64,000 bases of DNA from Mactromeris polynyma (Eukaryota; Mollusca; Bivalvia; Venerida; Mactridae). The notes under the pieces are model-generated. The model did no database searches and had not been told where the DNA came from. It saw only the letters and a program-made list of their open reading frames with translations. Shown here piece by piece: positions 1 through 64,000 of this stretch; within the stretch, counting starts at the first letter, position 1, and each line of letters opens with the position of its first letter. Position numbers and translations under genes: made by a program. Location of the stretch: positions 1,681,501-1,745,500 of the forward strand of contig JASFXZ010000020.1 of NCBI GenBank assembly GCA_032209605.1, given 5' to 3'.

Positions 1-444
1 TCATTGTCTGATAGTAATGTTTTAAATGTTAAAAATCGTTTGCACATTTTGAATGAAAGAATATTTTTGCAATAGTTGCAATTGTGTTTTCATTATTGTC
101 ACGTTAAGTTATTTAACAATAAAATTGAGACCTAAAATAATAAGTACTTTTCAAGTTAATTGCAAGTAACCTGACCAAGTAAATGAATTTACTAATTTTG
201 TAATCGTTGAATAAAAAAATATTTGCACAATATAGTAGATATTGTAAATATTTAAACATAGTCATATTATTCGAACGGATGTGCCTTTCAAGAAGATTAA
301 CACGAAGCCATGTTTTTGACAGATCCGCTTCCAATATAAAGACCCGGTCTTTGAACGACTTTATATTTCATTTCAAATTTAGTACATTGTATGTATTTTA
401 TAACACAGAATATACAATGATATTAATTTGTTTTATTGTTTCAG

Positions 445-857
445 AATCGACGCTGGTCCCACCAGTCGCATTCCAAAGCCATAAAGTGACAGACAGAGGC
501 ATGGCTGACAATAAGGTGATTGTTTTCAGTACCGACATGCTTAATTACAACGATTCCTATGACAACAAGACTGGTACATTCACTGTACCTCTAGATGGCA
601 TCTACATTTTCTCCGTACAATTGTATTTGACAACAAGCCACACATATTATGGGATATATGTTAATGAGGCATTCGTCCAACATGGTCTTATAGGGGATAA
701 AGATCATTACAACACGTTTACCCTGGTTGCATTAGCAGATGTTGCCAAGGGTGACCGTGTTACAGTTCGATGTATATCTAGATGTGGAGGAGACAGGTTG
801 GAAGAATACACGCATTCTACCAGCAGTTTCTCTGGCGTCCTGATTCACAGAAAATAA
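445..857 (+). CDS. C1q-domain protein, last coding exon (gene partial in window)
   Basis: The last exon of a secreted or soluble C1q-domain-containing protein, about 137 residues. A pyrimidine-rich tract ending TTTCAG at 444 gives the acceptor, and the exon opens with two bases of a split codon and stops with TAA at 855-857. Seen in the translation: VAFQSHKV near the start, VIVFSTDMLNYNDSYD, a GTFTVPLDGIYIFSV strand pair, and FSGVLI just before the end. These are the usual landmarks of the gC1q jelly-roll fold in their usual order and spacing. In bivalves such proteins are mostly lectin-like immune recognition molecules; that role is family knowledge. No collagen repeat, coiled coil or signal peptide is visible here, so the 5' exons must lie left of the window. 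In-frame sequence before 445 reads as intron. Confidence 0.85.
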
Positions 858-962
858 TATACCGCCACTTGTCATTAATATTGAACTCTTACTACTAATA
901 CTGCTAAGAATGTGTGGCATTGTGTATTGGAAACAAACATGATCACGTCAAATATTGAAGCA

Positions 963-968
963 AATAAA
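963..968 (+). promoter_or_regulatory. Possible polyadenylation signal of the C1q gene
   Basis: AATAAA about 105 bases after the C1q stop codon. It is the first canonical signal downstream and suits a short 3' UTR. AT-rich sequence makes chance matches common. Confidence 0.4.
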
Positions 969-3330
969 CACCTGATGTACAGGAACAATCTGGTCATCAG
1001 GTGAGATGTAATTATACGCAAGTGCTTTAAACAATGATGTTACTGAGAATGAATGGAATATCCGTTAAAAATATTTTATTTTATCTTGTAATATCCATAG
1101 TGTAACAGTGTGTACTTTAAATGGAGTACAGAAGTTGATATAATATGTATATTTAGAATTATTATATTCAGAAACAGTTCTGTACAACTACTACTATTCA
1201 GTAACTATACAAATGATTGTCATGTAACAAATGTGGTTACCATAGTGACAAAGTTTGTGTATCAGTGCGCGTGTGACGATCCAGTGTTAGTGGAATCTGA
1301 ATTAACTTGATAAAGCACCTGTTACTGAATTATACAGGTATTGTTTTATACAGTGCAACATCTTCACAGAAACACGATTTGGGAAAAGCAGAATTTGGCT
1401 GTTTAGAGGTTGTTGTTCTATACAGTTTAATCTGGTTATATGTTTTGACAGCTGAGAAAATGTATGATGTTGGAGAGATGTTGTGCAAGCTGGAGTCGCT
1501 CTGGAGATGTTGCAATGTATTTGTAATATTTACGCAGTGTGTACTTTTCTGTGTAGCTGTATCTTCTACTATTGCATGCTTATAGTTTAACAAAATAAAG
1601 CTGAGAAACAGTGAAAAATATACTTTATTAATTTGTATTATATTATAATAAATGCAGTCACATATAGGTACATTACATATCATATATTTAAAGAAGAAAT
1701 TAACATTGTCAACAAAAGTAACAAACTGACAGACATTCAATACCCGACCTAAAAATACAATCACATATATTTCTCAACACCATTGTTGTTGTAAAAAACT
1801 GTGTATGTTTCGATTTTACGAGATTTTGTTTAAATGGAGAACAAAACAAGACCATACAACACATGCAAATGTTCATAATTTTATCACAGATTAAGGTAAA
1901 TCCATTGATCTAAAAACAATTTATTTATCAAGAAATCATCGATATACTATTGTAACTGCATAAATGAATACACTTATGTGATAATGTGTAATTACAAAAT
2001 AATAGCGACGAACACGCCAAATATATTAAAAGAGGTCACATTTAATTTCTATAGCACAAAATACTTTGATGAAAAAATGTCAATATACGCAGAATACATC
2101 TAAGAGATTGTGCATCTTCCTTAAGAAAGTACAAAACCATGGCACCATTCCAAAGAAGGAACTGTATTTTCACGAGTAACAATTTTTCTGAAAATTTATA
2201 GATTGAAACTGGAAATAGGTGCGATACATTGCTAAAATCCACAAGTTCTAATTATTAATACAAATAAGTATAATACAATTTTACAATAAAACAACCTTCA
2301 TTGGTAAACTTATTCAGAGAAAAATCCAGTAAATTGTTATACAAAACCATCGCAAAAATCAGTTTCAACAAAAGTAACAGGCAATTTGTCTTGTAATTTG
2401 TTGTAAAACAGGATACAAAGAACGCAAAAAAAAACACAAATTATTTTCCTGGAAAGCTATAAAGATTAGTTGCCTACGTTTTAATTACTTACCAAAGATA
2501 TTCTGCACTTGTGCCATTATCAAGAAGATAAGTTTTTTGCATGTTTCCAGATACAAAAACAATTATCTCGGTTGTATATTTAGTACATTTCAAGAGAAAA
2601 CATTGATGGGTAAAGTATGTTATTATCTCAAACTGTTGAAATGCATTCAACACCCAACTGGAATTATATCTAGAAGATTAGATAACACTCAACTGTCAGG
2701 TATAAGAGCCTTTGTAATACGTTTGAGTCAAAGTGATTCATACTGTTCATTCAAAACATTGGTGAAACCCGAACAAAACATAAATGTAATCCAAAAGATA
2801 TTTATCTGAATGAATATAAAAATATATATATATTGCAAGTTTGTCTGTGCATACAAGACAAAATCAAAACTGAGAATTTTAAAGGGTGTATTACATTCAT
2901 AGTGCATAACTTGGTAACTTTCTGTTTACAATACAAAACATGTGCATACTCCTAACTACAGTGTACCGTATAATATTTGAAAAAAAGTAACACATGTATA
3001 AAAGTCCACATGTAATAATGTGTGCTGTATTATACCTAAATTTCATAGAGAAGCCACATTCATCTATAATATATTCAAATAGTTTCCATGTTCACCAGCA
3101 TCTGACACTTCCAACATATTTGTTGGTTATACCACGGACCTATATAGATCCGTGGTTATACATGTAACATGTATCAAATACAACCAAATAAGAATATGTT
3201 AACACAAACACCATGAATCTTTATTGTATTTGCAGTAAGCTGTGATCTTGATCGACTTCTCTCCGAAAGTGCAACTGACACAGGCAATAGAAAATGTTGA
3301 GAGTAAAATTAAACATTATTGGTAATAGAT
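969..3330. other. Intergenic stretch with no recognised gene
   Basis: AT-rich sequence with stop codons in all frames. The short open frames (for example around 1307-1764 on both strands) have Ile/Phe/Tyr/Cys-rich composition typical of non-coding AT-rich DNA and no splice support. A 34-base near-palindrome, ACCACGGA facing TCCGTGGT, sits at 3127-3160 and could fold as a hairpin. Nothing else was recognised. Confidence 0.5.
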
Positions 3331-3654
3331 AGTTCTCACATCTACAATATTTACCTCCCTGGTTCTTAATCATCAGCCATTTTGATAGGCAAAATACGCA
3401 TTTATAGGAGTAATTCCCAAATATGTGATAATTGAGATAATACCAAGATAATGTGCATGTGACAACCACTTTTTCTTCAATTTTCTGAGCCAACTGCCTA
3501 CGTGAGCATAATGAATTAGTTATTTTTGTATAATTATCTGATTTTATTTTATCATCCTTTACATTATACTCCTATAAACTTGAAGAAAATTTGCCTATAA
3601 ATATGGTCAACTATTTAGAACAAGGGAGGTAAATATTGTAAATATGGGAACTAT
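3331..3654. mobile_element. Palindromic MITE, family B, copy 1
   Basis: The left end reads CACATCTACAATATTTACCT and the right end is its degenerate inverse, AGGTAAATATTGTAAATATG. The ends are followed inward by a motif close to GGCCATTTTGATAGGCAAA. The two other copies in the window (16329-16684 and 22631-22917) share the same ends and middle. The long inverted repeats and lack of coding capacity fit a non-autonomous DNA transposon. Confidence 0.7.
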
Positions 3655-4182
3655 CTACTACTGTAATTATCAGCGGGAAATGTGCTGGAAAGTAGTTATA
3701 CTGCTTACCTTACAGATACCATTTTCATCAAATCGTTTATATAGAATGCATGCTTGCTCAATACATTTAAACACCGAAAAACGTATTTTTACATTAAAAT
3801 ACTGCACGACAACAATGGTCGTCAAAATGAAATGAAGTCAGTTGGACTGTATAACCCAGTCTGTAATAAGCCATCGATTTGTTTTAATAAAGTGTTTAAT
3901 TCTCAGGATGTCAGAGTTTGTGCACAATAATATGTATTTAACCTAATGTTGTCATAATATAACACGTTTGCAGAACATAACAAAGTCATTACAATTCGTG
4001 TTACAACATCACATACTGATACTGTAGAGGGATAGATGTAGTCTTGTGATATGATGTAAGACTTTTATGTCATATTTGACACAACTGAATCATACAATGT
4101 TGTAATCGATAAAAACATTTCGTGAAGATATGCTGCTTGAATACAAGTCAATGGTCCATACATTCACACAAGCATTTCTTCT

Positions 4183-4369
4183 TTAATTTACTGGAATTGA
4201 AGATTGTTTCTTTTCTCGTGCAGTTTGTTGTGCTAGGTAAACTTGCCGATCTTTCTTCATTTTCTCAGTCTTATTCTGTTTTGATGTTATATGCAAGGGA
4301 GGTAACATCTTGTCCAGTTTTGGATTGTTGGGAAACTTCAGTAGATTAGCTACCTTGTTTAGCAAAGAA
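4183..4369 (-). CDS. ERICH6-like coding exon 18 (stop codon)
   Basis: 187 nt including the TAA at 4185-4183; residues 642-703. Begins SLLNKVANLLKFPNNPK and ends in a basic, Gln-rich tail (TAREKKQSSIPVN). Acceptor TTTCTTTCAG. Confidence 0.85.
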
Positions 4370-7300
4370 CTGAAAGAAACCCATAGAAATTGTTATTTAA
4401 ATAAATAAAACAAAGAATCAATGAATAATTAATCTTATGCTTGCATTTTCCACAGTTTATATTTAACAGTAAGATACATACATTGGAAAGTGTTGTATTC
4501 ATCAAATCTTCATGAGAAATAATTTAATGAAAATGATAGAATACAACACTCTTGTTATATGCCTGAATGTTTGACGTTTAAAATTAACTTCCTGAATGGA
4601 CTTTTTCTTCTTCAGACACAATTAACAGAATCCTAGGGCTAAGTGTTTCCTATGAGTTCAATGCAAGTATTTGTAAATGATAAAAGCGAGAACAAGTTGC
4701 TACAGGGAACACCACATACATAGGACAATGCCTCTCTACACAGACCTCCAGGAAAACAACAATCCATAAAACATTAGGCATTTCAGGAGGATCAGGGGAA
4801 CAAGGGCACAAGGAATGCCTGGCTGACCATAAGAGAGGACAAACAGGGGGCGCATTACTTTCTTTCCTCTGAAACCCCTAGTATTTATACTGACAGTTCT
4901 AAGGTTGAATTTCTGTATGATTATTATTATTTATGTTAAGTTCCCCTTTCCCCATGTGCAGTTCTTTCACTTGATATACTATCAATGTTCTTTTCTCCCC
5001 CTTTCAGCCTATTGACTTTCCTTTCTTGACTTGTTCAGTGATGTATTCCATCCATTAAAATCCCCCTTCTTGTCCCCCTAAATTCTCCTTATTTGTTCTT
5101 TACTTTCAGTCAGGCCATTGCTTGCATCCCTACTCCCATATATGTATACCCTTCCACCTGCTCAGTGCCTAATGTTTGGTAGACTTTTGTTTTCCCTGGG
5201 GTCTGTGTGGGGAGGCATTGTCTTGTGCATATGTTGTTCCATGTAACAATTTAATCTCTTTACTAAGAGACGATAGCAAGATACCAAAACCTTCTATGAA
5301 AATTGTGTTAAAATTATTTTCAAACCATCTGGTCAAACCTTTGCAAAACAAGAGTGCTGATCATCATAAAATACGCCCGAACAAGACCATTTTTAGGTAA
5401 TTTCTATAATTAAAGAGAGATAACTCAGGAGTGACTCAAGCGATATGGCTAGTTATCGAACATGTCCGAGATATTATGCCTATACACATTCTGACCAAAG
5501 TTGGTGATGATTGGACAAACGATTCTAAAGTTATTGATCGGACAACTTACTGGACGCCTCCCATACGCCACAGGTGAAACTATAATACATCCCGTTCAGG
5601 GCGTATAAAAACTGTAAAATATTCTCAAGCTGGTACTTACTCAACCAAATTTTTCTTTTCTTCTAAGAATATGTACTCCTCCTCTATCTCCTTCAGTGGA
5701 GCATTCTCGGGAGCCACAAGCTGTAAGGAAAATGAAGAATAGACTAAGGTGAAATGTTCCCAAGCTTTGTTACCCGTGAGCTACACTACAAAACATTCCT
5801 AAATGGTGGATAATCTTTCCAGTTTTACATCAAAGCACTATACAGCTTTTGTGGGTGCATTACCTACTTATCATTGAGGCATACACATTTCTCCAAACTT
5901 CCGAAGAATCTTTATTATGACATCATATAATACTTATGACATCATTTAGCAGTCGCAATGACAATGTTTTCTCTATTTGGATGTTTTACAACACAATTTA
6001 ATCTTCCCTTAGTATAGTCACAAGTTATTTTCATATGAAACTGGCAGTCGTTAACCTTCAACACTCTCTCCATGCAAAATCGCCGGTCTCATCAGAGGAT
6101 CTTTATTTAGAGGTAGGAAAAATAGAATTCTACCTAGCGCTAAATACGGAAAAAAAGCACTGCCATTTCTCATGTATAGAAAAATTAGTCCCAAACGTTA
6201 GATAGGTAGCGAAATTTGATAGTGCTAACAAAACAATGTCTGCTGGTCTGATTGATGTCATTTTCTGGCTAGTGAATCGTTCAAGCGGTTTTTGGACACC
6301 TTTTCTCACATCAGCTAGATTTTCTCGCTTACTTTTCCAACCTCTAAAAACCGCGATAGTTATACCTCTGTGGAAGGTCGTAATTCATGTTTCGCTGACG
6401 ATAATGTATGGATTTGTTAGGATAATAATGAGAACAAGGTAAACATTGTTCAATTATATACCTTCAATCGTGACCCCATATTGAATCTACAGCTTCGTTT
6501 GTTAGCACTGAAAGTAAGTGCAATGTTTTCTTGGGTCATTACACGAATTCCCATATGTTTATTCAAGCCAATGCATATGGGCTGGAATGGCGGCGCATGA
6601 ACGTGGGTCACCTGATCTTTCCAACTCCACTTGCGACGTTTGCTACCGTAGTTATCCAATTCAATACCACCATATTGATCCAAGTATAGACTGAAAAAGT
6701 ATAGGAATTGGTGACATCATTTAAAAATAAACAAGGTAATTCTATCAAAAACAAGAGGGTAAAATGGCTGGGTCAGCACGCATAAGTTAGACATTGTTGT
6801 CTATGATTTGACATCATTTCTAACCCCAAATGACCCAGAATGCACTTGAACCACATTTTACATAGATAAACGTTGTGATCAGGTATCATTATGATGGGGC
6901 AAAATTGTGACTTCTTGAACGTAAATAAGTTTGTTCTACGATTTGGCCAAGTGACCTACTTTTAATTGAGGTTTTACTGTACAATGTGAATGAATAAACT
7001 TACCGTATGTCACCATTTGGAAAATAGCAGTAGCCATAACCATTTGGTTCGAAGACGGCAGCTACGCTTGATCTCTTAAAATCATTATGAATCGTGTAGT
7101 AATAATGGCCTAACTTCACCGACGAAATCAGTATAGCCAAATTACCTGACGGATAACTGTTTACATGGTTAAAGAAAACATCACTCGTAACAAATCTACA
7201 TCAGATAGCTATAAATATGGCATCTAATCATACAGTACAAATATCAAAGTACCGTAAAAATCTCGATTGAATCGCAATTGGGTTTAGCAAAGGGACTTAG

Positions 7301-10300
7301 TCACATAAATGGCCAGGGCATGTCGTGACTATTCCAGCTGTTAGGGATATCAACCCCATGCGGACACCATGTAGATCCACATCCCTTATGTATGCCAGCT
7401 GCATGGCTTTCCCATTTCCAGATGCTGTATCTTGGGTGGAGTTTGCCCCCGAGGCAGAGAGGGACGAGTGATTTGAAGTAAGCGACAATAACCACACAAC
7501 CACAGAGGCAATGAAAACAGTAAGTAACCACAAAGTAAACAAACCAGTTTTTTTCAATTTGTTTTTATCATCCCCTGAATTTGTTCAAGCATTAGGGTAG
7601 GACAGGCCTCCAAGCAGGCCTCAATGAAAATAAAGGTTTTAATACAGTTTTCAATTTAGCAAAATAAAGGAATTTTGACCATCTAATTTCATGGATAGAT
7701 ACAGTCGAGACAGGCCGCCAGTGCGCAGCCACACAGAGGATGACTGGATCCTGCCTGAGATCAGAGACTGGCTTCACAAATACTCAACATGATATATGCA
7801 AGTAGTGTCATAAGGTTACGTTCTTTACAAGTGAATAGTACAATATAAATATAATATTCCTAATTTAGTGAAAATATCAAAATGTTTAGAGAGTGAATTA
7901 CAGGTTTTAATACGTTTTTCAGAAAAAACAAAGGTTTTAAGGATTTTCCAAAAAATAAACTCTATTAGAGGTTTTAAATGTTTAACTAGGAGGCCTAGGT
8001 AGGAGCCGCGGGCAGTTAGATCATGGGAGGGGGTATTGCCCTCCTCAAGCAGAAGGTTTAATTTTGACCTTACACACCATGGCCACCGTGTATTTAGTAA
8101 TAGATATTTATCTATGTGGTAAGAAAACCTGTTTACTTTTATTGAAATTATATGATTTGAAATTAGTGATAAAGCCAGCACAAGAGCCAGATGATGGAAG
8201 TTTCCCATAGGAAATAGTTTACTGTTAAGTACATTTAGCACATATATAAAGGGCAAATCAGAGTAAATCTGGAGATAATGTTGTCAGAACTGTAAGGGCT
8301 CGCAGAATATTGAAGTTTTATGACAACTGTCATAATGTAATTCTGGCACTTGGGGACCCAGCATCAAACAGGCCCAGGGAAGTAAGTGCTGTAATGACCT
8401 TCCAAAAGGATACAATACGTTGCCCGTACCATCAGGAAACATTGTCAAGAATTTCTGTCCATGTTCATAAAATTTCTCTATCAATGGACGTTCTCTCAAC
8501 TGAAATATGGAGAGAAAAACAGAATATCAGAAAAATTAAAACAGCAAAATAATGCTATGCATACAATGATCATAATCATGTACATGTACAGTCGGACTTT
8601 GTTCACTGGATTACTTTTTACCAATCCAGTCATGCTTTTTATCAAACTGGATGATTTTTTCCAGTAAGACAAGTTCCTGTTTATCACACATGGTGAGTTT
8701 TACCAGTCCAGACAATCACACATGGTGAGTTTTACCAGTCCAGACAATCACACATGGTGAGTCTTACCAGTCCAGACAATCACACATGGCGAGTTTTACC
8801 AGTCCAGACAATCACACATGGCGAGTTTTACCAGTCCAGACAATCACACATGGCGAGTTTTACCAGTCCAGACAATCACACATGGTGAGTCTTACCAGTC
8901 CAGACAATCACACATGGCGAGTCTTACCAGTCCAGACAATCACACATGGTGAGTCTTACCAGTCCAGACAATCACACATGGCGAGTCTTACCAGTCCAGA
9001 CAATCACACATGGTGAGTCTTACCAGTCCAGACAACCACACATGTTGAGTCTTACCAGTCCAGACAATCACACATGGTGAGTCTTACCAGTCCAGACAAT
9101 CACACATGGAGAGTCTTACCAGTCCAGACAATCACACATGGTGAGTCTTACCAGTCCAGACAATCACACATGTTGAGTCTTACCAGTCCAGACAATCACA
9201 CATGGAGAGTCTTACCAGTCCAGACAATCACACATGGTGAGTCTTACCAGTCCAGACAATCACACATGGAGAGTCTTACCAGTCCAGACAATCACACATG
9301 GTGAGTCTTACCAGTCCAGACAATCACACATGTTGAGTCTTACCAGTCCACGCATGGTATATAATGCACTGGAGGAGTTATCAGTTCAGATAAATATAAC
9401 CAGACAGTATCACTAAGTTTTCACCTGACAAGTCTGCATGAAGAACACATTTGGCAAACAAAGAAGTTTATTGTATTCAAACAACTTATGTCACGGCTGC
9501 TGGATGCCATCCACAGCCCTATATATATATATATTGTAAGATGGAATGAAAGCTGTATTCATGTGGAAAAAACAACAAGTAACCTCTTCAAAGCAACAGC
9601 CTTTAGAAAGAAGTGAATCTTGACTGCTGTTGAGAGGTTGTTGCTTGTAAGAATGACTGAATTGATTAAAACTCTTAATACATTTGTACCAGGAATAACT
9701 GACACGGTTGTTGAACACAGAACTATGTACAGGTTGGTCTGTATTATAAACATTGTGTGAACTTTGAACTAAAGTGTAGAGTTATTATAGTGTCACACCT
9801 ATTTAAAGGGCCAGCCATTTCTGATTTATGAGACACCTACTTTCTTAGCACATTTGCTTCTCGATTCCTATCCTTTAATGCCAGGCACCAGGCAGGTAGG
9901 TGCACGGTAACCATTATTTAACTAGCTGGCGGCTCACCAACCGGCCATAATCAGAACGGACCCCTATCAGGATTCCAACCTTCAACCTCCTGCTCCCAGG
10001 GCAGATGCCTTAAACACTCGGCCACAGGAGATGGTGAACGTAAAATTATGTAAATGTATAAATGTGATTACATATAATACTACAACATGAATAAAAAGGA
10101 GAAAAAATCACAATATCAATTAGGCCTAAAAAATATGTTTATTTCAGGGATTCATGCCCAAAAAAAATAGAGTAGGTTATGGTTGACATTTTTTTTAATT
10201 TTCAAACGAAGCATTAATTAAACATAGATTAAAATGAATATATGTTAAAAGACAAATCCCTTTCCCTTTTAACATGGATAATGTTTAATCAAGGGGCATA

Positions 10301-13300
10301 TAACGCTCTATAGCTGGAATACTCGTAGAGCATGTAATAACTGGGCAGATTTATAAACCTCAAGAAATTTAACCAAAAGAAGAAATTTTACCAAAAAGAA
10401 AAATAATGTTAACACGCGAAAAAATGTTTTAGGGTCGAGGCAAAAGAATAGGGTAGGTCGGGAGACCTGAAACAAACATATTTTTTATGCCTTACAAGAG
10501 CTTGACGCAATATTCACTTAGTCCTTCTCTAGTCCACTATAATTTGAGGAAACCATATTATGAGAAAACAGATAATAAGTCTACACCGGACAAGATTTGC
10601 TTCCAAAAACATCCATCATTTTTTCAATGGGACTAAATATCTGCAAATACGGGAATCTGAGAATTCTGAAAACCGAATGGTGATTTTAACCAAAATTTAA
10701 TTATTGTGGTTTTTATCCACTTCAGTAAAGATCATGATGTGTTAATAAAATGGCCATTTTTAACCAATGAGATTACACGGATCTAATTTCCTGCATAACA
10801 AATATTGTAAATGAGCATTTCCGTACATATTGCATTAAAATATACAATTTATAAATAAAATATCATATGATAAAGACTAGATTGACTGATAAATACAGTG
10901 TGATAAAAATATTAAAATACTTCATGCAAAAAAAAGCAAATACTGTAAAATCAGAAGTTTTCACGAGTGATTAATTTTTGCTATTTTTGTAAGATTATTA
11001 ATTTTGTTTGCAAAAAATGCTCTTTTAAATATTGTTGTGTAAATTTTACAACAAAAGTAAAAGTAGACACTTGGGAATTGTTAACGTCATCAAAGAACTT
11101 GATCATTCCAATTTGCAAAATATTGACCTGGCAAAAATACCTGATTTTACAGTAAGTATCATACAAACTATATGGTAAATTCTATATAAACAAAATGTCT
11201 AAATTGAAAATTCCTACAAGCAGACGGTAAAATGCGCAAGTGATAAATATACAAGGGTTCAATTTGCAAGTCGGAGTACGTCTAATGTATCTTACATGCT
11301 GTCTGTAGTATTCAGAATCTGGACGGTAAGCCTGCAACATGTAGGAAAAACCATGATACAACGGCAACATTTAAGCTCGTGGCAAAATATATGATCTGTT
11401 CCATGACGAAACATGTACAGTCGGACCTCGTTCATTCCGATTCTTCAGGTCCGATATTTTATTTCGAATAATACATGGTTTCGGATAGCCCATTTGAATT
11501 TGACGAGCCTAAGAAGCTACATTGGGGCCTATATCTACTTCTGATGAAACCAAGTATTCGGATGGATGGTTGTCAAATAAACAAGGTCTGATTGTATAAG
11601 TAACCAAACAATCCATTTTCAAGTTTTTACATTTTCTAACAGATTTATTGTTCCTTATAATTTCATACTTAAAATCTTAAAATCGGACGTCAACTTTTCT
11701 TTTTATAGTGATTCAAATATTACGAACAAAATGCGAAAGTTAGCTATAAAATGACGCAAAGACACTACTCAAACATTCATTTATTCTTAAAAATCATCTG
11801 TTGTGTCAAATTGCATAACACATATCAACATTTTCATGTTCATTTAATTTTATCAATCGAAATTAAGCAACGAATGTCACAATTCCGAGAAATTGGTTTT
11901 GCCGTCAATTTTCAATAGGAAATACTTGATGTCATAACAAATATCCCTAATACAGGTTTTGTCGTGGATGCATTCAAATGTAAAATTATTAATAATGAAA
12001 TGGCCATGAACTGGTTGTGCATGTTTCCATGGCTACATACAGGCTATTATAATAATAAAAATATGAAACTAAAAGAAAATGGCAATATTTTCATGAAAAT
12101 ACGGAAAATTAATTGACAGTAAAAATAAGACTACTAAATAACTCCATTGTCATGGCAACGAAATATAATGAGTAAAATTGAAATAAAATAACTACCAACT
12201 AAACATAATATTGTCATAGTATTATAACTATAATAATTTAGGATGGACGTACAGTCCTTTTTTAAAATGACATCTGAAAAATAGTTGCTAAGCAACCATT
12301 CCCCAAAACTGTTATGAATGAGAAATTGTTTATCATTGCAAAATAAATTTGTTGTCACAGTGCTAGAAATAAATTATGATCAAAATATAATCTTGATATT
12401 GTATTTATGACAACAGAAAAACAGGACAGAGACAGCCTTTGAATCAGAAACCGCATTTGTGTTCCTAATGGTTCCATAGTATTTCTCATATATGTCAAAA
12501 TATATCAAAATTTTAGCCTGTTTCAAATCCATGGGCAAAAAGAATCACAAGGAAAGATATTAGAACATGCCCAGATTAAACGAAAATACTAAAAAAAATT
12601 CTTAACTGCAGAGCAAAAACTCTGAATAAATAAATAAATAAACAAAATTATGATTCTTTCTTAAAACCTTTGATTTGATATTAGAAATTTTATAGTAAAA
12701 TGTATCGAAAGAAAACAATTTAAGACTGATAAAGATACTTAATTCTTTACTCAAGTATATTTGTCCTCTACAGCTTGTTTGCTTTGTAGATTGGTGATTG
12801 TTTTATATTAACAGAACAAATACCTATTTTTTCTTGCACGGAAGTAAAAACTTCCAAACCTTTCGACTGCACATGCTGAAACAATTGATAAATATATGAC
12901 AGTAACTGCCTTCCTACTTCAAGTATTTCCGAGAAATCTGGGCCAGGCAAATAGCAGGTATCTTGATAGAAATTTGATATTCATAAGTATGTCTGTGACA
13001 GTCAATTTTGTATCAATTTAGAAATATCTTTCGAGATCTATTTCCGAACTGTACAGAAATTGCCGAGATGTTGCGAATGTCATTTCCCCGCAAACAGAGT
13101 TAGTTCCCTTTAGTACAAGAATACAAAAAATCTCTTCAATATATACTCAACAAAATAGTAACACACCATGCATTACTAATAGCAATTCTAGATCAGGTCA
13201 GAAATTGTTAGCAAATAAAGGAGAAAGGCGTAAAGGATGAAATTTTCTACATGTTTTTGAAACCTTATAAGCATTTTTAACGGCAAAATAACTGTCCTTA

Positions 13301-16300
13301 TGATGTAATGTAAGGCCTCATGTATTTGATCGCAAATGTATGCGATAAAATCTGCAGTCAGATACGCAAGGCCTTCCATAACATCGCGAGGATGGTAATT
13401 AAGCACAAACAGCAAGAGGTTGGATGTGCAAAATATTGTGCATCGAAATGGTGTTTTTAATTTTGTTGAGTATATATATTATACTCCTATCCCAATATAT
13501 TCCCATACAATACACAACAGTAATTGCAAAAATCTCCAGTACCTCAGTAGTTACTGGTATGAGATTATTTTATTAGTCAGTTCTATTTTTAGAGTGGGGC
13601 ATTCCATTTTTGGAAACAGGTAAATCAAAGATATTTTGTTGACACTCGGGCAGTTTCAATAATTTATTAAATCATGTATTACTGCATACTAAAGATTAAC
13701 AAGAGATGTTTGTAAAACATTATGCCCCCCTCATAGTTTAGTTATTGATCGGAAACAGTTTGTGAACAATTGACCCCAATATCAATAGGGTTCCTCTGCT
13801 ACCCAAGATGAATGTTTGGACCAAGTTTGAGGATGATAGGTCAAGGGGTTCTTGAGTTATTGATCGGAAATGAAAAGGTTGCAGACTGACGGACCGACCG
13901 ACATGTGCAAAGAAATATGCCCTCTCCTCGTTTCGCTGAAATGGCCGACTGAAAGTCTGCAAGTACCAAAGTGTAAGTGGGCAAGCAAAATATCAACAAA
14001 TAATTCTACAGAAGAAAATAGAATATACCAATTTAAAAATAGAACTGTCATTTCATTGAAATTGCTCCATACATAAAAAACATGTTTAGATACATCCACC
14101 ATTTTAACAACGAGATCTATGTTACCACCCATTGAACACAAACACAGATTTCACCACATACAAAACTTATCAGAGGTCTTACTCCATGTTTGCTGGCAAC
14201 AGGAACAAAGACGAAATGACGTCCAACCTGTCATTAAACAACCGAGTCATAGTCCTGTTCCTTACACTTTTATTTATTCAGTTATCAGCTCTTTAATTAA
14301 CGTTTCAGGCAAAGCCTTCCATCAAAATCATGGAAATATACTTAAGCATGTTTAACATAACAAGAGATGTTTGTAAAACATTATGCCCCCTGTGACCTTG
14401 ACCTTTGAGCAATAAGGTTCCTCTGCTACCCAAGGTGAATGTGTGGAACAAATTTGAGGAAGACAGGTCAAGGGGTTCTCGAGTTATTGATTGGAAACGA
14501 AAAGGTTACGGACGGACGGACTGACATGTGCAAACCAATATGCCCTCCTTTCTTTGAAAGGGGGCATAATAACTATAATAAATCAATCAATGTTTCGGGC
14601 AGTGTGGGTATCTAATTACCGCACTGTTTGTAAATTGCAGGGGTCAACACCAGGGTCCAATGGAGCCCCTGACAGAGGTAAAATATAGGTACATTTATTT
14701 CAAATATTTTAACGAATAATAAGCAGTTTATAAAAGGCATCCACAACAAACCTGTATTAGTGACGTAAGTATGGAGGCGAGTTTTTTCCAATAACAGTTT
14801 TGATGCAGAAACCATTAGTCATGTATCTAAAGTGATTTGGTTGCTTAAACGTGATTTATAGAATTTAAATGAACGTGAAAATATTTGTAAGTGCTGCGGA
14901 AATTTTTTCCATATGAAAAACGAGATCTTTTAAGAATTAACGTACATTTTAGTAAACCATTTCTGATGCAAAGTCATCATTTCGTAGTTTACTTTTGCAT
15001 TTTGTTCTTAATATTGGAACTGCTATGAATAGAAAAGTAGACCTTTAATATTGTTGGACAATTTAAAAACCTGATAAGGGAGGTTGGGTCACTAATGCAG
15101 GTTTTGTCGTGCAACAACTCAAATAATTATTTTGAGAAAAATGAATTTTAATACCTAAAAACATTCGTACTATAAAACACAGCAATATAACTTTTCTTGA
15201 AAGTTTCTAGAAACCGGAGTCTCTGATGCAGGTATTTCCTATACTAGCACTAACTCCGTACACAGGACAGGATTGAAAATATCTGTATAGGACCTGAGAA
15301 TATGTGTGCTTTTAGGGAAACATGGAAGAAAATTGCAGAATACATCTGTATTTACCAGTAATTTTCATATATTTACGATTCACAATATTTTGACAAAAAA
15401 ATCAAGACTTCACAATCTACTTTGAAGCAAACAATTTTTCTTGTTTTGAGAATAATTGTGTTGGAAGAAATGGTGACACACTGCAATCTCTAGATGAGTC
15501 AATTATCAAACAACATGCAGGCGAGATAACAACCGGGTCTGGAATTATATCTGATACTCGCCACCTTAGCACTCTAGGGTTGTCATTGATTCAAATTTCG
15601 GCATATCAACAATATCAATAATATTTTTTAATTCCATCAATGGACTATTATAACTCAAATTCGCTTATTAATTCTTTCATTATTGTCTTTACCCAAATAT
15701 CGATTATAGGGGTGTTGTATGCAACCTTTTATTCCTTTCATAATTGAAAATATGAATATAATGGATAAATCGATAATGCAAGCCTTATCGAATAGGGTTT
15801 ATAACTCCTATGTTTCTGTATGTTTATGTGTGTATGCCCAACATAAATAAATGTTATACCTGCCTTGCGTTCAGTTACGGCTAACAGACGCGAACGCTTT
15901 GTATTGTATCCCGTGCCCACCGTATCACATTGGCTGCACACGGGGAACCAAATTGAAAAACGTTACGAAACGTGAGCCCCAAATACCATTACTGAATGCA
16001 GAGCTGATAACAAGACATTTAAGAAGTTAATCCATATTTTTAACGTCAGTTTTATATTGCCGACATTTGGAATACACTTATAATCCACTAGAGAAAGGTC
16101 TAACAAGCTGCAGACTACCAAGTGACATTATACTATTTTGGCACATTTTGAGACTGTACCCATTCTCCTGTATTTTCTGCCATACTATCGTGATTTGAGT
16201 GATGTGAAAACCTTTACTTAATGGGTTCTTAGTATTTTTGTGTTCATTTGCTCTGAGATTTAAGAGTGAGTCTGAGAGGTGAGTGTAAGAATTGATTATA

Positions 16301-19300
16301 TCCATACTTCGCACTCAGCCCTAATACATAGTACCCACATCTACAATATTTACCTCCCTTGTTCTTAACTGTCGGCCATTTTGATAGGCAAAACTGATAA
16401 GCCCTTATAGGAAAAAATTCCAAATATGTGATATTTGAGAAAATACCAATAGAATTTGCATGTGACAACCACTTTTTCTTTAACTTACTGAGCCAAATGC
16501 CCACATGAGCATAATGAATAAGTTATTTATTATATACCAGATTAGTTGATCATCGTTTACATTATATTCCCCATAACCTTTAAGGAAATTTGCCTATCAA
16601 AATGGCCGACAATTCAGAACAAGGGAGGTTACATATTGTAGATGTGAGAACAAGTGAGGTTAATATTTTAGATGTGAGAAACTAAGTATAACTTACACTC
16701 GCTCTATGATTCACACTCAACTCTCTAAGATAGGGTATCAAATATAATACCCAATATTCAGTTAGCATTGTATTCCAATATGTCACTCACTCAAGTGATG
16801 AGTGCAGAGGGACGAGTATCTGTCATAATTCCGGGCCCAGATTCGTAAAATCAAGTAGTCTATAATCAATCGATTGAAAAACTTAAAAATATAAACTTGT
16901 ACTATAATCATCTCTACATCAAAGTCAAACATGCAGTTTTATTTCAAAAACTCTTAAAGCAAAAAGGTAAACAACTCGTCTGATGTTAACTTTACAACAA
17001 GTAGTGACTTTATGATATACCAATATATTGCAATATACAGCCACCCTGTATTCTACTGCCATATAAAATGAAAGTACAATGACGACAAATGATCAAGCAA
17101 TGACAATGGCCTCTTTGTCTTTTTTTCAATAGATGAGCTAAAATTGTGAAAATATTTTTTTCCGTAAAAATCTGAGCATGCTGAAGTTATTTCAGAACAA
17201 AACTTGCTACACAAGATGACACCTGATGATGATTTATTCCCAGTATTTATCTGAAAGAATTTGAACTTTTATTGACTATATAAATTGGCTTTCAATAAGA
17301 TGAGTTTTACATTCAGTATTGGTAAACCTTCAAATGGGGGAATTTTACAATCAGTATTGGTAAACCTTCAAATGGGGGAATTTTACAATCAGTATTGGTA
17401 AACCTTCAAATGGGGGAATTTTACAATCAGTATTGGTAAACCTTCAAATGGGGGAATTTTACAATCAGTATTGGTAAACCTTCAAATGGGGGAATTTTAC
17501 AATCAGTATTGGTAAACCTTCAAATGGGGGAATTTTACAATCAGTATTGGTATAACTTCAAAAGGGGGAATTTTACATTCAGTATTGGTAAACCTTCAAA
17601 AGGGGGAATTTAACAATCAGTATTGGTAAACCTTCAAAAGGGGGAATTTTACAATCAGTATTGGTAAACCTTCAAAAGGGGGAATTTAACAATCAGTATT
17701 GGTAAACCTTCAAAAGGGGGAATTTAACAATCAGTATTGGTAAACCTTCAAAAGGGGGAATTTTACAATCAGTATTGGTAAACCTTCAAAAGGGGGAATT
17801 TAACAATCAGTATTGGTAAACCTTCAAAAGGGGGAATTTAACAATCAGTATTGGTAAACCTTCAAAAGGGGGAATTTTACAATCAGTATTGGTAAACCTT
17901 CAAAAGGGGGAATTTAACAATCAGTATTGGTAAACCTTCAAAAGGGGGAATTTAACAATCAGTATTGGTAAACCTTCAAAAGGGGGAATTTAACAATCAG
18001 TATTGGTAAACATTCAAAAGGGGGAATTTAACAATCAGTATTGGTAAACCTTCAAAAGGGGGAATTTTACAATCAGTATTGGTAAACCTTCAAAAGGGGG
18101 AATTTTACAATCAGTATTGGTAAACCTTCAAAAGGGGGAATTTAACAATCAGTATTGGTAAACCTTCAAAAGGGGGAATTTTACAATCAGTATTGGTAAA
18201 CCTTCAAAAGGGGGAATTTTACATCAGTATTGGTAAACCTTCAAAGGGGGGAATTTTACAATCAGTATTGGTAAACCTTCAAAAGGGGAATTTTACAATC
18301 AGTATTGGTAAACTTTCAAAAGGGGGAATTTTACAATCAGTAAACCTTCATTAATTAAGGAGAGCTCTGAAATTTCAATTTAAAGGCATGAGAATGAAAA
18401 ATTTCAAAAACAGTGGACATTTCAAGGAGTTCCGGGGGGGGTACGTGTGCAGGTAGTGTACATTTGTATCAATCTCAAAAACGGACCTGGCCGACCCGAA
18501 ACCTGCCGAATTCCGTGAATCCGAGGAAAATTATCATGCTTGAAAAAAGCAATCATTATTATAATAAGGCAGTAAATATTGAAATGAATTAATATTATAA
18601 GTACAAGTATAACCCTGTGTAGCAAACTGATCTATAAAACAGACTAGTAACTGACATGGTATCAGTTCATTCTTCAACAAAGTTGCTTTTAAGTAACACT
18701 TCTCATGCAGGGTAAGAAACACACACAATCAATTAACCAAGAATCTGTATTTTTGAAACAAGGAATACTTATCTAACATATTACAGCCTAGACCTGACCT
18801 GAGACTTTGTGATCACATTGGATTCAAACCTTCCAACGTCATGCATCAGTGGTCTCCATCTCACTACATGTAATAACTTGGCACTAAGATTAACAGCAAA
18901 ACCTCAATAATCAGACCACCAGTTATTTTAAACCGTCTTCAACAATAATAGAAACAAGCAGAGACTACATTAAAACTATGTCAACTCAGAAAAAACTTCA
19001 TGAATTTTATTTAAAGTGTTGCTGATAATATAAAGATGATATTTGTGTGTGTCGGTGTAGGATCGAAAGTTATTTCACCGAGTAAGCAGAGGACGGAATA
19101 TTTTCAGATGTCCACGAGGTGAATTATCGAAACATATGATTATTCTATCTATTTCATGCTTCATTTTGGTCCTTTTTCATATTTTAGTTGTTTATTACAT
19201 AATTAATATTTTAAACAATATTTTAGAACAAAATACTTTATATGACGTCATTACTCATTATCACTTTGATAATTTCACTAAGAGTTTATCATATGATAAT

Positions 19301-22300
19301 TCACTGTAATTCCGCAGTAAACCAAACCTAGAGTATGAAATAAATTTGAGTAAATGGGAATTCACATACATGGCAAGTATAATTTATAAATGTTTCCTCA
19401 GGTACAGATTCATGGTTAATTGTAATTGATATCAAACTGTTGATCTTTTCAACATCACATAAATTTCCTTACTATACAATCATAATACACTTCGGAACGT
19501 CTAGAGAGACTGGTCTCTGTCTTAAAACAACAAAATAATTTACATATACTACATTGCATTGCATTTACATAGAGGTGTCACGATTGATACCAGTAGGAGT
19601 GTCACGAACATAAAATATTGTGGTATATATTGCAATATGTTGCTTACATATTGCAATATATCATGGTATAATATTGCAATATGTTGCTTATATATTGCAA
19701 TATATCATGGTATAATATTGCAATATGTTGCTTATGTATTGCAATATATTGTGGTACATATTGCAATATGTTGCTTATGTATTGCAATATAATATATTGT
19801 GGTACATATTGCAATATGTTGCTTATGTCTATTGCAATGTCTGGTGGTACAATTGTTGCAATATGTTGCTTATGTATTGCAATATATCATGGTACAATTC
19901 GGGCATATTATGACACCCCTATGTTAAATGATACACAGTAACGGTATTGTAATGGATAAGGGGTCGTCCACTCAACCCAAAGTTGATGTGTTCAAACCCT
20001 GTGAAAGTCCCCTTAATAATCCACACATCGTAACACAGCCCATGGACTCCACAATGATTCTAATAAACAATAATGGGATCAACACAACAAAAGACAATTG
20101 GTATTACAGTCCGACCTCGTTCATTCGAATTCATTAGCTCCGAAAATTCATTTTGAATAATACATGGTTTCAAATAGCCCATTTCAACTCTAAGTTCCTA
20201 AGAAGATAAATTGGGATGTGATATCTATTTTGGACGATACCAATTAGTCAGATAGAAGGTTGTGGAATAAACGAGGTCCATCTGTATTAAGTCAGTATTT
20301 ATTTTTGCAAACATAATTTCTGATTTTAGAGTGCCTCAGTTGATTTTTTAAGTCTATAAATGCATAAGTTACAGCAACAGCACAGAGTAACCAAATCTCA
20401 CCTTTGCCTCATCAAGTAAATCTGGATTTAATGGCTCTGGGATAAAAACATCGTCACCATCTTCGTCCATCAGTGGGGACGGCGGACGTAATGTCCATCC
20501 CTCTTCTAGACATTTCTGGGACGATAATTGATAATTTATCGTCTTCATCTGACGTGCGACTGTAAAAATATATTTAGAAGTTATGGCAAATTTCTTGATT
20601 TTTTTATCACACAAATGTGTGAGGAAATACTGAAATAATTACACAATATCAAAGCTCATTAATATACACATCACTGCATAAAAGAACAAATGTTCTAATA
20701 AAATATAGCTTATGAAAATTGGATCTAATTTATATTAGTAAAACAGTGTTTATTAATTATATACAAAGATGTGACTTCAACTTAAAACACAACACATGAC
20801 AGTACATCCTACTTAGGACCACAGGAGATTGTCATGAGTTCTCTCCCTTTATCCCTTCAATAGTATATTTTTAAATTATTTTATAGTACATAATTCTACT
20901 ATAGAAGGGATAAAGAGAGAGAACTCGTGACAATCTCCTGTGATTAATAGAGTTAGAACATTTTATTTCAAGAGAACAAAATTAATAGTAACAACTTGTT
21001 CCATCAAGTATGTATACACATATATTTACCCCCACAATTAACAAGCGCAACCGTATGGTCAAAACATTTGAGAATAAATTTTGAAGCAATATAACAATAT
21101 TATGAATACTCTAGGAAAGTCCCAATAAGAGTCACTTTATCTCAATTTAACAGCATAATTTGTGAGATAAACTTGTATATATATTAACAAACAATTTCAT
21201 ACTGACTGGTGAAAGGTTATCAGTAATTTTAATTTTGAATGGAAACAAATACCAATCAAAGACATCAGGTGTTGTTTACAAAGTACTTCATGTTCGACCT
21301 TGCTGCAATTTGCATAATATTATATTGCCGATGTGTTTCTGTGACTACGTGAGTGCAATCCAATTATTTAGCAGAGCACCAGTTTTGATGGCATCAAACT
21401 TAACAACAACAACAACCAATTGTATTGTGTTTTGTTTGTGATGTCATTGATGTATGTTAACCTCCGACCAATCGCCATCAACTGACAGCGAGTGTAAACA
21501 AAAGCACGAGAAAGTAGGTTAACTGTATCGCTTGACGCATTAAGAAATACAGCTATTTGCATCAATGCTGAATCTTCCAGAATTAGACGTGGTACTAATA
21601 CCGTAGTACAATCATGAATTACTACAAATTAACAGACATTGCAAAATTCAAAATAGTGCAGATGTTTAATACACCATAAAACTGTGAAACTTATTGGGAC
21701 TTTTAGATTTTTTTGGCATTATAACTAAAATAGGAATCTAAAAATTATTAAGTTATTATCAAGCATGTGCAAGAAATGAATTCTACATGTTTTACAAAGA
21801 TTCTCCTTGTAATTAAGGCTTAATTAGACAATCACAAAACAAACAAGTGATTTCAAAATCACTCCTCATGACAACTTAAAACACTGGTTTCCATGACTAC
21901 AAGGGTGAAAAATCTGTAAAAACAAAACTGGTGAAATTTACTGAAGAATTTCATTATTTTAGTCATGCAAGTGACCACGGGGAACATAGGAAAGGAAACA
22001 TGCACACAATTATCCATGCAAAAACATCAGGCCAAGGTCAGTCTGGAATCTGTAAACGACATATCATAAAAATGTTGGATTAATCACAAGCTCAATTAGA
22101 GAAGTGTTGATACATAAATATGCAAGTGAATGTTCAACAAATGTAAGAAGCACTTTGAATTGTTCTACGCGGAGCACTGTTGAGTGGTATTAGTAATTTG
22201 GTTATGACTTAATTATCTGACGCTTAGAATCATAGAAAGGGAAATCCGATATATTTGCTACTGAGTCAGGACCCAAGCAGTATATAATTGGCCAGTGTGC

Positions 22301-25300
22301 CACGACAAAACCTGTGTTACCTGATGTTGGTTATCATGTTGAGTATTTCTCAATCAAAGTTTTGATGTCACAAACTAAGGCCTAACATTTTTTGTTTGTT
22401 TCAGTTTCACATTATTTTACAACTTTTTGTTCACAATATTGCAGCAAATTGTACAAAAAAATAGCCAACAAAATGTTATCGATTTATTCCAATGGACATA
22501 GAAAATATTAAATATTTGAAAAAAATTGAACTTAAAGAGTAATTGATAAGTTAATTTCATCCAAAATCTTTTTGAACCAAAATTTGAAATACATTTTGTA
22601 ACACATAATCATTGGAAAATAGTACGATGTGCACATCTACAATATTTACCTCCCTTGTTCTGAATTGTCGGCCATTTTGATAGGCAAATTTCCTTAAAGT
22701 TTATGGGGAATGATAACTAATCCGATATATAAAAAATAACTTATTCATTATCCTCATGTGGGCATTTGGCTCAGAAATTTTTCACATGCAAATTCTGTTG
22801 GTATTTTCTCAATTATCACATATTTGGAAATTACTCCTATAACAGCTTATCAGTTATGCCTATCAAAATGGCCGACAGTTAAGAACAAGGGAGGTAAATA
22901 TTGTAGATGTGGGAACTATGTATAATGAATGTATTTGGTAAATATTTATCATATATTCACTTATTGTCAGATGGATAACGTTTCAAAGAATACGTTTTTA
23001 CCAGGGAATGAGGCAGAAATTGGATTACATTTAACGTGATGTTAACTGGGTTCAAAATCATTAATGCAAGTCAACATCTGGTCTGTTCTAGAGTGTGCAA
23101 TATTAGATAAACAATGAACAGCAATTAATAAAATACATTAATGATGAAGCAAAAACAAAATAGGAATGTTCTATCTTTCATATTATATAATATGCTTGGC
23201 AAAATAGTGACTCATTAATTTATTAGACTAGGAATAGGAGTAAACTTAACAAAATATGGATGAACAGGGGTAGACCTATGTCGGCAAATATACCAGAAAG
23301 GTACTGCACATTTTTCATATAATCATGAATATGTAAAGGCTTTTTAAGAAAAGTTTACTTAATTGTAAAGTAGTGTGAATACCTAAATATGCAGACAATG
23401 AAAGGTTTTCCAGCAATTTACAGCTTTTGTGAACCAGGGTGGGTGAACATGTGACTTTTTTGTTTACTACGCAGCACGAAAAGCTGGCGGCCGATCACAA
23501 AACGGTACGTATTTTGGCAGTTTTGTTAGTTAGAAATATTGTTTTATAACCTGGTCTTCCAAAATCCGGTTACATCGATGCCCAAATTGACACACAGATC
23601 GCTGGAATGCAAATCTACACAGAATTTGGATGACCAGGTTTTGGGCTATAAAAAACTATTTCTAACAAACAAAACTGTCAAAATAAGTACAGTTTTGTGA
23701 TCGGCCGCCAGCTTTTCGTGCTGCGTAGTAAACATAAAAATGACGTGTAAATCACCCACCCAGGTGATTATTTTTAGATTTTTTTGACGGACCTTCCAGC
23801 GGCATAAAATTTGTTTCAATTTTATCTGCCAAATTATTTGGTTGTTCTTACATCAAATTTATTACAATACCGCAAAATTAAGTTTATAAAATAATTTTGT
23901 TTTTCAGCACAGATTATGTAGCCCTGTTCACCCAAACCTAGAGGGGTTTCAAGCAACACTTGAAGTTATTTATGATTAATTTCTTTGCTTAGATTAAGAT
24001 GTAACTCGGTGCTTTATCAAACACTGAAAAAATATTGACACATACATGCACCTCCGCTTTCAAGGAATCGTCTAGGGGAACCTGCTGTAGCTTTAAATAA
24101 AATGAAATTATTAAAATATATAAAACAAACACTGACAATTAACAACATACACTATCTAGAACAATTTACTAACAACCTTTGAGACACAAGCTTGAAGACT
24201 ACCAAATAATCAGGACATGTAGAACATCAAAATTCAAAACAAAATATCTGGAGATTCCTGCTTTGTGTTCACTAAATCCTACACCATTTGTGAATGTTTG
24301 GAAACTTTTAGCAATGTTTGGCAATGTACGTAATTAAACAACTTGTTAGCCAATGAAGTTTGCGATCCATAAACACTTTCAGTATGGCAAAGCTTTCCAA
24401 TAACACCATGTCATGTGACTGATCCACCATGTCATGTGACTGATCTGTCATGTCATGTGATTGATCCACCATGTCAACCCATACAAGGGTTCCTTATAAC
24501 AAAACAATGACATCGTGGCCATCTATGTAACAGTACAGTATTTACGGCTTTTAATACAGGTTTCTTTAAAACAATCAAATGTGTTTAGAAAAAAAAATTT
24601 GTAAAGAAATTGTACATATTTAAAATAGCCATGTAATATCAGTATAAGATCATTGAAGTTTCTCGTTGTAAGGAGATTTTGCTCTGTAATACTACACTTT
24701 CTCCAATCATTCAAAAAAAGGTGTACTTTTTGTATGGCCTATCGGTCGGTTTTCTTGGATGTTTGAAGAAAATGTTGAAATATTACCCACAATACTTATA
24801 CTGGCTATGTCGCTTCATTATGTATGTATAATTGCAATAAAATTAAACAGGTTTTCTTAACACAGTCCATTGTTTGTTTTCAAATTCTCCCATAAATACA
24901 CTACTTTCCTTATATGGTAACCATGGTTTATAACAGTCTGTTCTCTGGGAAAATCAAACAATTGTCGTATCTAGATTGTGCTGGGTATCAAGAAAATGAA
25001 TCAGATCAATAAATGTATTGAAATAGAATTCTTACAAGGCCAACACAACATGTTAACACCTCTAAAAAATACATGCAAATCTGTTTTGTGACCAATACAG
25101 AAAAGCTTACAACACTATGATAACCCGATACAGCAGGACCTCGTTCATTCGAATTCACTTGGTACATGTACAATGTTTTATTTTGAATAATACAGGGTTT
25201 TGAATAGCCCATTTCAATTTGACATGCCTAAGAAGATACATTGGGGCCTGATATTTGGGATGATACCAAGTTTACAGATAGAAGGTTGTGAAATAAACAA

Positions 25301-28300
25301 GGTCCAACTGAATATTACAACAGTTTGATCGAATACAAAAAAACGAAAAAAAACTCAAAATATTCACAACAATAAGAGATATTTTAACCCACACATAAAA
25401 CCATAATGCAATACAATATGAAGTTTTACATTTCAGATGCTGATCTAAATCTAGAAATAAAATAAAAAATTCTTATTAGAAGGCACTAGAGGTTAAAGAT
25501 CTACAATTACCGACAGGAATGGTGGTCTTCAAAACGGCTGGAGAGCTTTCTAAAAATATGAAATACTGGATTAAATAGTTTTTCATTGGCATATAATCAA
25601 GAGAGGGAACACTTATCGAGTGACAATATCCAAGTTTAGTTTATTACATGCTTGACGCTGGTTTTAACCGAGAATAAAGGTGAAATATCATCTCTGATAA
25701 TTCACAGTGAAATTATCAAAGCTGTAATGATCTCTAATAAAATATCAAGACATTCAATGGATGTATTTGATGTAATTAACAAGCAAAAATAAAACGAAAA
25801 TGAAGTCTGAAATAAATAGAGTATTTGTATATTTCAGAATAAGATCAAGTTATTTCACCTTGAGACCATCTGCATAGCTTTTCAGTTTGTGGCTATACCA
25901 CAAATATTCAGTCCGCTGCTCAAACAGTGAAAAAACTTTCGATCTTACACCGGAACAAACAAATATGCTATATATCATTGAAAAACCACCCTGAGAAAAT
26001 AATAAGGGGCACTCTGAAAATATATATACATGTATATGTAAGAGATCCCTGATCCCTTTTTAGGACTGACCCTTAAAATACATGCTACAGTACTGGTAAA
26101 TGTCACTCTCCAAGTCTGGTTATAGAATGTGCATTAAATGTCCATCTAGACACTATATTAGTATACCAAGTTATTTCAATCAGTTAAAACATACTGAACA
26201 ATGAAAACAATGATATCCATGAGTACTTCAAATGGAGAACGTACAACCAGTCTATCTACGTATAAATCAATAAGGAGATAGACTTGTAACGCTTTTCACA
26301 TCAATGCTATATAATGTACTTATCAATATTTGCCCCTGGGGGGATGGCAAGTTGACCCAGGGGAATAAGGGGTCTATATCCTTACCCTAGAGCCAAGCAT
26401 TTTGTCCCCACAGTGAGAGATACTTATTCCCCACTCCCAGGATTAACATTCCAGGAAAAAATATATTTCCCAGGACCTGCAAGTCAATTCCCACCAGTGT
26501 CAGGACTCATATTATCATAATATGTCTAAGGTCATGTGTATCCCCAACGCCATCCCCCTGGGGACAAAACATTGAGTGTATACGGAAAAGGTTCTAATAT
26601 TGGTCACAGAGGAATAAACTTCAATGTGTTTTGTCAAAATGATACTCGTTAAATACCGGGTAATTACACTCTTGGATAAAAAATGAAGTTATAGAAACAG
26701 TCAACAATAAACTGTCACCTTATCGCACACAGAGCACGTGTTACAGCAAAGAGGAAACATCACTTCAGCAGCAAGAACTCAGCAAGCAGCATTAAACAAC
26801 AAACACGTACATAAAAGGCAGAGAGAAGGACCCAAATTTAATAACCAATACTCATCACTTTCCACTCTGACATAAAAATTTTAATCTGTGGAGGCCGTGT
26901 TGGGAGACGTGTTTGGAGACTGGAGCGAGTGAAACGGATTCAAATGCTTACTGAGTGGAGAGAATTCATTTGGCATGAGTTCCAGTAGGGGCTGAATATT
27001 AAGGGTCATTTCAATAGTTTTTGACGGGATTTTACCATTTTATAGCCAAAATACCTATTATTTACAGAAAGATTGACCCTTCAGCTAGAATTTGGCTCTT
27101 TTTTGGAAATTTCAGGGGTCAAAGGGTCAACTCAAGGGTTAAATGGAACACATGTTTTTGTATATTATCTGGAAAATGAGAATCTCATAATGATAGGAAA
27201 TTAATAGTTCTAAGTACATTGATACAATAAAGTATTTGCCTAAATCTCAGATTAACATTCAAATCATGGAGAAAATGGACACAAAATACTCAGTACTCAG
27301 TTAGCTTACTATCCACATCTGAGACACTCAAATTTTCAAACTCATCTAGGGCAGAGCAAATTTCAACATCTGAGTGAAGAGTGCAGAAAGGAGAGTATTT
27401 ATTATTATTTTTGACCAAGGTCTTGAGCATAAACATACATTGCATCAACATAAGCAGCTACCATAAATATTTCTAGCATTGTAATACGTTGTTTGTCACC
27501 ATGTTACAAAGTGTCCCCTGTGCATTCATATGACCAATTACAGCCCATACTATAACACTATTAGAGCATCTATGCATATACAGTCAGATCTCATTCATTC
27601 AAATTCACTGGGTCCGATATTCTGTTTCTAATAATACACGGTTTCGAGCAGCCCATTTTAATTCCATGTGCATAATAAGTTACATCGGAGCTTGATATTT
27701 ATTTTGATTGATACCAAGTATGCGGATAGAAGGTTGTAGAAAAAAGAAGGTCTGAATGTAATGTACAGAATTTGTGTCAGAGTTTTGAGTCATTCTTCCC
27801 CAGTATGTCAGTTACTCGTGACAGTCTGTTGACCGTTTCTTGGTTACCAACCAGTACTAACCTATCCTTCCGCAAACAACAGACAACTTCCCGACAAGAA
27901 TCAGAGGTGGAGGACAACTGACTTAGAACGTATTATCTTCGGTTATTTCATCAGGCAGAACATCTGCTATTTAGAATTATTTATCAATTTAAAGACGAAC
28001 AAGGAATGATATTCTTAAACTTTATCTTGTATGTTTCCAAGTCAGAAAGCGTCACATTCCACACTCAGAGTTTTTACAATGTCATCAAATTTACAATCAG
28101 TGTTAAAGTTCGGCATTTGTCTATAAATTCACAGCTGATCAATTTGTAATCAACTACCAAGTGTTCTGATTTGTCAAGATGTCCATCACTAAGCTTATTG
28201 TCTGGATATCAATCAATGAAACTCTTTGTTACAAGTCATTGGATAAAAGCTATATCAGTCCGTTAAGATCCAGAATATATCTAAAGGTATCTAAAGTTTT

Positions 28301-31300
28301 GACCCTGGAAATGATTTTTTCTGCACATTAAAAACACGGAATTCTGGGAATACGCAGAAGACTTATATCTCTGTAAAGTTTATGTGGCAAGTTATTAACT
28401 GACGGCAAACTTTCACCGAAGGAGTCTCATAAATTGCAAATTACGACAAATTCAGAGTAATAAAACTTCTTTCATCAACATGAATGTATTTTCTTACCAA
28501 ATATCTAAAAAGAATCATAATATATATTGACTACATACAACAAGTATGCTGGTTTAAAGAAGTAGGTTAGATAATCATCGAAGACAAATATTTGCATCAA
28601 TGCTTTATTTTGCTTTAACTGGTTACTATAGAAACACAAATTTATCATACATATGCCACACAAATGACAACATTATACTGACAAAAACAACATTGGCAAC
28701 ATGGATAAGCTAACAAACATCAACTAAGCAAAGCCACAAAAACAATAGGAGGGAGTCTTAGGGGGTTCTAACACCACTCTATGCCAAATATGGCATTGAA
28801 AAGTGAAACACAGTATCTATTATAACAGGACCAAAATTCATACTCAAAGTACTTCATAGAATGAATACTCTACATGCTATCTGTATCTCTGAGTGAGAGT
28901 TTACAAATATAACACACTTTAGTACCTGACACTATACAAATATCAAGTTATTAACAAGATAAACAGTCGGTTAGATGAAGTCCAACCTAGCATTAATCTA
29001 TACAGAGATTCTGTAACCTTCTAACACAGAGCAGCCATTGTTTTTTCAAGAAAATGGTTTAACTTTGCAGTTATTTGAGAATAGAATTAGCATTTTCTGG
29101 TGTACGCATGTTTTCTGCGTCTCTGATGCAATTTTCAGCCCGAGGACCCATATTTATGAACAGCTGTGCATCTGCCGGACCCACATTTAGTCTCCAATTA
29201 GCCCATTTCAGCAAATTGGCACTTTTTATTATTTAAATGCCTTTGTGGTAAATACTTGCTCCCAATATCGCCTCAGAGCTTGCACCTTGCAAGCGTCTCA
29301 GTAATACATGATCACAATGGCTAATGAAACAGTTTCGTAGCAAAAATTCTACTCGTGGATCCCGAAAATTGATCAGGGATTCCAAAATTTGCGAATGTGG
29401 GAGTCCCAGGACCCCTATTTGAAAAATTTCAATGGAGACCCTGATTTTCATTCCTAAATTATAAATCTTACTGAATTAACAAAAACCTATGCCAGCTGAT
29501 AAGATCACTTTCTTGGATTCTTGAAATTCGCAAATACTTCCATGCCACAGATTATCACTGCCTTAAATTGACCAATTAATTAAATTTTCAATCTTAAACA
29601 ATATTGCTAATTTGTTCAGTCATACATGGCAGTTAGTAGACCTAACCAGTCTTCCTGGAAGTAATGATCAATCAATACTAACATGCCATAATCCGCGAGC
29701 AGCTGACAACTTCTCCACATGATTCAGACGTGGAGGACATATGACCGAAGCCAAATGTCATGGAAGGACATAAGCAACATGGGAAATAATTTTAAAATAA
29801 ATTATCTGAATAAATGCAATAGAAACAAATTTTATCTCAGTAATAAAACAGAACAGTGTTTTTTTGTTAGGAAATTTGTGATTTAACGCTGTGGCCACGG
29901 TGTACGGAATAGTACGGTATTTACAGCATTATTATTCAAACAAATGATGGAGTGGGTTCAGAAAACTTGTTTATTTGTAAGGAAATTATATCAATACAAA
30001 AATACCTATGTAGTCAGTATGAGCGTCAGATCATTGAAGTTTCTCGTGGTAATGAGATTTTGCCCTGTTCTACTACACTTTCTCCAATCATTCGAGAAAA
30101 TGTGTATTTTTTTATGTTTTGTTTGTCAGTTTTCTTGACTGTTTGAAGAAACTGTAGACATAAGGACTACAATCGCACGACTGTAGGAACCTTCAATGAT
30201 CTGATGCTCGTGACTAATAGCAATAAGTACAATTTCATAGGTTTTCTTACCATAGTCAGTCAATTGTCAATAAATATCTACTGGTATAATAAATGCCGTA
30301 CTTTTCTATAGAAAGTGGACACAGTGGTTAATATAAGAGGAGACCATAATTTAAAGAGGGCCTTACAAAATGTATAACCCAAAAAAAATCCAAAATGGCT
30401 GCCCTGTATTTTCTAGCCAAACAAAGCACACTACATTGTACCTTCAATTCGTGCGGCAGCTAAAGAGATCATAAATCAACATAAAAAATCTGAATAAAAT
30501 TATACATGCAAAATAAATTTTAAAATGGATAAAATCTGCATACACTGAAATTAAACAAGCACTATAACAATAAAAAGCACATGCATAAATTAAAATTGTC
30601 TACAAAACTACTACCGTCTGATACCCGCAATTGACTGCTCTGTTTCACTGCAAGCAGAAAATTTTGCTGTTCCCTTTGATGCACAATTTGTAACAAAACC
30701 TAGTGAGACGTTTATTAATTAATTAAATTAATTAATTCTGAAAGACCATTTGAACAGTATGGATCAGATTTTCGTCATCAGAACAATGTGATGCCAGAGC
30801 TCCTAAAGAACAATCTTTGTGATTGGTTAAGAAAACTCACATGAAATCAGGAAGCAACCAATGAAATGGCAGTATTGGCTAAAACCGACTGAATACGGAG
30901 ATATAAGGAGAGTGACAGAAACAGATCGCTTGTGGATATCAGACGACGTTAAACTAGTAGCGGCTAAACATACAACACATGCGACCAGTGAAAAAAATGT
31001 TGACAAAATATGCAAGATACGCGAAAACAAAATATTATTGAGATAGTGATTATGGGGTTTTAATGCTATTTCACAGAATTTGCATTCATTACACCGGCCG
31101 ACAGAGATCTATCGGCCATTTATTTTCCGACCAGTACTTTCATCTGACTACATGCAACAGACAATTTTCTGTATTGTACTACCTACTGTCTATTCACAAT
31201 TAGTTGAGACTACCATTATTGTGTACACAATGTCTATTGGTCAATCATTTCCAAAACATGTTTTCATTGGCTGAATACAAAATGTGTTTTCATTGGCTGA

Positions 31301-34300
31301 ACACACAAAATGTTTTCATTGGCTGAATACAAAATGTGTTTTCATTGGCTGAACACAAAATATGTTTTCATTGGCTGAATACAAAATGTGTTTTCATTGG
31401 CTGAATACAAAATGTGTTTTCATTGGCTGAACACAAAATATGTTTTCATTTGGTGAATACAAAACGTGTTTCCATTGACTGAATACAAAACCTGTTTCCA
31501 TTGACTGAATACAAAACGTGTTTCCATTGACTGAATACAAAACCTGTTCCTATTGACTGACCACCTCATAATTTGTTTCTACCCATTTTCAAGTAAATAA
31601 AAACAGACTATGGGTGAATAGTAAAACATAACAACTGAATGCACAAAAAGCTAAAGGATCGTTATTTGGGTGTTTTACATTGTGCATTGAAAGTTGCTTT
31701 GAAGTTTATGAATAAAATACCACAGATGCAAATATTTGACCTGTAGACTTGGCTGAAAACACAGGAGATGTTCACGAGTTCTCTCTCTTTACCTTTTCTA
31801 GAGTTCTCTCCCTTTATCCCTTTTATAGTGTAAGTTATAGTATATATACATATACTATAGAAGTAATAAGGGGAGAGAACTCTACAAGGAATCAAGGGAG
31901 AGAACTTGTGACAATCCCCTGCAATTGAAAACATATGAACAATACAACAGAACATCAAGGGGAATAACTCAGATATATGATAACATGTAACAAAGTTTCT
32001 AGGTAAGGAAACATGCATATATTTGAATGATGCTCCAATACAGTGCTCCGATACATACCAAACATGTCTTTCATATTCGCCGATTGACCGGACACACCGG
32101 CAAGTTTTGTTATACCGACTTTAGGCGTGCCACCTTGTCCAGCTACACAGGGTGAAGACAGAAGAGAAAGGAAGAAAGAGAGAGAAAGAAAATAGAATAA
32201 TAAATGTATTAGTACAAACAACAGCATGTGATGGTGTTATTTTATGGTGCCACCTCTCCAGAGCCGTCTTCTATTGAGCAACCAATTCCTGTGATATAAT
32301 TGTTTGAACTCGTATCTTATGGATGAAAAATAAAATTGTCGGAATTACTTTTTGTTATGTCAGCTTTTGTTTACCAAAGACCGAATTACACACGTACTAC
32401 TGCTTGCATATAGGAGATCAAAGTTTTGTCAAAAATCAGCTGTTTCTGCAGTTATGTCATACTAAGAATCTTACATTCATGTTCATTTTTTCTTGATTTT
32501 ATTTACCTTGTTATCTAAAACTGATAAAAATGAGGCTTTACCTGTTTTTTATTGGTTTTAGATGACAAGTTTAATAAATTCAGTATGTTTCTCTGGAGAG
32601 CCTGCACAGAATTCCATATTATAAAATACCGTATTTGCTCCATATAGCACCTCTTGTTTTAAAATCAATGAGCTTTTTCATATACAGACGAGTAACAGAG
32701 TGTACTATGACAAAGATAAATGGATAAGTTTAAAAAGGTTGATAAAATTTCAAAAAGAATTTAAGTTAAGGACAGGTATTATGCCATAAACATTTTCATT
32801 TTTTTTTTTATAAAACAGAGTTTCATACATATGTTTGAGGTGTGAATTTATTGAGAAAAGGGAAAAAAACATTTACCTGTAAAAGAATACAAAACAATCA
32901 TAAGGGTTCCCTAATCAATGTATCATTATGACAGACATAAGGTAATAGATACAAGGCTAACACGTCATGTCACTTCCCTGTTCTTTGAACGGCAGCGGGA
33001 ATCAAAATACTAACATAAACAGGGGTGCTTATCAGAGCAAATACAGTAATTTAAACAACACACGTTCCACCACCAATATACGCTAGTTTAGCCAATCAAA
33101 TTGTGACATCGTATCTTGCTGTACCTTCCTTAATTACATCCAGAAAGCCCTTCCCAATTAACTATATTGGCCGACTCCTCCTGATTAATTATATTGGATA
33201 CCCTTCCAAATTAATTATACTGAAATTTCCTTCGCCATCATAAGACCCAATTCACCCAATGAATCACCATTTAACACACCCTTATTGTATTCAAACTAAA
33301 TACAGATGTCACAATTAAATGCATCACACAATTTAAATTATAGCCAAACATATACATATATATGTTGAATTTAAAAGTTAAGAAAATACAGTAAAAAACA
33401 AGATGTGTCCATAGGACATGGATGTCCCTGCTATGGGCTTTTAAGTCAAAAAAGGGCCATAACTCCTAAAAATATGGAAGAATAGAAATTGAAATCGAAC
33501 TTGACCTTTATTTTATTATTCTTTTCTTTATGTGCCAAATATGAATTTTATCCATCCATCCTTTCAAGAGTTCTTGATCGGATTTTTAATACCTCAAATG
33601 GTGGGGGGCATAAAAACTAGCAAAAAGACAATTGTTAGCCACCACAAAAGAAGTTAAATTCCAAGAAAGTCAAAGTTATACCATACAACACTTACAAAGT
33701 CGAATGTGAGTATGATAAAAGAAATACCAGGGCAATTCTAAGTTGGCCAAAATTATAGTCTAAAATTGTAAATAAGACCAGAGCAGACTTCTAGTCCATA
33801 TCAGGAATTTTAGTCTAAGTTTTAAGCCATTTTCCAACAATATTTCTGTTTTGTATGGCTGTTAGTTGACCAAACCCAATGTTCCTGGGTTACCAAGCAT
33901 TCCTGACCTATTCTTCCCCTGAACAACTGACAACTTGCCCACATGAATCAGAGGTGGAGGACAAATGACCGTAGCTAAATGTCACAGAGGGACATGACCT
34001 GCTCCAACCGAAAATCAAACCCAGACATCCTGGGTGGCAGCCCAGAGCTCAACCAACTGAGCTATACCTAATGACAATTATTGTTAGTATACATAATTAA
34101 AACGCCTGGTATAACAGTTTTGTATACATAGGGGTGTCACTGATAGAAATAATATTGATTCATGATCAATACAGTTGATCAGATATCGATCTTGAAATAT
34201 CCATACATTGAAAAACCTTGTTCGTTTATTGTAGTGATACTGATAGTTGTAATTAAATGCTTATTTTTTCATTGTGATTTTCGACTTCCAATGCATTTCT

Positions 34301-37300
34301 CATTTGTGCTAGTTTTAGACATATTGACTGCCTACAGAGACGAAATGGCTGTGTGCCACAGTTTTAGGGGCTCGTAAAGTGGAGGATTTTGGGAGCTTAA
34401 ATGGTGTCTGTGTAGCCTCATGGGGATAAAAAACACTTTAGACTTTTTTAAATTATAATTTCATTTCCCATACACAAGTAGGGATAAATGGATACGTAGA
34501 CGATCCAATTGACTCAATAAATCGCTAACAACTTGCCCAGCCATGACACTCCGATAATCAACCCATTACTTATAAGTATACAATACCACAGGGAACAATG
34601 GATTAAATCAAACAGCAAAACAATCCCACAACCAAATATTAATAAGAAGATTTCAAAAACTGGGTGAAGATACTACACATTGTTGTGATGTTATATAATG
34701 AGGAGAGCAGCTGTGGAGGACAGGCAGAGAAAGAAAGACAAGGCATTGCTGTGTCTAGGTAACCTTTTCATTGTAATATCAAATGTTTCTTCCAAAAACT
34801 AGTTTGTGACTTCAAACAGAAGACTGAAAACCAGCTATCATAGTCTTCCACCACAACCTAACCAGAGATTTCTTCAGTGTCGTTAAAAATCTATAGGTGG
34901 ACTAAAGAAAGGCCAATAATGATTTGCAGATTTGAATATAAAAATTCTAGACTGAAAATGAATTTCGCCTTTAGGTCAAATGAAATACTTACAAGCAAAG
35001 AAATTCTGTTGCATTCCGCTTGCTTCTTGTTGCCGTCTCTGAAGTTCTCGTTCTCTCATTCTAAATGAAATCATGAAGAAATAATAAAAACCGAGTCTCT
35101 ATAAAAACAAGAATTGTGAAGTCCCTGATTCAATCTTGCCAAAGGAAGGATTCCAACTCCTGACCACCGGATCAGGAGTCAAGCACTATACCCCTGGATC
35201 ATCAAGCCTCCCTACACCTTATCATGGTTCATACACAAACTCTCAGACACAAAATTCAAGGACTATTTCAGGTTTTCAAGGACTTTTTCTATCACAAATT
35301 CACTGTAAAGTTAACAAATCAGGCGACAGAACATGGTTTTCAGGCGTTATAGTTCAATGGCACATTGTATAAATCACGATAAAACGCCCTACCCTAGCAA
35401 TCAAACATTTAATAAGTGACCTGATATCATTTTCTTCATACTTTTTTTTTTCCTTGACTTTTTATAACTTTATTCTTTCTACAGGGTAAAGTTAGCAATG
35501 AAACGTTTTTCAATGATCTTGTAAAATAAATCAAGGACTTTTCCGGGTGTTTAAGGGTTACAGCCATTTTCAAGGACCATCATCAATTCAAGGACTTTTC
35601 AAGGTCTTTATATACCAATATTATACATTTAAGACTCAAACCTCTGAACTGCTTTCTCCTTTGCGGCATTACGTTCTTGTTTAGAGCCCACATGCTCGTG
35701 AGGTTTGATGTTAATCAATTTGTTTTTCTTTTTCTGTTCCTCTTCCATCTCGTTTGTTGACCTTAGAACAAATTCCACAAACTCTCTGTACTCGTTACAG
35801 CAATACAATACCTCTGGTGCCAGCTTGAAACATATCAAAACATACTCAATGTTTCGTACAAAACATCAGAGACAAAATTCACATTCTTTTCAAGGACAGA
35901 TTCTTATGTCAAATTCACTTAGAACAACATACGAAAAACCGCAAAAAGATTTTTATATTAAAACCGAAACGGAAGTCCACAAAAAATTACAGACTGTTAA
36001 GTGATCTAATATCAATGTTGTTTTTTTTTCTTCTTTTTAATCCAGTTTATGCCATTTTTCAATTCTTTTCTCATGTCAGTGGAGCTGTCATTCATTTGGC
36101 AAATTGCATATCATTGATATTGATATATCAAATGAGAAATGTCGACGATACATCAATATATAAAGTATCATTTACCAAAATGCCAATTTACATGCTTGAA
36201 GTTCATGATTTCATATATTTTTACTTCTAGTTATGTCTTTATGCTTATTACTTTTAGACCATCTTGTTTTCTCACTATGATGAAGTATGTGTGTTTTATG
36301 CAAAATAAATAAGAAAAACACGAATATGTAGACTTTCTTACACTCAATCTAAGACTCACACTCAAATTTCCAAACCCTGCCTCAGCAGGGTAACTTTCAA
36401 GTGTAGAAGTGCAGAGCCAGGAGGGGGGGGGGGCTCACTGTCCTTTGGGGGGAAGATGGTCACAGCCCATGGTAAGGTGAATTTTAAGCAAATTGAAGGA
36501 ATTTTTGACAACTTTCTGGTCAAGGTCAAACTCGTGTAGACATACAATAATCCTCATACAGCCGCATGCATCAGTTAATGTATTAGATATCAGATCTGCT
36601 TGTCAGAAAATCATATTTTTCACGCGTTTTTTCCGCTCTGTAGGGAAAAATTGGAATTTGAATGGGGAAAATGGCCTATACTTGGCCCCAATAATGGACG
36701 ACGCTGAGAATGATGAGTATTGGCTATAATATTGGACCCTTATCAAGTTCAGCTTACCTTCAGCTGTTGGTCAACAGTTGGGAAAGATTTAATAGCCTGT
36801 TGACAGAATTCGCAATTCCCGGAAAACATCCCATGCGTCATCCCTGTTTCATCTTTTTCATATTCCGGCCCGTCATAATCCATTCTAGTTTCCGGGTCAT
36901 CCACTGCAATGTCGTGCTTCTCTGATTCTCGTTGGTACTTAAATAATTAAACATTAATAATCAGCATTTTATTCGTATTCCAACTTTTTTGTCTAAATTC
37001 TGGACTTTTTATAATCACTACCAATATTTTGTTCAGAAACATAATTTTAATCAAACTAACAAAAATTAACATTCATTATCAAAACTTTTTCCTGCATATT
37101 TATTAAAAATAAGTAAAAGTACTAAATCAAACTTTTTTATATGAACCATAATTATTTTTTCAAAATGTGTCAAATGACCTCCATCGAAAAGAAACTTTCA
37201 ACCAATGGAATGAGTTCCAAAAGGCATTTCCCGTCTATTGTTAAAAAGCAACAGTGCTTAAATGATTTCTAAGAAAATAATTTCTCAACATGTGTGAACT

Positions 37301-40300
37301 GATAATAATATTTTTATAGCAAAACCATTAAACATTCATTTGTACATCAAAAATACATTTTCCCATAAAAGTTTCATGTCAGAGAAGCATCACATGTCTA
37401 TTTCAGTGACACCAATGTGCCAAAACAGTAAAAATGTCTGATTTCTTGCAAAATATGCTAAATTCAGCGGGGAAAAAATATGCGGATTGGAAAGGTGGTC
37501 ATACCTTATGAAATATGAATTTTTTTTTATATACATGTATATTAAATATATGAATACGTTATGCCACTGTAAACATTCACAGAATTAAAAATCTACTCTG
37601 AATTTTACCATTGTTAATCCATGGAGGTACATTACATATATTTTACATCCAGTATAAATTATATTTTACTGAGACTAACCATTCTGAACGACGTAACTCA
37701 GAAATTACTCATAGAAATTGTTTCCTTTCCTCATTACATTAAAATGTCATTAAAGTAAATATGATAAAAGAAATATCAACACTCAGGTTACAAATAGAAA
37801 TAAAACGTGCCATCCGATGTAATTGTTTTCAATAATTTTATAGGTTAATATTATTGATTATATTGTAAGATATTACAAAAACGTAATATTTTTGGAAATT
37901 TGTCAAGTAGTTTGAAGCCAGTGGGCTGTAAATAAACTAATACAAATACAAGGATTCGATCAAAATAGATACCAGACATATTTATTGGCACTTGTTATAA
38001 AATAATTACGCCTAAATTCATAACCTACCACAAAATATTGACCCTACTGAAAATATCTTATAACAGTAAATATGAAAGTAACTGTTTGTTTTTATTGAAA
38101 ATTTGATCCCGTGCATTCTAGGAGACGACTTCAGTCTTATTTCTCTGAAATCAAAGTGACAATTCTGGACACAGATATATATGTATTATAGCACGTAAAA
38201 ATTAACCTGATTATGACATTCATGCATAAATATCACAGGAGATTATCAAAAAATCTCTCCCTTTATCCCGTCTATAGTATACATACTATGGAAGAGAAGA
38301 AAATAAGATAAAGGGAGAAAACTCTAGAAGTGATAAAGGGAGAGGACTCACGACAATCTTCTGTGATAAAATATATAACACGTTCAATATGCAGACCAAT
38401 TCCGTGAGCGAGTCATGCATTATCGGTTCTTATTGTTAGCAATTACTATGTGCATATTCGTAATATCTCAAATGTAGACAGCCAAAGATGAGTATGGACA
38501 ACAACGGTGACACTATGCATATAGAGGTCATGAGGATTAGGTTCATTTTTACAATCTATACATAGTCGAAAAAGTGGCATTATTATAAATATGCAGAGAC
38601 ACAGATTGGTATCATGATACTCTGCATGAATCAACATAATCCAGGCAAAATAAATTTCAAAGTGTCAATTAAATCTTGATTTAATTTTCAATTATGCAAA
38701 ATATTTAGTCAAAAATACCACAAATTCCTGACCAAACATAACATACCAACTAGACAACACGTCCAATCCGCCACCTCTACTTCAACTGTCTATATCATAT
38801 ACACAACGGTCCAAAAAGTTCACATGGTCTAAGTCGGACAGACAATCTCAGGGCATTGTCTATATGATATATACACTTGTTCACGTTGCCTATATATCGT
38901 ATAGACAATGCCAATCGTATAGAAACTAGAATTTTTCCCCGAGAGGAAACAAATATATTTTTAAGGTTTGCCTTGAATGGGAATACTGATGTGACCATGA
39001 AGCATGCAAATGTGTGATCTATTGAATATACAACACAGTTTACAATTTACCTACAGTGTTACCCGCGCCTACAGCAAAATAAATGAAAATTGATAAAAAT
39101 ACAAATCATAATCTGAAAACAAAAGAAGCTACAAAATAAATGAGAATTACATACATGTATATATGATAAAACTAGGGTAGTCAGTCATTCAAATTTTTGC
39201 ATATCAATTGTATTGATATATATTGAAAGGCAAATATGAACAATATTTTTGAAATTCCTTTGACTGACTTTTAACTCCTAATGTTCTAAATGTTCATGTG
39301 TGTATACCCTATGTATTTAAACCATGGGTAGTAAAACATGGTCTCTATAGTACATATGCCGTACAAGATGGCTGAAAATTCCGTTTATTTGACCCCAAAA
39401 TTGGGTGTTTATTGGTGGTTACCATGAAGGTAGGAAGAATAGGTGGAGTACCTACACTGGATCACAAGTTACTCACATGCTATGTGCATTTATCAGTTTA
39501 AGCCTGAAACTCGATACAAATGTTTTTTCATACATTGTCTAAAACTATATGTAACATGGGTATTTCAGCTCAAAAAACAGGTATGTGAAAACCATTTCAA
39601 CAAAAAATTGATTCAATTTGCTAATGTCTCCTTCGTGGTATTAGTTTCAAGTGCTATTTTTTTTTTTAAAAGAGTTAAGGACATAGTTTTAAATGATTCA
39701 CTAGGAGGCCTGATCACGGAGAACTCATCCGGGCAATGTCATTTATGATACATATCAGGGTTGGCATGGTATTTAGCAGTGGAATTTCCCGGGAATTACC
39801 AGTATTTCCCGCCGTCCTGGGATGTTCAAGTATTTCCCGTCTTTTTGCCGACCCTGATACTAATTAATCTATTTTACATTAAACAATATGCTAAAAAATA
39901 ACATTAATGCACTCAACATATATTCTAGCACAAAAACTAAATTCAGAGGTCTGCATAAAATGAGTAGTAAATAGTTTTAGAAAATTAACAAATGATTAGT
40001 AACTAGAAAATAATAGCTGAAAAGTTCACTACAGGTATGTTTGTTTTGATAGGCCTGAAACAGTGAAGATTACGTTTGGAGACTTTAATGGTACGTCAAT
40101 GGTTTGTCAGTATCAAGCAAAAAGTTGATTTCATAATTAATAATTCTTCATACAGCACGAGTCCAACAATGAAATCTGGAAATCACTAAAATGTTTTTTC
40201 CACGAGTACACAGCTTATCATTAGATCTATTGAAGTCAAATCAAACATCAAATCAGTCTTTGTTTTCATTGCACTTTGAACCCAACTTTAATGGTATATA

Positions 40301-43300
40301 CATGTACTACTGTTGTTTCCACCTTCACATTGGAGGGAAAACTCACATTTAAAGCAATCTGAAGTAGATCTATTCAGCTGATCTGTTTAGGCCGTTCAAA
40401 ACAAACATATAATTCCTAGCAGAAGAAATCAACCAACACCAAGTATTAGTAAGGCAGGATAGCACCAAAAGGCTCACTAGGTCAGGATATTCAAATCTAG
40501 GGTTGTCATTGACGGGCAAGTCCGTATCGATATACAGGGGTTCCATTTGACCACTGGAATTGACCCATGACCCCTTGAATTTCCAAAAGCCATATTTTGA
40601 CCCTATAAGGATTCTGGCTGAAGGGTCAATTTTCTTTAAATTATACGTAATTTGCCTATAAAATGGTAAAATCCAATCCAATCAAAAACTGTCAAAATGA
40701 CGCTTGAGATTCAGCATCTAGTGAAACCCACGATATATCAAATAAAATACAGTCAACCCATGTTATAATGACCACATGTTTGTTCCCTGGACTTATGTTA
40801 CTGTATTGACTATGTGGATGTAACAATCATATAAATAACACAATGTGCAGAGTCGTTCCCACCAGAACTGTGTCTTTAAACGATTATTCTGTAGACTGTA
40901 TATTTATGATATAGTGATAGATCACATGGGTGTATAGATATAGAAGATTTATAAGACCTTAACTGGAGTTTATCCCACATATGCTTTCACTTTGCACTTC
41001 TAATTTCTTTCAGAAACATCTAAACATCAACTTTCTGAGCCCCTAGAAGCAAAGCCTCCTATTCTCGGCAATCATTTTGTTTCTATTGGCAACATTTATG
41101 ACATAAACAAGCAAGAATGCACACTACTGATAGTCGTCAATGACAATGGAAAAAAAATTAAACATAAATTACCACTCGGTAAAAAAACAAGATTTCTTGA
41201 TTTGTATCAATATTCCAAAACCTGTATCGATATCAGGCCGACTCACTCCAATTGATAATGTATTGGTATCATTCCTATCAATGACATCCCTATCCAAAAT
41301 ATCCATTGCATTTCAATCTAAAGGAATCTACCATCTTCAAGTACTGTAAAATCAGCTATTTTTGTGAGGATTGAAGTTATCAGGTTGTCTCGCACATTTA
41401 ATGTTTGCGAGCTTCTACTTTCCGTCTTGTCGTAAAATTAGAACTAAAATATTCAGCGAGCATTCCTTTGTACGAATATCACAATCTCGCAAAAATAGCA
41501 AAAATAACAAAAATAACGTCCTTGCGAAAATATCTGATTTTACAATACTTGTTTTGGGGAGGATAATAGGGTTAAGCTGAAAATAAAACCTAGCCACTAA
41601 AGGTTAGTAGTCTACAGTTGACGATGGTTAGATGGTTCACAGCATGCTTTTTCTACCTGCAAGATATTTGGAGGACCGACACTCGGCAAAAATGTTCGCT
41701 CGTCTTTCATTTTCCGGTGTGAAGCCTCGTCGTCAGAGCTCTGTCATAACAGTGAACATGCAAGAATCAATTTTATCACAATAATACAATATGTTCTCCC
41801 CTAAACCAGTATGACTCTGCATGAATCAACATAATCAAGACAAAATTAATTTCAAAGAGTCAATTAAATCTTGACGAAAACTTTGACAAAAAGGACAAGT
41901 ATCAAATTCAAGGACATTTCAAGGCCTCTATGAAAGTCATGTACTATTTTAGGTTTTTTATGGTTTTATCAATATTTTCTTGTAGTTTTAAAGGTCAAGT
42001 ATCAAATTCAAGGAAATATAAAGGCCTGTATGAAAATTTCAAGGACTAGTCCATTTTTTTATGGTCTTTGCCATATTTCAAGCAGTTTTCAAGGTCATGC
42101 ATCAATTTCAAGGTCTCTGCAAACCTACATGGAAATTTTGAGTCCAGGCCATGTTTGTCTCTGTCAGTCTTAAAAAAAACATTCAATTCAACGACAGAAT
42201 CATATTCTCCATAAGGTATCTTTGAGGCAGTTAATTAATGTGAAATTAAAAGTCATGGTAAAATATTTAGCCAATGAGATAAGAAAAAAATGCCTACATC
42301 GTCAGTGTCACTACTGAGGTCAAGTATTGGTATTCCATATTCGTCATTATAAGGCATATGAAACGACGACATGTCGCCAGTTGTCTTTTCTTCCATGGTC
42401 TCCTGTCGGCTTGAAGCTAAAATAAATGCAGAATTTGAGTATTTCATTTGTTTAGAATAAATAAAGAAGAATAACTGGTAAATATAAATTTTGCAAATTT
42501 AAAGTCTAAGTCTGAATTAAAGTCGTAAAATGTCTGTGAATATGGCCGCAGCACTAAATCAGTAAGGCGATATATACCCTAGAAAATAGCCAAATTATCA
42601 AATCTACCTCATGCCATCGAGATCTTTTCAAAAAAACATAAAAATAAGTTTTTATTCCAAAATAACAACAACAGAAACAAGGGGTGAGTACGGAAAATCT
42701 AGTTTTTTATATTTTTATTGATATAGTTTGAAAAAAACTCGATAGCATAAGCTAGTATAATATTCTCTCCTTTCCAAAAATACTTTTGATATTAAAAAAT
42801 ACTTAACAGAATTTTGTGTGCATTTTCCGGAATGTAAAATATCATCAAAAGTCATTCTACATGTACAACTTTACTATACAGAGTATAATCCATAAACGTG
42901 TTTATTGTCAAAACATGTGGCGAATTCACCACCTTAAAGCACTACTGTATTACAAAAACGTAACCAAAAAACAACAAACCAGATTTCGGGGACTGAGCGC
43001 TTCTCTCTTTTCCTACAAAACTCCCTGCTTCTGAAACAGAAAAAAAGTATTTTGTCTATATTTTTGTTAAATCATAATGTATTGAATGCCTTTAAAAATC
43101 AGAAATACAGAATAAGCAAGGCGAAATGGTCTCCGGTTTTTTAGTGGCAAACATTCCGGCAAATCTACAGAGATCTATGTGTCGATATAGGCAATGATTG
43201 ATGCAACCGGATTTTTGGTGTCCAGGTTTCAGGCTATTAAAAACTATTTCTAACAAACAAAACCGCCAAAATACAAGCTTTTCGTGCAGAGTGGTAAACA

Positions 43301-46300
43301 AAAAGTCACGTGTTCACCCACCCTGTTTTCCTAAAACCCCCAGAAAAAGCCCTGAAAACAAAAACAACAAACTTACTATCATCTAATGTGTTGGCGGTAC
43401 CGCTGGTTTCTGCCTGCTCCACCCACTCCCAATCTGTCTGGGTATTCAAGGTAACAAACATGATTTCTCGGCCATCATATGTCCGTCTTTTACTTTTTGT
43501 CGGAGCACTGAATAAATGTAATGTTCATGGTTAAGTACATGTACATGTATCAAATGGAGCATGCAACCGAAAAATTAAGAACACAATTTTCCATTTTCAC
43601 TGTTTCGCTCTTTATTCAACCTTAATATTAGGACCGCCTCAAAAAGATCAGTTTTCAAGGGTCCTGAGGGTGGTCTTATTATTGAGGTTTTACTATATTA
43701 CCCCATAAAATACAACTGGAACATTATAGCATGTAAATTACTTAGATCTATATAATATTTTAGCACTGGTCTATGTTGTTTTAGTTAGGAATTGATGCCG
43801 ACGTAATTTCCCACTTCTGACAGCCGACATTTTCTGCCCTAAAATTTATGTCGACAACCAACAAATAGCTGTGTAAAATATCCATGCATAAAAGGCAGGA
43901 TCAGGTTAATTTTTACAAGCTATATTAATTCAGAGTGAATATTTAATTGATCTCTATGATCTTATAACTCCAATCAGAATCATTTTTCAGCATAGCTGTA
44001 TAATATTGATTTTGACCTACATTATAGACCAATCAAATGTTGTACATGAAGCATGTTGTTTAAATATGCAACCAATTAGATGATTTGAATGGTTCATATT
44101 TTAAGTGGAGCGGCCCCAAATGGGGTGATTCACTTCCCGTAGCGTACCCCTCTGGCGAAATCAGAGTTCTGATATAGGGCGATTATTTACACATCCTTCT
44201 ATCTACCCAGCTCATCTTTTTTAAAAGATGTTTCTTGTTAATACTTAATATGTAAATGCAATAAAGTTGCTTAAAAAGTCAATTATGAAATATAATACAA
44301 AAAAAAGACTTGTAACATAACATACGACGTAGAGCGGTAATAACACCAATGTACAATTTCCAATCATTCACTACTGAAATAACAACTCGCAGGTGTGACG
44401 TCAAGCGTGTATTATAGACGCGCAAAAATGATGTTAACATTGTTAAATATTTATTTTGTATGAAGTATGACATTTTATGTCATTAAATATTATTGTATAG
44501 TTAATTTGCATATGATCTCTATGATATAATTATTTGAACTTGTATCTTGTGGTTGAAAAATTAAATGAGAAATGTCGGAATTACTCTTCAGTGCATCAGT
44601 CCGAATTACACACGCTATACAAGGCTTGCATAATTATAGTGGGTCAAGAATGTACATGTTACGTTTTGTCGAACATCAGCTGTTTCTGATGATATGTCAT
44701 AAATAGAATTTTACAAGAGTGGTAATTTTTAATTGTATTTATTAAACGAGTCTGTTTAAAACGAAAACAGTTATTGCTTTTCTTTGTTTCTATAATTTTT
44801 TATCGTTTTTTAGAAGACATGTTTAACAAATTCAATAAAAAAGTTACCACTCATAAGTAAATCAATAAAGTACCTCAATAAATAACTCACCCGTTGTTAA
44901 AGGACACAGATCTTTGTGGCTCGTCATCATATTCATCATCCGAAATCACTTCCGGACGAAATCCTCGAATAATTCGGGGACGGGCGCTTCCCTCACCCGG
45001 ACGATCCAGAGCCGCAGAAGAAGCTAAAAATAAAGTTTAAACATGAAATTATGCTTTAAATATCCGAACTAGTATGTTGCGAAACCCCTAAATAAAGATG
45101 GAGGACAAATGATGGCTAGACCCGAAATTACAACCGATGCTCACCACTCTGTCAAAATTTTTGTTTTAGTATTTCCTCAGATTTGAGCTGGTGTCATAGT
45201 TTACAGTGCTTTCTGCGAGCTAAGGATCCTTTTTGATACACATTTTATTGAAATCTGAGAAAATATCTTAGATTGAGTGTAAATTAGTAGAGCCGAGAAC
45301 CAAGTACAAACAATTCTTACTTTAAAAAAATATGTTATGCAAATTGGCAATATAATACAAGAAAGCTTTAATTATAAGAAATAATGTATTGAATAATAGA
45401 AACTGATGTATTTATACATTCAGTTGTTCATCCTCGACTGTAAATGAATAAGTGCTAACTGTAATGTATTTTCTATTTTCTATGCAGTCACGTGAAAACT
45501 TTGTATATAGGTATATATATGAAATGTTCTATATAGACGATGTACTTTGTATAAGTCTAAATAAAATATATGTTCTGTTCTGTTCCTTAAATCTCAGATC
45601 CACACAGAAATCTTGGATACACACTGGAATCTTAGATACACACTAAAATCTCGGAAACACACTCAAATCTCAGATTCACACTCAAATCTCAGATACACAC
45701 TCAAATCTCAGATTCACACTTAAATCTCAGATCCACACTCAAATCTCAGATTCGCACTCAAATCTCAGATTCACACTCAAATCTCAGATTCACACTCAAA
45801 TCTCAGATACACACTCAAATCTCAGATACACACTCAAATCTCAGATTCACACTTAAATCTCAGATACACACTCAAATCTCAGATTCGCACTCAAATCTCA
45901 GATTCACACTCAAATCTCAGATACACACTCAAACCTCAGATTCACACTCAAATCTCAGATACACACTCAAATCTCAAGGACAATGGCGTACTCAGCACTC
46001 AGCATATAAAATAATCACCAGTATCTGCAGGCAAATGACATAATAGAGTAAAGAATATACTTGCATAAACTCTTAAGTATCTTTAACCAGTCTTAAAAGA
46101 TATTTCTAAATAAATGATTAAAAAAGAATTATTGCCAAACTGTGCTCTTTCGATAAATTTATACTATAAATTTCTAAAAATAAAACATGAAATCGGGGCA
46201 TGAGTCGTGAGCTCTCAGTGACTGTTATAATGTCAGGTCCTTAAGTTTTTACGTAGGTCATTCACAAATTTAAAATGACTGCTCTTGGATTATCTGCCAA

Positions 46301-49300
46301 ATATCATAAATGAAAAAAATGGAATAAAATTAAATGCAGTCATAAAATGTTCAAGCTATTAAGTTAAATTGTCAAGTTATGAATAAAGGGTGTTAAAATA
46401 TTTATAACAAATTAATTTTTAATTCACGGTTTATTTTGGCTATTTTGGGAAGATGACCCATACCCTTCCAATCAGGAACTCTTGTGCACTAAACTTAGAA
46501 ATTGGAGAAAATGTCTAGAAATTACAGCAAAATTTAGGAATAAAACTTAAAGTAAAGGATGTAATTAATTAAGCAACAATTGCTATTTATATTAACTGCC
46601 TGTGAGAGAAAAGCCTCTAACTTTGTTAATTATTGGCTAAATTAAACCAACACTTTCTTCAGATTTATAAGGAATGTTTACAGTTAAATTGGCGAATGGT
46701 GAATGACTTCCAAGGTTGTCAGACCCAATGACTGACAAGTCTTGGAAGTCATTCGCCAGGACTGATAATATTTGAGGTAAGCTTTTTCGAGATAGACGTT
46801 CTTTCTCATTTCGAACACCTCGGCCATTCAACTACGGAACTGATTGAATTGTACGAGGTGTTTCTAATGGTTCTTTCTATAACAGCTCAATCCGAACTGG
46901 CGATACTCCGGGTGGGAGTGTTCCTATTGCACATACTCGTGTATCATACAGCACATTGAGGCCGTACACTACAATTCCACTACAGTAACTAAAAATCAAA
47001 CCTCTTTTAATAACTTTACCTCTATATTTCCAGGGAGGGAAATTAATATCCATATGATCCATTACTAATCAAATAAATGGACATAAAACAAGCCCATAAA
47101 GGACTCCTGCAACAATTACAAACTCTCAAAACAAAATTCTGTATTAAAGAGCTACATAGTAATCCCATGGATACATTTGTGACGTCATGATGCCTTCTAT
47201 GACATCACTGTGACGTCATGACGTCATCATGCCTTTCGCGACGTCATAGTGATGGTATGACGTCATTATGCCATCTATGACATTACTGTGACGTCATGAC
47301 ATCATCATGCTTTTCATGATGTCATAATGATGTCAAAGTATGACGTCATTGTGTATTCTATGACGTCACTGTATCACTGCGGTCCCTGTAGCAACTTGTT
47401 CTCTCTCTTTTACATGATGTCATAGTGATGAAATAACAGCATTGTGCCTTATATGACATCATAAGGACTTTATGTGGTCATCATGAAGTTAAAATGTTGT
47501 ATTTACATTTATAAGATACAAATAATGATGACAATCCTCATTTCGGTGTATAGTAAAATTGAATTGACAAAAGTCGGAAGAGTAAAGACTATTATTTAAA
47601 ATTTACTAGCTAGAGTATAAAATTTCCCATTCATAGAATATCTGCGATCTTTTGGAAGACAGTGTAATTACTAATTAGACAAATGATACTGTATTAATTG
47701 TTGTATGTATCATACATACTGTTCCAAAATATTTGTCAACACAAATGTTCCCAATTCGAGTAAGGGGCCTTGTCTTAAGAGCCTTTGACATCTTATAGAG
47801 ACAGAGATGCTTATGTGAGGTATTTTTAGTTACGTAAGGCTCTAGTGAAACCTCAGTTCAAAATTGACAAACTCTGATTATAAGGCCAAATTTTCACCAC
47901 AAAAATGTCAGATTTATAAGAAGAAAGGGGCTGAATTTCAGTCACAAAAAGGGGGAGATGAGGGGAATAGGGTCGAATTTTGGCTACGGAAATGTTGGCT
48001 GAATTTCATTCACAAAAAATTGGATATGGAGGAAATGGGACTGAAAATTTAGGTCACAAAAAATAATGTGCAGGCCCTGTTTAAATTAAATAGGACTGGC
48101 ACATTGCTGGCATAATTACCATTGGATCTTTCATCATCTTGTCTTCTGCTAGATGCATTAGATGCAGCAGATAAGGCTCTCTCTCTGCCGGAGTCGGAAC
48201 CTTTGAAATAAACAAATATAGAATGTCAGCATGTAAAGATTGAAGTTCTGTGATACAGTTCAATCTCTCCTCACCAACAATGTAATCAATTCCACTTAAT
48301 GTAAAAATTTACAGCAATGTAACCACTCCCGGGCAATATCCAATCAACAACGACCAAAAAAACTGAAACTCCCGAACGATATTGCTCTAGAGAGGTTAAA
48401 CTGTATAATAGAACTTGCAGCCTTTGTCACAAAAGCAAATGCCATTATTCTGTTCATAGATTGTGAATGTGTATCAAAAATAGTTAATACCAAGTGATCA
48501 ATTATCTAATTATAGTGATAAGTCAAGGGCAATAACTTTGCACTTACTGGGCGTAAACATACATGAAACCCCAGGTGCACAACTATACAGGTTGGTGAGC
48601 CTTCCTGTTAAGTTTTATGACTGGCTCATATTGCATTGGAGATATGCATGACACAAGATTGCATACTCTGTAGGCTATATTTTAACGAAATCAAGGGCCA
48701 TAACTTTGCACTTACTGGGCACAGCCAATCATGAAACCCCAGATGCACAACTGCATAGGCTGTTGAACATTCCTGTAAAGTTTTATGAATCTGGCTCATA
48801 TTGTATTGGAGATATGGGTTACACAAGATTGCATATTCTGAAGGCTATATTTTAACTAAGTCAAGGGCTATAACTCTGCACTTACTGGACACAGTCACAC
48901 ATGAAACCCCAGGTGCACAACTTCACATGCTGGTTAACATTCTTGTAAAGTTTAATGAATCTGGCTCATATTGTATTGGAGATATGATCATATGAGTGAC
49001 TAAAGATTTTGTTACGGACGGAAGGACGGACAAGGGCAAATCTATATGCCCCCCCCCCCTTTCAGAGTGGGAGCATAAAAATTCCACCCGTTTGCTTGAA
49101 ATTCCTCCGACCCCCTCCCCCTTAAGTAGAGTAAGCCCCCCCTACATACAGGTATTTTCAGTGCTAGACACAGTGTTATCAATCAGAGCATACATTTAAA
49201 AAAGTTAATCTGTTTTTAGGATCTAGTAATTATTTTAGATATTTTCAACTGTACTAGAATTAGGGCTGTCATTGATATATCAACAATATTTTTGTCAATC

Positions 49301-50020
49301 AATATTCAATACACACTTACAAATACCGATATATTGGGACAATACAGGAGAATGGGTTATTAGTCTAAAAATGTGCCAAAATAGCGTTACGTCACCTGCT
49401 TGGTAAACAGTTCATGAATGGATATTTTAGTGCATGCCAAATTTTAGTCATACTTTAATATAATACTGTGAAGTTAAAAATATAGATTAATTACTTAAAT
49501 TCTTTATGTCTTATTATCACAAAAATACAAGTTGAACATTTAACTATGTAGAGCATACACACATAAATATATATGTAGAAAATAGGAGTCAAAAACAGTC
49601 AGTATGTCAAAAGAATTTAAATATAATCAATATGTAGATATATCGTCAAGATTTGTCTTTCGATATACACATGTATCAATATCGCTGATATGCAAAAATT
49701 GCAATCAATGACAGACTTACTATACATTATTTTAGATATTCTAGACTATAATAGATCTACTATAATAAAAGAGCAGTAAAACTCAAATATCAAACACCTA
49801 AGTTATTAAGGCCAAGGGTTTAACAAAAACACCTCCAATGACATAAATATAATTACATCTAGGAAATTCCAACAGTTTGACAAGTAAATTATAATTCTTC
49901 AAGCAGAACAGTAACTGTTGTTCATTTGAAAAACATTTTACCTATAGGAGGAAGTGGTTTTGAAGCAGAAAAATCCACCGATCTGGCAGTAACTTTAGTA
50001 GCATCTACTTCTTCTTCCAT
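4183..50020 (-). CDS. ERICH6: ERICH6-like protein with FAM194 domain, complete 18-exon coding region
   Basis: Coding exons, 5' to 3' on the minus strand: 50020-49942, 48200-48120, 45023-44891, 43507-43377, 42416-42298, 41740-41657, 36937-36758, 35823-35642, 35060-34993, 32142-32059, 25549-25511, 24090-24052, 20559-20402, 8499-8414, 7156-7004, 6690-6462, 5720-5641, 4369-4183. They sum to 2112 nt (703 residues plus stop) with every phase compatible and all introns GT-AG. The N-terminal third is acidic and Ser-rich. Residues 251-278 hold CEFC followed by a CC pair, a possible metal site. Residues 476-620 carry the FAM194-type region: FLTMFPDG, YPSGNLAI, FEPNGYGYCYFPNGD, RRKWSWKD, NMGSRLK. The C terminus is basic. 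FAM194 proteins (ERICH6, ERICH6B) have no established function. The length is near human ERICH6 (663). A member of a sister FAM194 family is the main alternative. Possible minus-strand ATTAAA signals lie at 3895-3900 and 3883-3888. Confidence 0.8.
4688..5255. mobile_element. Palindromic element, family L, copy 1
   Basis: Left arm with CAGGGAACACCACATACATA and ACAGACCTCCAGGAAAACAA. The right arm (about 5150-5255) carries the inverse: CCCTGGGGTCTGTGTGGGGA, then GTTGTTCCATG. Its middle (4990-5070) matches in inverse the sequence at 51800-51880. Related copies are at 51600-51945 and 52490-52780. No transposase is visible. It lies in the intron between coding exons 17 and 18. Confidence 0.55.
5400..5600. 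repeat. SINE-like mollusc repeat fragment
   Basis: Contains GAACATGTCCGAGATATTAT and CTGACCAAAGTTGGTGATGA, then GGACAAACGATTCTAAAGTT. The phrase type is shared with the 13698 and 14360 repeats (ACCAAGTTTGAGGATGATAG, GTTATTGATCGGAAA). No promoter boxes were clearly seen, so only a repeat fragment is claimed. Confidence 0.4.
5641..5720 (-). CDS. ERICH6-like coding exon 17
   Basis: 80 nt, residues 616-642, LVAPENAPLKEIEEEYIFLE, acidic helix. Acceptor CCTTACAG, donor TTGA|GTAAGT (consensus). Confidence 0.85.
6462..6690 (-). CDS. ERICH6-like coding exon 16, FAM194 domain
   Basis: 229 nt, residues 539-615. Holds LYLDQYGGIELD, RRKWSWKD, HVHAPPFQPICIGLNKHMGI and SANKRSCRFNMGSRLK, the most family-specific part. 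Acceptor CTTTTTCAG, donor AAG|GTATAT. Confidence 0.9.
7004..7156 (-). CDS. ERICH6-like coding exon 15, FAM194 domain
   Basis: 153 nt, residues 488-539: YPSGNLAILISSVKLGHYYY, then VFEPNGYGYCYFPNGDIR. Acceptor GTAAACAG, donor CG|GTAAGT. The repeated aromatic-Pro-x-Gly units are typical of the family. Confidence 0.9.
8414..8499 (-). CDS. ERICH6-like coding exon 14, start of FAM194 domain
   Basis: 86 nt, residues 460-488, EKFYEHGQKFLTMFPDGTGN. The toxin-free, repeat-like 'FPDG..YPSG' pattern is the FAM194 hallmark. Acceptor ATATTTCAG. The donor ATT|GTATCC is weak, but only this site gives the phase that restores YPSGNLAI in the next exon. Confidence 0.85.
8682..9357. repeat. 32-bp tandem repeat, about 21 copies
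   Basis: Unit of 32 bases built on GAGTCTTACCAGTCCAGACA followed by ATCACACATGGT, with few variants (GTGAG, GCGAG, GAGAG, TTGAG). All three plus-strand frames are open through it because the unit lacks stops, giving spurious 76-residue frames with PDNHTW repeats. It lies in the 11.9-kb intron of the ERICH6-like gene. Confidence 0.95.
9878..10033 (-). mobile_element. tRNA-derived SINE (Leu/Ser-like head)
   Basis: On the minus strand the sequence reads TGGCCGAGTGTTTAAGGC, an A-box-like start, then GCCCTGGGAGCAGGAGG and GTTGGAATCC, close to a B box. The arrangement matches the 5' part of a Leu or Ser tRNA, but the acceptor stem is not closed and a SINE-like body follows. A functional tRNA is unlikely. 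Confidence 0.6.
11416..11597. mobile_element. Tc1/mariner-like MITE, family A, copy 1
   Basis: About 180 bp. The ends are CAGTCGGACCTCGTTCATTC and, inverted, ACAAGGTCTGATTG, each next to TA, which fits a TA target duplication. Internal GAATAATACATGGTTTCGGA and ATACATGG-type phrases recur in the copies at 20105, 25130, 27579, 60187 and 63701. No coding capacity. Confidence 0.75.
11598..11968. mobile_element. MITE family E, copy 1 (left end missing)
   Basis: Starts at AGTAACCAAACAATCCATTT and ends AATACAGGTTTTGTCGTGG. Compared with the copy at 62975-63308 it lacks the outermost ACAACAAAACCTGTAT end, which is replaced by the abutting family A element. Confidence 0.6.
13698..13930. mobile_element. 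SINE-like repeat with GGACGGACC tail, copy 1
   Basis: Begins ACAAGAGATGTTTGTAAAAC ATTATGCCCC, contains GGTTCCTCTGCTACCCAAGA and GGTCAAGGGGTTCTTGAGTT, and ends with GACGGACCGACCGACATGTG then TATGCCCTC. A sister copy lies at 14360-14570. This tail is common in bivalve SINE-like repeats. Confidence 0.7.
14360..14570. mobile_element. SINE-like repeat with GGACGGAC tail, copy 2
   Basis: Same order of motifs as the copy at 13698: ACAAGAGATGTTTGTAAAAC start, GGTTCCTCTGCTACCCAAGG, GACGGACGGACTGACATGTG and TATGCCCTCC, then AAGGGGGCATAAT. It adds GTGACCTTGACCTTTGAGCA near the front. Confidence 0.7.
14741..15115. mobile_element. MITE family E, copy 2
   Basis: Left end ACAACAAACCTGTATTAGTG, right end GGGTCACTAATGCAGGTTTT GTCGTG. 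The ends are inverted relative to each other over roughly 25 bases. Sisters at 11598-11968 and 62975-63308, with a fragment at 22296-22345. Confidence 0.65.
16329..16684. mobile_element. Palindromic MITE, family B, copy 2
   Basis: Left arm CACATCTACAATATTTACCT, right arm GGAGGTTACATATTGTAGAT. The right terminus is partly duplicated (a second TTTTAGATGTGAGAA follows), as if the end was copied or two elements abut. Contains TCGGCCATTTTGATAGGCAA and its inverse. Confidence 0.75.
17303..18350. repeat. 38-bp tandem repeat, about 27 copies, two sequence variants
   Basis: Unit AATTTTACAATCAGTATTGG TAAACCTTCAAATGGGGG. The first block uses TCAAATGGGGG; from about 17555 on, units use TCAAAAGGGGG and alternate TTTTAC with TTTAAC. 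There are no unique spacers, so this is a minisatellite and not a spacer array. It lies in the long intron of the ERICH6-like gene. Confidence 0.95.
19567..19924. mobile_element. hAT-like MITE with an internal TTGCAATA satellite
   Basis: Terminal inverted repeats ACATAGAGGTGTCA (19567-19580) and TGACACCCCTATGT (19911-19924) differ at one base. Inside are about six units of 43-48 bp, each with GCAATATGTTGCTTATGTAT and a CAATATAT half, so TTGCAATA palindromes occur throughout. A similar end, ACATAGGGGTGTCA, occurs at 34128. Confidence 0.65.
20105..20286. mobile_element. Tc1/mariner-like MITE, family A, copy 2
   Basis: TACAGTCCGACCTCGTTCAT to AATAAACGAGGTCCATCTGT A. The same internal GAATAATACATGGTTTCAAA segment as other copies. 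Confidence 0.75.
20402..20559 (-). CDS. ERICH6-like coding exon 13
   Basis: 158 nt, residues 407-459. Contains CLEEGWTLRPPSPLMDEDGD and FIPEPLNPDLLDEAK, an acidic Pro-rich lead-in to the FAM194 domain. Acceptor TTTTTACAG, donor AAAG|GTGAGA. The following intron is about 11.9 kb and full of repeats. Confidence 0.85.
20820..20943. mobile_element. Palindromic MITE, family C, copy 1
   Basis: About 124 bp that nearly reads as its own inverse: CACAGGAGATTGTCATGAGT and TCTCTCCCTTTATCCCTTC on the left, GAAGGGATAAAGAGAGAGAA and CTCGTGACAATCTCCTGTG on the right. Sisters at 31759-31923 and 38234-38366. Confidence 0.75.
22631..22917. mobile_element. Palindromic MITE, family B, copy 3
   Basis: CACATCTACAATATTTACCT at the left and AGGTAAATATTGTAGATGTG at the right, a perfect 20-base inverted end. 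Each arm also carries a copy of TGTCGGCCATTTTGATAGGC. The best preserved copy of the family here. Confidence 0.8.
23452..23742. mobile_element. MITE family F with long inverted arms
   Basis: Outer arms GTTTACTACGCAGCACGAAA AGCTGGCGGCCGATCACAAA and the inverse at the right, continuing with GTTAGAAATA facing TATTTCTAAC. The arms are about 110 bases. Both flanks are near GTGACTTTTTTG / CATAAAAATGACGTG. A half copy lies at 43198-43322. Confidence 0.8.
24052..24090 (-). CDS. ERICH6-like coding exon 12, 39-nt microexon
   Basis: A second 39-nt exon of the same phase class, residues 394-406 (ATAGSPRRFLESG). Acceptor TTTAAAG, donor GGAG|GTGCAT. It joins exon 13 to form a Val codon. Confidence 0.7.
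24408..24480. repeat. Short tandem repeat, three 23-bp units
   Basis: Units of CCACCATGTCATGTGACTGA TC. Each holds GTCATGTGA, an E-box-like core. Confidence 0.7.
24510..24785. repeat. Dispersed repeat, family K, copy 1
   Basis: Shares GATCATTGAAGTTTCTCGTT and CTACACTTTCTCCAATCATT and several flanking phrases with 29890-30165. Open frames inside it are short and differ between the copies, so no gene is claimed. Confidence 0.6.
25130..25311. mobile_element. Tc1/mariner-like MITE, family A, copy 3
   Basis: ACAGCAGGACCTCGTTCATT to AATAAACAAGGTCCAACTG. It lies about 200 bases from the 39-nt exon 11 on its 3' side. Confidence 0.7.
25511..25549 (-). CDS. ERICH6-like coding exon 11, 39-nt microexon
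   Basis: 39 nt, phase 1 to phase 1, residues 381-393 (ESSPAVLKTTIPV). Acceptor ATTTTTAG, donor GTCG|GTAATT. Too short to find by open-frame length; supported by fit of phase and splice sites on both sides. Confidence 0.7.
26331..26572. repeat. Imperfect inverted repeat with CCCCTGGGG ends
   Basis: Left GCCCCTGGGGGGATGGC and right GCCATCCCCCTGGGGAC enclose a CT- and CCCAGGA-rich middle. The ends are inverse to one another, so this is probably another non-autonomous element. Confidence 0.5.
26980..27151. mobile_element. MITE family D, copy 1
   Basis: TTCCAGTAGGGGCTGAATAT to CAAGGGTTAAATGGAAC, with GACCCTTCAGCTAGAATTTG inside. Same order in the copies at 40536, 57903 and 62253. Confidence 0.6.
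27579..27760. mobile_element. Tc1/mariner-like MITE, family A, copy 4
   Basis: TACAGTCAGATCTCATTCAT to AAAAGAAGGTCTGAATGTA. More diverged than copies 1 to 3. Confidence 0.65.
27815..27935 (-). repeat. SINE fragment related to the 33850 SINE
   Basis: Shares TTGGTTACCAACCAGTACTA-like and CAGAGGTGGAGGACAACTGA segments with 33850-33970 but lacks the tRNA-like head. A third relative is at 29635-29765 (GACGTGGAGGACATATGACC). Confidence 0.5.
29890..30165. repeat. Dispersed repeat, family K, copy 2
   Basis: GATCATTGAAGTTTCTCGTG and CTACACTTTCTCCAATCATT match the copy at 24510-24785. Both lie in introns of the same gene. Confidence 0.6.
31250..31560. repeat. 26-bp tandem repeat, about 11 copies
   Basis: Unit ATGTGTTTTCATTGGCTGAA TACAAA. 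The 5' units keep CATTGGCTG; the later ones drift to CATTGACTG. On the minus strand the intact units each give a CCAAT pentamer. Confidence 0.9.
31759..31923. mobile_element. Palindromic MITE, family C, copy 2
   Basis: ACACAGGAGATGTTCACGAG to GAACTTGTGACAATCCCCTG. The TTCTCTCCCTTTATC segment is internally duplicated, making it longer than copy 1. Confidence 0.7.
32059..32142 (-). CDS. ERICH6-like coding exon 10
   Basis: 84 nt, phase 1 to phase 1, residues 353-380, Gly/Ser-rich linker (GQGGTPKVGITKLAGVSG, then MKDMF). Acceptor CTGTGTAG, donor TTTG|GTATGT. Frame-neutral if skipped. Confidence 0.85.
33390..33620. repeat. SINE-like repeat fragment
   Basis: ACAAGATGTGTCCATAGGAC and AAGGGCCATAACTCCTAAAA are standard bivalve SINE-like phrases; it ends near GGTGGGGGGCATAAAAA. 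No tRNA head seen. Confidence 0.5.
33850..34069 (-). mobile_element. tRNA-derived SINE, complete head
   Basis: On the minus strand it starts TATAGCTCAGTTGGTTGAGC (A box), then the CTGGGTGGCAGCCC region inverted as a stem, and GGGTTTGATTTTCGG (B box). A body follows with CCACCTCTGATTCATGTGGG and ends near the CAGCCATACAAAAC tail. The tRNA-like part lacks a closed acceptor stem and CCA context. Confidence 0.7.
34993..35060 (-). CDS. ERICH6-like coding exon 9
   Basis: 68 nt, residues 330-353. Continues the charged helix: RMRERELQRRQQEASGMQQN, then FFA. Acceptor CATTTAG, donor GCTT|GTAAGT. Confidence 0.85.
34993..35200. repeat. tRNA-like fragment next to exon 9
   Basis: At 35149-35200 the minus strand reads GGGTATAGTGCTTGACTCCT then GGTCAGGAGTTGGAATCCT, an A-box/B-box pair 30 bases apart. 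Probably a SINE head inserted about 90 bases upstream of exon 9 (the interval given includes exon 9). Confidence 0.35.
35642..35823 (-). CDS. ERICH6-like coding exon 8
   Basis: 182 nt, residues 270-330. Begins LAPEVLYCCNEYREFVEF, then a charged, probably helical or coiled stretch (NEMEEEQKKKNK) and KQERNAAKEKAVQ. Acceptor TTTCAAG, donor AGAG|GTTTGA, weaker than its neighbours. Confidence 0.85.
36758..36937 (-). CDS. ERICH6-like coding exon 7, CEFC motif
   Basis: 180 nt, phase 0 on both sides, residues 210-269. Acidic segment (MDYDGPEYEKDE) followed by GNCEFCQQAIKSFP. The CxxC at residues 251/254 together with the CC at 277-278 in the next exon could bind zinc; that is inference. Acceptor ATTTAAG, donor AAG|GTAAGC. 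Confidence 0.9.
38234..38366. mobile_element. Palindromic MITE, family C, copy 3
   Basis: TCACAGGAGATTATCAAAAA to CACGACAATCTTCTGTGA, enclosing TCTCCCTTTATCCCGTCTAT and its inverse. Confidence 0.7.
39753..39859. mobile_element. Short hAT-like MITE (107 bp)
   Basis: Ends TATCAGGGTTGGC and GCCGACCCTGATA are inverse with one mismatch. The inside carries three TATTTCCCG units. Flanks are short; an 8-bp target duplication was not confirmed. Confidence 0.55.
40536..40730. mobile_element. MITE family D, copy 2
   Basis: CAGGGGTTCCATTTGACCAC to TTGAGATTCAGCATCTAGTG, with ATTCTGGCTGAAGGGTCAAT and CTATAAAATGGTAAAATCC inside. Opposite orientation to copy 1. Confidence 0.65.
41657..41740 (-). CDS. ERICH6-like coding exon 6
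   Basis: 84 nt, phase 0 on both sides, residues 182-209, from SSDDEASHRKMKDE to PPNILQ. Acceptor TATGACAG, donor CAG|GTAGAA. Skipping it would keep the frame. Confidence 0.85.
42298..42416 (-). CDS. ERICH6-like coding exon 5
   Basis: 119 nt, residues 142-181, with YNDEYGIPILDLSSDTDD. Acceptor ATTTTAG, donor GAT|GTAGGC. Ends on a codon boundary. Confidence 0.85.
43198..43322. mobile_element. Half copy of MITE family F
   Basis: GGCTATTAAAAACTATTTCT and AACAAACAAAACCGCCAAAA, then AAGCTTTTCGTGCAGAGTGG, match the right half of 23452-23742. It ends about 55 bases from the exon 4 donor. Confidence 0.65.
43377..43507 (-). CDS. ERICH6-like coding exon 4
   Basis: 131 nt, residues 98-141, including REIMFVTLNTQTDWEWVEQA. 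Acceptor TTATTCAG, donor GATA|GTAAGT. A half copy of the family F MITE lies about 55 bases beyond its donor, at 43198-43322. Confidence 0.85.
44891..45023 (-). CDS. ERICH6-like coding exon 3
   Basis: 133 nt, residues 54-97. Contains RPRIIRGFRPEVISDDEYDD, an arginine-rich stretch followed by an acidic one. Acceptor TTTTTAG, donor CGG|GTGAGT (consensus). GC-rich against the surrounding intron, as expected of an exon. Confidence 0.85.
45590..45976. repeat. 19-bp tandem repeat, about 20 copies
   Basis: Unit CACTCAAATCTCAGATTCA with TTC/TAC/TCC/TCG variants. Related single phrases occur at 36340-36380, 16690-16725 and 27310-27340, so the array may have grown from a dispersed element end. Confidence 0.9.
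46637..47062 (-). other. Unexplained low-AT block with two minus-strand open frames
   Basis: Two frames read on the minus strand: 47062-46877 (with NFPPWKYRGKVIKRGL and GTLPPGVSPVR) and 46831-46637 (with RSLSRK-like basic start and NLGSHSPFANLTVNIP). Composition is less AT-rich than the flanks. There is a hairpin at 46692-46758 (GAATGACTTCCAAG facing CTTGGAAGTCATTC). No family recognised and no splice fit to the ERICH6-like model; it may be a decayed mobile-element fragment. Confidence 0.3.
47178..47370. promoter_or_regulatory. Cluster of TGACGTCA (CRE) palindromes in a degenerate repeat
   Basis: Exact TGACGTCA at 47180, 47211, 47219, 47258, 47289, 47341 and 47361, plus one CGACGTCA at 47239. 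They sit in a degenerate repeat with phrases like CATCATGCCTTTC and TCTATGACATCACTG. CREB/ATF proteins bind this octamer; whether these are used is unknown. Position: ERICH6-like intron 2. Confidence 0.5.
48120..48200 (-). CDS. ERICH6-like coding exon 2
   Basis: 81 nt, phase 1 in and phase 1 out, residues 27-53: Ser/Arg-rich (SDSGRERALSAASNASSRR). Acceptor TTTCAAAG, donor ATG|GTAATT. Length divisible by three with matching phases, so skipping it would keep the frame. Confidence 0.8.
48240..48418. mobile_element. MITE-like element with ACAGTTCAATCTCTC ends
   Basis: Left ATACAGTTCAATCTCTCC, right GAGAGGTTAAACTGTATAA, inverse with mismatches. It starts about 40 bases upstream of exon 2. A related right end, CTAGAGAGGTTGCACTGTAT, is at 62880-62900. 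Confidence 0.5.
48520..49078. repeat. SINE-like repeat with three ~170-bp internal units and GGACGGA tail
   Basis: Three successive units each hold AACTTTGCACTTACTGGGC-like text, CATGAAACCCCAGGTGCACA, GGCTCATATTG and GATTGCATA. The last is followed by GTTACGGACGGAAGGACGGA and ATATGCCCCCCCCCCT. The tail matches the SINE-like copies at 13698 and 14360. Confidence 0.7.
49259..49722. mobile_element. hAT-like MITE, about 460 bp
   Basis: TAGGGCTGTCATTGATATAT at the left and AATCAATGACAGACTTA at the right. The inside is rich in ATCAATAT and CGATAT phrases shared with 15575-15715 and 41220-41300. The right end is degenerate, so the boundary is approximate. Confidence 0.5.
49942..50020 (-). CDS. ERICH6-like coding exon 1 (start codon)
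   Basis: Starts at ATG 50020-50018 with MEEEVDAT; residues 1-26 plus one base. The acceptor TTGTCAG precedes the exon at 50030, so ten bases of 5' UTR lie in this exon. The donor is ATAG|GTAAAA. It joins exon 2 to form a Gly codon (PPIGS). This is the first in-frame ATG. A different upstream start cannot be excluded, since the exon before it is only guessed. Confidence 0.75.
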
Positions 50021-50248
50021 GGTTTCCAAACTGACAATTATTTCCAAATTAGTGTGTTTGTTTTCATTATACAAATGTACTGTAATCTGAAAAATATACC
50101 ATGCCAACAGTAAATAATGTGTGCTTGCTGTGTCCATACCTATACTGGTTGTAAATCATTTCTGCAAATGAACTTTACAAATACTAGTAACTTGTAAGCA
50201 AATCTGTATTCTAAATAAAATTTAATTTGAATCAAGTCAATCACTCAC

Positions 50249-50300
50249 CGCCATGTTTATTTATACTTGTATAAAATACCAGTGTAAAGGTCAAAAGTCA
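50249..50300 (-). other. Candidate 5' untranslated exon of the ERICH6-like gene
   Basis: A perfect donor, GCG|GTGAGT at 50249/50248 on the minus strand, could splice to the acceptor at 50031, ahead of coding exon 1. The sequence just before it contains ATG GCG. Spliced in, that ATG opens a 14-codon frame that overlaps the MEEEVD start out of frame. The 5' limit of the exon and the promoter are not seen. Confidence 0.4.
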
Positions 50301-50573
50301 TATTTTGTAATTTCTAGTCTGTATACTTGGTTGGACATCTTTGGGCCGATGTTTTGCACAAGCAATGAGTAAAATAATGAGCAAGTTACTTTGTGACAGT
50401 TCAAAACTGTGTGATTCAAAATTTCAATATAAGTGAAGGTGCTTAAAAAACTAACACATATCATAGAAAAAGAGGTACATATATAGTCGGAACTCCTAAA
50501 TTGTTTTAATATATTTTGCCTGCAAAAACAACATTTTCTTCCCTAAAAAATGCTTAATAGCACAATGTGTAAT

Positions 50574-50662
50574 GAAAACTAGCATAGAGCTTGTAATCGA
50601 GCATAGAGCTTGTAATCAAGCATAGAGCTTGTAATTGAGCATAGAGCTTGTTATCGAGCATT
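50574..50662. repeat. 19-bp tandem repeat, four copies
   Basis: Unit AGCATAGAGCTTGTAATCG with single-base variants, ending in AGCATTTTTGG. Confidence 0.85.
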
Positions 50663-51599
50663 TTTGGTTTCCACTGGTGTTTAAGTGCACCTGTCAAAAT
50701 TGTTTTGCTCCAAAGAATATAGGATTGTTCCATTTTATTAGCCCATGGCAGGACTTATTTTTTATTAGTCTTGATAAAATGATATTAAGTTAAACAATCA
50801 CTATCATTTGTTAGACTATCAAGAACTCATAATACCAGGATACTCTTAGCTTCACCATGTCATCATGACCTTTCAAAAATGCCATAGATTGAACTGCTTG
50901 CCAGTTTGTGAAGTCATTTAAAAATGCAATGGACTTTACATTATGCTGTAAAATGAAAAACAAATGCAAGCGTTGCCGTTGTTAAAATTGTAATGAAGAC
51001 GTTTGAAATCATTTTCATTAGAACGGTAAGTGCCTGTCAACCTTATAAATTCGTTGTGATCGGTTGTCTGTTGAAGTAAACATGGTAAAATTGGAAAACA
51101 AAAAGCTCATCCCCTCTATTGACCGCGCTTTACATTAAATAAATCTTAGAGGGTAACATTATTTTTCCACAACAACTACATACTTACTTTTTATGTTTTT
51201 TTCTTGTTAGAATTGATAAATAATTATGTTTCAATACTCTAACTTTTTCATGGTTACATCCACATTAATCCGCCATGACAGTTTACATTGGTGATCGTCA
51301 CGTGATTTACTCTCACCGCAATTGATTGGCCTTTCAATTTGGGTGTAATAGAATCAAATTGGTTGGGCGTAAGACATCTAATAGTGGGACTATCATACTA
51401 GGTGATCATCAATACCATTTATTTTGAAAAATTTGGATGATTTTTTTAGAATATTACATTAAATCAGGGATCAATAATTCACTTGTTTTCGTGTTTTTTA
51501 TTGGTCCCATATAACAAAAACATAGTCGAACAGGAAATAACTTCGGGGTCAACAAAAAATGTCAAATATTGTGTTTTTAAAGCTCAGTTTCTGAGTGTC
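50663..51599. other. Intergenic stretch upstream of the ERICH6-like gene
   Basis: AT-rich, no reading frame with recognisable protein composition, no RNA gene seen. May contain promoter elements of the minus-strand gene; none could be assigned. Confidence 0.4.
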
Positions 51600-51945
51600 C
51601 ACATAATTTTAAGAGAGAGCATAAGTTGCAACAGGGAACGCCACATGTACAAGACATTCCCTCTCCACACATACATCCCGGAGGATAACAATCTATAAGA
51701 CATTTGAGGAGCTAGGTTCAAATGGTGTATACATCAGGGAACAGGGACTCAAGGAATGGCATGGCCGACCATAAGGGATAACTTATAATGAGAATAAAAG
51801 TGGACACGCAGTGGGAGGGGATTGTTAATGGATGGAACACATCACAGGACAAGTCAAGACTACTGGCAACAATAGGCAGGGGAACACAGGGGGAGGACAA
51901 TTCAACATACATCAGGGACCGTATATGAGTGTGTTCCAGCATACA
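51600..51945. mobile_element. Palindromic element, family L, copy 2
   Basis: CAACAGGGAACGCCACATGT, CGGAGGATAACAATCTATAA and GGAATGGCATGGCCGACCAT match 4690-4830 in order. GGGGATTGTTAATGGATGGA and GACAAGTCAAGACTACTGGC match the inverse of 4990-5070. Confidence 0.6.
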
Positions 51946-52489
51946 TCTAAAACACAAATCCGCCCTTGCTGCTCTTGTTCACAAAATAAATAAATAAATC
52001 ATAAACATGGTCAGAAAAAGTAATTATAAAAATATTTAATTATGTTTTGTGAATATGTTTGCCAAAAATGTTTATCTGAACGATCACATAAGTTCACAAT
52101 GTAGTAGTTGAAACTGTGTTTTTTTTACCTCGGACATATACCAATAAAGGCACATATATGTGCACTTAAATTAATGTGTTAACAAATTAAGTAATGGATA
52201 TACAATCAACAGACAATGATATATTTAAATAAAGAGTTAAGAGTTTCGACAAAAATCTGATAGCAAAGAAGTTAGATGACTGCATCGAGTCTAAATGATA
52301 CACGAAGGGTTCCAGATGGGACACAGAATGGTCCAAATATTATAAATATACTATAAGGAACGCGTGTCAAAATAGATGACGAGAACCATCCAATTAGTCC
52401 CCTATTAGAAAGCAGAATGAATAAAGCAATTATAATTTAACAGTATGACATATCTACTTCATGGGGAGTCACTGTCAAATGTATGTGTC

Positions 52490-52780
52490 GTTCACTGTAG
52501 CAACTTATGCTCTCTCTCTCTCTCTCTCTCCTACATCGTCGTATTTAGATGATATATACCCATTAGCCAAGAAAGGTTGTAAGGCGAAAGTTTAACAAAG
52601 GGAAGCAATATTAAATGCATTCTTACGTAAATTATAAACAAAGGTAAAAGGTTGTTAATTGATATGGACACACATTTGAAACTTTGACACTGCAGTGCAG
52701 TGCAGGGGGAGTTTAATGGATGGAATACATCAAAGGATAAGTCAAGACAGCTGACAATAATAGGAAATAACACGAATACT
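52490..52780. mobile_element. Palindromic element, family L, copy 3
   Basis: GTAGCAACTTATGCTCTCTC, with a (CT) run at 52508-52529, then GGGGGAGTTTAATGGATGGA and GATAAGTCAAGACAGCTGAC, the same phrases as copy 2. Confidence 0.55.
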
Positions 52781-53376
52781 ATACAATAGTTTATTAAGTG
52801 AAAAAATTGCACATGCCAGAAATATTCTCAGCAAGTGATTAAAACCAATATATTGTTTTAACAACTCTGTGCAATACTTACAAAATATCTGATCCATTTT
52901 TTGTATATTTGCCTAAACAAGCCGTATGTGCATCCTCGTGACAAGTATTACTCTCCTTTAGCATCGGCGGAACGGTAGTGGAATCAAAGCGCTGTGTGGA
53001 GCGTAGACAAGTATATGCATGTTGAATAAGCTGCTTGTACATTACAATATACGTGTACGATCACGTATTGGTCCTGGGTTGTGGCATACGAAAAATGTGG
53101 GTCTCATATCAGTATAAATTGGTCACATATGGTACATTTTGTCCACATATATCTGTGCATGAGGAGAATAAGCGTCTTGTAGTCTAACCTTACTCATTCA
53201 GCCCTGAGTCATTTTATGAGCAGACTTTTTACATATAGTTGCCACACTTCTTCTTCTTCTTCCATTAATGTCCATGGCCCACTCTGGAGCATTGTCGAAC
53301 AAGGTGCAGACTATTTACAAGGTGGATGTGAGGCTCAAACAAGTGCAGGATTAAAATCGTTAAAAACATCTGATAT

Positions 53377-54561
53377 TTACAGCTGTCCGGCAACGCCCGA
53401 CCTGAACGCCTCGATGGTAGTGGCTACTGTCAGGTGAGCTGGAAGAGTGTTCCATAGTCGTATGCTTGAGGGGAAGAAAGAATGTCTGTATGAGTCCGTT
53501 CTACAGAATGGCACCATGTATCTTGCGTGTGTGTTGATTGCAGTGGAGGTACGATAGTGGGAGGATGCATCAATGTCGACCAGGCAGTATAAAATGCGGT
53601 ACACCATGATGACCTTTGTGTATTTTCTGCGTTGCTGCAATGTTTGCCAGCCAAGTTTGTTAATCATGTTGGTGGTGCTACTTGTGGTGTGATAGTCTCC
53701 TGTGACGAAGCGGGCTGCTCGACGCTGTACAGCCTCTAGTGACTGTATACAGTTCTGAGTATGAGGGTCCCATACTGGGGCAGCATATTCTAGGATGGGT
53801 CGCACAAGGGACTTGTAGCACTGGTCCTTGATGTGGCTAGGACAACTCTGCAGGTTTCTGCGTAGGAAGGCTAGGCTGTTGTTTGCCTTCTTTACAGTTG
53901 TCTCTACATGAGGCTTCCAGGATAGCTCTTCTGATAGGGTGACGCCGAGATATCTTCCTGTCTTGGCAACTGCTAGTGTTTCGCCGTGGATGGTATAGGC
54001 TGTAGATGTTGGATTTCTCTTGCGGCTGAATCTTATGACTTCGCATTTACTGGGGTTGAATGACATTTGCCAGTCCTCTTCCCATTTCTGTAGGCTATCA
54101 ATGTCCTCTTGTAGGGCTATGGAGTCTTGGATAGTCCTTATCTTCCTGTATAGCAAACTGTCATCAGCAAAAAGTCGTGAAGTAGATGAAGCTTTTGCTG
54201 GGAGGTCGTTGATATACAGGAGAAAGAGAAGAGGGCCTATCACTGAACCCTGTGGTACTCCCGAGGTAACAGGTGCTGATGTAGATACCTGGTTTTCTAC
54301 GACCACTCGTTGGCTTCTGTCTGTCAGGAAACTTCTTATCCACTGTAGAGTGTTTCCTCGAATACCATAGTGGTGGAGTTTGTGCAGCAATCGTTCATGA
54401 GGCACCTTATCGAACGCCTTGCTAAAGTCAAGCAAGATGGCGTCTACTTGCTCTCCGTCATCTAGAGCTGATGCTAGGTCCTGGATGGTTATGATAAGTT
54501 GGCTCTCACAGGACCTCTTTTTCCTGAATCCATGTTGAGCATCAGATAATATTTGTAAACG
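53377..54561 (-). pseudogene. 5'-truncated LINE reverse transcriptase (non-LTR ORF2 remnant)
   Basis: An open frame of about 395 codons on the minus strand with the C-terminal part of a non-LTR retrotransposon reverse transcriptase. Seen in order: DAQHGFRKKRSCESQL, ILLDFSKAFDKVPHERLL, GVPQGSVIGPLLFLLYINDL, the catalytic FADD box (SRLFADDSLLY), then the thumb (WQMSFNPSKCEVI, LGVTLSEELSWKPHV, SLVRPILEYAAPVWDP) and the RAARFV region to AFRSGVAGQL and the stop. An in-frame stop at 54562-54564 and loss of all upstream sequence (endonuclease, first RT blocks) mark 5' truncation, the normal fate of LINE copies. The catalytic Asp pair and the rest of the frame are intact, so the insertion looks fairly young. 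Clade is probably in the Jockey/CR1/L2 group; not resolved by eye. It lies between two divergent genes. Confidence 0.9.
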
Positions 54562-54642
54562 CTATCCTAAATATCTAATTATTTCGACTATGTGTGGACT
54601 GAGAACAAGAAATATGAATCACAATACCCATATATAGATATA

Positions 54643-54789
54643 GTATTGTCCAGTTTTATTGTCCTGTCAAAATTTGCATATCTTATGGTCAATGCACATT
54701 ATAAATAAGTCTTCATCGAAACTTATTTATAGCGTGCATTGACCATGAAGATATGCATATTTTGACAGGTCAATAAAACTGGACAATAC
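54643..54789. repeat. 148-bp near-perfect palindrome upstream of RBMX2
   Basis: Left arm begins GTATTGTCCAGTTTTATTGT and the right arm ends ACAATAAAACTGGACAATAC-like inverse; the arms are about 68 bases with few mismatches around a loop CTTCATCGAA. It ends about 175 bases before the RBMX2 start codon. Probably a small MITE. Confidence 0.8.
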
Positions 54790-54965
54790 ATATACGGTAC
54801 ATAGATATATTTTAAATGTGTTTATTCCGCTAACAGTGAGTATGGTACGCAGAAAAACAGCAAATGTCGTGAAATAAACATTTTTGGAAAATCGCATTCA
54901 CGATGACTGATCACAAATAATCTACTTTCTCGTAAACCTTCTGTTGCATTCATAACAACACCATA

Positions 54966-54979
54966 ATGAATCCACTAAC
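54966..54979 (+). CDS. RBMX2: RBMX2 exon 1, coding part (14 nt)
   Basis: ATG AAT CCA CTA AC, followed by the perfect donor GTAAGT at 54980. Only MNPL and two bases of Thr are encoded. The start was chosen because MNPLT matches the RBMX2 N terminus and the phase fits exon 2 exactly. The 5' UTR extends left, limit unknown. Confidence 0.9.
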
Positions 54980-57900
54980 GTAAGTATCTGTATTATTCCA
55001 TATCGTTTTAACAAACACACTAATGTTTACGCGCTAGTCGGGCTACGAGCAAACAAGTGCAGTTTTCGGCTAATAACTTTCGGACAAACTTATTGGGGTT
55101 TTCTCTAGGAATTTTCAGCAAGGGGTCATTAGACCCAGGTGTTTGACAAATTGGGGGTCTTAAGTGTATTTGTAGGGTCCTATATATGATTTTAGGGTTC
55201 CCAGGGATGCACAGTAAGTTGAAAATGAGTCCCAAGAAAGAAAAGGAAGTCAGAAGAATTCCAGACGTTTCACCCCCAAGTCGTTTCCACCCCAAGACGT
55301 TTCCACCCCAAGACGTTTCACCCCCAAATCATTTCCTCACAAGACGTTTCACCCCCAATTTTAATAGACACTAGACTTTTCACCCCCACCTTTTAATATA
55401 ATTATTTTTGTGTGATTTACTATTTTATTTGATGTTTTTTCAAATTAAATTGTTAAGTTATAGTTAAAAAACCCTCTATCTTCATGTTTAATGACTTTGC
55501 AGTAATGTTGTGATTTAATGAACACCCTTTTCACTTATTATATAATTCTGTAATAAAAAATATGAATATGATTTGTAAAAAGTTGTGAAAAACATAACTG
55601 ATTTGAAAAAATAACTGCCTTATCATGATTAAAAAGTAAATAAGTATTATTTATTCAATGGCAAAATTATAAAAAACTTAACATAATACTACTATTAATT
55701 GTATCCATATATATCAATGTACACTTCTTTTTTGCATTTTAATCTTTATTTAAATAACTAAATATACTTTATAGACATAATTAGAAATGCATGTAAACTT
55801 ATTTAATTATCATTATGTCTACTCATCCTTATTATTTGTTAAGTCTCAGTAGTAATATTTATGTTGGGGGTGAAACGTCTGCATATGTAACAAATACTGA
55901 GACTATTCACCCCCAAAATGGGGGTGAAACGTCTTGGAAGGAAATGACTTGGGGGTGTCGTGAAACGTCTGACAACCAAGTCAGAAACTCAAGATTTCTA
56001 TCTCAAGGAAATCCCTGATATTATTCGTTGTCATTTTATCAATGACTATGGTACTTAAACTATGCAAAATGAAGTTAATACTAGAGTCAACTTGGAAGAT
56101 TAAAAGAACAACTTGGATTTAAACAGGCTGGTATATGTATAATTGTAGTTAGACTTGTTTGAACTCTAGGTAGCGGTGAGATTTTCTTCCGATATCAAAC
56201 AGTCAGAACACCTTAACAATTGTACGAAAATTATCCACAACTAGCGTGGTTTAATCGGATGGAATTTCTATGTGGTTTTTACCAGCTGTGTTAACAGGTT
56301 AAAACCGTCTTGGTCAATGTTCTCAGATGTTCAGTATGAAATGTGGTCATACAGTGTTAAAAAGTCTATTTGAATATTGCTGATTGTTATAATGTGAAAG
56401 TGTGTCTTTCAGGAATATAAAGAACCAACAAAAGTTGAACCAGACTGAGTTAGCTCTCGGACTGACGGGGAAGAAATCTTGGCATGATCAATACAGGGAC
56501 AGTGCTTGGATCTTTGTTGGAGGGTTGCCATTTGATCTAACAGAGGGAGACATCCTTTGCGTGTTTTCGCAGTATGTATATACTATGTATTACTGGGAGA
56601 TGTAGTGAAGGAAGGGTAAAGCTCCTAACTCAAAGGCAGTAAGTTGAAACCCACTTTAGGCAAGGTGGAACTATCCCTGTCCTTCACATTCCAGAGCAAC
56701 AACATCTTGACAACAGCTGAAATATGCATTGATGCATCTCTTGAGACGTTACACAGTAAATTAAATTAATTCACTGAGTTTTGGAAGGCTGTGTTGCTGA
56801 CACTGTCTCGAATTTTGATCGCACAATACCAATATAGTTAAGTAAGTTGCTTGTGTTCTACTAAAATTATAGAACATCAAATACTTCACAATGTGGTTTA
56901 TTTCAAGAGTAAAATAGTTGACTTTAAAGGACTATTTTTTAGACAAAACTTTATTCTGGCAATAATGTAGTTAAGTCTCGTTTATTTGCTGATATTCAGG
57001 TAAGCAATAATCTGCATGTTATTACCAATATAAATACACATGCAGACCATTCTGCGTTTCAGGTATGGTGAGATTGTAAATATAAATACACATGCAGACC
57101 ATTTTGGGTTTCAGGTATGGTGAGATTGTAAATATAAATACACATGCAGACCATTTTGGGTTTCAGGTATGGTGAGATTACCAATATAAATACACATGCA
57201 GACCATTTTGGGTTTCAGGTATGGTGAGATTGTAAATATAAATACACATGCAGACCATTTTGGGTTTCAGGTATGGTGAGATTGTAAATATAAATACACA
57301 TGCAGACCATTTTGGGTTTCAGGTATGGTGAGATTGTAAATATAAATACACATGCAGACCATTTTGGGTTTCAGGTATGGTGAGATTGTAAATATAAATA
57401 CACATGCAGACCATTTTGGGTTTCAGGTATGGTGAGATTGTAAATATAAATACACATGCAGACCATTTTGGGTTTCAGGTATGGTGAGATTGTAAATATA
57501 AATACACATGCAGACCATTTTGGGTTTCAGGTATGGTGAGATTGTAAATATAAATACACATGCAGACCATTTTGGGTTTCAGGTATGGTGAGATTGTAAA
57601 TATAAATACACATGCAGACCATTCTGGGTTTCAGGTATGGTGAGATTGTAAATATAAATCTGGTGAGGGATCAGAAGTCGGGAAAATCAAAAGGATTTTG
57701 TTTCATATGTTATGAAGATCAACGCAGTACAATTCTGACTGTTGATAATTTGAATGGCATTAAGGTGAGATATTTTCTGTATTCTTACGTTACTGTATAC
57801 AATGTTATCTTTCACTTTGGTAGAAGCTGTTGTGGAGAGGTTGTTGCTCTAGAGAGCCTAAAGTGATAGTGAATTCTTACCCCAGGGAATATTTAGTGTT

Positions 57901-60900
57901 GTCAGGGGTTCCATTTGACTCCTGGACTTTCCAAAATGATTCTGGCCGATGGGTACATTTTTCTCTAAATTATAGTCATTTGGTAAAATCCAGTAAAAAA
58001 TTATCAAAATGACCCTCCAGATTCAAAACCTCCTGGTTGTTGACGATAGATTGTTCTTCAAGAGGGCCGCTATGGATAGACGCTCTGTATTAAATTTATC
58101 CTGTGCGAGCCTTTTGTTTAATGACTTGATATAAAATCAGTCTTGAATGTCTTGAGACATAAGTTTATTATTGAATAATTACACTCATTAATTATCTAGT
58201 CTAACCAAATGATTGCAGAGATAGCTAAATTCATCTGTTGTTGCCGTTGCAGTTAATTTTTAACCAGGTTTTCAATGAATGGTGATGTTGTTGGACAGAC
58301 GGTTGGTCGTCAAACTGAGGGTTTACGGTGAATAACTAGTTTCGTTTGTCATATTTACTCCAAACTTAAGTGTATAGTAAGAACGTGTGAAGAGCTTGCT
58401 TGGGATTGCTGTTTGGGCCATTCCGTCCAAGGTCACGCATACTAAAAATAGGAAATCATTTTCTGGCGAATAACTCGAGTGTATTGTAATAACTTATGCA
58501 GGGCTTACTTGGGATTGCTTTTTGGATGTTCTATCCAAGGTCAAGGTCACTAAATGCATGTCTGCAATATAGTTTATCTTACACACAGGTTTTTCTACAA
58601 AATCTTCCATTACATTCAACTAAATGACCTGAAATAACTTGATGTCTATTGTTCTTGATGTTGAAAACCTGGTTTAGTAGGATTTCCACATTTCTTGTTA
58701 AAAGTTTTACTGCCTTTCAAGCAAGTTGTCTTAGAAATGTATTTTCCCCCATAACATTCCACCTACCAAGTTAAATTTGAAAACTCAACAATCTATAAAA
58801 CAATATGCAATGCTAGTAAAATATTTTTTGAAGACTTAACTTGTCTCCTGCATTATAAATTATGCAGAATTCCTGTACTATTGCCTGAAATGGTAAGCTG
58901 CTAAACTTCCTCCTTACATCATTAGTCATGATTTAACTTCAGTTGCTTGGTCGCATGATTCGTGTTGACCATGTAGAAGATTATAAAAAGCCCAAGGAAC
59001 ACGGGACTGAGGACGAGATTACAATGAAACTCAGAGCAGTAGGCTGTGCTCCGAGAGTACCAGATTCCCCGGAGGAAATGTCGAGCGAAGAAGAACCACT
59101 GCAAGTCAAAGTGAAAGTGAAGAAAGGTACTAGATCATGACCCTTGTTTGGTCAGTTTAGGGGTCGGTTGTGGGAACTATTCCCATGATAAAAAAAGTTT
59201 ATTTTCCTAAGTTTTTCATTCGGAAATTTGGATTCAGAGCCACTGAGACCGATTTCTAGATTGACATTAAAAATGATTAATCAGATGAGTATTTATGAGG
59301 AGGGGGGTAGGGGTGAACTGCTACTGAAGTGTTCCAGATTGAGGGTTTGGCTCTGTTGACACCCCTGTTTTCTTTTCAAATTCCTCTCCTCCAAAAAAAG
59401 CATAAAGGGTGAGGTATGATGCATATTTCTTTAAATTTTTTAAGACATTTGTCAGATATGTATATTTTTCAAAATTGATTGAAACATACATCTCCCTGCA
59501 TAAATTATTAGATTTCTACTATCGGACGTTATGCACCTTTTGTTGCATTTTTAGTTTAAACTTGTTTATATTGCCTTGAATGTGAAACAGGGCACAGGAT
59601 TATATACTCACAATCACCACTCAAAACATTACATTTACACTTATAAGTCTGATCGTGGTTTGAGTGTGAAATATGTATGATAATGTAAAATGAGTGCTGG
59701 ATGTTCTTTGTGACGTTTTCTTAGAGATTTGAGTGGAATATTGGATCTGGGAGTAATTGTTCAGTGTGGCCATAAAACCCAATAATTACTCCCAGATCTC
59801 TTAATCTCTCTAAAATCTCAAAGACAAGGGTCCAAAAAGAATGCACCTATTTAACATGTTCATGCATTTCCACTCTCCAACTTCCACCATCAGACTAGAA
59901 AGAGTAGTAAATTTTGTAATTTGAGTGCTGAATGTAAGTATCCTTTATAATCCCAGGTCCTGGTATTGCAATGTATATTAATTACTCTCATGAGGTACCT
60001 GGAGAATCTTGTCCAAGGCAGGATTTGAACCCGCAATGTCTACTTCAGTTCTGGGCTCTATTCTAGACCCATGTCACTGTATGTGCTGCCACTTTGAAAG
60101 CCAGACAGATAAGCTGAATTTTGATACACTTATGACTCCTTCAATCATGTATAGTTGAATAAATGTTTGAAAGCAAGATAAGGTATTACAGCCAGACCTC
60201 GTTCATTCGAAATTTTGTCAGGTCCGAAATTTTATTTCGAATAATACATGGTTTAGATTTCGATCTAATTCAACGTGCAGCATAAGAAGATACATCAAGA
60301 CCTGATATTTACTTTGAATGGTACCGAGTATTCGGATAGTTGTCAAAGGTTGTCGAATAAACGAGGTCCGACTGTAATTTGTTAATTAATGAGAGACTGG
60401 TATTAGTAAACTCGTGTAATTTAGGGTAGTTTGCTCAAACGTTCAAAGTGCAAGTTTTCTGTTCACAGAGAAGAAAGTTAAAGTGAAGAAAGAGAAAAAG
60501 AGTAAGAAGAGAAAGAAAAGACACTCATCAAGTTCTGATAGTGAATCGGACTCCGAAACTACGACATTACAGAAGGTAAAAGTCAAGAAGGAGAAACATG
60601 ATCCTGGATATGACAAAGCTGTGAATGCTGGAAAAGAAAAATTCAAGTCGAAAAGATCTCATTCCCCGTACGATACATCTGAGAGACAGAAGTTTTTAAA
60701 GTATAATAAAGAGTTATCTGATGGAGGAAGGGAGTATAATGACTCCGAGAGAGGTAGAGAAAGAGGAAATAGAGACATTACGAGTAGTGATGATTCTTAT
60801 GTTCATCAGGGAAGAGACAGAGATAGTAAGAATAGTAGAAATAAAGACAAGGATTATGTCGATAGAGATAGTAATGAAGCATTAAATAAAGAGTTTAGAG

Positions 60901-61394
60901 ACGGTGACCGCAATTATAACAGTGGCCGAAATAGTCGAGACTTTGACAGAAATCGAGATGTTAGGGACTTTGACAGAAATCGAGGTGGTAGGGACTTTGA
61001 CAGAAATCGGGATGGTATGGACTTTGACAGAAATCGAGATGGTAGGGACTTTGACAGAAATCGGGATGGTAGAGACTTTGACAGAAATCGAGATGGTAGA
61101 GACTTTGACAGAAATCGAGATGGTAGGGACTTTGACAGAAATCGTGACGGTACAAACTTTGATAGAAATAGAGGTGGTAGGGACTTTGACAGAAATCATG
61201 ACGGTACGAACTTTGATAGAAATCGAGATGGTAGGGACTTGGACAGAAATCGGGATGGTAGAGATTCAGGAAGCAGTAGAGGCAAGAAGAACTATCATGA
61301 AATGGATAGAACATATCATAATCGGGATGAGAGAGTGTATGATAAAACAGACAGTCATAGAAGGGATAGAAGAGATAAATACAGTGATGATTAA
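54966..61394 (+). CDS. RBMX2: RBMX2 homologue, RRM splicing factor of the RES complex, complete
   Basis: Coding exons 54966-54979, 56413-56571, 57635-57764, 58943-59126 and 60469-61394: 1413 nt, 470 residues, all phases consistent and all introns GT-AG. The start MNPLT is the RBMX2 N terminus. Residues 28-112 hold WHDQYRDSAWIFVGGLPFDL (RNP2 IFVGGL), EGDILCVFSQYGEIVNINLV, KGFCFICYEDQRSTI (RNP1) and GRMIRVDHVEDYK, the RBMX2/Ist3 RRM and following helix. RBMX2/Ist3 (Snu17) joins Bud13 and Pml1 in the RES complex of activated spliceosomes (family knowledge). After residue 150 the tail is basic and Ser-rich, then Arg/Asp-rich with a 12-unit nonamer repeat at residues 319-426. Human RBMX2 is 322 residues, so this tail is unusually long. 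Poly(A) signal at 61546. Confidence 0.95.
55240..55980. mobile_element. Inverted-repeat element with GGGGGTGAAACGTCT motifs, in RBMX2 intron 1
   Basis: Left cluster CAGACGTTTCACCCCCAAGT, then four more GACGTTTC(A)CCCC units to about 55390. Right cluster from 55862: GGGGGTGAAACGTCTGCATA, GGGGGTGAAACGTCTTGGAA and ACTTGGGGGTGTCGTGAAAC, ending GTCTG. The two clusters are inverse. The AT-rich middle (55391-55860) has no open frame. Confidence 0.7.
56413..56571 (+). CDS. RBMX2: RBMX2 exon 2
   Basis: 159 nt, residues 5-58. Acceptor GTCTTTCAG at 56412, donor TCGCA|GTATGT. Encodes GKKSWHDQYRDSAWIFVGGL and the first RRM helix ending CVFSQ. Confidence 0.95.
57030..57660 (+). repeat. 52-bp tandem repeat duplicating the exon 3 splice acceptor, 12 acceptor copies
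   Basis: Unit AAATATAAATACACATGCAG ACCATTTTGGGTTTCAGGTA TGGTGAGATTGT. Each contains the 3' splice site GGGTTTCAG|G and the first codons of exon 3 (Tyr Gly Glu Ile Val Asn). The acceptor occurs near 57060, 57112, 57164, 57216, 57268, 57320, 57372, 57424, 57477, 57530, 57582 and 57634. The last is the real one; after it the sequence leaves the repeat into exon 3. One unit (57180) has TTACC in place of TTGTA. Confidence 0.95.
57635..57764 (+). CDS. RBMX2: RBMX2 exon 3
   Basis: 130 nt, residues 58-101, YGEIVNINLVRDQKSGKSKG and FCFICYEDQRSTI then LNGIK. Acceptor GGTTTCAG at 57634 (last unit of the 52-bp array), donor AAG|GTGAGA. Its first 22 bases are part of the repeat. Confidence 0.95.
57903..58034. 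mobile_element. MITE family D, copy 3
   Basis: CAGGGGTTCCATTTGACTCC to ACCCTCCAGATTCAAAACCT, with GATTCTGGCCGATGGGTACA inside. Shortened in the middle relative to 40536-40730. Confidence 0.6.
58320..58560. repeat. SINE-like repeat, two ~105-bp units
   Basis: GAATAACTAG...GTGTATAGTAA...GGGATTGCTGTTTGGGCCAT CCAAGGTCAC-type text occurs twice, the second as GGGATTGCTTTTTGGATGTT. It lies in RBMX2 intron 3. Confidence 0.5.
58943..59126 (+). CDS. RBMX2: RBMX2 exon 4
   Basis: 184 nt, residues 102-162. LGRMIRVDHVEDYKKPKEHG completes the RRM and adjoining helix; GCAPRVPDSPEEMSSEEEP follows, then the basic VKVKVKK. Acceptor TAACTTCAG, donor AAAG|GTACTA. Confidence 0.95.
60187..60376. mobile_element. 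Tc1/mariner-like MITE, family A, copy 5
   Basis: TACAGCCAGACCTCGTTCAT to AATAAACGAGGTCCGACTGT A. The clearest copy of the family, about 90 bases upstream of RBMX2 exon 5. Confidence 0.8.
60469..61394 (+). CDS. RBMX2: RBMX2 exon 5 (stop codon), Arg/Asp repeat tail
   Basis: 926 nt, residues 163-470. Acceptor CTGTTCACAG at 60468. Begins EKKVKVKKEKKSKKRKKRHS, then HSSSSDSESDSE, a mixed basic-acidic region, and twelve nonamers of RDFDRNRDG type. Ends KYSDD then TAA at 61392-61394. Low complexity but an open frame of 308 codons with codon variation among repeats, so it is translated. Confidence 0.95.
60936..61259 (+). repeat. 27-bp coding minisatellite, 12 copies, RDFDRNRDG repeat
   Basis: Twelve in-frame units, variants RDFDRNRDV, RDFDRNRGG, MDFDRNRDG, TNFDRNRGG, RDFDRNHDG, TNFDRNRDG and RDLDRNRDG. 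Unit length divisible by three, so copy number can change without frameshift. The opposite strand is also open across it by composition. Confidence 0.95.
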
Positions 61395-61545
61395 AGACAA
61401 TCTAGAATTAAATCGGAATAAACAAGCAGAGAAATGCATGTTCTGAACATTTTTTTTGAAAAGGTGTTTTAACATGATGATAAAGAATTGAAATTTGAAA
61501 ACTGTACAAAAATGTTATTTTGTAACCAACTTTTCTATATGACAC

Positions 61546-61551
61546 AATAAA
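61546..61551 (+). promoter_or_regulatory. Polyadenylation signal of RBMX2
   Basis: AATAAA 152 bases after the stop. An earlier AATAAA at 61417-61422, 23 bases after the stop, is another candidate. Confidence 0.55.
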
Positions 61552-61770
61552 TATGGCTATTAGTCTGTATCGGTTGAATCAGACGGAAACAAAATGAAAC
61601 AAGTCTGAAAATATACTTCTTTATTTTTTCTAACAAACATTTACAACTCGTAAAATCTCCCATCACCGTAACAATTTCCATTTTGAATATCATTGTGTAA
61701 AAGAGTCGCTAGTCTATCTGTGTATAAATGTAGAAGCATTTGGCTAGTTTCCTTTCTCACTGCGGGCTCC

Positions 61771-62030
61771 AGTCATTTTTTTCAGTTTTACGGGAAGTAA
61801 GGCAGGTCCTTTTGATAGGGAAAATTTGCATCGTGAATCACCGAATTTGGGTATTTATAAGGCTAAAATTTTGAGTAATTTTACTTAAGCGGAAGTAGGG
61901 GGAAAATGTATACTTTTTTCTTTGGGCAAAGGGGCCCAATACCAGCCCCAAATTTGCCATAGAAAGTATGCAAATTTCCCCTATCATAAGGACCCGCCAT
62001 ACTTCCCCTAAAACTGGAAAAAAGGCTGAC
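61771..62030. mobile_element. Palindromic MITE, unnamed family
   Basis: TTTTTTCAGTTTTACGGGAA GTAAGGCAGGTCCTTTTGAT at the left faces ATAAGGACCCGCCATACTTC and CCCTAAAACTGGAAAAAAG at the right. GCAAATTT pairs also mirror each other. The phrase AAAATGGCCTATACTTGGCC at 36668 is related in style. Confidence 0.65.
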
Positions 62031-62252
62031 TTGTATATTAAATTTTGTAGCGTAATCTGACAGTTCTACCATTGGGTGTCTGTACTGAGCATTGTAGTAT
62101 TTTGCGTAGAGTTCACTCGTTCTTTGTTAACAACTACGTTTCCATTTGCACTGAATCTTTTAACTCTATGACATTTACAGAAATAGATTCGATAATATAA
62201 CAGTTATTTTACATGTGATTGCAGAAAAGTCAGCTCTATTTCTCTGTTCAAG

Positions 62253-62427
62253 CAGGGGTTCCACTAGGTGCTGAATTTCAAGGGTCATTTTTGACGGGAT
62301 TTCATAGCCACATACCTATAATTAAGAGAAAAATTGACCCTTCAGCCAGAATCCTTAGGGTCAAATTATGGTCTTTTGGAGTATCCATGGGTCAAAAGGT
62401 CAATTCAAGGGTCAAATGGAACCCCCA
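62253..62427. mobile_element. MITE family D, copy 4
   Basis: CAGGGGTTCCACTAGGTGCT to GGGTCAAATGGAACCCC, a clear inverted end pair with TTCAGCCAGAATCCTTAGGG inside. Best-preserved ends of the family. Confidence 0.7.
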
Positions 62428-62974
62428 AATTGCAGGAAGAAAATAGCAACATGTTTCTCTGGATGTCAGGCAACAGTTCTAAAAACAACTAAATCAGGAA
62501 AAGAGTGTTGACTTTTTCTACAAAACCCATGAAATAACTGACGATTATCAACAAAATTGGTATTTTATATAAAATCTACAATGTATAACATTTGGCGGAA
62601 TTTAACACACACCCAAAATATACACAGGGCTGTTTGTTGGATTGATGCCCTGGACCCATTGGGGACCTTCAGTGGCCCCCTGGACCCCGTGCCAAATTTT
62701 CAGCCGATTTTGAAACTTTGCAATCTCATGCCTGATATACAGTGCAACTTCTCCCTTGTAACACCCTGTAGGAGATGCAAACTTTGGCAGTTGAGAGGTT
62801 GGTGCTCTAGTGGATTCAATTAGTAGTAGATTCTTACTACTGGAAAATTTGACGTTGAAGAGAGGGAGAGGGTCTCTCTAGAGAGGTTGCACTGTATAAT
62901 ATGTTCACTGGCAGCCATATTCTACTTGCTTATGATTTTGGGTGCAGTAAAAATGAAATACATTGGAGCTGTTT

Positions 62975-63308
62975 CACAACAAAACCTGTATTAGTGACCA
63001 AACAATCCATTTTCAGGTTTTCACAGATATTTTCTAGTTTCATTTAATATAAAAATATTAAAATTGGATTTCTATTTTTCTTTTCATAGCAATTCCAATA
63101 TTTAGAACAAAATGTAAACGTACGTTCACAGACAGAAAGAAACAAATTTCCAAACTTGTATCAACATTTTCATGTTCATTTAATTGTAATAATCAAAATT
63201 ACGCAACAATGACACTTCTGAGAATGTGCTTAGGTTGTGACCTCAAAAATTTGAATTGGAAATATTAAATATCATAACCAACGTCACTAATGCAGGTTTT
63301 GTCATGGA
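62975..63308. mobile_element. MITE family E, copy 3
   Basis: CACAACAAAACCTGTATTAG to CACTAATGCAGGTTTTGTCA. Both inverted ends are present, about 24 bases, and AACAATCCATTTTCAGGTTT is shared with 11605. Confidence 0.7.
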
Positions 63309-63700
63309 AGTGTCTATATTGTTTCAACAAAACTCTGCCATTGAAAATCATCATTATAAAAATAATTCTAAACAAAGACCACACGCCATAAAGTACTAAG
63401 TACTGTAAAATCAGACATTTTTGTGAGGGAATTTTTTTTCACAAGATCAGTATAGTAGACGATAAATCCTCGCTAAATATTATTCTGTTAATTTAACAAC
63501 AAACATTTTGTGTCTATTTGACCTCTTGCAGCAACTTTATCCCTCAAATTTGAGTAATATTGGCCTCGAGAAAATATCGGAATTTATGGCATTATATCTA
63601 AAAAAAAAACTCAACAAGTTCATAAAAATATATGCACCTTTTCATCAAATCTAATCATACAAGAATATCAATTCTACAGCACACATTTTATTATAACAAA

Positions 63701-63873
63701 CTGTAGTTGGACCTTGTTCATACTAATTCATTGGGTCTGAAATTTTATTTCGAACATGACATGGTTGTGAATAGACTATTACAATTCGGCGTGCTTACTA
63801 AGATACATCGGGGCCCGATTTTTATTTATGTATTCGGATAGAAGATTTGTTGAATAAACGAGGTCTGACTGTA
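63701..63873. mobile_element. Tc1/mariner-like MITE, family A, copy 6
   Basis: CTGTAGTTGGACCTTGTTCA to AATAAACGAGGTCTGACTGT A. Right end good, left end diverged. Confidence 0.65.
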
Positions 63874-64000
63874 TATGACTACTGAAGCAAAAACATGAAG
63901 AATATTGCACAAAAATCAAAAAGATCGAAACGTAATGGCAACAGTGTATGCAGTGTAGACTCAAGTTGATAAACCAAACAACTGGGTAGTAAATAAGACA

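Follow-up and report, generated by a model that had tools for sequence, protein, structure and literature searches.

A Tandem Array of Twelve 3' Splice Sites in a Bivalve RBMX2 Gene Is Probably a Recently Expanded, Nearly Neutral Minisatellite

The window analyzed here, the whole 64,000-nt stretch of DNA, carries an intact RBMX2 gene on its + strand, with five exons, a predicted product of 470 residues, and GT-AG borders at all four introns. The coding part of exon 1 (54966..54979, +; MNPLT) ends at the donor AAC|GTAAGT, and exon 2 (56413..56571, +) ends at a weak donor, GCA|GTATGT. Intron 2 (56572..57634, +) is 1063 nt long, or 491 nt minus 11 of the repeat units described below, and has a GC content of 35%. 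Exon 3 (57635..57764, +) opens with G|TAT GGT GAG (QYGE) and is followed by exon 4 (58943..59126, +) and exon 5 (60469..61394, +, including the stop codon). This last exon contains a coding array of its own, 12 in-frame units of 27 bp at 60939-61261 (+), which encodes a 9-residue repeat resembling RDFDRNRDG; the Mactra antiquata protein has different repeats in this place.

That the gene is RBMX2, as an earlier note on this DNA had proposed, is supported by the intact 470-residue frame, by the RRM domain found with Pfam in the predicted product, by its top match among solved sequences (RBMX2, chain 5z56_Y, E 9.6e-64, from what we take to be the human activated spliceosome), and by its homologues. 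Among the 120 homologues listed of 1971, the best is from the heterodont bivalve Mactra antiquata, with 88% identity over 96% of the first 160 residues, and Mercenaria, Mya and Dreissena are the named runners-up, so that the DNA probably comes from a heterodont clam. The motif FSQYGE is present in 118 of these 120 listed homologues, as compared at the protein level.

Several other features were noted in the window. About 400 bp before the RBMX2 start, a 394-residue open frame on the opposite strand (53380-54561, -) has a reverse transcriptase domain (RVT_1, E 2.4e-29), and a C1q domain (E 4.7e-15) is encoded in another open frame, at 204-854 (+). Within RBMX2 intron 1, AGACGTTTCACCCCCA units face inverted TGGGGGTGAAACGTCT units (55263-55398 and 55864-55957); their longest arms are 43 nt, 91% complementary and 553 nt apart, and possibly represent a large hairpin or the remnant of a mobile element. 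Other large minisatellites are located at 8683-9350 (32 bp x 21), 17305-18342 (38 bp x 27), 31252-31542 (26 bp x 11) and 45589-45976 (19 bp x 20). A scan with Rfam gave no match at the array on the intron 2/exon 3 boundary and a single tRNA-like match far from it, at 9959-10031 (-), which scored 30.8 bits against a gathering score of 29 and lies ~600 bp from the 32-bp array; our guess is that it is perhaps a tRNA-derived SINE.

The boundary between intron 2 and exon 3 lies within a tandem array of 12 units of 52 bp (57027..57659, +), for which TRF reported a period of 52, 12.2 copies, a 98% match and a score of 1224. Each unit is made up of 27 nt from the end of intron 2 and 25 nt from the start of exon 3, joined at TTTCAG|G. 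The stretch TTTCAGGTATGG occurs 12 times on the + strand of the window, always inside the array, from 57057 to 57629 and with each spacing exactly 52, and TTTCAG|GTATGG is present at these positions in all 12 units. The row of twelve near-identical acceptors described in the earlier note was thus found as described, as were its 52-bp unit spanning the boundary and its position for the last intron base of the productive acceptor, 57634. Two details needed correction: the exon part of the unit comprises one G and eight codons (YGEIVNIN), not six codons, and the array starts at 57027. The first acceptor (TTTCAG, 57057..57062, +) is non-productive if read through, and the twelfth (57629..57634, +) is productive and runs on into the full exon 3.

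When the units were phased from AATATAAAT, nine of the 12 were identical (36 of 66 pairs), and 5 of the 52 columns were variable. Column 26 is a C in units 1 and 12 only and a T in units 2-11, and the unit 3/4 junction carries ACC, the variant found in the intron flanking the array on its 5' side. Unit 1 also has GCG where the other units read GGG, within the acceptor stretch GGGTTTCAG. The combination of identical inner units with variant edges is the kind of trace that exchange leaves in an array whose edges are sheltered.

The consequences of using each acceptor were followed in the reading frame. When read through to exon 3, acceptors 1-11 all give a 77-residue frame (11/11) that stops at the TGA of the next unit, in agreement with the earlier expectation that an upstream copy would shift the frame and meet a TGA there, and only acceptor 12 yields the 470-residue frame by simple read-through. 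Transcripts with a stop well upstream of an exon joint are expected to undergo nonsense-mediated decay, and decay of the products of acceptors 1-11 would be expected because their premature stops precede two exon joints and lie >100 nt upstream of the first of these, the exon 3/4 joint (in the closest case, coding ends at 231 and the joint is at 355). Paths in which a single cassette from the array is spliced in, and the intron after it measures at least 60 nt, fail in 91 of 100 cases and are open and in frame in the other nine. These in-frame cassettes are all of one kind (9/9): they begin at acceptor k, end at the ATG|GTGAGA site in unit k+1 and measure 57 nt, and each is predicted to add 19 residues. 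The proposal that acceptor choice decides between functional and truncated protein therefore stands for simple read-through but not in general, as re-splicing to unit 12 could erase the error and the 57-nt cassettes keep the frame.

The strengths of the splice signals were estimated from U1 and U2 duplex energies, using what we take to be the ends of the snRNAs, and from pyrimidine counts; these are crude measures that involve no trained model. By them, the exon 2 donor GCA|GTATGT has a U1 duplex of -3.7 kcal/mol, and 23.7% of the 3465 GTs on the + strand are as strong or stronger. The donor of exon 3, AAG|GTGAGA, is a strong one, at -9.6 and 0.4% of GTs. Each unit of the array has two matches to a 5' splice site, CAG|GTATGG (-8.8 kcal/mol, 1.3% of GTs) and ATG|GTGAGA (-8.1), and all 24 of them are stronger than the exon 2 donor. 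Both motifs follow from coding for Q-Y-G-E. Joining exon 2 to any unit produces GCA|GTATGG, with a U1 energy of -3.3, close to that of the native donor.

At the 3' side, the sole good branch-point-like match is the one before unit 1, TCTGCAT (-3.4), with 10.8% of YAGs as good, and those before units 2-12 all score -1.4, with 62.5% of YAGs as good. The pyrimidine share is also highest at unit 1 (0.65 vs 0.59), and folding of the RNA leaves acceptor 1 more exposed than any other (unpaired at 0.60, vs 0.21 at acceptor 12). Taken at face value, these crude scores for branch point, pyrimidine share and folding would all favor acceptor 1 over acceptor 12, and simple proximity would favor a wrong acceptor too. 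The locus sharply poses the question of how the spliceosome passes 11 equal acceptors.

Upstream of the array lies a donor at 57000, CAG|GTAAGC (-11.0, 0.17% of GTs), whose U1 match is the strongest of those listed from 56500 to 57800. Speculatively, it could end a 57-nt candidate cassette exon with an in-frame TAG (56943..56999, +), or else form a ratchet-like site, TTCAG|GTAAGC. We note this stop-bearing exon but do not claim it, as its acceptor has a poor branch-point match, with 93% of YAGs scoring as well.

The origin of the array can be proposed from a 9-bp word, AATATAAAT, that occurs once in the single-copy intron (57027..57035, +) and once in exon 3 (57651-57659), the intron copy likely being the founding microhomology. 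A shared word of at least nine letters appeared in 14 of 3000 letter shuffles when the last 63 nt of single-copy intron were compared with the first 30 nt of the exon. Slippage or exchange between the two copies would produce a unit of exactly 52 bp, and we infer that the founding event was such a tandem duplication, which would have copied 27 nt from the end of intron 2 together with 25 nt from the start of exon 3. Expansion and homogenization to 12 units presumably came later, and were probably recent since the inner units are near-identical and the variants are at the edges. The window is rich in minisatellites, with nine arrays of at least five copies on 6.0% of its length, and, with the boundary array left out, random placement is expected to put 0.4 of the 8 RBMX2 splice sites in arrays, with a probability of 0.34 for at least one. 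As a repeat the array is not due to chance; that it should fall on a splice site is less remarkable in such a window.

Overall, our hypothesis is that the array is a "mirage", a kind of minisatellite known from amphioxus, that it expanded recently and is nearly neutral, and that acceptor 12 is the one in use; we consider this reading probable. By analogy with amphioxus, splicing would mostly use acceptor 12 and the upstream units would be mere intron, presumably because the twelfth copy alone leads into a full exon, one that has a strong donor of its own further downstream. Occasional use of acceptors 1-11 would lead to the 77-residue frame and to removal by nonsense-mediated decay. Alternatively, an early choice might be erased by a second splicing step, which would be possible because the joint GCA|GTATGG restores nearly the original donor. 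The array would then be tolerated, and its copy number probably differs between individuals. A regulatory role is not needed to explain the array, and the alternative in the earlier note of a neutral minisatellite with the last site favored holds up.

A nearly neutral mirage is supported by the exact 52-bp period, the intact 470-residue RBMX2, the pattern of edge and inner units, and the 9-bp word, as well as by the minisatellite-rich window and the second, in-frame 27-bp array in the last exon of the same gene. By analogy, the amphioxus precedent and an intronic minisatellite in abalone also speak for it, as does the strong exon 3 donor. Its units lie in tandem across an intron-exon boundary, unit 12 is continuous with the authentic exon, and the inner units are homogenized (nine identical) with divergent edges. 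Against it are the three crude scores that would favor acceptor 1, and the weak exon 2 donor facing 24 stronger matches in the units, which is not required of a neutral array. These 24 matches are less telling against neutrality because they follow from coding for QYGE.

Recursive splicing is an unlikely alternative. Here, early acceptors would be used and the joint GCA|GTATGG would be re-spliced stepwise to exon 3, leaving a normal mRNA. Every acceptor has the form TTTCAG|GTATGG, the CAG|GTATGG of the unit is a good match before splicing (-8.8), and the residues FSQYGE behind the site recur, at the protein level, in the 118 listed homologues mentioned above. Excerpts of PMC6224609 provide the definition of RS-exons, with which the array shares an exon that opens with GTATGG and a joint that rebuilds a 5' splice site; it differs from known recursive sites in having twelve in tandem within a 1-kb intron and in being a prediction from sequence. 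The rebuilt joint is weak (-3.3 vs -3.7 for the native donor), however, and ATG|GTGAGA only 5 nt further on (-8.1) would compete with it and break the frame: all ten paths with this 5-nt insert fail. The same excerpts (PMC6224609) also report that, in human cells, the exon junction complex keeps such sites repressed.

A further possibility, which we regard as quite doubtful, is that the RNA structure of the intron picks the acceptor. A single-copy 5' arm, TCTGCATGTTATT (57011..57023, +), lies outside the array, and a 3' arm, AATACACATGCAGA, is repeated within it, first at 57033..57046 (+) and last at 57605-57618. If the former were a docking arm that pairs with one of 12 selectors and loops out the earlier units, the array might be a newborn docking-selector switch, in which one arm chooses between 12 acceptors and all but one of the choices lead to decay. 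This would be the early-stage topology of Dscam exon 6, and the array may represent an early step in the duplication of one arm by which Dscam-like competing pairings would arise, according to the proposal of Ivanov and Pervouchine (excerpts of PMC6071210). RBMX2 output would then depend on copy number and RNA folding, and be inherited as a variable-number repeat.

The 14-nt selector is identical in all 12 units and forms a duplex of -14.4 kcal/mol with TCTGCATGTTATT in each of them; it was found nowhere else on the + strand of the window, where the 9-nt arm TCTGCATGT occurs once. Only 1 in 2000 permutations of the arm paired with a unit as well. The single-copy tail at 57000-57062 is predicted to form a hairpin of 13 pairs with one bulge (z -3.1, 2/500 shuffles) that ends 16 nt before the acceptor, and a perfect stem as long as its longest one, 9 bp, came up in 2/600 when the last 63 nt were shuffled. 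At equilibrium, predicted pairing of the arm with the selectors sums to 0.78 over the 12 units.

These figures depend on the stretch considered, however. The chance of a 9-bp stem grows from 13/600 shuffles for 80 nt to 16/600 for 100 nt and 33/600 for 150 nt, and such a stem is present in 8 of 421 other 63-mers taken from the window. Pairing with a unit at least as good was offered by some 13-mer in 24/1000 shuffles when the 40-nt stretch preceding the array was shuffled, and in 74/200 when the whole upstream intron was. In the actual intron, the stretch 56637-56656 pairs with a unit even better (-16.6). The hairpin is uncommon at its spot and not uncommon across the intron at large, and the support against chance is moderate. 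Folding of the region that extends from the docking arm as far as acceptor 3 (57011-57166) shows no clear excess over shuffles (z -1.66, 9/200). The predicted pairing moreover prefers unit 1 (0.30, or 0.33 with a longer stretch) and hardly includes the productive unit 12 (0.004 and 0.010), and in the single best predicted structure the docking arm is paired with unit 2. The pairing of arm and selector must also predate the array, the units hold no complete exon, and their identity makes a covariation test impossible. In a separate comparison, masking of the acceptor stretch GGGTTTCAG through pairing with 56637-56656 (with TGAAACCC) was considered and set aside: an energy of -14.8, that of the best 13-mer there, was reached in 31/200 shuffled versions of the upstream intron.

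The earlier note had also raised autoregulation by array splicing as conceivable, whereby high activity of RBMX2, or of the RES complex, would shift acceptor choice and lead to nonsense-mediated decay. We consider this improbable. RBMX2 is a spliceosome protein, all 11 upstream acceptors truncate it, the exon 2 donor is weak, and the candidate stop-bearing cassette exon at 56943-56999 has the strongest donor of the intron. In the excerpts of PMC6047831, RES binds between branch point and acceptor in yeast actin pre-mRNA. The zebrafish introns that depend on RES are short, with a median of 281 nt, rich in GC and weak in their branch points, and the decay-triggering ones among them have weak donors and acceptors too (PMC6047831). 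The poor branch points before units 2-12 and the weak exon 2 donor fit the decay-triggering class, but intron 2 is long (491 nt even without 11 units) and AT-rich, unlike RES-dependent introns. The units also look recently homogenized, so that any regulation would be young. The titles and abstract openings of the listed literature on RBMX2, the RES complex and splicing do not mention RBMX2 autoregulation. The suggestion gained no positive evidence, and the length and GC content of the intron do not fit it.

That the array is an assembly artefact, or has a wrong copy number, is very improbable. Near-identical repeats are error-prone in assemblies, and there are precedents: one amphioxus mirage looked aberrantly assembled in a draft genome (excerpts of PMC3087553), and the repeat number in lancelet PGBD5 varies between assemblies. 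The internal variants, at the unit 3/4 junction and in the edge units, and the exact spacing argue for real sequence. Finally, novelty in the protein through the 57-nt cassette, with 19 residues added between what we take to be alpha1 and beta2 of the RRM, is scarcely credible: in-frame paths of this kind exist (9 of 100 single-cassette paths), but the insert would double part of beta2 in a conserved domain.

The RBMX2 array can be compared with several known systems, whose descriptions here come from excerpts of the papers cited. As in the docking and selector sequences of Dscam, one arm is single and the other is copied with each acceptor, which would give competing pairings, and the docking arm is complementary to the selector at every alternative (12/12). 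The array differs in that the units are not exons, only one of them is predicted to lead to a working product, the selectors are identical, and it is known only at the level of sequence. The alternatives are not complete mutually exclusive exons but an acceptor with 25 nt of exon, and the products of the upstream ones would all (11/11) be truncated on read-through.

Intron gain by tandem duplication, as in the Rogers model, ATP2A1, the 24-bp repeats of fission yeast and potato RdRp (PMC4974935), provides a second comparison. The potato RdRp duplicate, like the RBMX2 array, crosses the 3' end of an intron and the 5' part of an exon and inherits splice signals. The fission yeast repeats are likewise multi-copy and contain AGGT, but are exonic only. 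In the intron-gain cases the new intron is in use, whereas the 57-nt cassette path of RBMX2 is only predicted. Among molluscs, a 27-bp minisatellite within an intron of an abalone gene varies in copy number among individuals and, as far as the excerpt extends, does not lie on a boundary (PMC6905558). An array on an intron-exon boundary was not seen in the excerpts of three mollusc papers (PMC6905558, PMC4732748 and PMC3862624). The published boundary-spanning minisatellites that we found are those of amphioxus, next to the single duplication in potato and the exonic repeats in fission yeast.

The amphioxus mirages are minisatellite-like tandem duplications of an intron-exon boundary, described in Adh3, TnC, BflGb6, BflGb9 and PGBD5, and splicing was reported to be undisturbed in those of Adh3, the globins and TnC (excerpts of PMC3087553 and PMC3902484). 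Like the RBMX2 array, BflGb6 repeats the 3' end of an intron and the 5' part of an exon, and its edge units escape homogenization with exchange among units (PMC3087553). The sizes differ: RBMX2 has 12 units of 52 bp, BflGb6 has 6 or 3 units of 150-160 bp, the Adh3 units are 10-72 bp, and PGBD5 has up to seven units of 60 bp in one assembly. Many amphioxus units contain AG/GT signals, and AG|GT is present in all 12 units here. The RBMX2 array also differs from the amphioxus mirages in its hairpin, one arm of which recurs in each unit, with the partner arm lying outside the array. The locus offers a natural experiment on how the spliceosome picks one of several identical 3' splice sites distinguished only by their location. 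With 12 units, and in the gene of a bivalve splicing factor, it would also extend the range of known mirages.
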